Origin: Rhizoctonia solani
Taxonomy: Eukaryota > Basidiomycota > Agaricomycetes > Cantharellales > Ceratobasidiaceae
DNA length: 64,000 nt
Direction of reading: 5' to 3'
NCBI RefSeq assembly: GCF_016906535.1
Contig: NC_057373.1
Span: 1,922,001-1,986,000 of the forward strand
Shown: piece after piece, positions 1 through 64,000 of the stretch
Layout: each line of letters begins with the position of its first letter
Numbering within the stretch: the first letter of the stretch is position 1
Made by a program: the position numbers and the translations under genes
Notes under the pieces: model-generated
The model's database searches: none
Seen by the model: only the letters and a program-made list of their open reading frames with translations
Told to the model about the DNA's origin: nothing

Positions 1-811
1 GCTGCCGCCGTGGGCGATGCTCTCAAGCCCAAGAAGAAGAAGAAGTGGGGTGTAGGTCGATTTTAGGTCGATTTCTTCCCCATCATTGATCCTTATCCCG
101 TTACAGCGCAAGGGCAAGGGCAAAAAGGGACCAACTACATCTAGCGATGCTGTCGCCGAAGGTGAACAAACCACTGAAACCCCAGCTGGTGAACCATCCG
201 CCGCTGGAGCTGATGCCGTTAACGGAGCTGCCGACTCTGCCCCCAAGGCAAGTATCTGAATAATGCACTCTAATACAACCAAATTAACATGTTCTTTAGA
301 AAGCCAAGAAGCCTAGGACACCCAGGGCCCCACGCCCTCCGCGCCCCGCAGGTGAACAACCAGAAGGCCAGCCAAGTAAGAACATGCTGTTTGTGGCCAA
401 TCTTGCCTTTTCGGTCGACGACGCTCGCTTGAAGCGTGAGTTATGGCGCATTTAGATCTAAGATATTTCAGCTTATATTTAATTCCAGAGATCTTCACGG
501 ATGCCGGTATCAATGTTGTATCCGCTCGAGTCGTTACGCGTCGTTGGGGAGCTCGTCGTTCGAAAGGTTTTGGGTTTGTTGATGTCGGCAACGAGGAGGA
601 ACAGAAAAAGGCGCTTGCCCATTTCGCGCCTGTTGAGTCTGGGGATGGGTCGGCTCCTGCTGGCGGAAAGGAAATCGACGGTCGCCAGATTGCTGTCAAG
701 GTTGCAGTCGACGCACCAAAGAGGGAGGCTGGTGAGACGGACGCGGATGCCGCTGCTAACTCTGCGGAGAAGAATGACACCACTCCTGAGACCACTGTCG
801 TCGCGCACTGA
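1..811 (+). CDS. RRM-domain RNA-binding protein, 3' part (runs off left edge)
   Basis: Only the C-terminal part is in the window. Exon 1 (1-51) ends in a lysine run (KKKKKWG). Exon 2 starts at 107, and a basic, proline-rich linker follows. An RRM then begins with the RNP2-like string NMLFVANLAF and continues after an intron into the RNP1-like string SKGFGFVDV. A short acidic, Ala/Thr-rich tail ends at a TGA at 809-811. The low-complexity K-, A- and E-rich linkers between RNA-binding modules suggest a nuclear or nucleolar RNA-binding protein. That placement is inference: one RRM is visible, and any others lie outside the window. The family is clear; the exact orthologue is not. Confidence 0.85.
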
Positions 812-1095
812 TAGGTCGTTTTTTTTTACATGGCTGTTGTTCGACTCTGTTTTGATGAATGCGATGCCTATCACGCGAGACTATTTAACCCAAAAATACA
901 CTATTTCTTTATTCGGGATATTTCCAAATTGCGAGATGTGTGATTATCTAAGGGTGTGGAAACTTGGAGATAACCACGTTCGGGCGACGCTTACTGATGC
1001 TCTTGAGTGTCTCCTCTTGGTTGGTATGTTCAAAAGAAACTTGCATCGTTATTATGTCCTAAGACCGGATGCGTTACTGTGACCCTATAGTAAAT

Positions 1096-1350
1096 ATGCC
1101 AGCCCGGTCTATCCGATTCCGCATATCCCCAACTCAACGCCGCTCATTGGTTTCGTCTCTCTTCGGACTCACGTTCTTTGGCTCGATTGTAACGGTCGCT
1201 GCCTCCAGCGTGCTTCCATGTCCGGCTAGAAGTACACGAGTACGGCTTGCTGATTCTATGGAGACCACCCCTGGGGAACCCAGCCAACAACGGGTGACCA
1301 TAGAAAAGAGACAGCGAAGGTGGATTGAGGAGAAATACCCTAGTGTTTGA
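1096..1350 (+). CDS. Small basic single-pass membrane protein, 84 aa, unassigned
   Basis: An intronless ORF starts MPARSIRFRISPTQRRSL, has one hydrophobic stretch (about residues 17-38), then LPCPAR and a short polar tail ending in QRRWIEEK. A basic N-terminus followed directly by one membrane span is typical of small inner-mitochondrial-membrane or assembly proteins, but I cannot name a family. It lies between the RRM gene and the convergent MFS transporter, 273 bp short of the transporter's stop codon. I prefer it to neighbouring ORFs because it has an ATG, a coherent hydropathy pattern and protein-like composition. It could still be a chance ORF. Confidence 0.5.
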   Translation: MPARSIRFRISPTQRRSLVSSLFGLTFFGSIVTVAASSVLPCPARSTRVRLADSMETTPGEPSQQRVTIEKRQRRWIEEKYPSV

Positions 1351-1623
1351 CCTAAATACTGCACCGGTAAGCACATTTTTACGCTTATTTCGGTTGATTC
1401 TCATCCTGCAGTTAGTGCGACATAAATACGATTGTGACTGGCGCATAGTGCCAGAACTGATACTACTCCAATGCTCTGCTCCGTGGCAAGATTCAAGTAT
1501 CTACAACGAAGGGAATAGAAAACAACTTTTTAGGCAGCTACCCTCCCATTTCTCTCCCTCCTGAGCCTCTCCTGTTGCTCCTGTTCCTCATGAGAACCCC
1601 TGCGAAGAAATTGGCCATCAAAA

Positions 1624-4136
1624 TCATAAAGCAGTGCCAATTGGAAAATGGACTGACGGTAATGGGTTCTCTTCGATAGGCAAGCAACTGAGCATAAGAA
1701 CGAAAGCGAGAACGACTTGGCAGGTGAAAACAGTTGTGAGTGCACGTTGATATGATTGTATTGCGACCACCCTCAAAGGTGGGTCAAGCGTGGGGATGAT
1801 CGCGGTCGAATGTCTGATCAAACGTGTCAGTTGTACAAAATGAGGTTTTGTTGTGTTCCGAACCTGATACTTTGGATGATCTACAATCATATATTCAGAC
1901 TTTCCACGCGGCAAACGGGTGATGAGGACTCACCTTTTCTGCATCCGGCCCTTGTATACCTTTTCTAAGGGAGCTTACGAGGACAGCCTGGACCAGGGCT
2001 CCGCTGAGACTTACTCCAAGAACTTGACCAGTAGTCCTAAATAAATATGATACTTTATCAAAGGGTTAGAAAATCCAATGGGTTCCCAGCCAAATTGAAC
2101 TCACTACCAGTCGCGACAGCATAATCTTTTTTGTCTACACTTGCAATAAGAGCCTGGTAAAATGTAAGAATTCAGCAATCAGTGTCATAGCAAACCTCTT
2201 ACATAAGAGTTGAAGTGATGAGGGAACTCATGCCGAACCCTCCAAATGCAATATCGAGCCAAAGGTGCAAATGGTGCGTAGACTCGTTCCAAGAAGAGAT
2301 CAAGGCGGCTGATAACAAAGCTCCAGCTGCTGAAGCAATCGTCAACCAGTACAGTTTTCCGGTTCTTCGCATCATCCTACGAGATCATTAGGCGATACTC
2401 AGACAAATGAACAAGGATAACTTGCCACCCAGCAAAGACGCTACCACACGAGACAGCTATCTATACGTAAAGCAAGTTTAGACGATCACTTTCAACCACG
2501 TACAAGGACTAAACCAACCGCATTAGGCAATAAATGAAGACCTGAGAGGGTTTGACATTAACATGTAGAGCGTAGTCACGAATACTTGCGCACGCACCTG
2601 ATTCGCTAGCAGAATTAAGCCGTACTGCTGAAAAGTACAGCGGAACATTGTATAACTGGATAATATGATCAGAATCTGGCTCACCCACGGTTGGGCCACA
2701 CATACCATTGAGAATGCATAGCAACTCATGCAGCTACGCAGATAAACGTGAGCATAGGATTGGGACAACTCAAACCAACTTACAAATTCGAAACTGCGAC
2801 AAAAAACGGCGTCCTCATCGTGAGCAGTCTCATCGGCATTACCGGTTCGGGTGCCCATTTCGCCTCCACAAGGACAAACACGACCGCAAAGACAGCACTC
2901 AAGCACAACAGGCTGACAACGATGGGGCTACTCCACTTGAGATCCTCCCCGGTTTTGAGGGACAATCCAAGGAGTAACGATCCGACGCAGACCACTAACG
3001 TAAATGAACCAGCATAGTCAATACGTGCGAGTTTCTGGCGCGCAGTTTGTTTGGTTTCGGGTAGTTTGATGTTAACTTTGAAAGTGATAACGATTGCAGA
3101 CAGCACAAGAATGGGTATCTAAAGTTGGGGAAATTAATGCGTGGAATGCATGGGTGGGAACATTGTAAGTACACACCTGAATAAGGAATGCTGTGCGCCT
3201 AAGCGATGGACATCAACAACACGTAGCGAATCTCAAGTTCTGAAGCTCACCATCCGAAAGTATCGTTTATCCATCCGCCTACTGGACCTCCAATCCCGGA
3301 ACCCAATCCAAACAAACTTGTCCAAGTGAGTCGGGACCGATTTTCGAAGATTGAGATTAAACCTACATATTGGCAAGTCCTTGATACAGACCACGCTGCT
3401 TCCTGCCAGACTTACATTTCAACGGCGTATTCAGAAGTCAAGAATGCTCTCACGTACAATGGAATAATATCCGTGACTGAAATACTGGAAACTGCGGTGA
3501 GGCATAAGACATCTGTTGGTCGGCGCAATAACACAAGTACCGACCTGTCATAACGCTGAAACAAACACTGTCAATTTGTGACTGGAGAGTCGCTCATTTA
3601 TCCACTCACCCTCCGCCACCCATGCCAGCGACTGCACGCGCAAAAATCAAGAATTCCATAGAAGTAGCTATTCCACACAACAGTGTGCCAATTCCTAATA
3701 TGATTATATCAGAAACCTGGCCGCTATACGGTTACGGGAAAAACATGCCGAATAATGACAGAGCAAGCAGCATAGCTCCTTTGCGTCCCATGATGTCACT
3801 CAACCGACCATAGAGGGGAGTAAAACAGCACACGCTAAGCAAGTAGGAGGTTCCTAGATAAGAAGCCTGATGTGACTTTTGAAAATAAGACCCGATAGGT
3901 GAGACAAGCGTTGCAACGATAGTGGTGTCCAGAGCTCCAAGGAAAACGGCGGACCATAGACCACCAAGAATCCAAAGCAAGTCGGTTCCAGAGGGGCTAT
4001 TAATAGCGCTCGGTTTGACTATGGATGGTGTTGACGTGCCCGACGAGCTGGCTGTGCCATATTCTTGTACGATTGGTGTCCCACCGTCGTTTTTTGTTAG
4101 CAAAGCTTGGCGCTCATCCACTGGTGTGTTAGACAT
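1624..4136 (-). CDS. MFS transporter, DHA2/vacuolar basic amino acid (Vba/Fnx-like)
   Basis: Starts MSNTPVDERQALL at 4136. The first membrane segment carries the DHA2-type motif LDTTIVATLVSPIG, and the MFS motif-A equivalent YGRLSDIMGRKGAM follows. Later helices are read through several short introns (for example near 2780-3106 and 2523-2906). The last exons give TTGQVLGVSLSGALVQA and, near 1914-1624, HSTAIIPTLDPP followed by a final helix and SCLPIEENPLP. The N-terminal ERQALL fits an acidic dileucine sorting signal, consistent with a vacuolar location as in yeast Vba and fission yeast Fnx1 proteins. Substrate (basic amino acids or drugs) is inferred from family only. The true end at 1624 lies well downstream of what the larger ORFs alone suggest. 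Confidence 0.85.
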
Positions 4137-4426
4137 TCTGGCCCACTGGTGGGCACTTTGATCAGTAAGAGGATTTGGGCGTTAGCACGTCGCTCAGACC
4201 AATGTGGGAGTGAGAGCAGGCGCGAGGTAGTTGGCTGACTCATGGTCACCGATATTTATACCAGGGAGGTGCCAATTGCCAACCAAACTTCTTTTAACCC
4301 CGATCGCTCATGTGTCTTATCGTTTGTGCAATCGGTCCCTGCTTCGATCGGCAAGCCGTCCGAATAAAGTTTCATTAATTCATTCGATTAATTAAACAGT
4401 TATTTTGAAGGTCATTTTTTCAATAT

Positions 4427-6855
4427 TTAAAAGGGCCAGCCCATCTTCTCTCCAAAATTCCAGTGAACAGCCTTGACATTGGTATATTCCTTGAGGGCAT
4501 AGCTGCCTAATTCCCTACCGATACCACTCTGTTTGTATCCGCCTTTCAAATAACTCGTTAGCAGGTACGGGTAAGTCGAAATAAGGCGCTCACCAAATGG
4601 CACATTATTGTGTAGGATGTTATATTGATTCACCCAAACCGTACCAGCATTAAGGGCATTGACAACACGGTGAATCTGATTAGCATCGTCTAGAAAATAT
4701 TGAATGTCAGTTCGAATATGCAAGGTTGCCATATAAGATGTGGGATTTACTGGAGTGGAGCCCGGCGCCAAGTCCGTAGGTAGTATCGTTTGCAAGGGCA
4801 ATGACCTCTTCTTCGGTGTCAAATTTGGACACGCTCAAGACTGGACCGAATATTTCTTCTTGGACGATCTTCATGTTCGAAGTAGTGTCGGCAAAAACTA
4901 GACCAAAACAATTAATAAGCAATCCTAGAGAATGACAAAAAAGGCACTGACTCGTGGGTTTAACAAAGTATCCTTTTCCCTCCCATTTTTGGGCCCCGGT
5001 TACCACACGAGCGCCCTCGGATTTACCCTTCTCGATGTACGACCAAACCTTGTCGCGTTGTGTTTGAGAAACCTACATATGTAATGAATAATGATGAGTG
5101 TATATAGAACGCTCTAAAACCATGAAACCCCACGATTGGACCACCAGATACACCTTCCTTGAACCCGTCGCCTGTAACTTTCTCAAACTCTGCAGCGTTC
5201 TTGGCCAGGAGTTCGAGGAATTTTTCATAGATTGAGGAGTGTACGTAGACTCTGTAAGATTATTGTATGAGCATGTGGTGATATGCTTCATTAAAACAGC
5301 GTTCTTACCGGGATCCTGCGGTACAGTCCTGACCTTGATTGTAGAAGATACCAAGCGAAGCCCAGTTGGCCGCTGAACCGCCAGATTAGAGGGCTCCGTT
5401 TTCAACGTGGATAAAGCCACATTTACCTTGTTCTAGATCTGCACTTGGGAACACGATGTTCGGTGATTTTCCACCCAATTCGAGAGTAACTTTTTTAAGG
5501 TTAGAGGCCGCCGCTGCGGCCAGGATCTTACGCCCGGTAACCGTCGATCCAGTGAATGCGATCTAAATAACGTTAAGCATAGCATACGACGAAGTGATGA
5601 AACCTACGCCTTGCCTTATCGACGTCGAGGTGTTCCGACAGAGCAGCTCCTCCCACAGGTCCTAGAGATGGAACACAGTTAAGAACGCCAGCTGGAAAGC
5701 TAGACGAAAAGGGTTAGAGAAGCATCAGTTAGGACCTGCAAAGTAGACTACCCAGCCTCAACAATTAGTTCACAGAGTTTCTGGTAAAGTCGCCAAGTAA
5801 GTTAAATAGGAACACAGAGTGGGAGACTAACTTACCAGCGCAGTAAGTGGGGTGAGCTCGCTGGGTTTCATCACAATGGTACAGCCGCATGCGAGCGCTG
5901 GAGCCGTTTTCCATGCCCACATCATGATAGGGTAGTTCCATGGAATACTATACGTGTTCCCGTAAACATATTGTTGGGTCGTAAGCGACTTATTTATGGT
6001 CACTCACATTTGTCCGCAGACTCCTATCGGCTCATGTCGGGTATATGCCATCTTAGTATCATCGTTGACTTCGATCGTCTGCGATCTCCACTTAGTTTAA
6101 GGCACAGAAAGAAGTAAACCAGCCATCACCTGTCCGTGATTTTTGTCGGCCCATCCAGCGTAGTACCGCAAGCATCCTACGCTCTCCACGATGTCTCCAT
6201 CACGGGCTACAGCGACGGGTTTTCCATTATCCAGCGACTCCAACTCTGCCAGAGACTTTTGATCGTGTTAGACGCCCTATAATCGCACATATACACTCGT
6301 ATTACCTGCGCATCACGCTCTATGAGATCAGCCAGCTTGTGAAGCAACGCGCTCCTCTGAGTTCCGGGTACATGTTTCCCCCATGTTGTGTCGAATGCCT
6401 TGCGAGCAGCTTGTACAGCAATATCAACGTCCTTGGCGGAAGCTATAAGGAACTGCATTAAACCAGAGCAACATTTCCATCTCGAACAACTGCGCTTACC
6501 CGCTTGTACTGTGCAAATTGTTTCTTCAGTGCTCGGATTGACGGTGCTTCAAATCATGCGAGTATGTGTTTAATGCTCGGGAATAAATTAGCTTTATGTA
6601 AGCATGGGCTCACACGATCGTATCTCCCGTCACACTGGGAACGAATTCGTTGTTGATAAACAGACCAGTGGGGATAGTAAGTTTTTTGCCTGAGGGAAGC
6701 GACACTTCTACACTGAGCGGAGAGTTGGCCATGGTCGAAAAGTTTACCCGGTTGGGTGCGAGATTGTGGAGCAAGCTATATGGTCGTCTGAAGAGTACAG
6801 TGTACGTTCTCCTTCGAGGAAGCCCAGGTTTAAATAGACTGAAGGAATGGCGCAT
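4427..6855 (-). CDS. Aldehyde dehydrogenase, probably mitochondrial
   Basis: NAD(P)+-dependent oxidation of aldehydes to acids. The start at 6855 gives a basic leader rich in Arg and Ser with no acidic residues ([18 protein letters not shown]...), typical of a mitochondrial presequence. A second ATG at 6732 ([10 protein letters not shown]) would give a cytosolic form. Downstream exons show [11 protein letters not shown] with the general-base Glu (near 5460-5490) and [10 protein letters not shown] with the catalytic Cys (near 5320-5350). They also show [13 protein letters not shown] and the C-terminal [20 protein letters not shown], ending KMGWPF. At about 500 residues the length is normal for the family. 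It is transcribed divergently from the methyltransferase at 7141. Confidence 0.93.
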
Positions 6856-7140
6856 GACGAGTGGCTAGTTGAGGAACGTTGGCTAAGCTGGAATCATGGC
6901 TAAGATAATGAGATGTTGTAGCCGAGACGTGGATGAACAAATCTGGATAATCAATGGCAGTCACCGTTCCTGTGCGATCGCTATCCACCATCCGAAGTTC
7001 AGAAGCCATCGCATAGATATACGTCCGTTCAAATACTGCCTCGAACAATCACTTATTTAATTACAAGTGTGTCATGATTATAACAAGTTATCAGTCACGT
7101 GTAATCGCTTCGCATATGCGCTCCAGTGCCCTGGTCCAGA
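6856..7140. promoter_or_regulatory. Divergent promoter region, ALDH / methyltransferase, with CACGTG
   Basis: The 285 bp between the two opposed start codons must hold both promoters. A CACGTG E-box lies at 7096-7101, 45 bp upstream of the methyltransferase ATG. Most of the remainder is AT-rich. No clear TATA box was assigned. Confidence 0.5.
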
Positions 7141-8210
7141 ATGACTAGTCGAACTACTGGTCGCCTACCTTTGGGATCTCTCCTCCGCCATACATTCCAG
7201 CCACGCCGAAAACAATATCTTATCTTTACCCGCGGGATACGATTAGTTAGACCGATGAGTCAATCTCGACCTGACCAACCAAAAGGCGAAGACTTGTCCC
7301 AAGTAGATTCCCGGAACGCAGTTTTGAGAGTACGTGCGTTACTTGCCCAGTGCAAATCCGAGGAACAGGAGCAGAACGGATGGGATGCTGCATGGCATGT
7401 TTAATGTCCAGGAATTACTTGAGAGATAAAACACTAATTGTGGTTTATGCAAGGCAAGAAGGTGTGACCCCATGGGATGCTGGGGTGCCGCAGCCACCAC
7501 TGCGACAGGTATTTGAGACAAATATTTGGAGCGATCTAGGGATGATAAGGTCTGGGAGAGCTCTGGTTCCAGGGTGCGGAAGAGTGAGTCATCTAATTTA
7601 GCTACCAGTCAATTTTGGTTAACTGAACCAGTCCGCTAGGGATACGACACAATTTATCTAGCGTCTCAAGGTTATCATGTCATTGGCGCGGATATTTCTG
7701 CCACTGCGGTCAGTGAGGCACAAAAGTAAGTGAAGTTTATCACTACTAAGGAATACATTGCTCCAAGTCCTTTAGATACCTCTTGTCGCAACCTGATGCA
7801 GAAAATATCAATGTCCGATTTCAAGTACTTGATTTTTTTCAAAGTCCCTCACTGACGGAGGAGCCGTTTGATCTTGTATATGACTACACGTAGTAGTTTG
7901 TCTCTATTACTGTGTTGGTAGTAATTAAACTACTGGCCCTAGTTTCTTTTGTGCTATCCCACCAGAGCTCCGAAAGTCTTGGGGTCAGCGCATGACAGAA
8001 ATTGTCAGACCTGGCGGATATCTTATCGCGCTCATGTATCCGATAGATCCGGGTCGTAGGCGGAATGATGGGCCACCTTTTCCCGTAGATTTCGATGCCT
8101 ATTCCGCTGTACTTAAGGAATCATGGGATAATGTCGTGAATGTAGCACCCACTACGAGCCGACCAACTCATGAGGGCAGGGAGCGTTTGGGGGTGTGGCG
8201 TAGAAAGTAG
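7141..8210 (+). CDS. Thiol/halide S-methyltransferase (TPMT/HOL-like)
   Basis: SAM-dependent methyltransferase of the class that methylates thiols, thiocyanate or halides. The spliced product shows WDAAWQEGVTPWDAG, the SAM-binding loop ALVPGCGRGYDTIYLA, VIGADIS, and DLVYDYTFFCAIPPELR. It ends with GGYLIALMYP...PPFPVD and WRRK at 8210. Joining WDAAW to QEG requires a GC-AG intron (donor GCATGT at about 7391). The ATG at 7141 gives a 38-residue Arg-rich extension that may be a mitochondrial leader; the ATG at 7255 (MSQSRPDQPKG) would give the shorter form. The gene converges on the IDH gene 200 bp downstream. Substrate is not determinable from the sequence. Confidence 0.9.
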
Positions 8211-8412
8211 TCACTGTTGATAAGAGGTCTCTTAAATGGTGGTTCAAAATATGTGATCTAGTTTCACAACACATCGGCATACATATTCTCAATATATGCG
8301 CGTATGTTTGACGTTTTGGTATTCATATCATTTAGTGCTAAAAACAATGCACAAGAAACGATATAGCCCATGATTCATTATATTCATAGGGCCTTTTTAT
8401 CCAGCCTTCGGA

Positions 8413-10465
<2,053 letters not shown>

Positions 10466-10922
10466 TGTGCGACAAGCACAAGGTGGTAGTAGAGTCCAGC
10501 GTTGAAATCAGCTTACAACGCTGCACCATGCTTCCGGCCCAAGCATACCGTGTTGGGGAGGGCAGGGAATAGCGTGACACTCGTGCGGCACGATAAATTC
10601 CGAGCATGTTATCGTTGAATGAGCACACGCGGTCGAGGATAGAGGATCAAGACAAGTTTGGTCGGGGCAATGATGCTGGCGACTGGAGTTCCCAAATAAG
10701 TCTTCAGTTCTGGTCGGACCTGTTCGGGCCGGCGATATGATCTGATATGTCCGATTGATGTTTATTAAGAAATCAGAAGTATTACGCGCATTTATAGTAT
10801 CAAAATAAATAATGTCATTAAAGCACACCAAGTGGGCGAAAGACATACAAGAAACATAATATACAATGGAGAAATGGAACCGCCTTAAAGACTTTTCAAG
10901 CACAGGCCGCCAGCCCAAATTT
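10466..10922. other. Intergenic between PARP 3' end and IDH 5' end
   Basis: 457 bp with stop codons in all frames over most of its length. It should contain the IDH promoter and leader and the PARP 3' UTR. I see no separate gene or RNA. Confidence 0.4.
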
Positions 10923-13831
10923 TTAGTGGTATTTCATGTCCACCATCAACAAGTACCGCACACGGATTTGGTTAGGGGAGTATACAATATACTAAACATG
11001 AATAATTAGTCCACTGTTCAATTGGTGTCAAGCGTATGCTTACCTCGTTATATTGCAGCCATGCGCCAGGCGGCTTAAGTTGCTTTAGTCCACCTTTTGG
11101 CATAACCACCCCCTTGAGATCTTCTCGGTCCAAGGCATCAGAACAATCTTGCCATTCGCCGGGCTGGGCTTTTCCGACACCCTTGGTTGCACTATTGATA
11201 AGGGTTAGCATAAAAGGTATTTTTTGAAAACCCATGAACCCCACATTTTGCCATTATTCTTGCTGTTCTGGTCGGCATAGTAGTCGGAATCATTCAATTC
11301 AAGGTATGGCTTTACGGCCACCTCGCAAAGCAGCATAATACCAATATTTTTACTTTGTCTAATAAGATAAGAACCAGTTAGCCAAATACAAGGGAAATTG
11401 ATAGCAAGTAATAGCTAACCCAGCATGACAGTAATTTGCCGATTTACTGAAGGCGTCGGCAAAGTACACACCCTAAATCGAATAAATTGAATATTGTTTC
11501 ACTTGAGAGTTGGATGTACTGACCTTGCCGAACATGTATCCGGTTACGGGTGCTAAAATATCGTTGGTTCAGCTGGGTTAGGATGGAATTTATTCGAAAC
11601 TTACCTTCAGGAGGTGCGATGCGCAAACCTTGTTTCAAAATACCTGCAAAATTGGTGCTACGTGATCCATGCCAAAGCAGCATCTTTTCTCCATCCTTGA
11701 GATCTCCCCACCCAGCGTTGTTCCAGTTTTCGGTCTCGCCATGGCTGGTAGCATGATTATGTATGAGTTGAAGTAGGTATAGAACAAAGAGCTCTGCTTA
11801 CCGTTCGACCCGGAATAGGTTTCTCAGACTAGTCTTATAATTCGAGTGAGTAGCACCGTGAGTACCAGTCATGTAGTCAGCAATGGTGCTCCATTCCTTG
11901 CTGCCTGAAGGTAGATAGTTTTTGAGCCAAATGACGAGATGAATTCAGCGAATTATTTCGTACCTCGGGCAACAGGGTCAATAAACTTGAGATCCAATGA
12001 ACGCATGTTAGCATCAAGTGGGTTGACAGGATTTCCGTCCGCGTCCCTGGGGCGGCTATCGGACATGATTTTGTTCGCAATCTCCATGTCGCCTAATGCG
12101 TCCACAAGCTCGAGTTCCTATAAAAGAGATGAGTTGAGTGCCGAATAAAGGCAGAAGGAACCAACAACCCTCTTGAGGATCTCGGGACGATCGATAATAG
12201 TAGGATGACGACGACCAAACGAGTGAGGAATGACCCTGTTCTAGTTAGTCTAAATATACGGTGTTCAACATATAGTATTCTTACGAGTAGTAAGCATTCG
12301 TTAGATCAATGCAAGCTTGTCGTTGTCCGCCGTGCTCTGCAGCCTTGGCGCCATTTGGCTCAGCAAGCACTTCAGCGATACCTTTCAGGGCGGTAAACCC
12401 GTTCAGAATGGTGGATTTAGCGAGCTTTCCCAATGGCAGCTAGATAACTATGCGTCAATTTTTCATGAAGGAAAGCATTCATTCATGTAAGACTGACCTT
12501 GTTTGCATCATAGTTCATTTCGGACAGTGCCGCCTGGATAAGGCTAGCCGAGAATATCAAGCTTGCAAGATCCTTTAGGATACAAGAAATTAGACCCGGC
12601 TGGATCGAAAAGTGACTGTAACACTCACGAGTAACTCGGCTCCAAGCGTGGGTTCTGGGGTCTTTGCGCGAGGACCATCCTCATCTTTGGCTTTTCCTTT
12701 ACCATTGTCTTCCTCATCGTCATCTCCATATGCACGCTCAAGCCACATGTATTTTCCTAGAGCATAATATGTTCACAGCTATGCATCAAGACTAGTCATT
12801 TGAATACATACCCTTTTTAGGCTGCATGGTTTTACGGTTGCTCCAGTCGGTCCCGGCTTTACTTTTGAACTGTTTCAGAAATTCTTGGGCTGCTCGATCA
12901 GGCGACCAGGGGCCCTGGTGTCAAACCCGGTTCAGCCAGCTCTGGAAGGGAGTAGCGACCGGGGAAGCACACCTTGTCTTGTGATGATCCACTCTCTCCC
13001 ACTCGCCCCCAGCGTACGTGAAGAGACACTGAATTCTTATCTTTAGAAGGATGCAAAAGTTGAATAACGTAGAATCTAAAGAAATGGTTAGTGGATTGAG
13101 AGTGCTCTCAGAAAAGGGCTTACTTGTTGTTGTTATTCATTGCGTCAGTCTGCAATCATGGTCAATACTTGCATCACTATGTTAATTGCACAGGCACAAA
13201 TTACCTGATTCAACATGGCTATTGAATTTTTATTTAGAAAGTTGTATAAACACTAAATAAAGGCACCTCACCATCCCAAATTTCACCCTGGTCGTCCACA
13301 TAAACTTGATGGGTGGCTATTACAGTTGTCTCAGACGTTTGAACCAATTGCGGAACAGAATATAATATCGGAAACTCACAAACGAGGTGAGGCGACAATG
13401 GGTCGACCGGTGCGGCACCCCGTTTCAGAACGGAGACCATCTTTGCAGGAGGCTCGGGGGTTTTACTCTTGGGGGGAGTAGCATCCTTTGCGTCGGTTTG
13501 GGCTTGAGCACTCCCTGACGCATCGTTGGGAGTTGTGGCAGATGTGGAGTCGGCCATGTCAGCATCGTCGTCGTCATCGGCAGCCTCTTTGGCGGCGCTT
13601 TTCTTGGTGCGTTTGGTGGTACTGCGACTGGCTGGCTTTGAAGTATCGGCCGTGTCGTCCTGCGTGTCAGTATCGGCCCGAGTCGCTTCTTTGACGCCGG
13701 GGCCTTCTTCGTCGGTCTGACTTGGAGGCAGGCGCAGTTGCCGTTGTCGTGTCATTCGCAGCTGGGTATCAGTGGCATCTGTACTGGCGAGCCGCCGCCG
13801 CCTTGGCCGAAGAACGTGTGGTGCGGGCCAT
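10923..13831 (-). CDS. Poly(ADP-ribose) polymerase (PARP2-type: WGR, regulatory and catalytic domains)
   Basis: ADP-ribosyltransferase of the DNA-damage PARP family. The start at 13831 gives [16 protein letters not shown] 64-nt intron is needed to enter a long disordered, acidic N-terminal region rich in Ser, Thr and Asp with a [10 protein letters not shown] basic patch (nuclear). A WGR domain follows ([11 protein letters not shown], then [11 protein letters not shown] near 12990-13060), then a helical regulatory region. The catalytic domain reads [15 protein letters not shown] (NAD-binding His), [21 protein letters not shown] (Tyr) and, across an intron, LQYNE/YIVY (catalytic Glu). It ends [14 protein letters not shown] at 10923. 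The H-Y-E triad is complete, so real polymerase activity is plausible. No zinc fingers or BRCT domain were seen. Confidence 0.92.
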
Positions 13832-14388
13832 AATATAGAAAGAGACCAAGTGTCGCACAAGATAGAAAGAGGGCGGGATCGATTGTGGTTTGTGTTAGAT
13901 AGCCGCCCAGCTATTATAGGCCGAAGTCCAGGGGAGTCAACATGCACCGGTCAGAATCACCGCAATGTTATGTTAGCGCGGTTTCAATGACGGCTCCGCA
14001 GGGCGCATTCGGACCCTGATCAGACAGGCACGAAGCAACCAATGAATGATGCAATATCAGGAATCAGGATGACTCCTCGCTTCTGCACACATGTTGGTTT
14101 CTCGGTCACCCAAACAAGGAATGTAAAATGCAGTTATATTGAATTAATGTATCATGTATTACCGAGTAACTTTGCTAGAAAACCAAAGCTACTCCTGTGA
14201 GCACCCGAAGGCACACAACAAGAAAGTTCATCTTTCCCCCGTTTCCCTTAACCAATGCCCACTAGAACAAGGCATTGTAATGAATATGAGGGATGAAAGC
14301 TCATGAAGCATCTCAAGGAACACACAAACGTCACACACAATCCACCAAATCAATACACGTACAAATCAGAATGCGAGGTACAAAGCAC
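13832..14388. other. Intergenic between RPL10 3' end and PARP 5' end
   Basis: 557 bp containing the PARP promoter and the RPL10 3' UTR. No ORF with protein-like composition and no recognisable RNA. Confidence 0.4.
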
Positions 14389-17045
<2,657 letters not shown>

Positions 17046-17137
17046 GGCCCGCCATGTCAAGCGCCAAGGGCACGTGCCGGCTCCGCCGGCCCGACTGGCC
17101 GGGCAAACTCACACTAGAGTGCGCTTGATGGCGGGCC
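17046..17137. promoter_or_regulatory. Large inverted repeat around a CACGTG palindrome, upstream of the oxidoreductase
   Basis: Left arm GGCCCGCCATGTCAAGCGC (17046-17064) matches the reverse complement of the right arm GCGCTTGATGGCGGGCC (17121-17137), with a two-base insertion in the left arm. The spacer contains the 10-bp palindrome GGCACGTGCC (17069-17078) and GCCGGC/CCGGC strings. A TATA-like CATAAATAT follows directly (about 17137-17145), roughly 80 bp before the ATG at 17223. The arrangement looks like a promoter operator for a dimeric factor; which factor is unknown. Confidence 0.6.
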
Positions 17138-17222
17138 ATAAATATGCGCCGAGATTAAAGCCAACAAACTAGCAACCACGTTCTACCACACACGTTCATC
17201 GCAGCACCTTTTCATCTATATC

Positions 17223-19050
17223 ATGGCTGAGCAAAAGAAATTGGACGTTCTTATGTGTAAGTGGTCGTCGTTTGCAGTGTTCTTCAGTCCAATTGAGCAT
17301 ATGCGCAATCAACAGGCGGTACTGTGAGTACATCACCCTATACAATCGCTTCCGGATTCTCATTCTATCACTATCACAGGGAGAGTACACTACGGGATGG
17401 ACGGGCTCCGGAGCATCCAAATCCGACAAGAAAGTTGGAGTCGTTGGGCTCACGCTCTTCGATCTTCGCCGATTGGGCAAGGTAGGGGCGCATATTAGCA
17501 TAGGGTATCACTTATTTCAATAAATTTGGGCTCAGGTCGATAAACTTGGCATGGTTGGAGTCTCTGGAGGTAAATTCCCGGCCATTCGCCAACATCTGGA
17601 CGAGAAGATCGGTCAAGTTTACAAGGATCTAGATTTGACGTGAGTGTTCGCCTCTACGCGGCCAGCCTCCTGACTAACATTGTATGCAACTTAGGTTTAC
17701 ATCCTATCCCGAAGAAAACAAGACTGACCCAGAGGCTTGTACGTTCCGTCGTTTGATTCCCAATATTCGGTGATTTACCGAGATCTCAACAGACAAGGCC
17801 GCGATCGACGCTCTCGAGCCTGGTGCTGCGGTCATCATATTCACTCCCGACAGTGAGCAAGCTTTTTGCTTTGATATTCATCTTTCGATTCAAATATTTG
17901 CATAGGTACCCACTATCCTATCGCCAAGTACGCTATCGAACGCAAGCTTCACGTATTGGTCACCAAGCCCGCGACACAACTACTCACTCATCACAATGAA
18001 CTGATCACCCTCGCAGAAAAGAACGGTGTTATATGCTGGGTCGAGCACCACAAGCGCTATGATCCTGCGTATTCCGATGCGCGCGGTAGGTTTTGTGAGA
18101 TGTGGAAGCATAGTCATGAAACTCATTCCCTACAAAGGTCGCGCCGCCGCTCTCGGCGAATTCAACTTCTTCAGCGCGTGGATGTCTCAACCCAAGTCAC
18201 AATTGGAGACCTTCCGTGCATGGGCAGGAAAGGATTCTGATATTAGGTTCGCGCCTTGACGCCACCTCCGCACCAAAGTTAGACTTATGCCCATATTTCA
18301 GCTATTATCTGTCCTCTCATCATATCGATATCTGCGCGTGGATGTTACAAGACAAAGCATACCCTACTCGCGTTGTTGCATCGGCTGCAACCGGTATCGC
18401 AACTTCGGAGCCTTACAACTGTGTCCCCCAAACGGAAGACACTATCACCCTTTTGGTAGACTGGCAATCGTACAGTTCCCCCAAGGTCAGTTGGATCTGA
18501 CACATGATCCGAATGGGTATCTGAACCCAAGCTCGTAAATCATATTCTAGCACAAGGGAACTGGTGTCTATACCGCCTCGTGGACCGCGCCATTGGGAGC
18601 AGGTATTCACTCGGCACAACATTTCCACTATATGGCGGAGAAGGGAGACATTCACGTCGACCAAGCGCATCGCGGCTACGACGTCACTGTTGACGGTGCT
18701 GGAATTACTTGGTATAATCCTTTCTATATGAAGGTTAGTGGCCTTTGCTCGATGACTGACCGCTCCTGCTCATTTGTACAAATTTGGTAATATTCTAGTA
18801 CACACCTTCCGAAACCGGTCACTTTGACGGCCAGCGGGGTTACGGCTATATCTCTATCGAGAAATTTATCGATGGTGCACGTCTCGTAAACTCTGGTGGC
18901 GCCAAACCTGAGGACTTTGACAAACAAGGCTTCCCTACGATCCGTAACACTGTCCTCACGACCGCGATCCTCAACGCCGGGCGCATTAGTCTGGATGAGA
19001 AGCGAGCAGTCTTCATCGAGAAGAAAGGCGATGAGTGGACCCTCGTCTAG
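17223..19050 (+). CDS. Gfo/Idh/MocA-family NAD(P)-dependent oxidoreductase
   Basis: Starts [11 protein letters not shown]. After tiny early exons it reads GEYTTGWTG and [18 protein letters not shown], a Rossmann-type N-terminus. It continues [37 protein letters not shown], the region where family members carry the EKP/TKP lysine motif. Then come [27 protein letters not shown] (H-x-x-x-D-like catalytic area), [19 protein letters not shown] and a C-terminal [20 protein letters not shown] ending at 19050. The family oxidises or reduces sugars and related polyols; the substrate is not predictable here. Many short introns, two of them in the first 300 bp. Its promoter carries an unusual inverted repeat. 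Confidence 0.88.
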
Positions 19051-20607
19051 GAGTAATGGTGCGTTGAAAACCACCATGTGCAGCAGGAGCATTCGTTCGC
19101 GCATGTAAACTATCTATTTGTTCTTGGTTGCCAGTGAATACAAAAGAGTGTAGTCAAGTAGCTTCGGCGCCTAGCGGAGTTAACCCTGGTAAACAGTCTG
19201 CCATAGCTATTAGGGGTCATAAGAGAAATTACGAGCAGTCGTGCCATCATCCTGCATGCGTCTGTTATGCCTAAGCTTTCATCAGAGCTATTGCGATCAC
19301 GGCCGGACCGAGATTATTGCGACTAACTGTGTGAAGGGCGCCTCCAATTTTTGAAACCACTCCTCCTTATTGGCGCGTTGGGGCGTGAAAATAGTCGGGA
19401 TTATAATCTAAAGATTCGGGTACTCAAAGGTACGTGTGACTGAGTTGATTCGTGAGATTGGGCCCCGTAGGTGGATCCGATACTACTCGCTTGGTCGATC
19501 CCCCCCGAAATTACGAAAGTGATTACTACTCAGCGGTGAGCCCGAAAATTCAAGTAGGGGATGGAGGGGGATGATGCTTCAACCGAGGGATTTCGCGGAA
19601 CTATGGCCCCGGAAAGCAGGGGCGAGGCATGTTGGGAATATTGAGTCTATGATTCCATCATGAGGTAGGGAGTTTGGTTCTCTTGGGGGGAAAGAGTCTG
19701 TATAGCGTAAACATCTGTTCTATTCCATCATCTAACAGCCCTAGAATCCTGGAATGTAAAGATAAATTGATAGAAGCTGTATATACCTTGCTGCGTGCAT
19801 ATAGTCATGTGTCGCTGTGGGTGTTCCTTATCGGTGGCTGAGCTTACATACATGACCGCTTGATTAGACTCTCACAGTTCGGAGCCTTTCTCAAGCCGAG
19901 GTACCTTGCTGTCATTTCGTTTGATCACACGATGGTTTGCATTGCATCTAAACCGTCCATTAGACAACCTGGATATGACACACAAGGAAGGATGTATAGT
20001 TTGACAACTGATAGGAACAGAGGTGGTAGCAAACCCTCGCAAGCAACGGACTATTACAGTGCAACCAACGCAAAAAAAAAGGTGCGTTTAAATAAAGAAT
20101 AACAATGCGAAAGGTCGACACCGCCGCAAGGAGTTCGAATAGCTAACGTAGAAGGGATGTGGTGAACGGAAGTGATGATGTGAGCACAGTGGGATCGAAA
20201 ACAAAGTACGACAGGATGGTAATTGCACGAGTGAAGGAAAGATGAAAGGACTGTCCAAATTCAGCGACCGATAACAGAGGACCGATGCGAAAATAGCTGC
20301 ACAATCATATACCACCCTGCCACCCAGCTCAGTCCGCGAGCAGTATGGGTCCGTGTAGTATAGAAGACGGAGCAACCTTGTTGGGTTCAGAAGATCAATG
20401 AGACAATGGAAAGTGAGATGCATGCTGGTGTAAAAGTTGCAGAGTAGAAAAACCGGTTGTCAAATCGTGCGTGTATGATAGTACAGTGTGGCAAGTTGAG
20501 CACGGAGAGCGATGATAAAATTGAGATAGTAACACATGACCGGAACGAAAAGAGTCGACAAGGCGGGACGAAGTAAATGTACGTTGAGCGCGGGGGAAAC
20601 GTGTCGT
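19051..20607. other. Intergenic between convergent oxidoreductase and cyclin genes
   Basis: 1.56 kb of 3' flanking sequence for both genes. From about 20100 to 20600 the cyclin-sense strand is pyrimidine-rich, compatible with a long 3' UTR. No coding exon or RNA gene is recognised. Confidence 0.4.
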
Positions 20608-22203
20608 TTATCCTCTTGACGCGTTCAAATCTGAAAGCGCTGATCGTTGCTGCCCGTAAAGGATACTAAACTGCCCAGGGGCAGCAAAGTGCATCGAAGT
20701 ATCCTGATCGTACGACTTGAAGACGTTGACATGTTGTGCGGTCATACCCGAAGGGATGTTCTCCTTGTCCTGAGCGTTTGGCGCGTTGACTGGGTGCAGC
20801 GGGAACATTGGGGTGTGAGGCGTAATGGGCATCTCATCATCGGTCTCCGAGCAGCTGCTCGGAGTGCTGATATCCGAAGTGTTACTGCACACAGACATCG
20901 GCCGGTTGGAGAGGGGTTGGCGAAGGGGAGTGACAGGAGCAAGAACGGGGATGGGGGTAAAGTCAAAGCGACCGCCGTTGAGGTAGAATCTGACAGTCTT
21001 GGCCGATGCATTGGAAAAGTAGGACGGATTGTACTTGTCCACAAGAACCGGGGAGATCTCTTGTATCCGGGTCGAGTAGAGCTCGTCCAACACACGAACC
21101 GCCTCGAGGATCTCGGGGGTCATCTCGTGAGCCTATGCCATGTTAGCGGTCGGAACAGTACAGAAAAGAGGGAAAAGGACTCACTCGTCGAGCCTTGCCG
21201 AGTACGTGACGCCCCAAAAGCAATGAGGCGTTGGCTAGCACCGAAGGGGGGAAATCAACAAACTCGCGGTAGAACAGTGTGGTCTCCATGATGAAGCGGG
21301 CAACGTGCTGTGTCTCGGTGTCCTCGAAACACACGCTCGTGCATGCAATACGGAGCCATGCTTCAGCGGTCGGGTGACCGACGGTCCATTGGATGGTCGC
21401 CAGCACATGTCCTTCCATTTGGATAAACGCGGACTCGTCATAAGTGCCTCGGCACATCTGGTGCAAATCCTGAACAGTGGGGACCCGGTCCTTTGCGTCC
21501 TCGAATTTGGCAGCAATCCAGAGCGCAGAGCAGCCGACAAGCTGGTAGTGCTTCTTGTAGACAACTCGCCTAGAAACATATCGGTCGACGATGTTCATAG
21601 CGAGATAGAGCGTCTCTGGTCGAAGGCGAAATTGGACATGGACTTCGATAAGAAAGTCAACCAGGCAAGGTCGCATTTCCCATTGAAGTTCAGGCTGCAT
21701 ATCCATAGCTGCGGCCGAGGACATGGTGCGTTTCTAAAATTCATCTTAGCCAAGATGTTGATACGGTTAGGGATATAACGAACCTCCATATCGAGCATAT
21801 ATTCCATAACCTCTTCGCGGTACTCCTCCTCCAATAGTTTCTTGATGTCTCTGGACAACGCGTTGAGCTGGATGGTTCGCTGGCGTTTGAGAACATCGAC
21901 AGATGAAGTAGGGGAGAGGGCACGACGTTGGGTTGTTTGTGTCGAGGAAGAGGGTCGATTTTTCCCAATACCGTTCGGAGATCCATGGGAGCTAGCCATA
22001 GACGGGCGCTTGGCCTTGGAATAGTGGGGGTTTCGAGAGGGCCTGTTGGAGATGGTGGAAGTGGCCTTCATATTGAATGAGTCGAGCGGCTGTGTTGCAG
22101 ATTTTACAATAGGATGAGCATGATTAGCGCCAGGGCGAGCGTCCGGGCAAGTGAGCGAGGGCGCAGACGAAGCGGTGGTAAGGGGTGGGAAAACAGTCAG
22201 CAT
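20608..22203 (-). CDS. G1/S-specific cyclin (Cln1-like)
   Basis: Regulatory subunit of the cell-cycle CDK. The N-terminal ~110 residues are Ser/Pro/Thr-rich and disordered. A 50-nt intron (about 21734-21785) then joins EYMLDME to KRTMSSAAAMDMQ. The cyclin box is strongly conserved: MRPCLVDFLIEVHVQFRLRP, ETLYLAMNIVDRYVSRR, YQLVGCSALWIAAKFEDAKD, VPTVQDLHQMC. A second cyclin fold contains AEAWLRIACTSVC. After an intron near 21130-21180, a Pro/Ser/Thr-rich tail with many SP/TP sites ends in LSDLNASRG at 20608. The block VDRYVSRRVVYKKHYQLVG fits the fungal Cln1 group rather than mitotic B-type cyclins. That subgroup call is from memory of the family, not an alignment. Confidence 0.88.
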
Positions 22204-25200
22204 GGTGATCGTTAATTATTATGTGCTTGTAAGTAAGGACTGAATATTAGGGAGTGGAAGGGTAGCGAAAGCAAGTGTTGATACAGGGATTAAACAGAAC
22301 AAAGTGACAGACAAAACGAAAGAAAGGCCGAGTGGTAGGCAAGAGATGGGGGTGCACATGCACCCCATCATATTCTTATACGGCTTTGGATAGGGGTAGG
22401 AGGATAGGAGGCAAGGGTGGAGGGGAAATGCAAATGCACGTGGATGGATGGAGAAATAAATTTGTGCCGAAGAAAGTGGGGGGAGGGGGGGGGAGAAGAA
22501 AAAAAGGCGGGGAAAGGAAGGAAAAGACTCACCAGTAAATGTAATCTGTGGGTGTTACTGCGGTATATATGTGGATGGGCAATTATCTAAGAGCAGCAGT
22601 CAAGCGGTCCGAGATAATTGTGGGATATGGGTGTGCTGTTGTGGGTTTAATATAGAGGAAGAGAAGTAAAGAGTGAAGTCAGTGCCTGCGCCGAAGAGAC
22701 TGGTCGGATGGGCGGATGGGTGATGTCGAGAGGAAGAGAAGGAGGGTGGGGCAACGATGCTCGTATCCGAGCAACGGCTATGGATGTATGCAGAGGGCGA
22801 CTAGCAGGGGCAACACAACGTTGCCTGTGCTAGGCCAAGCGACTATAGGGAGGAGAGATTGCTTGCCCCAGCCTCGACCCAGGCTTTTCAAAACCACAGA
22901 CCCAGCAGGCTGGAATACACGCAGACACTGCCAGCTCAGGGCTCAATGTGAAGGGTGTGACCACCAAGTCACTATGACGTTGGTGTGTCACGTGCCTGCC
23001 ACCTTTCTCTTCATTGGACCGCATTTTTGCCATCCCCTCTCGGACGCAGCAGCTACCGGAGAAGGATGGTCGATCGGACGGAGAAACAGCACGCGATGAA
23101 AGCGTGCGAAAAAACAAAAACAAGAATGGAAATAAGTGTGTGTGTAGTGGAAAAGCACCTACCTCGATCACACGAATGGGAATGGAGCAGGAGTAGGATT
23201 GAGGGTGATTTCGAGGCAGAGGAGTCCGATCTAGAAATATAACGATGCGAGGCGCATTGTTCGTGAGCACTCGGTCTTTCGATCACACCAACAAGTGAAT
23301 ATGATGGTCCAAGACTCGACACAGACCCATCCAATCGCCACCATTCCATCTTGTGCACATCCGAATAATAACGGAGCGGAGATAACTCACGATTAGAACA
23401 AGCAGCGCGCAACACAACACAAATGAATGAGTGCGTTGGCGATTGTGTGGCAAATTTTTGTCTAACAACAAGGCTGTTTGAGCGCCGGTAACGAGCAAGC
23501 GATGTATGGATACTCACAGGCGAGTCTGAAATTGAACGCAGTAACGACGCGAAATTGCCAAACTTGTAGAGACTATGCCGAGGGGACAGGAAAAGGTAAT
23601 AGTAATGAGTGACTAGTAAGTTGGATAGGGAAGACAGCAGAGTATTGGAGAGGAGAGATGAAGCGAAAAGGAAAGAAAAGAAAAGGAAGAGGACTAGTTA
23701 TAAGAGAGGATATAAAATGGCGGGGTATGAATGAATGTAGGGGTTTGGAGCGGCACGTGTAGTGCAGACAGGGATAAGAGGGGAACCAGTCGAAAGCCGG
23801 ATGACGATGCTCGACTCGGAGGCCTGCTGACGAATCTGGTAGATCGTCGTTGAGCGCGGGCGACTGGTGGATACGTTGGCGACGGAGACGGTCAAGTAAA
23901 CGTCGCAACGGTGTGGAGGGCAGTAGTGGAGGGAAAGCAAGGGCCTGAGCCGTGCAGAAAGGAATTCACCTCGGCTGTAGGGAGTATCCTGAATACCCCG
24001 GCTTCGTTCCAGGAGCGGTGTGTCAGGTACACGAGTGGTCGCCCTCGAGGATACGCTTTTACGCCCACACAATTATTATAAATTGCTTCCGGTCCTCTCT
24101 CTCAACCTCCACCAGCTCAAGCACACCTCTGTTCTTAACTTCCATCCTACAGCCACCATTCCTCCCCGAGTCACTTCTCCCCTAGCTTGTCCAGATCTAA
24201 GCATCCTATCTCGTGGGCGTATTCGCTCCTCTATATTCGGCAGTCCAGGCTAGGGCCATTACCATTCACTCATTTGATGTCGCACCTATGGCGTCTATCT
24301 GCGCTATCTTCCTATTCCATCAACAGCTTTGTTATGCAAGAAGCGCTCGCTAGGGACGCTGAAGTCTGTGATGAAGCATGTGACGAACCGCAGGGAGGGT
24401 ACAACGAGGGTGCATATGGGTCGAAACCCTGGATCCCTCCCTAGCTCATCGCTCATTCTCCCATACACTGCACCCTCGTAAGTATTGATTAAGATGGATA
24501 ACCTCTCTCCTAGGAAAGAACCACGGCCAAGTTGACCGACCAATTCGTCAAGTCAGTCGCTAATCACCGGGCGTTCGCTGGCTCCCTACATCTGCCCCCC
24601 GCCCTAGATGACCCGAGTCAACGATCGCTCGGCCACTGTGAAGGACCTGGCGACTCTCACAGAATCACAATCGATGGTCTTGATTCTATGCGGCAATGGC
24701 TTCTCTCTGCCATCCGCGCGCTTTCGTAACACACAGGGTTCTCACTATATAAATTTTCAGCATAAATGCTCTAAAGTTTTGCGCTATCCCAACAGCCAAT
24801 GGTACCCGGTCTCCCCCATTGCTCCCCGCACTCGCAGGCCTCCCACCTAACCCTCCGTGAAATAGACGCCGGCAACCGACCAATCCGGCAGTCCAAGTCG
24901 TGCTTCCCGCTACCCGAAGCGGCAATCAAACAAACCTTGCCAGCCATAAATTTAAATTTAATCTGGTTGGAAATCGACAGCTGGACATAACTTTTCTATT
25001 CGTGCTTTGCCTTTTGGAAGAACAGAAGGTTGGCCTCAGAGCGCATCATAGCCAAGCGTTAGCACACGGGTAACTACATGCGTTCTATCGTGATTTTTCG
25101 GCGTTTAGTGTACGAGTTTGCGCTTGGCTCTCTAATTCCATATATTTATTGCAATGCGAATTTAGGAGGTCTAGCCTCAATCACCGGATCCTACGCGTGC

Positions 25201-25842
25201 GCCCCTCCGTTCGACCAATTCCTTAAAGCATGATATTCGATTTTGTTTTATTCAAGAGACCAACCGACCCTTTCACCAAAGGGGGCCCTATAGCCGCTAG
25301 AAAACGCTAGACAGGGGGTTCCTAATGTGTGGCCCATTCGCTGTCTGATGGTGACCGTGGCGCGGTTGCACTTCACATTTGTCTTTGCTCGGGTCACCCG
25401 AGGTAGTGCTATACATCGCGCTGCCATCATCCCCATCGCGTAGCTAGTATTTCAGCCACCATACGCAAGACCATTCACCGTGGTCTAGGCATATAAATCA
25501 GCCTCTTCCCGCTCACCTTTCGACTCGTAGTCACTTTGACATCCTGTGGGAAAAAGTGACAGCATGTGATATGAATATGATGAGAAGGAGCGCACGATCG
25601 AGTGAGGCACACGATGCAATGTGCTAAATTTAATACCACATTTGGTTGAATATCAATCCATATATGTATGCTATTAGAGAACATCACTTGAGAACTACAA
25701 CGGAAAGCGAAACTAGAGTTCAACTCGTATCCTACCTAAACAGAAAGGAAGCACTACAAAAAAGACACAGGAAACAGGGCAGCCAAAGAGGTATTGAAGT
25801 TAAGGGTGGCCAAATGGATGAACCCGATGAGCGTCATGCACG
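22204..25842. other. 3.6 kb gene-free region upstream of the cyclin
   Basis: No exon with recognisable homology on either strand. From about 22300 to 23900 the plus strand is purine-rich, so the cyclin-sense strand is pyrimidine-rich, as expected for a long leader or promoter. It holds the hairpin at 22345-22369 and a CACGTG at 22989-22994. Between 24000 and 25840 only short, unconvincing ORFs occur. Part of this region also lies downstream of the 4E-T-like gene's stop at 25843. Confidence 0.45.
22345..22369. repeat. Near-perfect hairpin palindrome upstream of the cyclin start
   Basis: Arms GATGGGGGTGCA and TGCACCCCATC pair over 11 bp with one bulged G and a two-base CA loop. It lies about 142 bp upstream of the cyclin ATG, in likely leader or proximal promoter. 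Confidence 0.6.
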
Positions 25843-28800
25843 TCATGCACCCATCCCCGCGTTGCCTTGGTTTGCAAGGAACATAGCCATGATGTCACTC
25901 GCGTTCGTCGTTTGATTTGGCTGAACCACGAAGTCGTTGTGCATATGACCCGGATATTGTGCACCCATACCTCCATGCAAACCAGAACCACTACGCGGGC
26001 CCATTTGTGACGGATTCTGTTGCATGGGGTACCCACCAACTCCGGGAATACCATTACGAGGCATTTGTCGTTGAGGTTGCTGTTGATGGAGAAGACCAAA
26101 GTCGAGCGGAAGACCACCAATTCCGGACAAAGACTGCCCCGATTGGTGATGAATGGTCTGACCTTGTTGTATGCGCTGTCGCTCATCGAACCGCGGCTGG
26201 TTAGGTGGTCCGCCTGCTCCTAGCATATTTCCTAAGTTCCCCATCGCACCCAAGCGGTTCCCGTATTGTTGTTGTTGTGGCCCGTTAGAATTTCCTCCTG
26301 CACCAACAGGACCTCCGGTAAGAGCATTAGGCATTCCGCCAAGATACTGGGGTAGATCGGGTGCACGTTGCATGGGATTAGGGTTGTGGCCGCCAATAGG
26401 CGATGGCCCGTTGCGGAAACCTCCGGTCGGCGTACGATTTCCACCCATATTGTACACTCCTGGTTGTTGTTGTTGTTGTTGTCTGTGCAATGCATCAAAC
26501 GATTGCTGTGGTCGATGTTGTTGCATTGTTCCCCGACCCATACCAGCAGCCGCCGGATTGACCTGGAAGTCTTCATCGAATGCGACAGAACCGTTACGAG
26601 GGCGGAGACCAGGAACGAGGTTGTCGCTCACAAAGCGGCCATCGATGTCAAGGTTAAGGCTAGGATTGAGCAATCCTGAATTCATTGCTTGGGGGTGACT
26701 GGAGGGTCCGGCGTGCCCCAGGCTATGGATTCCTGCTGCGTTGTTGGACATTGAGCCAGCATTTAAACTCGACAGGAGCTGCTGCTGCTGTTGATGAATA
26801 GAAAGCTGCGCACGTTGGTGCTGGACGACCGTAGGTTGAGCGTGCTGTAGGTTTATAATGTTCTGTGGTGGAACTCCAGAGTACTGCGGCTGTGATGGCA
26901 TACTGGGGTTCCTCTGTGCAAATGCTCGGTCCTGAGTTTGAGGCGGTTGGACTTGCTGCCGGGCCTATGTGCAAATAAATCGGTGGGTTCTGGTGAGCGA
27001 TAGGCTACGAACTTACCTGTGATTCAGTTAGCCTTGCCAGCAACGTCTCCAATAGTTGCGAATCGTTTCCCCCTTGCATGAATTGTGGATGGGGCGGGGC
27101 GGGTACGGGTACGTTGCTGTTAAACTGAGGAGCAGATGGTTCGCGATGCTTGTCGCCAAAAAAGTTTGCGAATCGACTAGTGCTTCGAGTACCGACCACC
27201 GCACCATCCGCGGGAGTACCATCTTGGGTGAAACGGCGAGCTTGGATGGGAGAAAGACGAGAGTTGGACGCCGAGTCAGTACTAGATCCTCCTGACTGAG
27301 TCCACCCAGGCGTTGATAAAGTTGCTGCGGTTGTCGAAGGGGTCGTAGCTGCCGAAATAGGCCAATTGGATGAGCCGAGAGAGATCCCACCAATGCGCCC
27401 GTTGGTATCTGACACGTCTGGCACAGGTGGTGTGGACGCCAGATCAATATCCGTCACAGATTTGGTGAGGCCAGGAGGACCCGGTGGCGGTACTGTAACT
27501 GGTGCATCCGCCACCCCATTGGTTGGCTGGGTTTGCTCTGCCGTTGCCTTGGGCTCAGACTTTCCTGCGAGCTCGAGTGCTTTCCGCTCCGCTTCTTCTC
27601 GGCGCTGCCGCTCGGATTCTTGCATGAGTTTTTTAAACCTTTGGATTTCGTCCAGACCATCGTCTTCAGATTGGCCAAACGCAGTTTTCTTGGCCTTTTC
27701 CTCTATCAATTTCATGTGAGCGACAGCATCGTCAAGCCCTCCTAAGCCCTCATCGTCGGGAGAGTCCGCCTCTATTCCTTGTGCTGTTCGGTCCTTTTCT
27801 TTCTGCTCTCGTTTCCAGGCTTGAATATCATCTTCTCCCTTGGCCAGTCCAAGTATGCCACGACTCCCAGCTTCCGGAACATAATCACCCATCCAAGCGG
27901 GTTCTTCTTCTTGAAGTAGTTTATCACGATCGTTTTTGGTAGCAGCCCTTTCGTCTTTTGCTTTCCCCTCCACACGATCGTCACCTGCGGCGTTCCGTCT
28001 TCGACCTGCAGCACCCCGACGTTCCTCAGGAGATGTCCAATTATCCTTTTCACGCTTAGACCCACCTCCAGGTTCGCGCTCACCTAATTAGGTGAATTCG
28101 TCAGAAAGTCCAGCAGATTTTTTTTTTTTGTGAAATTATAAGTACCTTTACCTCGTGGGCGGCTACGACTGCGTTGTCTATCATCATCGCGAGCCTTTCG
28201 CCAATCATGAGCATCGTCTCCTCTTCCTCGACGCGTCTCCCGAGATGGCTCCTTAGCGTTGTCACGAGCTGGATCTCGTGACTTGGGATCCCGGCCATTT
28301 GTACTGGAGGCACCCGACACGATACGATGGAGATGTGGGGCTGCTTCTCGGTCACGACGTTCACGGTCGAATTGTTGGCTCAACTGGGAGAGACGCCATC
28401 ACAAACGTGAGTTCTCGTCCGGTGGGTAGAAATACAAACATCTTACGTTACGTAGGTTCTCGGTTTCACGTCGACCTTCGCGTTCACGCTCGCGCTCCCT
28501 TTCTTCTCGCCTAGCGTCGGACTCGAGACGCGAAGATGGATGGCGGAAACTTCCCATACTACCCATCGCAGATCCCGATGCCTGGGAAAAAGAAAGAGCA
28601 TTTTTGAATGTCGGGCGGCCAGAAGATGGCGCTTCTGATCAATAGTGAATAAGAGTTCAAGGCTAATGCTATACTCGAGCCTCACCGCGACTCCCTTCTC
28701 CGTCCTCGTTATCCCTCCTGAATCTGTAGAATTTAAATCGATTAGATCCTAGAACAAATACCACTTGATATGCCAACCTTGCGCGGTCTCGGGGCAACTG

Positions 28801-29224
28801 CCCAAGCGCCTCTGACGCAGGCTCCTTCTTAGTCGTCGCAATGGAAGCGTCACCCCATTCACTACGACGGATACCACGTAAGTTAATGTGATTATTTTAC
28901 GAATCTCAGTACTAGTTACCCGAACCAATCCTTGAAATGAGGCATGCCATTTGGGACGGTCACAAGGGGTGATTTGCTGAGGTACAAAAGTTGAGCACGC
29001 GTGTAGCGGACGAAGGGACGTGTAGAGTATTTTTTGTCCTGGTCGGTGGATTGCTCCAGTGGTTCATCAACCGAAGGCTGCACTGTATCAGATAGAGTAA
29101 GTAATTATATAGAATATCATCGAATATCGAGTTTGATACTTTGATCCAGGTTTGATTTAGCATTGTCGGCTGTACTTAGTGTTAGCTTCAGCGTGTATCG
29201 GATGCTCTTTGTTCTCTTACCCAT
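25843..29224 (-). CDS. Large eIF4E-binding protein, 4E-T/Eap1-like
   Basis: Near its N-terminus (28980-29010) it carries YTRAQLL, an exact match to the canonical eIF4E-binding motif Y-x4-L-hydrophobic, followed by YLSKSPLVTVPNGMPHFKDW. Next come long Arg/Glu/Asp-rich stretches (ERERERREGRR, RGRGDDAHDWRKARDDD), then EEEPAWMGDYVPEAG, a coiled-coil-like charged region, SRFANFFGDKHREPSAPQF, and a Gln/Pro/Gly/Asn-rich C-terminus with several polyQ tracts, ending at 25843. This layout (eIF4E motif first, then disordered, Q-rich) fits 4E-T or Eap1-type translational repressors of P-bodies. The start is tentative: ATG at 29224 with a 46-nt intron, or ATG at 29163; both reach the motif in frame through an acceptor ending TGCAG. 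Confidence 0.78.
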
Positions 29225-29487
29225 CGAATATGAAAGCGCGAGATTTGATTGTAAGCAACTGTGCGGTGGCGAGTTATCGTATTGTACGAGCAGAGTGGAA
29301 ACAAGTGTATGGATGGATGGGCAATTGTCCCTCGGCGCTTCCTCGTCACGTGAAGTGAGGTCGCATTCAAAGGTGACTACCATTTGCTCCCAGGCACTGC
29401 TCAGATTGTACGTTTTCATGACAACCCCCTGATCACGCAAACATAACATAATGTATACCCAATCTATATATCAGTCCTGAACTGTCA
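29225..29487. promoter_or_regulatory. Divergent promoter between the 4E-T-like and LYR genes, with CACGTG
   Basis: About 260 bp separate the two opposed starts. A CACGTG is at 29347-29352, about 120 bp from the 4E-T-like start and 140 bp from the LYR-motif start. Confidence 0.45.
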
Positions 29488-29810
29488 ATGAAACGGGGAC
29501 TACCACTTCGCGGTCCAACCCTGCGACACTTCCTCCTCAAGGCAGAAGTGTTCTCAGTCTATCGGCAGGTGATACGGGCCTGTCGCAGTGAGGAATTGCG
29601 CTATACAGTTGCGTGGTAATCTAGCTGAAATAATATTTGCCACACCTAGAGATACCCAATGCGGACGCACGACGCGAGACACTTGAGTGGTTTAAGCACG
29701 ACTTTCGACGCAGTGCTAATGTTACTGACCTGGTAGAACCACATGCTGTACTAGAGATTATGGCGTCTGACATTGAGCGTTTAGGATGCGATTCAAGGGC
29801 AATTGGCTAG
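29488..29810 (+). CDS. LYR-motif protein, LYRM2-like (86 aa, two exons)
   Basis: Exon 1 (29488-29587) reads MKRGLPLRGPTLRHFLLKAE then VFSVYRQVIRACR. A 62-nt intron (GTGAGG...CCTAG) joins exon 2 (29650-29810), KIPNADARRETLEWFKHDF then RRSANVTDLVEPHAVLEIMA, ending DSRAIG. The HFLLKAEVFSVYRQVIRA block is the Complex1_LYR signature, here with VYR in place of LYR. The length and the E-W-x-x-x-x-F-R-R-x-x-x-V-T-D segment fit the LYRM2 group. LYR proteins are small mitochondrial adaptors that bind acyl-carrier protein and serve respiratory-complex or Fe-S assembly. Both exons are too short to stand out as ORFs, but the splice phase and total length (261 nt) agree exactly. Confidence 0.85.
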
Positions 29811-30167
29811 CATCAAACGAGAACTTAAAACTACGTCTTCTATGTTTTCATTGCCCATCGCTTCTCATTGATGGGCCAATACGAACGGAGTGGATCCATG
29901 AAACACGCCATACTTGTTAATACTGTATGCGCTAACGGTAAGGCCCGGGCCCTATTTCACCAGGCCTAAACTACTCATATTCGTTGCCCCTGGCATCGCT
30001 GTTTTGTAGATGTATGCATCAACCATTTAATAGAGGCGTGTCCCAGAATCCTGCTTCTTTCGTCCAATAAAAATCTAACCATAATTCCAAATACCACCCG
30101 TCACTGGGGCCACCTAATAGGACCAGTGTTGACGCTATACCTTCATTCAACACATTATTTACCGATC
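29811..30167. other. Short convergent spacer between the LYR and LOV genes
   Basis: 357 bp. I searched the minus strand for exons extending the LOV protein: one 30-odd-codon open stretch exists but does not resemble a PAS domain. Confidence 0.4.
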
Positions 30168-31305
30168 TCACGAAAGAGCTATTAACACACACCTTCCTTT
30201 GCGTACATTTTCCATCAACTGCCGTGGTGCCTCAACTAGGTCTGCTTGAAATCCGACATGGTATCGTATTTCGTCGCCGTCCCATGCAATTGGTACGATC
30301 GTCACAAGGTTAAGGAATGGCTCGCCGCCCTAGAAGGATATGTATCGCGTGCCTGGGGCTGCCCTGCCTAGAAGCGTGCTTACTTTCTTATAATTGATCA
30401 ATGTCACTTGGCCTTCACCGCATAGATCAATCACACAAAAATATTAGAAGATTTAGACAGGTGTACTTACATTCCCTGTGGTTTTCTGTTGCATTTTTGA
30501 AATGCATTACAGCCTTTCCGTTATAAACGCTACGATATCAGACATATAAAGCATTATTCTCAGTTTCATACCTCATGATCAGTATGTTTCCTTATGCTTC
30601 CACGTTCAACAAGACCTGTTATAGAGTGAGATTGATTTTCATGTCGATATTTCGTGAAGTACCGTCAGGAGATTGAAGGAAACGGCAATTTTTGTTCAGG
30701 ATGGCCTCCGGAGGGTATTGTGTTAATTGACAAAAAGTGGGACTGGAGGTATATCTATATATGACTTGATTTACTTTTAGCCAATAATAAGTACATACCT
30801 GCAATATACAATCTCATGATCTGGGGTATAAGGGTCAACAACCACAAATGAACAGGAGTGGTCTTGGTAGTTAAATCAGAACTGTAACTATCTATAAGTG
30901 GCTTGAAAACTCACCAACAGGACCGAGATTCACTACGGGATTTGGTCGTGTGACTGGTCACATAAATTGTTTCACTACATAATATCCGCGTTAAAGCCAG
31001 GTTATGAGCTTACCTACTCGAGAAATAACGCTAAGCATGTCGAATCCACTGGTCGAATATAATAGTGAGGTCCCGCTGTAGAAACTCCGAGTCGGTGACC
31101 GAATCATCGCGCTTAGCTCACTCAGGTTTGGAGGATGATATGCAACCGAGTCCGTTGAAAAATTGGAGCTAGACGATCCGCTAGATGATGTGTGATAATT
31201 CTCGCTTCCAAGACTTGGACGTGATAGTTTCTGGTCCTCAGCCATAGACTGGCCATGGTAATCCTCTTGAGTATGTTTGCGGTCGGGTTGGGTATTGTTA
31301 GTCAT
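30168..31305 (-). CDS. Short LOV-domain blue-light photoreceptor (white-collar/VIVID-type LOV only)
   Basis: Seven exons assemble into about 250 residues. About 80 Ser-rich residues lead into LLYSTSGFDMLSVISRV. The LOV core then reads TRPNPVVNLGPVD, CSFVVVD, IVYCSPTFCQLTQYPPEAIL, the flavin-adduct loop NKNCRFLQSPDG (Cys near residue 151), HEAVMHFKN, ECQVTLINYKKGGEPFLNLV and PIAWDGDEIRYHVGFQADLV, ending ENVRKGRCVLIALS at 30168. The flavin-binding Cys and neighbouring residues are intact (NCRFLQ), so photochemistry is plausible. The segment closely resembles white-collar-1 LOV domains, yet no second PAS domain, zinc finger or Q-rich region is present, and the next gene begins 357 bp away. A start upstream at 31380 is possible. 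Confidence 0.85.
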
Positions 31306-34083
31306 ATAATATATTTTATGAAGTCGGGGTAGAAGAGCGTAGAGCGGAGTTTTACCAACACAGTCCAAGAATGACGTCAAGCACTTTGCCTATCAACAAT
31401 AGCAAACAAATTCTCGAGATCAGGAAATTTGTACCAGATACAGAAGATGTACACAGTATATATGGGTAACCTATCTGGGTGTTAAACAACTTACCTAAAA
31501 ATTAAACAGTCAGTGAGGATATGCTCCATTCGTGGCTTCCCTGGCCAGTAATCTATGTGGCATTTCGATAGGAATCTTGCATACAGATTGTGAAATTTTG
31601 TAGGTAGAAAGCCAGGTTTCAGACCCAGCCCTGTCCCACCTCGGAATTATACGTGATAAAAAAAATTCAATTAGGTTTCTCGTTCTTGACAGATAGTGAA
31701 TGTAGAGGACTAGATTTGGAATTGGCAACAAGCCCGAAATGAAAACGCCCCGTACATGCGTGAGACGTAGTAGGCATGTTGTGGGGCCCCATTTTGTCTA
31801 GCAAGAATTCCAATAAAACCCATTCAAAACAGGGGAGTAAGGGTAGGTTCATCCTACATGCTGTATTTTTCGGTACTTTGGTATGATTCTGAGAGGCTTG
31901 TGCAGTAGCCGAATATAATGGATGTATCAGCAACTTCCGATTCTCCCAAACTCGTAGCCGACGGTTTAATGGACACTAACTATTAAGCGTCGACTTCGCT
32001 AGCCACTCCTTAAACACGCTTCGACTGGGTCGAAATTCTAACGAAGCATATCAAAATTCCTCCGATGCAGCCTGTTCAGTTATATGTGGACCTTTGACCG
32101 ACGTCCGAGGTCAAAATTTGCGAAAAATTCGTAATTCATGAATAGTCCCCCGCAATATACTTTCGATAAGACTAATAGGGGCGAAAGTGAGTAAACTTAG
32201 ATACCCTGATCATGATGGAGGTAGAGTTAGAAATGGATGTACAAAAAGAGGCCAGGGTGCCATGGTCACCATTAACTCTACTTGACCGCCAGGGATTCAA
32301 GCCTTTCCATCAGGTACATGTTGTACATTTAGGGGAAAGTAGAGAAGAATATATCAAGCCAAGTGGTGGGAACTCCCTATTCCAGTGAGCGGGTGTGCGT
32401 TTGTATGCTTTGCCTCGATCCTTTCTTGCCACAGGAGGATCACCAGAAAAGTCTTCAGCATGCGTCGTACTGAATGATGATCGCATTTTGCGTCATGCCC
32501 CCCGCACTCCAATGCTCGGAATAGCCAAAATCGAAAAGAAGCAAATGCTTGTGAGATGAACAACTGATGAGCCAGAGTAGATAACGAGCCGGTCCCGTAC
32601 GAATCAACGATTCAATACCGCCCCGCATTTATTTAGAAGTATATGCCATGTCGTAAGTATCGATACACGGGCAAAGTTAAGCGTTGAAGCCTCATAAGAG
32701 TTGAGAATCGAAAAGTCTAGACATAACTGAAGTTCCGCTATCCTAATTTCACAAATCCGAGATGTTTCGAATAGTATCCCCACAATCCAGATACCCGTAT
32801 AATACTCTGAATCGGTCCGTGTCTCTAGGTGCGTTTGTTGAATGACGGGTGGGTCAACTGGGTTCATCAGTTAATTGAGCTGTTGCGCATACAAGCTGTC
32901 CCTTTTGATTCCGATGCATATGTCGGCTCTTGTTCTTCACCCTGTTTCAGCATTATATTTGAGGAAATAAACTTCTATGTGAGTAGGCATCAATCCAAGA
33001 ATGTGCCAAGACAAACAACTCCCGCCTACGTTTGAAATAGGTGTGCCAGTTGTTGAACAAGCAACCCCTACTAGCAAAAGGTTTTAAACCCGCAAGCGTA
33101 CGCCTTGGTCCCATACACAATTGCCGACGATTGATCACCAAGCTGCGGTCGTCGAAGCCGCGAGAAAAGGGGGCGCACCCAGCCACAGCCATTCACAGGC
33201 TGTACTCAACATCGGCTCGAGTGTCCAGACAGTGCGGGGAATTCAGGTCGGAGGCGCGTGTTAGTCATGACGTAGAGCCGGTGGGCGATTCCGATTCTAG
33301 AACGATAAGGCCCAATGACACATTACTCCGGAAGATCAATCAAAGAAAAGAGCCAACCAAAGCCCGCCAACAGCGTCTTAGGTCAAGTAGCCAGAGAAGC
33401 CGTTGGATAATAACACGGGGGGATATTCAAGATGTGACCTCTATATCGTTTTTAAGCTGCTGGTTTGAGCTTGCAGGAGAATCCGAGACTGAGGGCGCGC
33501 TTGCGGTATCCCGCCTTCTGTTTCCCGCTGTGTCGCACGTCCAGACAGATCAGCGGCCCTAAGGAGGTAAAGATGACGTGAGAAGAAGCAGTTTTGTTAT
33601 AAGAACCCTATATGTACCGTGGATTTGTACTCAGAAAACACGTTGCTGGGACCTGAAATAGCGGGAATGGTCTAGTATTTGTGAACAACCCATTTGTGTG
33701 CGCTTGGAAAGAACACATTGCATCTGTGTAAATCGGGACTCCCAAAAGCGAGATTCCAGCTCCTTGTTTTTCATCTGTCAATTGTGTCTACCGGGCGCGC
33801 CTCGAGGCACAGGCAGCCAAATCTAAAAAGCCTGTCCGCCGGCTCTTGCTGAAGCGTCCCCGCCCGTCCCCACTGAGGATCACGACCACACGACCTCCAT
33901 ACGAATATCGCAACGACTATCACGTCATCACCGACCTGACTGTTCCCAGCCAGCCCACACACATTTCCTAAAAGACTCTCATATTTGTCCGACGCTTTTC
34001 AGTCGTTCGTGTACATAGTCGGACTGTTCAGTTGCACTACCCAAAGCCAGCCCCAATTAGACCCACGCTCGCCAGCAATCACC
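31306..34083. other. 2.8 kb intergenic region without recognised genes
   Basis: Upstream flanks of two divergent genes. The longest ORF, a 173-codon plus-strand frame at 33041-33562, has the composition of chance sequence (many Arg/Ser, no domain). From about 33780 to 34080 the plus strand becomes C- and T-rich, typical of a leader for the gene at 34084. Confidence 0.4.
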
Positions 34084-35784
34084 ATGTCGCCTCACGCACA
34101 CACCCGACCCATGATGAATCGTAACAGTTCTCAGACAGGCTCCGTCACTGGGAGCACACGCTATGAAGTTGCAGCTCCACCTTACTCTCAGACATCGACC
34201 CCACTCTCTTATTCAAAATCTTTGGCCTCGAGGGGCTCACGATCCAAGTCACGCAATCGCACTACCTCTCATTCTACTCGGCCTTTGCTTGTACACGATG
34301 CCATGCCAGCACCACCTTCGGAGCCTATTCCGTCTTTGCCGCGCCGTCGCCACAAGAGCTCCAGCTCGAGCATTGGGACACCTCGCCCGGACCTCCAACA
34401 TATTCCTTCAGAGTACTATTCGCAAGCGGGAAGTTTTGGAAAAGCTACAGAAATGAAGCACCGACCTTCGTACGGTGTTCTTCGACGCAATGGCACACTT
34501 GTACCTAGCTCGCGTCAACCGCTCGCAGGTCTCTTCAACCAGTCTTCAAACAAGCTTCCTCAACCGCCCTCGCTGACCCCTAAGGCACCATCGAGTCATA
34601 ACGGTTCCGATTACTCGACCAAGTCGGCGATGAAGAGCAAGAAGCGGCCTACTTTACGCCGGGCGCCATCTACAGTCCATTTTCAACCTGGTATGTTCCA
34701 TTTGGTTATTTGTGTATATCCACTGACACTCCTTAGATCATATATTTATGTCTTTGCCTTCGAGCCGATCACTCAAGCTTACCAACTTGCCCGATGTCAG
34801 CATCCGTACTGCCTTACAGAATGCGGTCACTCCCCTCTGGTCTCGAGGGACCACAGTGTCTCGCGAAGATCGCAATTCTTTTGAACTTGAATTTGGAGTT
34901 GGTGGGAATGCTGGTGCCGGACCTTGGGCTGCTCGCGGGAACGAAGGTGTCATGTAAGTCAAAGTCCTTACCTTGAGTCTGCGCGCTCTAGACTGATCAT
35001 TGATTTCAGGGCTACCCGAATTCTGCTTCGCGTTTTCGAAACACTAGGCCGAAAGGTAAATTGTTATACCATCTCGAATCTTTTGGTATTGTCCGCAATC
35101 TGACGACTTGGATAACAGGGATTTTCTTTCCTATGTACAACTTCTCCGCCATCAACCGGTCGATTAATCTTTACTTCCGCCCCAGCGGACGCATCCTCCC
35201 AATTCTTCGCGATCGCAGTGTCCCGCGATAGCTCTACCCTGCGCATCATTGATGCTCCTAATGATGTTACGGACGCTATTGCCCGTGTAGCTCGCAATAC
35301 CTGTCGGCGTGAAGAGCTTGGTCCTGTTGGCGAGAAAGATTCGTCCCGTGCTCGCCGAGAGGATCTTTATGATGGCTGGGCTGGCCCCGGTAATTATGAG
35401 ATCCAAATGCGTCCACAGCCTTCGAAGAAACGGGGGCTCGGTGCCTGTAAGTGGATTTTAATTATAGGGACTCCGCCCACGGAGCAATTAACTGATTGTA
35501 TGCATATGTGTTTGTTAGTATTTACACCCTCAGCACCATTTACGGATGCTGATGCCGACGATCTTGCGAGCTCTCTGGCTCACATTCTAAAAACTGTATC
35601 CGCACATGGTTTCAGGCTCGAGGCCGCTGTTCCCCTCGTGGCTACGCGCAGTGGGTTTTTTGCCTCGCTGCTCGGTGGCCATAATAGTGGTCCCGGATCG
35701 TCAAGTGATGGCGCAGAACTCTCCCGAGAACTACTTGTGTTCCGGAGTGTCGGATGGTTCACAGGGGGAGCCGGGCTCCAGTGA
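34084..35784 (+). CDS. Conserved-looking hypothetical protein with disordered N-terminus
   Basis: Starts at ATCACCATG (34084): MSPHAHTRPMMNRNSSQTG. The first ~200 residues are Ser/Pro/Arg-rich with basic clusters (RGSRSKSRNRTT, KKRPTLRRAPS) and are probably disordered. Exons after 34740 give a folded-looking part: SLPSSRSLKLTNLPDVSIRT, VSREDRNSFELEFGVGG, TRILLRVFETLGRKG, FFAIAVSRDSSTLRIIDAP, FTDADADDLASSLAHILK, HGFRLEAAVPLV. It ends RSVGWFTGGAGLQ at 35784. I do not recognise a domain. The alternation of strands and helices in the C-terminal half suggests a real globular domain; the basic Ser-rich head would suit a cytoskeletal or nuclear protein, but that is a guess. Confidence 0.75.
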
Positions 35785-37319
35785 ATGTAGCACTGTGTTG
35801 TCCATGGAACCGTTTCTCCCCCTCCCCCTTTCTGTGCCTCATTTTTACATCATTCGCTCTCATCTCGTTCATGCCAAGTTTGATCGCCATTATGGCCTCC
35901 CTTTTCCGAGATCTCGCTTTGTTGTTTGTGCTATTATGAGCCTATGGGGGTTCTAATCCGTGTTCTATGTTGCAATCGGCGTTGTCCTTATCTGTAGCTT
36001 ACTTTCTCTTCCTTTGGCCTGTAGTTTTGTCCGTTGCATCGGTCTAGTCTTGAGTTGGGTTGGTGGCATAGTTTTTTTTGGCATGTTTTCATTCTATATT
36101 GCATCTCATCCTCTCTGCATCCCGTCTCTGCGGTCATAACACATTCCCTTGTTGTCTCTTGTCTATATCACGAGCATTTATAGTATCTCATGTAGGGCTC
36201 CTATTTTTCAGCGCATGTATGTCTATCGCATCTTGTTCCGGGTCTTGAACATATGCTACACATGTGTTACCCACCCTTGAAAAAAAAACCCCTATCTATC
36301 ACGATCTATTCCCTAGGTGGTCGCGCCCGTGTGCAGCTCTAAAGTTTATTCCTCATTTTTTTGGAAATGAACGATTCACAGAATTAGAGTCGGTTGTTCA
36401 CAGCGCGGCACGTTTACACCCATACCTTGGCTTCCCTAAACCATGTGGGCACAGTCGGCCGCGTCGGTCGCACTTGAGGCCTTGTGGTGATTGATGTGTT
36501 ATCCCTTTGGGGTTCACGGTCACCTAGTGTTGGTTGAGGGTGGATTACGTGGCTGACAATTGAGTCTTTGAAAGCAGCGAGTGGTGCTGCGTCCAACTAT
36601 AACATCATACGAACCACGTTTTAGGGGGTATTCTTGATAAAGCACACAGGGGTGACGCTAAAGTCCATAAAACTAGACGTAATTCGCATAAATGCACCGC
36701 TCGGCGTTCAGTCTCCGCAGCATATACCCCGATTATCACAAGTGCCACCCACCCACACGCGCACCTGGCTCCACTCACGCTTGCCCGGAAGCCGCTAGAA
36801 CTCTCACGAAGCAGGCACAGCACGCGCCCTCGGTTGGTCCTGAGATTCGAATGAATGGAGTGTGTGTTCATTAAAAGAAGTATAGAGAAATTGCATTTAA
36901 AGTGTGAAGTACAGCGTTGGGAAGATCGCATCGCGAAAGAACCAAAAAAAGGAAACCCAGACGAAGACCAGACACTGGAAACCAGGGGAAAGAGAGAGCA
37001 GAAAGAGAGGGCAAGGGGAGGTGGTAACGGGCAGGATTCTGCGACAGAAACCAAATGCCAATAACAAATGAAACAGAAAGCATATAGTAGTGATAAAATA
37101 TTCGGAGGCGAGTGGGATAAGGGTATGTATGGCACAGGCAAGGTATGAGACAGTGGATGTGAAAAATTATACAGCATGCGGACAAGGCAAAGAAAAGTTG
37201 AAACAGTCACGGCAGGGCAGTGGCGCGGGCCCAGAACTAGAGAGAAGCGTCTATACACTAAAAAATCCTGAAGAAAAAGCAGGCTGATGAAGTCCAGACG
37301 TGGGCCAGCACGAATGAAA
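35785..37319. other. 1.5 kb intergenic between convergent genes
   Basis: Probably two long 3' UTRs. From about 36850 to 37300 the kinase-sense strand is strongly pyrimidine-rich, which creates a misleading 285-codon open frame. No other gene seen. Confidence 0.4.
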
Positions 37320-39626
37320 TCACGACTTGAGCCATTCCAGATGTTGTGCGTCCTGCGCTGAGATTCGTGCCTTTGGCTCAATGCGTAAAAATGGGAGTAG
37401 GAAATCGGCCAGCCGCCCCGCGTGTTCCCGCTTGTAGTTGTACTTTTGAACAAATACATCAAGCAAGGGCCAGTGACTCATCTTGGATGCAGGCACGTTG
37501 CGCAGTGTAACACCTAACACATGGTGAGTCTTTGGGCGTACTTAAGATTGGATCAAACCCACCATCAGAGCGGAATATCTCTTTGCTATAATCACCCGAT
37601 AGTGCGAACCTGGGGTCCATGGGTCCTAAAAGTTCGATCATCTGACAGATATGATCATCATCGCGGGACCATGCACCGACCCGTTCAGCAGGGTCGAATA
37701 ACACGTCGGAAGTCAATAATTCGAAGAACTGATGCAACCCAGTCATAAATTAAAAGTGGAGTGGAGAAGGAAGATTAACTCACTATGCACCCTACACTCC
37801 ACACGTCCGCAGTTGCGTCCCATTCAGCACCTAAAATGACTTCTGGACAACGGTACTGCCTAGTCTGGATGTTCTCGGTAAAATGCTTCCAGCAATAGGA
37901 TGCGTTGCCAAGATCACCAATCTTGACTTCAATCATGTCCTTGTCGCCCTTGGAGCTAATACTAGACTTGGGCCGGGTCAACGGAGCCTCCAACTTGGGC
38001 GCAGTTTGGGACAGCAGCGAAGGACCCTTGCACGGTGGGGTACAAGGTTTGGCAACCACATCGCGTGGCTTGGCGGATCCCACGACGTCTTCTGAAATAT
38101 CGGTTGCTTGTGCCTCTCCCATTAGTGGCGAACGCTCCGGTAAACCTTGGACCGACGCCTCAGATGAGGCAGTCACTGTGACACCATTTCCATCAGATTG
38201 GCACACAATAGTTACCGGGGACACCTTGTTCGCGGCGGGCAGACACTTTTGACTTCTGGTAGAGCCAAACGTGATTCCCTTGCCGGTACTCATGAAGGAA
38301 GTCGGGGCCGTACTAAGGGCCTCGGCAAGAGTAGATGAGGATGATGCAGAAGTAGAGGCAGAGGCAGAGCCAGGCTCAGGTTGAGGAGGTATCGTGGAAA
38401 TAGCCAATGTGGACATCTTCCGAACAAGTCCATCCGGTTGCCCAGACCGCGTCCGGGGCAAGGAAACCGAAGTAGGAAGTGGCTGAGAGCCAAATATCCA
38501 GACCTGCTTTGTCCCAGCAAGGTCAGCACCGTATCTTGGGGTCGCCACGCCGCCGCGCACACAACCGGGAGGGATGCCGACCATACGAGACAATGAGCGG
38601 GGGGATGTAGCAAGTTCGGCCTGGACAATAGCTTCAATGTCGTGTTTGCTGCCCAAAGAAATCATGATATTCTCGGGTTTAAGATCCTATCGTAATCGAT
38701 GTGAGCAGATACCCGACACCAAAATTTGATTACACTCACGGTGTGAATAATCCCGCAACGCTCGTGTAAAAATGCGAGGCCGGCTAATACCTGTGTTGCT
38801 ATTTGCCGAACGAGATGTTCGGGTACTCCTTTGCGATGGGCGCGGATGAGGGTGAGGAGGCTGGCACCCAGAGGCTCAAAGACCATGCAGACATGGACTG
38901 GAGAGGGACCCGAGTCGCTCTCGGCCTTGTGATCAAATGTGTCGAGGAATTGTACAACGTTCTCATGCCCAGGATCCTTATAGACCGAGTTGATGAAGCG
39001 GAGGATCCCGACCTCGTCACGGGCAGCTGTTGTGTAGCTGATGGAGAGATGGAGAGTCAGACACGTTATCCCCGCAATGACTGACTACTTACGTCTTGGC
39101 TGACTTGACTACCTTGATTGCAACATGGCGATTGCTCCTATATGATATACTCAGCCTAGCTCTTATCCAGTGCCATTTGACTTACGTTCTGTCTTTGGCA
39201 AGCCAGACGGTGCTGAAATGTCCCCAGCTGCACTCATCTGGTCAGCAACTGTGCGCTACACACACATGCCCTTGAGTTACACGCACCCCAGCTTCCGTAC
39301 AATAAGATAGCGTCCTTCCTTGAATGTATCACCGATGTGAACAGGGAGATAACCTAATCGATATCAACACACAATGAAAATATAATATAAACAAAGATGG
39401 ACAGACCTCCATCAGCATAATCCAGCAAGTCCTCTTCCTTGTCAAGTTCCCGCATGTCCATTTCTCTGGTCGGAGCACTCTGTATTCCAGACGAGGACGA
39501 AGCATAGCTCGAGGCTGGTACTGGTATAGGCACCGCTCGTGCGTTGGAATACACTAGCGTACCATCTCTGCGCCTTATGAACGGCAAACTTAAATTCGCA
39601 GTCTTTCCACGAACGGCGAGCGACAT
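37320..39626 (-). CDS. SR-protein kinase (SRPK/Sky1/Dsk1 family)
   Basis: Ser/Thr kinase that phosphorylates SR-type splicing and mRNA-export factors. The N-terminus leads to the family hallmark EEDLLDYADGGYLPVHIGD. Then come LGWGHFSTVWLAKDR (glycine loop), HVAIKVVKSA (lysine), MVFEPLGASLLTLI, and IIHTDLKPENIMISL with the catalytic Asp. A spacer of roughly 250 residues rich in Ser/Pro/Ala splits the kinase lobes, as in all SRPKs. The domain resumes with KIGDLGNASYCWKHFTENI (DLG in place of DFG, normal for SRPK), QTRQYRCPEVILGAEWD, ATADVWSVGCI and DHICQMIELLG, ending ARISAQDAQHLEWLKS. Start choice is uncertain: ATGs at 39734, 39626 and 39461 are all in frame. Confidence 0.92.
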
Positions 39627-40455
39627 ATGGGTGTGGTTGACGGGGGGAAACAACAGCAGGGCCCTTAGACGCCCCACCTTTAAGAACGGGACTCCGGTCA
39701 CCATATGTCCGGCTCTCTTCCCCACACTCCACATGAAACTAGATCGAGATGTTCAACCCGGCCATTCGATTCTGGTATATCTGCCCCTGTCATCCCGGCT
39801 CTCTCGTAACTCACTAGAATTCGACTAGTTAACCGCATATACTGTAGTTGACACACACACTACTGTCCTATACCAACCCACCCTGTGCCCCCTCTCCCCT
39901 CGCTCCATTTCATTCACCTCCCGTCACCCCCCTTGGCTGTATTGATCCTGTTCAGTCGAGCTCTGCAGAGAGCTATGCATACCCCTAGTCTCTCCAATCG
40001 AAAGACAACGTGCCCAGCTCACATCTGCCTCGTGGTCCCCGCCTTATCTCGGCCGCTCGAACCCTAGGGTCTCGTTCGCCGCCTCGGCGCAAAATAACAT
40101 AAAAGTCCGCCATTCCTTCGTCGCCTAGCCTTTCCACATGACCCGCCGCGTTCAGCCAGTGTATCGCTTAGGAATAATTAATTTAGTAATGGAACAAGGT
40201 AAATAGGGGTCTCGGTTATCTAGGCGCCGTTGTCATTGCCGATTTTGAGATCGACGTCCATGTGATTTCCAGTTGGCGGCGTAATTCGAGGCCTAGGACA
40301 AATGTTTATAAATCAATGTAACCCAAGATTCAAGACCAGAACCATAAACAAATCAAAAGTACAAGGATGTGGATAGATAATAGAATTATTACACTCTGGG
40401 AGTGAACAATAGGGTTATGTTTAGAGGTTGAACCAATAAACCCAGTCGATGTGCG
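39627..40455. other. Intergenic between SRPK 5' end and the transcription factor 3' end
   Basis: 829 bp; the stretch 39850-40080 is C/T-rich on the plus strand. It should contain the SRPK promoter. No gene recognised. Confidence 0.4.
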
Positions 40456-42983
40456 CTACGACGCCCAAGTGTGCGGTGCCTGTGCTGGAGCAGCTTGGTA
40501 TGGCCCTGCGTTGCGTGCCCGAAACTCTCTGGTTCCTTGCGCCTGTCGGACTGCGGTCATCGTGAGTTGCACGATCATCTACCCTAATGCTCGACAGCTT
40601 ACCTACTGGGCGACATACTGTAGCCAATTGAACCGTAGCATGATCCAATATGTCCAACAACCTCTCCACATAACCTACATCAAAGTTGTCGGGCCCCCCT
40701 AATTTCTGCGTATAGGTATCGCGCATGCTGATGAGGAAGTTGGCTGCCGTCATCCAAGAAAACTACAAACACCATATCGACGTCAGCTTGGACAGTATGC
40801 GTTCATACACACAAACTACTTACTCCAACCATAGCATCCAGCATCCGCATTTCGTCCTCGGACGGCTTCGAGGTCTGGATCAATTGCACAATATGATCTG
40901 CAGCACTCCAAGCCTGAGTCTGCCTCTGCGTATCCCGCCACGCTACGGGCGTGATATTATACATAACCACCCGTGCACACAAGGCCAGGGACCAGGCGAT
41001 AAACATGTACAAAAAGTTCCGTCGTTCTTCAGTGATTTCAGTCCCCTTTGGGCGTGCTTCGGCTGATATCGGAATCGGTCTGAGCGTACCAATGAAGGAT
41101 TCCAGGCACTGAGACAAGTTGAACCATTGTTGGGAAAATTCATCGTCTAATCCGGGGTGAGCGGCCTTTCCAACGGTACCTAGGCGCGCTGCACGATGAA
41201 GAAGCAAAGCACCTTTGATCCGAGCTACGAGAGGGCTGTCGTTTTGGGCCGAGACATAGCGGGGGTTAAATATGTCTCCATAAGAACTCGTTGGCTCTTG
41301 CGCGCGAGCGGATACCTTATGCGGTGTCAGTGCCTAGCCGACACGACCAGGATGACGAACTTACCGACATGTACTCATGCAATGACAAGGGATAGACTGT
41401 CTCTATTTTCGTTCCGGGGTCCGAGTCTGACGCGGTAAACTGACAGGGGTAACCAGTCGAGACTGACCCACCCGTATCAACAAGGAGCAAGTTCCAAAAG
41501 CAATGAATTCTTTCTCCATGTTCGATAGCAGTTCGTGCTCGAGAGTGATCCAATATCGAGGGGAGGGGTCTGAGCTGCGGTCGATATGCACTAGGTTCTT
41601 CCAACAGATTGTCACTCCTATTCCGCCAGTCTGAGGAGGTGATTTTGTGGAGATTGCAGAGTCGAGCTGATTAAAGTAAGAAATGTGAGTGGCTTGATAA
41701 CGGAGTATGCGGGGTTGTACGTACCGAGGGAGACAGCGCCAGCAAGGGCTGCATGTCCCTCGAGGAGACTGCCCGTCCAATACAAGTAACACGCTGTTTT
41801 GTCGTGTTAATCCGTATGGTGACTCCCCTATCCAAATCCACAATACGTACATAATAGGTGTCCTGCTTGTATTTGCTGTATAACTTTGCGTGATTTGACC
41901 CCGGTCAAACTGAGCTGAAGCGATCTGCGGGTACGTTCGACAAAGAACTGAGCTCGGTTCCCATCACGCATAGTTTGGTCGTAGTAGCACGCCATAAGGG
42001 CGATCGCGTTTAGTAATGCCTCGTGAGGTTGATTATTGGGGTCAGGATCTTCGAGCGATTCACGGAAACTTGGGATGTCAATCTCGAATGCACATTGTAG
42101 GCGATAACTATGTTTGAAGGCGTCAGTCGGCTGGTATTGTGGCGGAACAGTATTTGGACGTACGGCATAATGATCTGAAGGCTAGGTGAATTATTAGAGG
42201 CGTATGTCAAGTTGTGTACTGGAGACCTACTTGTGTAATGTTTGTTCGATAGTTAGGGGTTGCTCCAACTGATTGTATACGAGAGCTCCATTGGGTGAAG
42301 GGGCCATTTCTCCCCATCCTGCGCCTTCCTACAATAGCTTAGATGGGGTAACGATCCTGTTGTTTAGGCTTACTCACATGAAGTATAGGCGATTGGAATT
42401 CGCTTAACCCGGGAATTCCAGACATCTGCTGATATGTTGGGCTAAGTGACATTTGCGGGATAACCGGGGCCAAGAACATAGGTTTCTGGTCTGGGGTTAA
42501 CGTGTTGAACTGGTTGGCAAAACTGTTGATAGAGTGTGCGTCGGAGAGGGCAGGGGAACTCGCCCAAGACGACAAGGGCACAGCAGCAGGAGATAGAGAT
42601 TGCTGCGGGTTCGACGGATGAAGAGGTTTCTGATCGCTACCGCCTTCGAGTTCGTGAATGCGTTTCCTCAACTCGCTGATTTCATCGCGCAGCAGGGTGA
42701 TTTTACTTTTCTTGATCTCCTGTGCAAGAGAATAAAATGTTAGTAGGAGCGAAATGAATCTAGATCGAAATGCTTGCCTCATCGTATGTACATTCTGCAC
42801 GAGACTTGACACAGCGACCACAGGAGGGTCTGGCGCCGTCGCACCTCTGCGACCATGAGGGTCAACATGGTCGATTTTGCGGGAATTTCAACATACCACT
42901 TTTCGCTGGCGGCAAATATGACAACCAGTACCTCTATGTAAGGCACGGCCAGAATCCTTGGTTGGACTATATCGGTCCGCCAT
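40456..42983 (-). CDS. Zn(II)2Cys6 fungal transcription factor
   Basis: ATG at 42983 (MADRYSPTKDSGRALHRG) leads into a binuclear zinc cluster split by one intron: TGCHICRQRKV then RCDGARPSCGRCVKSRAECTYD. The spacing C-x2-C-x6-C-x6-C-x2-C-x6-C is exact. A linker and a coiled-coil-like helix follow (KKSKITLLRDEISELRKRI), a typical dimerisation element, then a Ser/Pro/Gln-rich region. Numerous short exons of the fungal middle-homology region come next (LSQCLESFIGTLRP, FLYMFIAWSLALCARVVMYN, LQIIMPYVQILF). The most likely end, FRARNAGPYQAAPAQAPHTW then AS, stops at 40456; a frame running on to 40421 is the alternative. Target genes are unknown. It shares a 152-bp divergent promoter with the prenyltransferase gene. 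Confidence 0.85.
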
Positions 42984-43135
42984 TAGATGCACGGCGCTCG
43001 GTCTTGTTGCGCAGACCGACGATATGACGACTGGAGCTATATAGTCTCAAATAAGCTGATTTTCGAGACCCGTATGCAATGCGAGGTACCTCCAGCGGTC
43101 AGCGTAGGTGTAGCCGCAGCAGAGAGTCAAGATAA

Positions 43136-44656
43136 ATGTATTTTTCGAAAGCACACGGCGGAATCAAAGCCGAGTTGATTGAGAGTCCGGTGAGTTTTCT
43201 GGGGCGCTCTGTCCGGGGTCCACACGGGTTCGTCCCATCACCTCCGAACGAGCGCTACTCCCTCACTACTGTACCCACCCTACCACATGGTTGGACTTCG
43301 TTATATTTCCTCTTGGTATTACCGGTCTCACTAAACTGCGAGTTTTTAGGCTACTTCTGTGTTCGATGCTGCGAAATTGCCCTATTCTGTCCGTCAGGAT
43401 TGGTCCGATCTGACACCCATCCCACAACATGAACCAGGGTTTGCCCCGCTGTGTCCTATCATGTATAGCAACGAATGTGAGCTTGCTGCTCAATTTAGAA
43501 ATATTTCCATATATGTCTGAATTCTATCAGATCGTGATGCCATGGACTACTTTCGCGCGCTCGTACAAGCCGGCGAGCATTCAAAGCGTGGCCTGGAGCT
43601 TACTGAACACCTGATAAATCTTAACCCGGCTCATTATTCTGTGTGGTATGTGAACACTCTATTATTTTCGATACTAGACTGGCGGAAAATCTAACCGTGG
43701 TGTGATATAGGCAATACCGTTGGGAGACCTTGCTCGAGCTTAATTCGCCACTTGAAGAGGAACTGGAATGGTCAGACGAGGTTGTACGGAGATTTATCAA
43801 GAACTATCAAGGATGGCACCATCGCCGACTTTTGATCACTAAACTACGCAATCCGAAAAGTGAACTTTCCTTCATCAGCGCAGCACTTAAACAAGACTCT
43901 AAGAACTATCATACTTGGGCCTACCGACAGTGGCTACTTGCTGAATTCAATCTTCCCGAACTATGGGCGGGCGAGTTGGGATACGTTGAAGAACTCTTAG
44001 ATGAAGACTTTCGTAATAACTCAGCGTGGCATCATCGATATTTCCTGGTTTTCGGAAGTGGCGTTAGGCAGGGCGAAGAGGATCGCGAAGCCATCATCCG
44101 ACGTGAACTCACGTATGTCTTGGTACCAGTGCATATCGATATATTCACTTATTGTAATCCCAAGATTCACGAAACAGAAGATTGCTATTGCTCCAAATAA
44201 TCCTTCAGCGTGGAACTATCTACGTGGTGTTCTCGAGCATGGGCGCCTGCCGTTCTCTAACGAGAGACTATTCGTGGAACTGTATGTCGTATCAAAGGAA
44301 CCTAGTGATCCACTTGTTCCTCGGTCTACGCTTTCCGAAGCTGCAGATGATGTAGTGGACCTGGATAACCCTGGGCCGTCAGCACAGGCCGAATTACCCG
44401 TGCCTCTAGCGATAGAATTCTTAGGAGACATTGCTGAGGAAGAGGGCGACAAGGAAAAGGCCATTGGTGTAGGTATCTACACCCAATATCTCGATAAAAT
44501 AACCTAATCCTTCCGGCAGCTTTTCAAGTCCCTGGCTACTAAATATGACATCACCCGGAAAAGGCGAGTGATTCAATAGCAGTTATATGCGCTTGAAATT
44601 GACTAAATTTCCTCCGCAGGTACTGGGAATTTCGAGTTAAGGAGCTCACAACATGA
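43136..44656 (+). CDS. Protein farnesyl/geranylgeranyltransferase type-1 alpha subunit
   Basis: Shared alpha subunit of the CaaX prenyltransferases. The first exon, MYFSKAHGGIKAELIESP (GTGAGT donor), joins ATSVFDAAKLPYSVRQDW then SDLTPIPQHEPGFAPLCP, then YRDAMDYFRALVQAGEHSKR. Four PPTA repeats are evident from their W-x-x-R cores: NYQGWHHRRLLI, NYHTWAYRQWLL, NNSAWHHRYFLV, NPSAWNYLRGVL; an NPAHYSVWQYRWETL repeat precedes them. The last exons give LFKSLATKYDITRKR and YWEFRVKELTT, stop at 44654-44656. Length is near 330 residues, as expected. It acts in the cytosol with a beta subunit on Ras- and Rho-type GTPases. Confidence 0.92.
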
Positions 44657-45324
44657 CACTGCGCAAGCTTTGAGAGTTAGCTGATGTCCCTGTTCGCCGA
44701 TTCATGTTCACCTACGTTGTGAATACAAACAAAACCGGGTGTTTTAGATCGGACGATGACCGAGCAAGACGCCCACGCCATATATGTTGTGGCTATTTTC
44801 AGCCATGGCCCAATGGGAGGGTTGAGAGGGCCATCTGGGTAATATATTAGATAGCCGCCAAAATTCACAGAAACAATGAGAGCTGACAGGGCATTGATCG
44901 CTATTGTTAAGGCCCATCATAGATTCCATGCCACGGTCAGCCAGGTGTAGGGTGTATGGCTGGGGCATACGTCTGGATCTGAATATCAGGCAGGCAACTC
45001 GCAGTCATACCGAATCAAACCTATACCATCGATAGAAGACATGGGTGCTAGGAAATAGTTCTATGGTGTGTGGGGGCTATATAACTACGGCACACTGCCT
45101 CATGAACAGTATCTGCTGCCCAACTGTGCCCTTCGGCGGCAGTAATTTATGCCGGACCCGGGGTAACACACCCCGAGCTTTGTCATTCCCGCGGATCAGG
45201 CGTTTACTTCTGGCTCAACCGAGGCCTCGTCCACGGCTTTGGTTGGGGCGCAGCTTTTCTCACCAGGTCTCATCTTACAACAGCTTGTCGCTGATAATCT
45301 TGTCATTGTGTTGATTTACAAGGC
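44657..45324. other. Intergenic, 668 bp
   Basis: Spacer between the prenyltransferase and the permease, both plus strand. Short chance ORFs only; holds the permease promoter. Confidence 0.4.
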
Positions 45325-47046
45325 ATGTCGCAGAGACATTCGCAAAGTCCGCATTCGTCTCCTCCAAGTTCGCCGCCAAGCAGCCCAACCTCGGCTTCAT
45401 CTCAGGAACGTTTAATACTGGTTCCAGATGACCAGTTTGAAAGCGATGCCCTGCTGGGACTGTGGCCAGACGATGAAGAGGCGCCTGTTACGCCAACTAC
45501 AGCCAATATCGAGCGAACTAGCTCTGCTGCATCCAATGCACCGGCTTTACCACCGCGTCTGATTATACCACTTTTGATATCCCCATGCCTCAAACTCGGT
45601 ACAACATATATACCTCGTGCGGTAGACCTTGCAGGGCCTGTTCCAGCTCTTGTCGGACTCGCTGGAATGGCGCTTTTAAGCGCTTTTACGAGCCAAGTAT
45701 GGGTGCTTCTGGGCCGATATGTCTCGCGCTGGACGATCGAGGAAATTGTCGCCGAAGCAATCATTCGCAACCCTGGAAGGCGGGGTAGCCCCAAGGACAA
45801 GTGGAAACGGCGAGTTCGCAAGGGAATTAGGGGCCTAGTGTGCTTGACCGCGTTGTTGCTTTGTGCAATGTACTTACATGGTGAGCTTCTTTCTATTTCA
45901 GGCTTTCAACGGAGCTAATCCATCTCCGCAGAATCAGCACACTTGTTGCAAGCCGCTCTCCCATTCGAGACCAATCACGCGACCCAGGCTGGAACAACAG
46001 TTATTTTCGCGGCCTTCCTTGTTCCCCTTGTGGCTGCATCTTCGCTTGGTGAACGCAAGATCCTGTGGTCTAATTTCCTGTCGATCGTTCTTCAATTCGT
46101 AATTGCTATCGTTGGTGTCGCTCATTACTTCCATTCTCAAGATGAATCTAAACACGGGCATGCTGGGACAAAGCGCGCTCTCCCTAAATTTACGCGTTCG
46201 CATACAGAAGTAGGCACATGGGAGACCATTTGTGAGTTTACTTAAATTTTAATGGCGAATCAGAATCAGCACTGATCGGCTTCTTTAGCAATTTTATCAT
46301 TCGCCTTTGCGAACCAATTACTTGCATTACCCCTGTACACCGCCTTAGCCACCAATTTTGCTGCCAAGCCCACGTTCGCACCGCGACCTCGTACCAGGCG
46401 TATGATAACATCCTTCCCGATGCTTCTTTTAGTCTCGACAATTATCTCGGTCGCTCTCACTGTCCCGTTAATCCTTGCGCCACTCACTAAACATGCCGCA
46501 CCTCCCGATCCGGCCGCTATTCCAACTGTTCCGTTCCGCCCACCACTGCGCGAAACTGTGTCTCGTAAGCTCGAGGCCGCTATCCCTACAATTCAAGTCT
46601 TTGCACTATTGCTAGCTATCCCCCCGTTGTTTGCCGGAGTAATTGTACCCCGAATTCGTCAGCGTGCCTATCGCTGGATCCTTTTCTTTTCATCCGTCCT
46701 GTTGGCGGCTGTTATCCCTGGACGTAGGGCCGGTTTGTCCGGTCTTGCAATGACTTTGTCGCTCCTTACGTGCTATGTTTTTCCTGCATTACTACACGCG
46801 ATCTTCCACGGTCTCAGGAGACCCCGCTCCATCTTGTTTACCCACTCAAATGTTCCTGCCATTACGTCCTCGGAGCCAGGCAATAGTCAAGATCCTGAGA
46901 TACTCTTACAACACAAGGAGCGTTCCTTGCAGCGGCGTCGCCTCGCGCGCCGCGTGTTGTGGGATATTGGAGTATGGGCCGTCTTGGGCCCCGTAGGGCT
47001 CGCTGCGACTGTCTGGACCGCTGGGCGGACCGTTAGTGTGTGGTGA
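45325..47046 (+). CDS. Multi-pass membrane protein, AAAP (amino acid permease)-like
   Basis: About 530 residues in three exons. The N-terminal ~75 residues are Ser/Pro-rich with acidic DDEEAP patches, probably cytosolic. Roughly ten hydrophobic segments follow: LIIPLLISPCLKLGTTYIPR, VPALVGLAGMALLSAFTSQ, GLVCLTALLLCAMYLHES, AGTTVIFAAFLVPLVAASSL, LSIVLQFVIAIVGVAHYF, ISILSFAFANQLLALPLYTA, SFPMLLLVSTIISVALTVPL, IQVFALLLAIPPLFAGVIVP and two more before a basic helix and VLWDIGVWAVLGPVGLAATV. It ends in TAGRTVSVW at 47046. The layout and the FANQLLALPLYTAL helix recall AAAP/SLC38-type transporters. The assignment is by overall pattern, so the transported solute is unknown. Confidence 0.72.
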
Positions 47047-47691
47047 AGTATTGTTTATCGGACACTGTTGTCGATCTGTTTTTTTTTTAAAAATCTAGGT
47101 AATGTCCTCCCTCAAGGGCGGACTGACAGTTTTATGTATTCGTATGTCAATGCGTTTGTGTAACATCGCGGGCTAATTACATGTATGGGTATTCCGAATG
47201 TCTTCAATTGCTGTCTTCTTATCCATCTGAGCTTCGTCTGATCTTTCTACGTAAGAGAATTAGGTTTGACTAATGGAACGAGGATAGGATTTCACCTACC
47301 GAGCAAGTACCTATCAGATCGCGCCTGTGAGTATTCTTTCTTCACGTTCCGCAATGAAAGGATGTCCAACTCAGGACGGGCGAGTGCCTGATCCTGGGAT
47401 CACTCTTCCTTCTGGCATTTGCATCCAATACCTTCGAAAGTTTTTAGAATCTTTGCGAAAGGACGAATCCAATCAGACCCCGCCCCTATACCCGCAAGTC
47501 GGATCGGAATTTGACCTGGCTCCCAGTACATAACTAGTTTATCCCCGCACCCTCGTCTTCGTTTTCTCTCGTCTGTCTACGCAGCGGACGTGAGGAGGCG
47601 GTCTCTGTTTCTTGGATCCATACTACTGCTTTCCTCCGTTCCCAGGTACATTTCAGCTCTCGTTTCAGACCAACTGGGTTTCCGAGCTGCC
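47047..47691. other. Intergenic upstream of the first tandem MFS gene
   Basis: 645 bp. A 68-codon frame near 47327-47533 was considered and dismissed. Probably promoter and leader of the gene at 47692. Confidence 0.4.
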
Positions 47692-50056
47692 ATGAGCGTC
47701 ACACACGCTGCCTATCTGCCCGAGGAGGAACCTTTAAATTTTGATACGGAGTCTCTTCCGGAGGCGCGAGACCGGGATGAATTGAGTAGCTGTCCGTCGA
47801 CCGTGGTTGCTTCACCTGCTGCGAGCATCAAGCTCGACGCAAGTCCTCCTGCTAAAGATATCGTAACGCCCCTCCCAATGGGTAGATTTGCTATTCTACT
47901 CATGCTCAACGCGGTTTTCCCGCTTTCCTTCGAGGTGATCTACCCGTTTGTGAATGCGTAAGTTTGCACCATACTTGTTGTCGGTCCGGGATCTGAAAAC
48001 TTTCCTTTTTTGATCACCAGGATGATCGTCGAGATAGGTGTGACTAACGACCCTGAGCGCGTTGGATTTTACTCTGGTCTCGTGGTATGTCTGGCCTCTG
48101 TAAACACTCGGAGAGATTGCTAAGAGATAGAACTTTACAGGAGTCTATTTTCTCATTGATGGGGTTCATTATGAGTGAGCGCCAGCTTTATTATCCGGTC
48201 AAACCTTCAACTAACAAACTCATTGCATATACTAGTTCTTCCATGCGGGTACCTTTCGGACCGATTTGGACGTAAACCAGTGATCCTTTTAGGTAGGGGC
48301 GACCGAGGTTTGACTGATATTTGATTCTCTAACTTAGAGTATAATACGCAGGATTCGCCGGTTTGGCCGTATCTATGACTTCGTTTGGGCTAAGCAAAAC
48401 CTTGGCCGGAATGATTGCTAGTAGATGTATTGGCGGAGGATTGGGAGCTAGGTGAGCTATATGCGCTAATAGCGCGCGGTGTTTTCGCCTCCACTCACAT
48501 TTATGCCTCTGATAGCTGGGCTGCGATTAAAGTCATGACTGGAGAAATGACGGACCGGAGCAATCAAGATCTCGCATTCTCTCTCCTCCAAATGACATAT
48601 CGTCTAGGACAGATTGCTGGTCAGCTGGAGCAGTCCCTTGGGTTACATGCGGTGCTTGTTATGCTAAATACAACTCCACTTTGTTAGGTCTTCCGCTCGG
48701 TGGGCTTCTTGCGCACCCGGAGCAACGATTCTCATGGTTCCGTACGGCGTTCTGGGCCGAATACCCCTATTTATTGCCGTGCCTTGTGGGCTCTGCATTT
48801 GCAATCTTTTCAGTTATCCCTGGGTTTATTTATATCGAAGAGGTGAGGATACTGCGGGCCGTCTAAAATCAAAGCTGAATTGGGCGTAGACTCTTCCATC
48901 GAAGCGGAGGCAACGTAAAAAGATTAACAAGAGGGCCACATCCTACGGCTCGACTGACTCGTCAGTTAGTACGACTTCAACTTTGGTAGATTCACGAGAG
49001 CAATCTGTGTGTGCACAAGAGCCCATTGACATCGAGGGCGTTGAGAAAGTAGTCAAGCCTCAACCATCATGGCGTTCGGTCATGACTCCGGCAATATGGT
49101 CCCTGCTCTTTAACAATGCCCTGATGTGCTTCGCCTCTGAAATGGTTTTCTCGATGTGAGTAATTGTGTGTTCTGCTTGGTCTGTATCTTATTCTATTTA
49201 AAGCTTTCCTCTCTTTGCATATACACCAATCGCTTCAGGTAACCAAACGCCTATTGTACATTTCGAAATTTACTAACATTACCTTCAGGTGGATTGGGTA
49301 TGTCCGAGGCGAAAATAGGATCGGAGATGGCGGTTCGCAGTATCGTCCAAGTTACCCTCATGCTAGGCTATAGCAAGTTGATTCGCAAAATAGGCAAGCT
49401 TCGTATTTACCAAGTGCGCTATACCTTCTACAAAGTGTAATACATGTCTAACTCATTGCCCTGACAGCTTGCAATGGTGGCTTGGATAATTACAATCCTG
49501 TGCTTCCCGGTCCTGAACTGGGCTGTACGCGCCCACTCGCTTGGAGCGGAGAGCATGCTATTCGAGGGTTGTCTATTCGCGTTCTATGTTATTTGGAGTA
49601 TTGGGTATGGCATCTATCGTGAAATGTTGGCCAATATACTCACATATTCTTAGCGGCTTCTGCTGGGTTGCCTCTGCCTCGCTGGTTAACGATGTCGCTC
49701 CATCCGCTGAGGCTTTGAGCTTGACTACCGGTACGTACCCGACATGCGAGCTCATAAAACTATGATCTGACTATATCTCCATGCATAGGTATTTCTCAAA
49801 TGACCCTCGTATTCCCGCAAGCAGTATCTCCAGCCCTGGGAAATTCTTTGTTTGCTGCTTCAGTTCACCAGGACATTCTGGGAGGCCATCTCGTTTGGAT
49901 TGTGATGTTAGCTATGAGTACGTCTGACTGAATACGGTGTTTTTTATCCGACTGATCCTAGTTACCACAGCTACCTTTGGCTGGGCTCATTCGCTCACCC
50001 TGACTACCTCCACTCATGACTGGCGCGAAAATCTTAATGATGATGACGACGAGTAA
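47692..50056 (+). CDS. MFS transporter, ZIFL/DHA1-like, tandem copy 1
   Basis: Twelve-helix efflux-type permease interrupted by at least ten introns. Start MSVTHAAYLPEEEPLNFDTE. Helix 1 is FAILLMLNAVFPLSFEVIYP, then MIVEIGVTNDPERVGFYSG and the motif-A region with GRKPVILLG. Next come GLSKTLAGMIASRCIGGGLG, AAIKVMTGEMTDRSNQD, GLPLGGLLAHPEQRF, YLLPCLVGSAFAIFSVIPGF and a long polar central loop with a Ser/Thr cluster. The second half includes SRSVM-like WRSVMTPAIWSLLFNNAL, MSEAKIGSEMAVRSIVQVT and SLVNDVAPSAEALSLTTGIS. It ends DWRENLNDDDDE. The motifs match the zinc-induced-facilitator-like branch of MFS; substrate unknown. Confidence 0.88.
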
Positions 50057-50620
50057 TTATGACTGACAAAACACTGAACAAACTCGGCGGGCAAAACACA
50101 ATTCGGTTTTGATTTCGATTCCGATTCGGTTCCTACATCACGCATTGTAATTTATACTTTTCAGCAATCAATCCAGCGCCTTGTACGAGGGCGGTTACTT
50201 GACCACTTGCCGTTTGATAAAGATGCATGAGTAAAGGATGCCGATTATTCGGCCCAAATAAACACCGTACTGCGAATTTGATTCTCACAAGAGTAGCTCG
50301 AAGGCCCAGAAGTCCAGATATGTGAAGCTTAAAGGCTCGTGATTCGGCCGAAGTTTTTCGGATAGCTTTGATTACTGCCAAGTAAACTTGGTTTTGATTC
50401 GACCCCGCATTTTGCACCACTCGCAAGTTTGGGAAGCGACCACATGGTGCAATGGATCAAGCTCAGTCAGCAAAAGAGAAAAGATTTGACCCATGAATGT
50501 TAATCGACAATACGGATCGCACCTCGGAGATGACTCGGCAGCGAGGTAATGATGACTATAGAACCCCACTGGAAGAACTCACGCATCCGGACCTGGTTTT
50601 TCTCTCTCTCCGACCATATT
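50057..50620. other. Spacer between the tandem MFS copies
   Basis: 564 bp with no gene; contains the 3' UTR of copy 1 and the promoter of copy 2. I saw no transposon ends that would explain the duplication. Confidence 0.4.
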
Positions 50621-53056
50621 ATGCCTGGAGGACCCGTCGCCGCTCAACTCGATGAACAACCTCTGATCGTAGAGCATGACACAAGGGAGGATGGGAATCA
50701 GCCTGTCCTCCCCGGCGATGGGACATCAACTCCTGTTAGCAAGCCCGAAAGGACGCCTTTACCATGGAAGCCGCTGATTGTGTTGACGGCTCTGAACGCG
50801 GTGTGCCCGCTGGCATTCGAGCTGGTGTATCCATTTGTCAACTCGTAAGTTTGCCCCAGCGTCTATATACAAATTTGCGAGATACTCATCATGGTGTAGC
50901 ATGATTGTCGAAATTGGGGTAACAGATGATCCAGAGCGTGTCGGTTTTTACTCGGGTCTTATTGTAGGTGGTCCATTTTCTAAAATGACCCAACTAATTA
51001 TCTATTTTGTAGGAATCGGTATTTTCGGTCATGAGCCTCATTATGAGTGAGTGAATCCATTCAACGTGTCTTTCGGATGCTGATATTTCGCAGTCATACC
51101 CTGTGGATATGTTTCAGACCATGTTGGACGCAAACCAGTAGTGTTATTGGGTGAGCGTCCAACCTCAGCACTTCTGTTCAAAAACTTTACAGCTAACTAA
51201 TATATGCTATGCAGGCCTTGGAGGTCTTAGCATATCGATTATGAGCTTTGGCCTAAGCAAATCTCTAGCCGGAATGATTATGAGCAGATGCATTGGTGGG
51301 GCCCTCGGAGCAAGGTATGCCTCTTTCTCCTTCACACGTGCACACCATCGTTCGTTATGGTCCTAATATACTATGGCAGTTGGGCGGCCATCAAAGTCAT
51401 GGTCGGTGAAATGACAGACCGAAGCAACCAAGATACCGCATTCTCGATGATGAACGTATCCTATCGGCTCGGCCAAATCATCGGTTTACCACTTGGCGGT
51501 CTGCTCGCGCATCCCGAGCGACGATGGAAAGCATTCCAAACACCGTTCTGGAACGAGTACCCGTTTCTTCTTCCGTGTTTGGTCGGGGCGGGTTTCTCCC
51601 TGATCTCGGTGCTCTTTGGTATTTTGTTTATTGAAGAAGTGAGTCCTGAACAAGTACGAAATGACTTGGATTTAAATTAATTTGGGGCAGACGCTTCCAT
51701 CCAAAGTCAAATCCCGACGCAAAGTCAAGCGATCGCCGTACAGCAGCGGTTCATCCACTCTGCCGACAAAACAAACCACTCCGCTCCTCGTCAACGAAAC
51801 CGAACTCGAGACAACCGGGCGAGTAAAAAACCGACATGGCGTACAGTCATGACCCCCTCGATCCTTTCGCTCGTCATCAACAATGCGTGCATGTGCGTCG
51901 CGTCGGAAATGCTGTTCTCTGTGTAGGCGACATTTATTTATTTTGAGTACACGCATCTGATGAACGGGTGATCAGGTACCCACTTTTTGCGTTTACACCT
52001 ATTGCTTCAGGTGAGTGATCCCTTGGCACCCTAGTCGTTCATCAATCACGTCAAAATTCAACTCTTGGGTTCCAGGCGGGTTGGGAATGTCCGAAGGCCA
52101 AATAGGGACACAGATGTCGATTCGAGCAGTCGTGCATATATTCATGATGGTCGTCTATTCCAAAGTCAATCGTGCGCTGGGCACGGTCCGATTGTACAAA
52201 GTGGGCCCCCCCCCCCCGTGAATTTTGCGCCGTTTGATAATGAAATGATTTCATGATTGTTAACAAGGTAACCATGGCGTTTTGGTCTCTCGTCGTTCTC
52301 GGATTCCCGTTCCTCCATTGGGTGGCGAGCTTGACAGGAATCAAGAGCATCGTATTCAATACCGCGCAGTTTATCTTCTTCTTAGCCTGGAGTGTCTGGT
52401 ACGTCAAGAGTCTCGAGGCTGTGTACTATTGTATATGCTGACAGAGATTTGGTATACAGCGGCTTCGCGTGGGTGTGCATGGGCACGATGGTCAACGATG
52501 CGTCTCCATCGGCGGAAGCACTCAGCTTAATCAACGGTACGTTTCTCTCTAATCTATCTCGTCCCTGGGGCGGAGAAACCTTGTTGGTTTCCCGATTAGA
52601 CTACGTCCGGTCCTCCCCCCCCTCCTCTTCCTCATTTCACCCGCCCCCTCGCCCCCCACTCATCGCCAAAGGCTGTATCCAGCCCAACCGGCGTTAATTA
52701 CCCAATTACCCACTTGCCCAATTACTGAATTACCGAATTGGCCACCCCTGTCTGTCTTAGGCATATCCCAAATTAGCATTGTGCTTCCACAGGCCATCTC
52801 CCCAGCCCTGGCCAACTCGCTCTTTGCGGTCTCGGTAGACAAGCACCTGTTGGGAGGGAACCTCGTCTGGGTTCTCTTGTTTGTGTTTAGTGAGTTTCAG
52901 CCTTTTTGGCTGTTGTATTGTTATATGTCGGTTGGAAAAGGATCGGTGCTGATCAAAGCGGACTGGATAGCCTGCCTGGCGTTTTTGCATTCACTTACGT
53001 TGAGGGAACATGAAGATGATTGGCGCACAAAGCAACAAGACGAGCACGATGATTGA
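50621..53056 (+). CDS. MFS transporter, ZIFL/DHA1-like, tandem copy 2
   Basis: Paralogue of the gene directly upstream, same strand and same exon pattern. Start MPGGPVAAQLDEQPLIVEHD. Shared blocks are ALNAVCPLAFELVYPFVNS, MIVEIGVTDDPERVGFYSGL, GYVSDHVGRKPVVLLG, FGLSKSLAGMIMSRCIGGAL, SWAAIKVMVGEMTDRSNQD, GLPLGGLLAHPERRW, YPLFAFTPIASGGLGMSEGQ, TMVNDASPSAEALSLINGIS and LPQAISPALANSLFAVSV. It ends LREHEDDWRTKQQDEHDD. The last large intron (52537-52760) is 224 nt versus 58 nt at the same place in copy 1 and contains simple repeats; another intron holds a 12-C run. Substrate unknown. Confidence 0.88.
52206..52217 (+). repeat. 12-C homopolymer inside an intron of MFS copy 2
   Basis: Run of C directly after a GTGGG donor (intron about 52201-52267). 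Confidence 0.85.
52693..52740 (+). repeat. Imperfect 8-nt tandem repeat (AATTACCC) in an intron
   Basis: About five diverging copies of a unit close to AATTACCC, inside the enlarged intron of MFS copy 2, next to a C/T-rich tract (52610-52660). Confidence 0.7.
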
Positions 53057-54531
53057 AAGGGATGATGATCATGCGTTTGCAAATGGCTCTTCCCCTCATG
53101 ACCTGGCAGTGTATCGGGAAAGTGTACCCGCATGGACTACCCTTTGTAGAGAGCATAGAACGTTTGGAATTTGCACAGATCGTACATGTACAACGTGGGT
53201 TGGAGCCAGGAAGGGGGGTGTAAAAATGAATGACAGCCTGTGCTGGCATCTTGGATAGAAGCTGGATTTGCACATGTTCTCAATTGAACTCTCGAGTGTC
53301 ACTATCACGCAACAAGACGTTTGAAGGTCATTAACACAAATGTTTTCATTGCGTACACACTACAATAAGAAACTCTGCTGCTCCTACGCATTCAACGCAG
53401 ACCCAGTTCAATCAATTAACCAACAAAACCGCAACGAAACCCAATTAATCTCGTCTATAATGAATAAAGCGTGCGAGTCCAGACTCCACGGTCCTGTGCT
53501 CCCTATTCGAAACCAATGCCGATTCCCAATAATGATAATGGTGGTACACCAAACGAACGTCAGGAAGCATAAGGGAATAGCACGATTCGAGCAGGAGGCA
53601 TAAGAAACGCGAAGCAGTGACGATGCGAGAGAGTGTGTTGACGTGCGGTGTAGATAAAAATGCGAGCGAGGTTGCGAAATGCGATGGTTCTGGTATACGG
53701 GACGATGCGAGGGTGCCGGGAGTCGGAAGGTGATGGTGGTGTCGGAGGTCCGGTGGGGGGTATCCGGGGTGTGTGGGATAGACAAGGTAGGGAGATAGAG
53801 GAAAAGGGAGTGGAGTGGGAGCGGGGAGGGACACACAAGGTGTGACAGGAAATAAAGAACGTGCAGAGAATAAAAAAGATGAAGGCTTGTACATATGGCA
53901 AAAGCAGGGCAGGAGGACACGTTGCAGTGACGTAAGATCATGCACCGGACCGCCGCAAAATGGCATATACTGAGAAAAAGACTATAGAAAGAGTGTTCGC
54001 TTCGACCCGAACCCAAACCGGAACATGAGAGCATGCTGATTGAGAGCGAGACAGATGTGGTGAGAATACAATGATGCAAAAACGAGCACGAGATAAGAGA
54101 CAATAAGTAAATAGACAGAGAAGAACACCAAGGGCCAGGGGAGGCATAGGCGAGGGGGCCGATCGGCGGCAAGAGGGCCATTTTCTATAATTTCACAACC
54201 GATGGCGAGGGGAGAAACGAGTCCATATAGAGCATAAGGTCGGAGGTCGGAGGGTACCCAGAGGAGTTGGAAGGAAAAGGTAGCCCAAAAAGGAAGTCGG
54301 CGAACTCGGTCGGAGTAGTTTGAGGGTTGCGCCGAGGGGAGGGGGAGAGAGGGTGATGAAAGATTGATGTAACAGTAAAAACGATCCAGCCGGTTGTAGT
54401 AAAGTACTTTAACACTATTAATCGATAAGTTAGGGCCACGGGCGAAACAAGTCCTACACACCTAGTTTAAAAGAAACTAGATCAAGTCAGAACAGGGAGA
54501 AAAAAAAGAAGAAAAAAAGTCCAAGCACACC
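53057..54531. other. 1.5 kb convergent intergenic region, strand-asymmetric
   Basis: Between the stops of MFS copy 2 and the decapping-activator gene. From about 53600 to 54520 the minus strand is C/T-rich, producing a spurious 257-codon open frame. It is best explained as a long 3' UTR of the minus-strand gene; no RNA gene recognised. Confidence 0.4.
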
Positions 54532-55472
54532 TTAAAACCCAGTCAAGAACGAAGGTGCGGGGAGCATGGTGGGATCAGGGCCATTTTGGAACCTGCCGCC
54601 AGCGTAGACCTTGTCGCCACCGCGGTTGCGGAAGAGAACAGGCATGTCCTGAGGCTCGTCCTCGGGCTCGTCGAGGGAGAGATTGAAGAGGGCCTCGGAG
54701 GGGGAGCGTGCGTGGACAGGACGAATGGGGAAGCCGCTGGCCAGAGGAGCCGTGAGCGGGCCCTTGGAGGGCTCACGCACACGGCGGGGCGAAGGGGAGG
54801 GAGGGGTGTCCTTTTGCTGCTCTTCACGCCCATTGCCCGTCAGAGTCCGGCGCATGCGAGCAGGAATGGATTGGGACATGGGCGGGGTAGCCAGAGGGGC
54901 CGAGCGGGACAGACCCGTCGGGTGGGAGGCAGAACTCGAGAGCTGCGGAACCGGGACCGGTGCAGACCCCGCGGTGCTTACGGCGGCACAAAGGGCCGGA
55001 GTGGACTTGGTAAAACCGCGGCGGTGCTTAGCCAAGCGGCCAGATGGCTTTTGCAGCTGGGGAGCAGGAGTAGGGTCAGACTCGGGCGAGGGAGTCTGGC
55101 GAGCACGCGACGGATTGCGGCGCTTGGGGGCAGCAGGAGACCCATTTGGAGATTGTTTTTCGGCATTCTGGCGTCTGCCACGGGGCTTGGACGGCGTCTC
55201 GTGCTCTTCGTCCGACGAAGGCCTCGAGCGTGGTTTGCGCGATTTTTCAGACTTGGGTGTCGCCGAGGGAGCCGCGGGGACTGCACTCGCCGTCGCCTTG
55301 CGTTGTCGCGGGCTTGGCGCTGGGCGTTCACAGGCTTCGAGAGTGTGATGATCCCCGGTGTGCGTGTCTTGGCCGGCGTAAGCAGTGCCGCGGGAGGTGC
55401 TGCAGAGTGACGGCTCTGCTGGAACGTCGGGTGGAAGCCTACGGGAAGGGTTTGGATCGCAACGGCTGACAT
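54532..55472 (-). CDS. Probable mRNA decapping activator with C-terminal PNRC/Edc1 motif
   Basis: Start MSAVAIQTLPVGFHPTFQQ at 55472, then KTRTPGIITLSKPVNAQR followed by ARDNARRRR. The body is disordered and rich in Ser, Pro, Arg and Lys (SEKSRKPRSRPSSDEEHE, PKRRNPSRARQTPSPES). The C-terminus (54547-54606) follows YAGxxFxxxPxPxxLPxPSF, the short linear motif of the PNRC/Edc1 family that binds Dcp1 and activates decapping. The N-terminal part and the rest lie in different frames. They can be joined only by a 35-nt GTGCAG...CCAAG intron (about 55250-55285) or by an indel in this GC-rich stretch. About 300 residues. Function is inferred from the C-terminal motif alone. Confidence 0.75.
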
Positions 55473-55806
55473 GCTGGTCGATAGAGGATAGTCGATACGG
55501 ATATTCAAGAGTATAGGGAAGTGGTAAAGGGAGGAGCCACTGGGGCAAATGCGAACGGGGGTGCGAGGAGTGTCGGTTGAGGCGGGAAGGAACAAGCGGG
55601 CAAATGAACAACTCGCTTCACTTTGCCCTTGTTTGGCCCTCACTTCCGTGGAGCGGCCCTGTTCGGGGACCCTGGCAAGATCGACATCTCATCCCCCGGA
55701 CACCACTCCCATTCTCAGAACACACCAGAACACACGGCACCATTCGGCAAACACTGCATTACAACTCCAATTACATTTTCCGTACCCCTCCTATCATGCC
55801 CCACTC
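55473..55806. other. Intergenic between KGD2 3' end and the decapping-activator 5' end
   Basis: 334 bp with several C-rich tracts; promoter and leader of the minus-strand gene at 55472. Nothing else seen. Confidence 0.4.
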
Positions 55807-57717
55807 TCATGGTGCCAGAAGCATCTTGCGCGGATCCTCGATGTACTCCTTTACTCGCACTGCAACGCCAGATCAGTCAGCACTCCAATCCGTCCCCCGC
55901 TCCATCCACCCCCCCCTGCTCCAACTCACCCAGGAACGTAACAGCCTCTCGTCCATCCAGCAACCGATGGTCGTAGGTCAACGCAACAACCATAATGGGT
56001 CGAATTTCAATTTTCCCGTCCACAACCACAGGCCGATCCTTGATCGCATGCATTCCTGGGCCAGACCGCTCCGTCAGTTTCTTTTCTCGCGTGGCCAGCC
56101 CTCCCACCCCACATCACCGCGCTGCATACACGACCCACTTACCCAACACGGCCGCTTGAGGAAGGTTAATAATCGGAGTCCCAAACAGGCTCCCAAACAC
56201 ACCGCCGTTCGAACTGAGTTGAGAGGTCACCCGGTTACACAATGACGTCTCCATTAGGATTGGCATTCGCACTCACATTGTGAACGTTCCTCCGGCCATA
56301 TCCTCGAGCGTCAGCTTGTTGTCCCGCGCCTGCCCATCCATACCAGGTCAGTACCCTGCCCATCTACTCCAGGCACCAGCACAACACACCTTCTTGCCCA
56401 ATGCGGAAATCTCACGTTCAATCTCGACAAAGTTCATTGTCTCGGCGTTGCGAACCACAGGTGTGACTAGGCCCTTGGGAGTCGCGACCGCAACGCTCAG
56501 ATCGACATAGTCCCGATACACAATATACTCATCCTCGATGCTCGCATTCGCTACCGGAATTTCCCGTAGCGCGAGACAGCATGCCTTGGCAAACGCACTC
56601 ATAAACCCAAGCTTCACGCCTTGCTTGTCTAGCACTTCATCCTTGTACTTCTTCCTCATCTCCATCAGCGAACCCATGTCGATTTCGTTGAATGTCGTCA
56701 GCGACGCGGCCGCATTCTGAGATTGTTTCAGACGCTCGGCGATCCGCAGGCGCATGCGGTTCATCTTGACCTAGTTTTTTGTTCCGCATGGGTTAGAGAT
56801 AAATGCTCGTTCGCTTGCCAATCCCAACTCTCGTCTCGTACGCACCCTGGTCTCGCCGCGCGATCCGGCCACAGGCTTCGGTGTCTCATACTCTTTCTTG
56901 TCCTCCTTCTTTTCTTTCTTCTCCTTCTTGTCCTCTTTCTTTTCACTCTTTTCCTCCTTCTTGCTCTCCTTGACCTCTTCTTTTCTCTTTAGGCGGGGCA
57001 GGCGCAGGTTCGGACTCTTCCTTGGGAGCAGGCTTGGACTCTTCAGCTGCCGGCTCGGGCTTCTTTTCCTCCTTTGGGGCCTGCGACGATGCTGCTCAAG
57101 CCATTTAGCACTATACTACACCTACCCAAATAAATCCTACTCACATGCACCCCCTTCACCCGGCTCGATCCGAAACATATCTGCACCAACAGTCACCGTA
57201 TCTTCCTCATTGAACAGCAGCTCGACAATCTTCCCAGACATCGGTGCATTCACCGTCACATCGATCTACCACAAACATGAGACAAATGCGGATCAGGGGC
57301 CCGCAACCCTTTTAATCACGCACGCACCTTGTCAGTTTCGATCGTCGCAACTTCGTCATCCTGGTTGACCGTGTCCCCAACCTGTTTACTCCATTGCTTG
57401 AGTGTACCCTCGGTAATCGATTCAGCCATTTGTGGAACTTTGATGGTTTCGGGAGCTACGAAATTGTGATACCCAATGCATTGTTAATTCCTAGTAATCT
57501 ACGTTTGAATGTAAAACTTACCAAGAAGCCTCACGCCCGTATGGAACATCTGCGCACGACGCAGCGCAGCCATACTCCTACATGCCCACAGCCATGCACG
57601 TTGAGAGATCCCATCACAATCCTAGGTTTAGGCACACAAGCACACTCACGCCCTGGACGAAACGGCCACCCCCATCCTCCTCGAAGCGAGCAAACCCAAC
57701 TGCCGAGCAGCAATCAT
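55807..57717 (-). CDS. KGD2: 2-oxoglutarate dehydrogenase E2 (dihydrolipoyl succinyltransferase)
   Basis: Mitochondrial TCA-cycle enzyme. The presequence [20 protein letters not shown] is split by an intron from [18 protein letters not shown]. The lipoyl domain reads [18 protein letters not shown] and [20 protein letters not shown], with the lipoylated Lys in ETDKID. A Pro/Glu/Lys-rich linker follows. The catalytic domain gives [72 protein letters not shown], and the active-site [12 protein letters not shown], ending [13 protein letters not shown] at 55807. Within the linker near 56975-56990 the frame changes by one base beside an A4 run (minus strand) with no convincing intron. No E3-binding domain, as usual for this enzyme. 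A CACGTG lies at 57823-57828. Confidence 0.93.
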
Positions 57718-60700
57718 TTTTCTTCTCAGTAAGAACAAAACAGGTTCCGAGACAGGACAAGGCAAAAGTGTGAGATTGTCGCACGGATTGAGACGGTGAC
57801 GCGCGCGAAGGGATTGGCCAAGCACGTGCAAATTTAAATTTGCCACACTTTTTTTTGGTCTTTCTCTCTCTTCCTCTCCCAGGCGAGAGTCGGGTAGTTT
57901 TTCTTGGGCTGTCTTGTGACTGGTTCGTCGGATAATGTTCCTGTATGCGCCGAAGTCGGGACTTGGGTTGCGGATATATTCAGTAGTAGCGATCTGGCGT
58001 GCCCCTTATCCAAATGCGCATATGTATAGGGCTCAGGTAATACATGAGTTCCCCCGCTTGGATCTCTAGTCCCCCCCCCTTCTTCGTCCATTCTCACATA
58101 CTGCCACACTAAGCGCCGAATTCTCTCAGAAAGGGACCGCTTGAGAAGATTGGACATGCGGCACGAGGGCCTACAGTTGGCGTGAGCCCAGCAACTTTAC
58201 TCCCCACCGGTCCTATTCGGCCGCCGGATCCTGCGAGGATGTAACACCTCTTGCGTTCGGTGTTGGCCCCTTGTTTAATTGTCTAAGCCACCGGTTGAAC
58301 ATGATGGGCTGATGTTTCTTTGGTTTCGTGGATTGAATCCGAGTTGTCCGTGTTTGGATAGTTGGGGAGGCGGAGTTTCTTTTGAGTAATGGAGTATCCA
58401 TGTGTTCCTGAGTTTTTGGAATGTGCACTACCATATGTTCTAATGAGTGACCGAGAGGATGAACAGAAATACGATGCGTATCGTTTTGCTATATTGCTAC
58501 AACTTGGATAGCCAGGAGTCGAATGGCTGCCCTGCGGACGCACCATACAGCACCAAAAGTCCATATCGTACATTGAATTAGTAGATCTGGAATTCCTGGT
58601 CGAACATGCATATATAGGGGTTGGCCGATAAGGCAGCCATTGCGTAGTATTACGTCTCAGTTGCTGATCAGTCGATTGGTCGAGAACAGCCTGGAGCGCA
58701 TTGATGATTTGAACGTAGCTGCTCATACTTGCATCGCTTAGAGTTTGTTTATATGAGCAGAGCGCATCGGGGATCAAAGAGATTACCCACGAGCGGGGAA
58801 CTTATGATCAGGTTAATATCAAAGTCTTCATTGCACCAGCGAATGCGCGCTGAGCCTCAAGTGTAGCATTTCCTGTTTAGTCTTGAGTTTGATATAATGC
58901 GCAAACCATTCCTTAGTACCAGTATGGCTACAAGTAATGGCAGTGGGTTTCTATCAACCGCAGTAGTATTCGCGTAGCCACTGGATCAGAGGGTTGAGAG
59001 CCCTTGCTTGTCCTACATGGGATACGCAGCATTGGACCTGTGGTGATGATCGCTGTTCAAATGCAGTAAGACTCAGAAGATTACCTGCCGTCATTTTTTG
59101 GGGTGGCTATCCAGTGGCACCGAAAGCTTGACCCCTGAAACATGTTCTCGTGAGAAACTTTATTATTCTAGAGCCGTATACTCCGAGGGGCTTCCTTGTG
59201 TTGAAATCGGGCCTTGAGGGGATTCGAGAATATGATAAGTGGGCCGTAAAAGAATACAGCGGCCCGATGCCCGCTCCGTGTGATTGGTAAATCTAAGTAG
59301 TTAGTGATGTCAATCTCACCACTTTGGGCGAACTGAAGGGTTCTACCAGATAGCTAGCATCAGGAGCACTGAACTTATGTAAAGTCTGCCGTGGAACCTT
59401 TGCATTACCCTTTCCTATCTGAGAGTACTACGGTTGCGTCTGCAGGCATTTAAAGTAGAAATTTCTTCTTCCCGATGGTAATTAGTGAAGCCCATAAGTC
59501 ACTTTTAACGAATCATTCTTTTGCTGTGGTATTTCTTCCCCGCCTCGAGGTTCAATTTTAAATTCTTGCTTTCTGCACGCTGACACCTATACCATCGTTC
59601 GCATACATAGATAAGTTCGGAGGTAGGCACTTGATTGTTAGTTTATGGGCTCCACAACCAATTTCCCTCAATGGTTCAACAAAGGGCCAGTCGGCTTTTG
59701 CACGGTAGCGTGTCTAGGGGGCTGCAGAAAGCTAGTGATAGTGGTGTCCTGGTTCAAGTCTTGGAGTCTTTGGCTTTCATGATGTCTTTCCCCTCGTTGA
59801 ATGATATCTGATCGTTGACGCTGTAGATGATTTGCTATGCATTAGTGTAATGTGGACTATTTACAGACTACCCGATAGATTCTAGTCTGTTCTAATGAGT
59901 GCGTTTTGTCGTAAAATTCTAAGCACGTTCAAACTTGGGCGAATACCAGTATGCTATACGTTATGTATAAATATACAATACCTATATGATTTCAATTCGA
60001 AAGTTCCAGGGGATTGTAAGGATCACGTTAGTTGTACACGTCTATCAATGTAGCTTCTGCAAGAGCCGTCGGAGCGTCGTAAATTCTACATAGCAGATAA
60101 ATGCAAATAGTTATACCAACAACTTTAAGAGACTGCATGTATACGCTTGACGAAACGCAAGCGTGCTATATAAGCACTGCACTGGGTGTAGCTGCGGGGG
60201 GAAGTCAAGGACTGAGAATGAGGTCGTTGCTGGTTATGTCCATAAGAAGATAAAATACTCCGATAAATCCAATTACGAGGGAAATTCCGGCTCTGCACAC
60301 GAACGGCTAGAGTGCTCAATCCGGGGACAGATCTCTGGAACAGCCACCTGAATCCGAATATATAGCTAGCTGGATACTGAGGGGCTTCACCATGCGACCT
60401 TGCACATGCCCAGCAAGCTCTGGGTGTGCGCCCGTCGGAAGTTTTGTTTCCCCTGGTTGTCTAATCGTTGTTCGTGTACGAGGCTCCACTCATGTCTCCG
60501 TGTGGCGGCTATCCCGCGACCTGCCCTGTATGGGCCGTTAGGCTTTTGGGGAGGCGCGGGCGGTCGGTCGCGGCTCAGCGGTCTTGGAAACAGGGTCGTT
60601 GAACCGTGGTTGACTGCCCGCGCGTCCTTGGTCCTGGGGCACTTGATTCTCGATGCCCATGGTGCTATTGTTGAGGTGAGGAGACCACCAATGAAGCTAT

Positions 60701-61465
60701 AGCAAACGGTTCGCATGTTTAATTTTTGGGACATTTGTCACCTCGTGATGACTGTGGGCTTGAATTATTGGCATCATGTAACTTTTGCACTTGTATTTTG
60801 GCATGCGTGTCATCATAAGTTAGTACTAATCAAGTCTCATTACCATACGCCGGACATTTCCCGAAAATCCAAACGCTTTAACAATAAATGCTTATTATCA
60901 TATGTCGAGCAAGATCCTCGAGATATACGCCGTCGATAATGTGGCTAGGGGTGGCTACGTGCATCACGCGGTGCAATCAACCCGTCATTTACCCGAGCTC
61001 CAAAGCGGAAATTTCTATGGAGGTTCGATAATGCTGTAAACCTTATCGATGACTCTAGACCTACTATGGCCGCAGGCCCGTCCTTGTGAAATAGCGTCTT
61101 TGTCTGTCGAACCGAAATCCTTGGGTCTTCACCAGCCTTATTGACTTTGGATGTGCACGGGCCACCAGGATCTCATATCTAATGGTGTGGTCAATGCCTT
61201 TTGTTGCTTCAGCCCAACATTGGGCCCCCATTCCGTCAGGGCTTGGGGAGGGTGCCAATGCAATTTGTAGTGGCACCCAAGGGCCCACTTTACTCTGCGG
61301 TAGTGTTTGCGTATGAGGATCAGGTTTCTCCACTGATTTATCACGTACTAGCCTGTCTATTCAGGCCGCCGTACGATCTTTCGCATGTTTGGGATCCGCT
61401 AATGGCGTGATTACATTCATCCTGGTATGCTGGTTTGATTACCACCTTACCAGGCGGCGTCCGTT
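57718..61465. other. 3.7 kb region with no recognised gene
   Basis: The first ~150 bp is the KGD2 promoter (CACGTG at 57823-57828). Beyond that I find no splice-compatible exon set with known motifs on either strand. Longest frames are a 164-codon minus-strand ORF at 58283-58777 and overlapping 100-115 codon ORFs on both strands at 60387-60734; none has a recognisable domain. A tRNA-like B-box near 59748 lacks the remaining tRNA structure. Decayed mobile DNA is possible but not shown. Confidence 0.4.
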
Positions 61466-61589
61466 CCCCCTAAATGGGGGGATTCGACTGCCAGGGGCCC
61501 GAGGATGTCGCATAGGAGGGGTTGCGGGACGAGCCAAGAGGGGCTCAAGCATAGCGCCGGTACGCTAGCCAAGGTCTGGAGAGCCTTGG
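61466..61589. repeat. Cluster of four short hairpins
   Basis: Four consecutive inverted repeats within 124 bp: CCCCC-taaat-GGGGG (61466-61480), GAGCC-aagagg-GGCTC (61531-61546), TAGCG-ccggta-CGCTA (61552-61567) and CCAAGG-tctggagag-CCTTGG (61569-61589). The segment is much richer in G+C than its flanks. It may be a structured RNA, a transposon terminus or chance; identity unknown. Confidence 0.5.
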
Positions 61590-61834
61590 TACCAACGCAC
61601 CACAATTTTTGGAACTTTTCAAGTTGAATGAAGTTTTCAATAAGCTGTCATAAGTTATGTTTTTTTGGGATTATGTACATGGCTAGCATCTTATGCTATA
61701 ACAGTGTCGTGCTATAATATATTGAGTCAATCCCAATGGGACCTGGTACTTTACAGTTTCTTGAAATTGGTCACGGTCATGTGCGATTGGCTAAGAAAAA
61801 GTGATCGACCTCAAACAAACACCCAGCCCTCAAA

Positions 61835-63066
61835 ATGTCCTTGCGCATTCTTCGTTCTGCATCTTCAATAATAGCTCGCATTAGTGCACCAAGAATTGCG
61901 CCACGTGTTGTCCAAAGCGCACTGTCTCGCACATGCTTCGCATCACATCTTGGTACACCCACCATGAGGGCGTTTGGTACCACCGCCTGGAGACTTAGTC
62001 AAGGGGAAAGTGAGTAACTTCATGCCCGTAAGGAATGAATACTAAGCATTTTGTGCTTCAGCGGATCTCTCGCTTAGTCAAAAGTTACACGAGGAGATAA
62101 ACTTTGAGCTTCAGGCGGCAAAGGCTAATGCAGAAGTTCCAGCTTTTTTAAAAGAATTTCAATCTAGTGGAATTTGGAAGGTAGAGCACTTGCGACTTTC
62201 AAGTTTATTTATTAACTCTTTATTCATGGGGTAGATTGAAGACCTAGAGGGACATGATGAAGTTGCACTCGAGCGGACGTTCGGAAATGAGACGTGCGTC
62301 ATCTACTGGGACTGCATATGATGCAGCGTATTTATCGCGAGTTCTGTAGTATTCGGGTATTGTTCTCCATCGCTGATATTGATGCACCACAAGACCCGGC
62401 ATTCGAGGATGCGGAGGGAGCTGATGAGCAGGATGCTCCGATACCAATGCCTCCTATCCGTTGCTCTATAATCATCACCAAGGTAGGTACTCCTGCCACC
62501 CTCAATCTTGCTGTTATGTGTATAAGGGCCAAACCTCACGGCGCAAGAATGTTTGCTTGAATGCGGCATTGCTCCCACGCATAGAATTAATTTTCTTACC
62601 ATGGCCTATCTATTCATTTAGGGTTCAGATCAAGGTGCACTTTCGATTGATGCATTGGCGCAAGATGGCGCGATAGTTGTCGACAATATCTCCTTCTATA
62701 CAAATGCAAAACTTGCGACAGAGTTGACCTCCGAGGCCGACTGGAAGCGCCGAGGTCTCTACATCGGGCCTCAGGTAAGACTTTTTCTCCCATCCGGTTA
62801 TCAACTTGTGCAGACAGTGCTTTAAAGTTCGATCATCTCGATACGAATGTCCAGGAGGAGTTCGAACGGTACCTTGATGAAAGGGGCATTGGTGGAGATT
62901 TAGCACTTTTTGTGCCGGATTATGCCGAATACAAAGAGCAAAAAGTGGGTCCAGAATCGCAGTCGTGTGATCCTTTACGTCGACCGAGGGCAGTTTAACA
63001 CTAACTCCACCACGTTAGGAATATGTCAAATGGCTACAGAACGTCAAGTCGTTCATCGACGTCTAA
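61835..63066 (+). CDS. MAM33: Mitochondrial matrix acidic protein MAM33/p32
   Basis: Start MSLRILRSASSIIARISAPR gives a long basic presequence without acidic residues, ending near RAFGTTAWRLSQGE. After introns the mature part reads DLSLSQKLHEEINFELQAAK, PAFLKEFQSSGIWKIED, VALERTFGNET, IRVLFSIADIDAPQDPAF, MPPIRCSIIITKGSDQ, DGAIVVDNISFYTNAK, DWKRRGLYIGPQ, FDHLDTNVQEEFERYLDERG, and the C-terminus EYVKWLQNVKSFIDV at 63066. The final LDTNVQEEF...YLDERGI...DYAEYKEQKEYVKWL helix pair is the family hallmark. The protein forms acidic doughnut trimers in the matrix and supports mitochondrial translation and respiration in other fungi (family knowledge). Confidence 0.93.
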
Positions 63067-63531
63067 ACTCCACTTGGATTGACTTTCATATCATGCATTT
63101 CGAATCAATGAATCAATTATCACACCTCTACCATGTGACCCTGCAATATTACCGCAAGTCACGTACAGTGCAGGACCTGGTCCACAAATGTTATTCCTCC
63201 CCAACCATTTTGATCGTAGAAGAGGGAAGAGTGGCTAATATGGCTGAGAACCTAACCTTCAGAGTTCGGGTACGTTCGAGGAGCTTCTTCACAGTCCGAC
63301 AGGCGCCTGCGCAGTCGTAGCGACGTGGCCAGATTCCCTTATTCAGGCCCAGTCGGTCATGTGACTCTCAGTCACCGCCCCAAGCATAACGGGCCGAGGT
63401 GCGTGAGTATATAACAAAGGAGATGGTGTCTCCTGTTCTGTCAGGCCTCCACCCCATCCCCATATTATTGAGTTATACCGCCTACTGTCCATACATTCTC
63501 TCCCTATTACTAGTTTACAACCCTCGTCATC
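63067..63531. other. Intergenic upstream of the 4E-BP-like gene
   Basis: 465 bp; promoter and leader of the gene at 63532, with a T/C-rich stretch just before its start. No gene seen. Confidence 0.4.
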
Positions 63532-63903
63532 ATGTCGTCCGTCTCCATTCCTATCTCTGGTGCCTCTGCTACCGTTACTTCAAATCTGTCTACCCCGGCA
63601 TCTAGCCCTGGGAGCCCTTTTGGTATGTTTATCGACTTGCTAATTAAGCATATATCTAATATCCGCGTGTACTCAGGTTTATTGATTTACACTCGTGAAG
63701 AGCTTCTGAGCCTTGCCTCCTCCCCATTAAGTCAAACTCCACCCGACAGCGCGGCCTTTAGCGATTTTCCTACCTCTATTCTTCGCACAAGAGGAAATGG
63801 GCTTTCTAATACCGCCTCAAACGATGCCAAAGACGACTCGGACAAGGAGGAAGCAGCTCCTGGATTGAGCACGTCTCAGCAATTTGAACTTGAGCTGGAA
63901 TAA
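63532..63903 (+). CDS. Small eIF4E-binding protein (4E-BP-like), 105 aa
   Basis: Two exons separated by a GTATGT...CTCAG intron: MSSVSIPISGASATVTSNLS then TPASSPGSPFG, joined to LLIYTREELLSLASSPLSQ. YTREELL (Tyr at about residue 35) matches the eIF4E-binding motif Y-x4-L-hydrophobic exactly. The rest is polar and probably disordered, with PPDSAAFSDFPTSILRTRG in the middle and an acidic tail (KDDSDKEEAAP) ending FELELE. Small size, disorder, many Ser/Thr-Pro sites and one central motif are the plan of 4E-BP and Caf20-type repressors, which compete with eIF4G for eIF4E. Binding itself is inferred from the motif. Confidence 0.78.
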   Translation: MSSVSIPISGASATVTSNLSTPASSPGSPFGMFIDLLIKHISNIRVYSGLLIYTREELLSLASSPLSQTPPDSAAFSDFPTSILRTRGNGLSNTASNDAKDDSDKEEAAPGLSTSQQFELELE

Positions 63904-64000
63904 ACTAGACTCGCTGGAGCCCTATAACTGAACGGAATAACGAATGGCCGCATGATGAGGAATCTCTTAATTATATGTATCATTACTCTGTAACACAAGT

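What the first reader, a model, noticed from the sequence alone, without database searches (positions are those of the whole stretch)
30168..31305. LOV-only photoreceptor in a basidiomycete
The spliced protein (~250 aa) is a single LOV domain with an intact flavin-adduct loop (NKNCRFLQSPDG), close in sequence to white-collar-1 LOV domains, but it stops after the LOV core. Basidiomycete WC-1 proteins normally carry LOV plus two further PAS domains, and short LOV proteins of the VIVID type are known chiefly from Ascomycota. The opposing LYR gene ends 357 bp downstream, leaving no room for PAS domains. It could be a VIVID-like light-adaptation partner evolved separately, or a truncated duplicate of WC-1.
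Basis: partly seen in the sequence, partly recalled or inferred. Interest (0 to 1): 0.75.

Follow-up and report, generated by a model that had tools for sequence, protein, structure and literature searches.

The report
Single-LOV light sensor in Rhizoctonia
A mushroom-relative fungus carries, beside its usual blue-light receptor, a small conserved protein made of the light-sensing part alone, much like the VIVID light-dimmer of moulds but apparently evolved separately.

The parts
30101..31305 (-). LOV-only gene, nine exons, 255 aa
   Evidence: spliced model; 100% identical public protein P0001
31014..31305 (-). exon 1: disordered N-terminal tail and start of the N-cap
   Evidence: block-mean pLDDT 38-59 for residues 1-90
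30852..30854 (-). codon of Cys114, counterpart of VVD Cys71
   Evidence: gap-free register to VVD, offset 43; Cys in 11 of 11 relatives
30813..30815 (-). codon of Glu127; Pro in 79 of 79 other LOVs compared
30718..30720 (-). codon of Gln140; Gly (of TGY) in 77 of 79 other LOVs compared
30694..30696 (-). codon of Asn148, at the place of the Gly of GXNCRFLQ
   Evidence: Gly in 79 of 79 and 258 of 260 others; N/R/H/K in 14 of 14 family members that show the loop
30685..30687 (-). codon of Cys151, flavin-adduct cysteine (VVD Cys108)
   Evidence: sequence
30246..30248 (-). codon of Gln225 (VVD Gln182, signal glutamine)
   Evidence: 11 of 11 relatives
   Evidence: C-terminus conserved in relatives
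30101..30140 (-). exon 9, end of the protein (RYSVNTGPIRWPQ) and stop
29488..29810 (+). convergent LYR-motif gene (5' end and splice approximate)
   Evidence: PF05347 5.9e-10 on a hand-joined piece

Best explanation
A working gene for a LOV-only blue-light receptor. It arose from a basidiomycete WC-1 gene that kept the N-cap and LOV domain and lost the later PAS part, and it has been kept since at least the ancestor of Rhizoctonia and Ceratobasidium. Shown: gene structure, conservation, domain content, VVD-like predicted fold, intact adduct Cys and signal Gln. Inferred: blue light makes the Cys151-flavin adduct, Gln225 relays it to the N-cap, the N-cap opens a pairing surface, and the protein pairs with itself or with the LOV of WC-1, taking WC-1 out of active complexes (photoadaptation). 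Replacement of two glycines and a proline in otherwise near-invariant places, one three residues before the adduct Cys, probably gives it a photocycle different from WC-1's. My odds: real LOV-only gene of photoactive type 0.93; origin from basidiomycete WC-1 rather than VVD 0.75; acts by binding WC-1 0.5.
Against: No expression, spectroscopy or binding data. GATC motifs upstream are not enriched: 2 in 1 kb against a window mean of 4.2. Holding the family on the ascomycete side at large is not rejected (p 0.191); p 0.0376 would not survive correction for four tests. A late origin from the Ceratobasidiaceae WC-1 is not excluded either (p 0.387). Seven of eight introns match neither WC-1 nor the C6 paralog, and none matches WC-1. 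N-cap conservation does not exceed the core's (22/31 against 71/118, Fisher p 0.30). The WC-2 partner is only a weak candidate. The altered glycines could have ruined photochemistry.
Confidence: 0.6

Rival explanations
1. A photoactive LOV-only protein that does not act on WC-1: it homodimerises or binds other partners, for example as a flavin or redox sensor.
For: No binding data; four N-cap and LOV residues near-invariant in the other LOVs compared are changed (L94I, P127E, G140Q/R, G148N/H/R/K); its N-tail stretch YHPPNLxxLxAM.RSPTRG is not matched in the own WC-1 by the alignment beyond chance-like bits.
Against: N-cap and key residues match WC-1 and VVD; WC-1 is present in the genome.
Confidence: 0.22
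2. True VVD ortholog, inherited vertically or moved from an ascomycete.
For: Build and fold closest to VVD among solved structures; placement with ascomycetes as a whole not rejected (p 0.191).
Against: Free trees put it with basidiomycete WC-1; sisterhood to VVD rejected at p 0.0376 and 0.028, uncorrected; closer to own WC-1 (61% over 155 residues) than to VVD (39-41%).
Confidence: 0.1
3. Light-blind LOV: the glycine losses stop adduct formation and it is a constitutive dark-state or redox partner.
For: Gly of GXNCRFLQ absent in 14 of 14 family members that show the loop, kept in 258 of 260 others. The same genome holds a LOV gene with no adduct Cys at all (C6).
Against: Adduct Cys, Asn151/Asn161 and Gln182 counterparts invariant in 11 of 11; a blind protein would not be expected to keep them.
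Confidence: 0.12
4. Decaying truncated duplicate without function.
For: Short, no later PAS, no expression data held here; the AG-1 IA public model P0013 is cut at 172 aa.
Against: Open spliced frame, conserved in several lineages with the same end; P0013's end is read-through of intron 4, an annotation error.
Confidence: 0.04

Closest known systems
VIVID (VVD, Neurospora crassa) and ENVOY (ENV1, Trichoderma)
   Same: LOV-only, N-cap, gap-free register with VVD over 140 residues, adduct Cys, Cys71 and Gln182 counterparts, VVD-type flavin loop.
   Different: Tree position with basidiomycete WC-1; lacks the loop glycine; positions 135 and 165 are Phe and Ile/Val, as in WC-1, rather than Met; binding and light induction unknown.
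WC-1 of Rhizoctonia (P0082) and other basidiomycetes
   Same: 61% LOV identity, same N-cap, same key flavin residues.
   Different: No later PAS, 255 against 894 aa, none of its introns at a WC-1 intron position.
Short LOV proteins of Cantharellus anzutake (P0202), Hydnum rufescens (P0203) and unnamed P0058/P0063/P0064/P0065
   Same: LOV-only size with PAS_9 alone as main domain (P0202, P0203), same fungal order (order recalled), similar N-cap.
   Different: Keep GRNCRFLQ; Val in place of Cys71 in 6 of 6; a different end, G[PS]GDExWA[ED]T, in 5 of 6; joined to the window family at only 94/67 with a long-branch warning.

Membership tests
VVD/ENV1 | single LOV domain, no further PAS or DNA-binding domain | tested here: met
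   Pfam on the whole protein; same end in 11 of 11 relatives; 290 bp to the next gene. The genome-wide PAS scans add little: they work exon by exon and one search missed this gene itself
VVD/ENV1 | adduct Cys, Cys71 counterpart, Gln182 counterpart | tested here: met
   11 of 11 relatives
VVD/ENV1 | N-cap plus LOV fold | tested here: met
VVD/ENV1 | descent from the ascomycete VVD lineage | tested here: not met
   free trees exclude it; AU p 0.0376. Weak: ascomycete side at large p 0.191
VVD/ENV1 | strong light induction by the white collar complex | not testable with these tools
   no RNA data; GATC count upstream not raised, which decides nothing
VVD/ENV1 | light-dependent binding to WC-1 | not testable with these tools
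   needs protein work
WC-1 | LOV followed by further PAS domains | tested here: not met
   the protein ends 15 residues after the last predicted helix (232-240, low confidence); 290 bp to the convergent gene. The own WC-1 has a clear later PAS at 517-631
Photoactive LOV domains | GXNCRFLQ adduct motif | tested here: inconclusive
   XNCRFLQ intact but the leading Gly is N/R/H/K in 14 of 14 that show the loop; photochemistry not testable here

The most novel reading that the evidence does not exclude
Cantharellales invented their own VIVID: a LOV-only receptor split off a basidiomycete WC-1, independent of ascomycete VVD, with a rebuilt adduct-loop entrance (two glycines and a proline replaced) that sets a distinct photocycle, working beside a second, Cys-less LOV in the same genome as a light-responsive and light-blind pair that tune WC-1.
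Probability: 0.3. Interest if true: 0.75.

Novelty: new variant of a known kind. Interest (0 to 1): 0.55.

Why it matters
How basidiomycetes adapt to constant light without VVD is, as far as I know (recalled), unclear. A conserved LOV-only paralog of WC-1 gives a concrete candidate, would be a case of convergent evolution of a photoadaptation module, and offers a natural LOV with an unusual adduct loop for photocycle studies.

Tried and rejected
Promoter light-response motif: GATC is not enriched upstream. N-cap more conserved than the core: not significant. Further LOV copies: only WC-1, this gene and a Cys-less gene on C6 turned up; the scans work exon by exon, and the family scan missed the window gene, so this is a lower bound. 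Two PAS hits on C15 below the PAS_9 cut-off (over the PAS_3 cut-off) were looked at by eye, show no adduct loop, and were left. P0105 looked like a LOV-only fusion but is a badly predicted WC-1. The C6 gene could not be placed in the tree (end branch 1.87). Exon 6 first had a wrong acceptor, which broke the frame; corrected. NCBIfam gives bacterial LOV models far below their cut-offs for both P0001 and P0082. Papers: nine full-text searches; in their listings (capped: 15 of 18, 25 of 72, 12 of 20) I saw no title on a LOV-only protein in basidiomycetes or on Rhizoctonia photoreceptors; the library lacks most subscription journals.

Rows left out: alignment A1 uses 11 of P0001-P0016; P0011, P0013-P0016 were dropped for retained introns or cut or garbled exons. 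Two of these 16 (P0014, P0015) show no adduct loop and are not in the 14. The tree uses 95 rows chosen by hand out of 285 proteins plus VVD. Group labels of rows without a source name (WC1_unk, and part of WC1_Asco, WC1_Basidio, VVD_Asco and CLO_Hydn, and P0007, P0010) are mine. Three of four AU tests concern VVD or ascomycetes; p-values are uncorrected. No dN/dS was possible because no ortholog DNA is held.

Full report
The organism. The genome holding the window is 40.7 Mb in 16 contigs; the window is C4:1922001-1986000. The spliced protein is identical to a Rhizoctonia solani protein (P0001) and, over its first 159 residues, to an AG-1 IA record (P0013), so this is R. solani, probably AG-1 IA (inference).

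The gene. Minus strand, 31305 to 30101, nine exons, eight introns of 47-60 nt, all GT-AG, 255 aa. P0001 has the nine-exon protein letter for letter, and in the alignment of 11 relatives the end R-Y-[ST]-x-x-x-G-P is kept in all 11. P0013 ends at 172 aa with the letters of intron 4 (compare): an annotation slip. A convergent LYR gene ends at 29810, 290 bp away.

Conservation. One search scored 384 candidates and listed 81; P0001-P0016 are this family: R. solani (P0001-P0006, P0013-P0015), Ceratobasidium spp. 394, 428, 395, AG-I and 370 (P0008, P0009, P0011, P0012, P0016), and two without a source name (P0007, P0010). In the pairs compared the LOV is 86-90% identical (P0001 with P0006, P0008, P0010, P0012), the tail 26-57% (P0001 with P0006, P0007, P0008, P0010), which fits selection on the LOV. 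The own WC-1's LOV is more conserved still, 94% in two pairs. P0010's contig (1007 bp) is too short for the gene with its introns, so it is probably RNA-derived; this is inference. WC-1 records exist for the same strain names: 370 (P0090), 394 (P0091), AG-I (P0089, 572 aa) and, as a partial, 395 (P0017).

The partner. WC-1 of this genome was spliced from C4:1732073-1734963: five exons, 894 aa, identical over the LOV region searched to P0082. Pfam marks the LOV at 343-446 and a clear later PAS at 517-631 in P0082; a third PAS is my reading by eye. It has no GATA finger in that scan, as stated for basidiomycetes in PMC4831468 (passages). The gap to the LOV-only gene is 217 kb. A WC-2 candidate at about C3:1808468-1810821 is weak: a PAS piece just over one Pfam cut-off (PAS_4, 23.2 against 23.1 bits) and the first half of a GATA finger, below cut-off, before an apparent intron; the genome-wide GATA scan did not list it. 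Phytochrome and cryptochrome/photolyase families also hit.

Origin. A 95-row LOV tree splits ascomycete WC-1 plus VVD from all others at 100/99 and puts the family among Agaricomycotina-type WC-1 at 98/96. Leaving out the Hydnum-type proteins, it stays there (96, quick tree). AU tests: with VVD p 0.0376; with the Ceratobasidiaceae WC-1 p 0.387; both short-LOV groups with VVD p 0.028; with all ascomycete rows p 0.191. So 'sister of VVD' is weakly rejected (uncorrected for four tests) and 'from WC-1' is favoured, while the exact branching is open. The Cantharellus and Hydnum short LOVs join the family at 94/67, with a warning that long branches meet, and are no longer joined with drawn support once the C6 gene is added: one or two origins cannot be told apart.

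A third LOV gene. C6:1132021-1133149 encodes 336 aa with a LOV that has GRNPRFMQ in place of GXNCRFLQ and Met for the signal Gln, a long insert in the flavin loop, and PAS_9 as its only Pfam family over cut-off. One of its two introns (GPI|D, phase 1) is at the position and phase of the window gene's second intron, the other (F|RWHVG, phase 2) at that of a WC-1 intron. This suggests one intron-richer ancestor for all three; the other seven introns of the window gene are matched in neither.

The odd residues. Five columns separate the family from the other rows: L94I (77 of 78 others Leu), P127E (79 of 79 Pro), G140Q/R (77 of 79 Gly), G148N/H/R/K (79 of 79 Gly) and, in the C-terminal helix, L/M235 (57 of 61 Ile). 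In the wider set the Gly of GXNCRFLQ is kept in 258 of 260 other proteins with the motif and is absent from 14 of 14 family members that show the loop. The Cantharellus/Hydnum-type proteins keep it. The effect is unknown; I expect a changed photocycle.

Mechanism. VVD, in Neurospora, is light-induced, pairs with the LOV of WC-1 and breaks active WC-1 complexes (PMC10056346 section 12; passages of PMC4433212). The Rhizoctonia protein has the parts for this, in a genome with WC-1. That it works like VVD is inference, and it is not filed as VVD because the descent test was not met.

Known or not. [quoted passage not shown] My nine searches listed no title on LOV-only receptors in basidiomycetes (three of the lists were capped). 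Public records name family members 'blue light receptor', 'White collar 1 protein', 'PAS domain-containing protein', 'hypothetical protein' or 'unnamed protein product', so the proteins are in databases, but I saw no description of them as a LOV-only family.

Noticed in passing
L041 4021-5149 (G000:C6:1132021-1133149): A third LOV gene, 336 aa, without adduct Cys (GRNPRFMQ) or signal Gln, with a long loop insert; shares one intron position with the window gene and one with WC-1.
   Followed up: partly
P0202, P0203, P0058, P0063, P0064, P0065 (proteins, no window coordinates): Short LOV proteins in Cantharellus, Hydnum and unnamed samples; 5 of 6 share the end G[PS]GDExWA[ED]T, 6 of 6 have Val at the Cys71 counterpart.
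   Followed up: partly
L023 about 2468-4821 (G000:C3:1808468-1810821): PAS piece and half a GATA finger in neighbouring frames: weak WC-2 candidate.
   Followed up: partly
window 29488-29810 (+): Convergent LYR-motif gene (PF05347).
   Followed up: partly
P0011, P0013, P0014, P0015, P0016 (public records): Five of 16 public gene models of this family look wrong: retained introns, skipped or garbled exons.
   Followed up: partly
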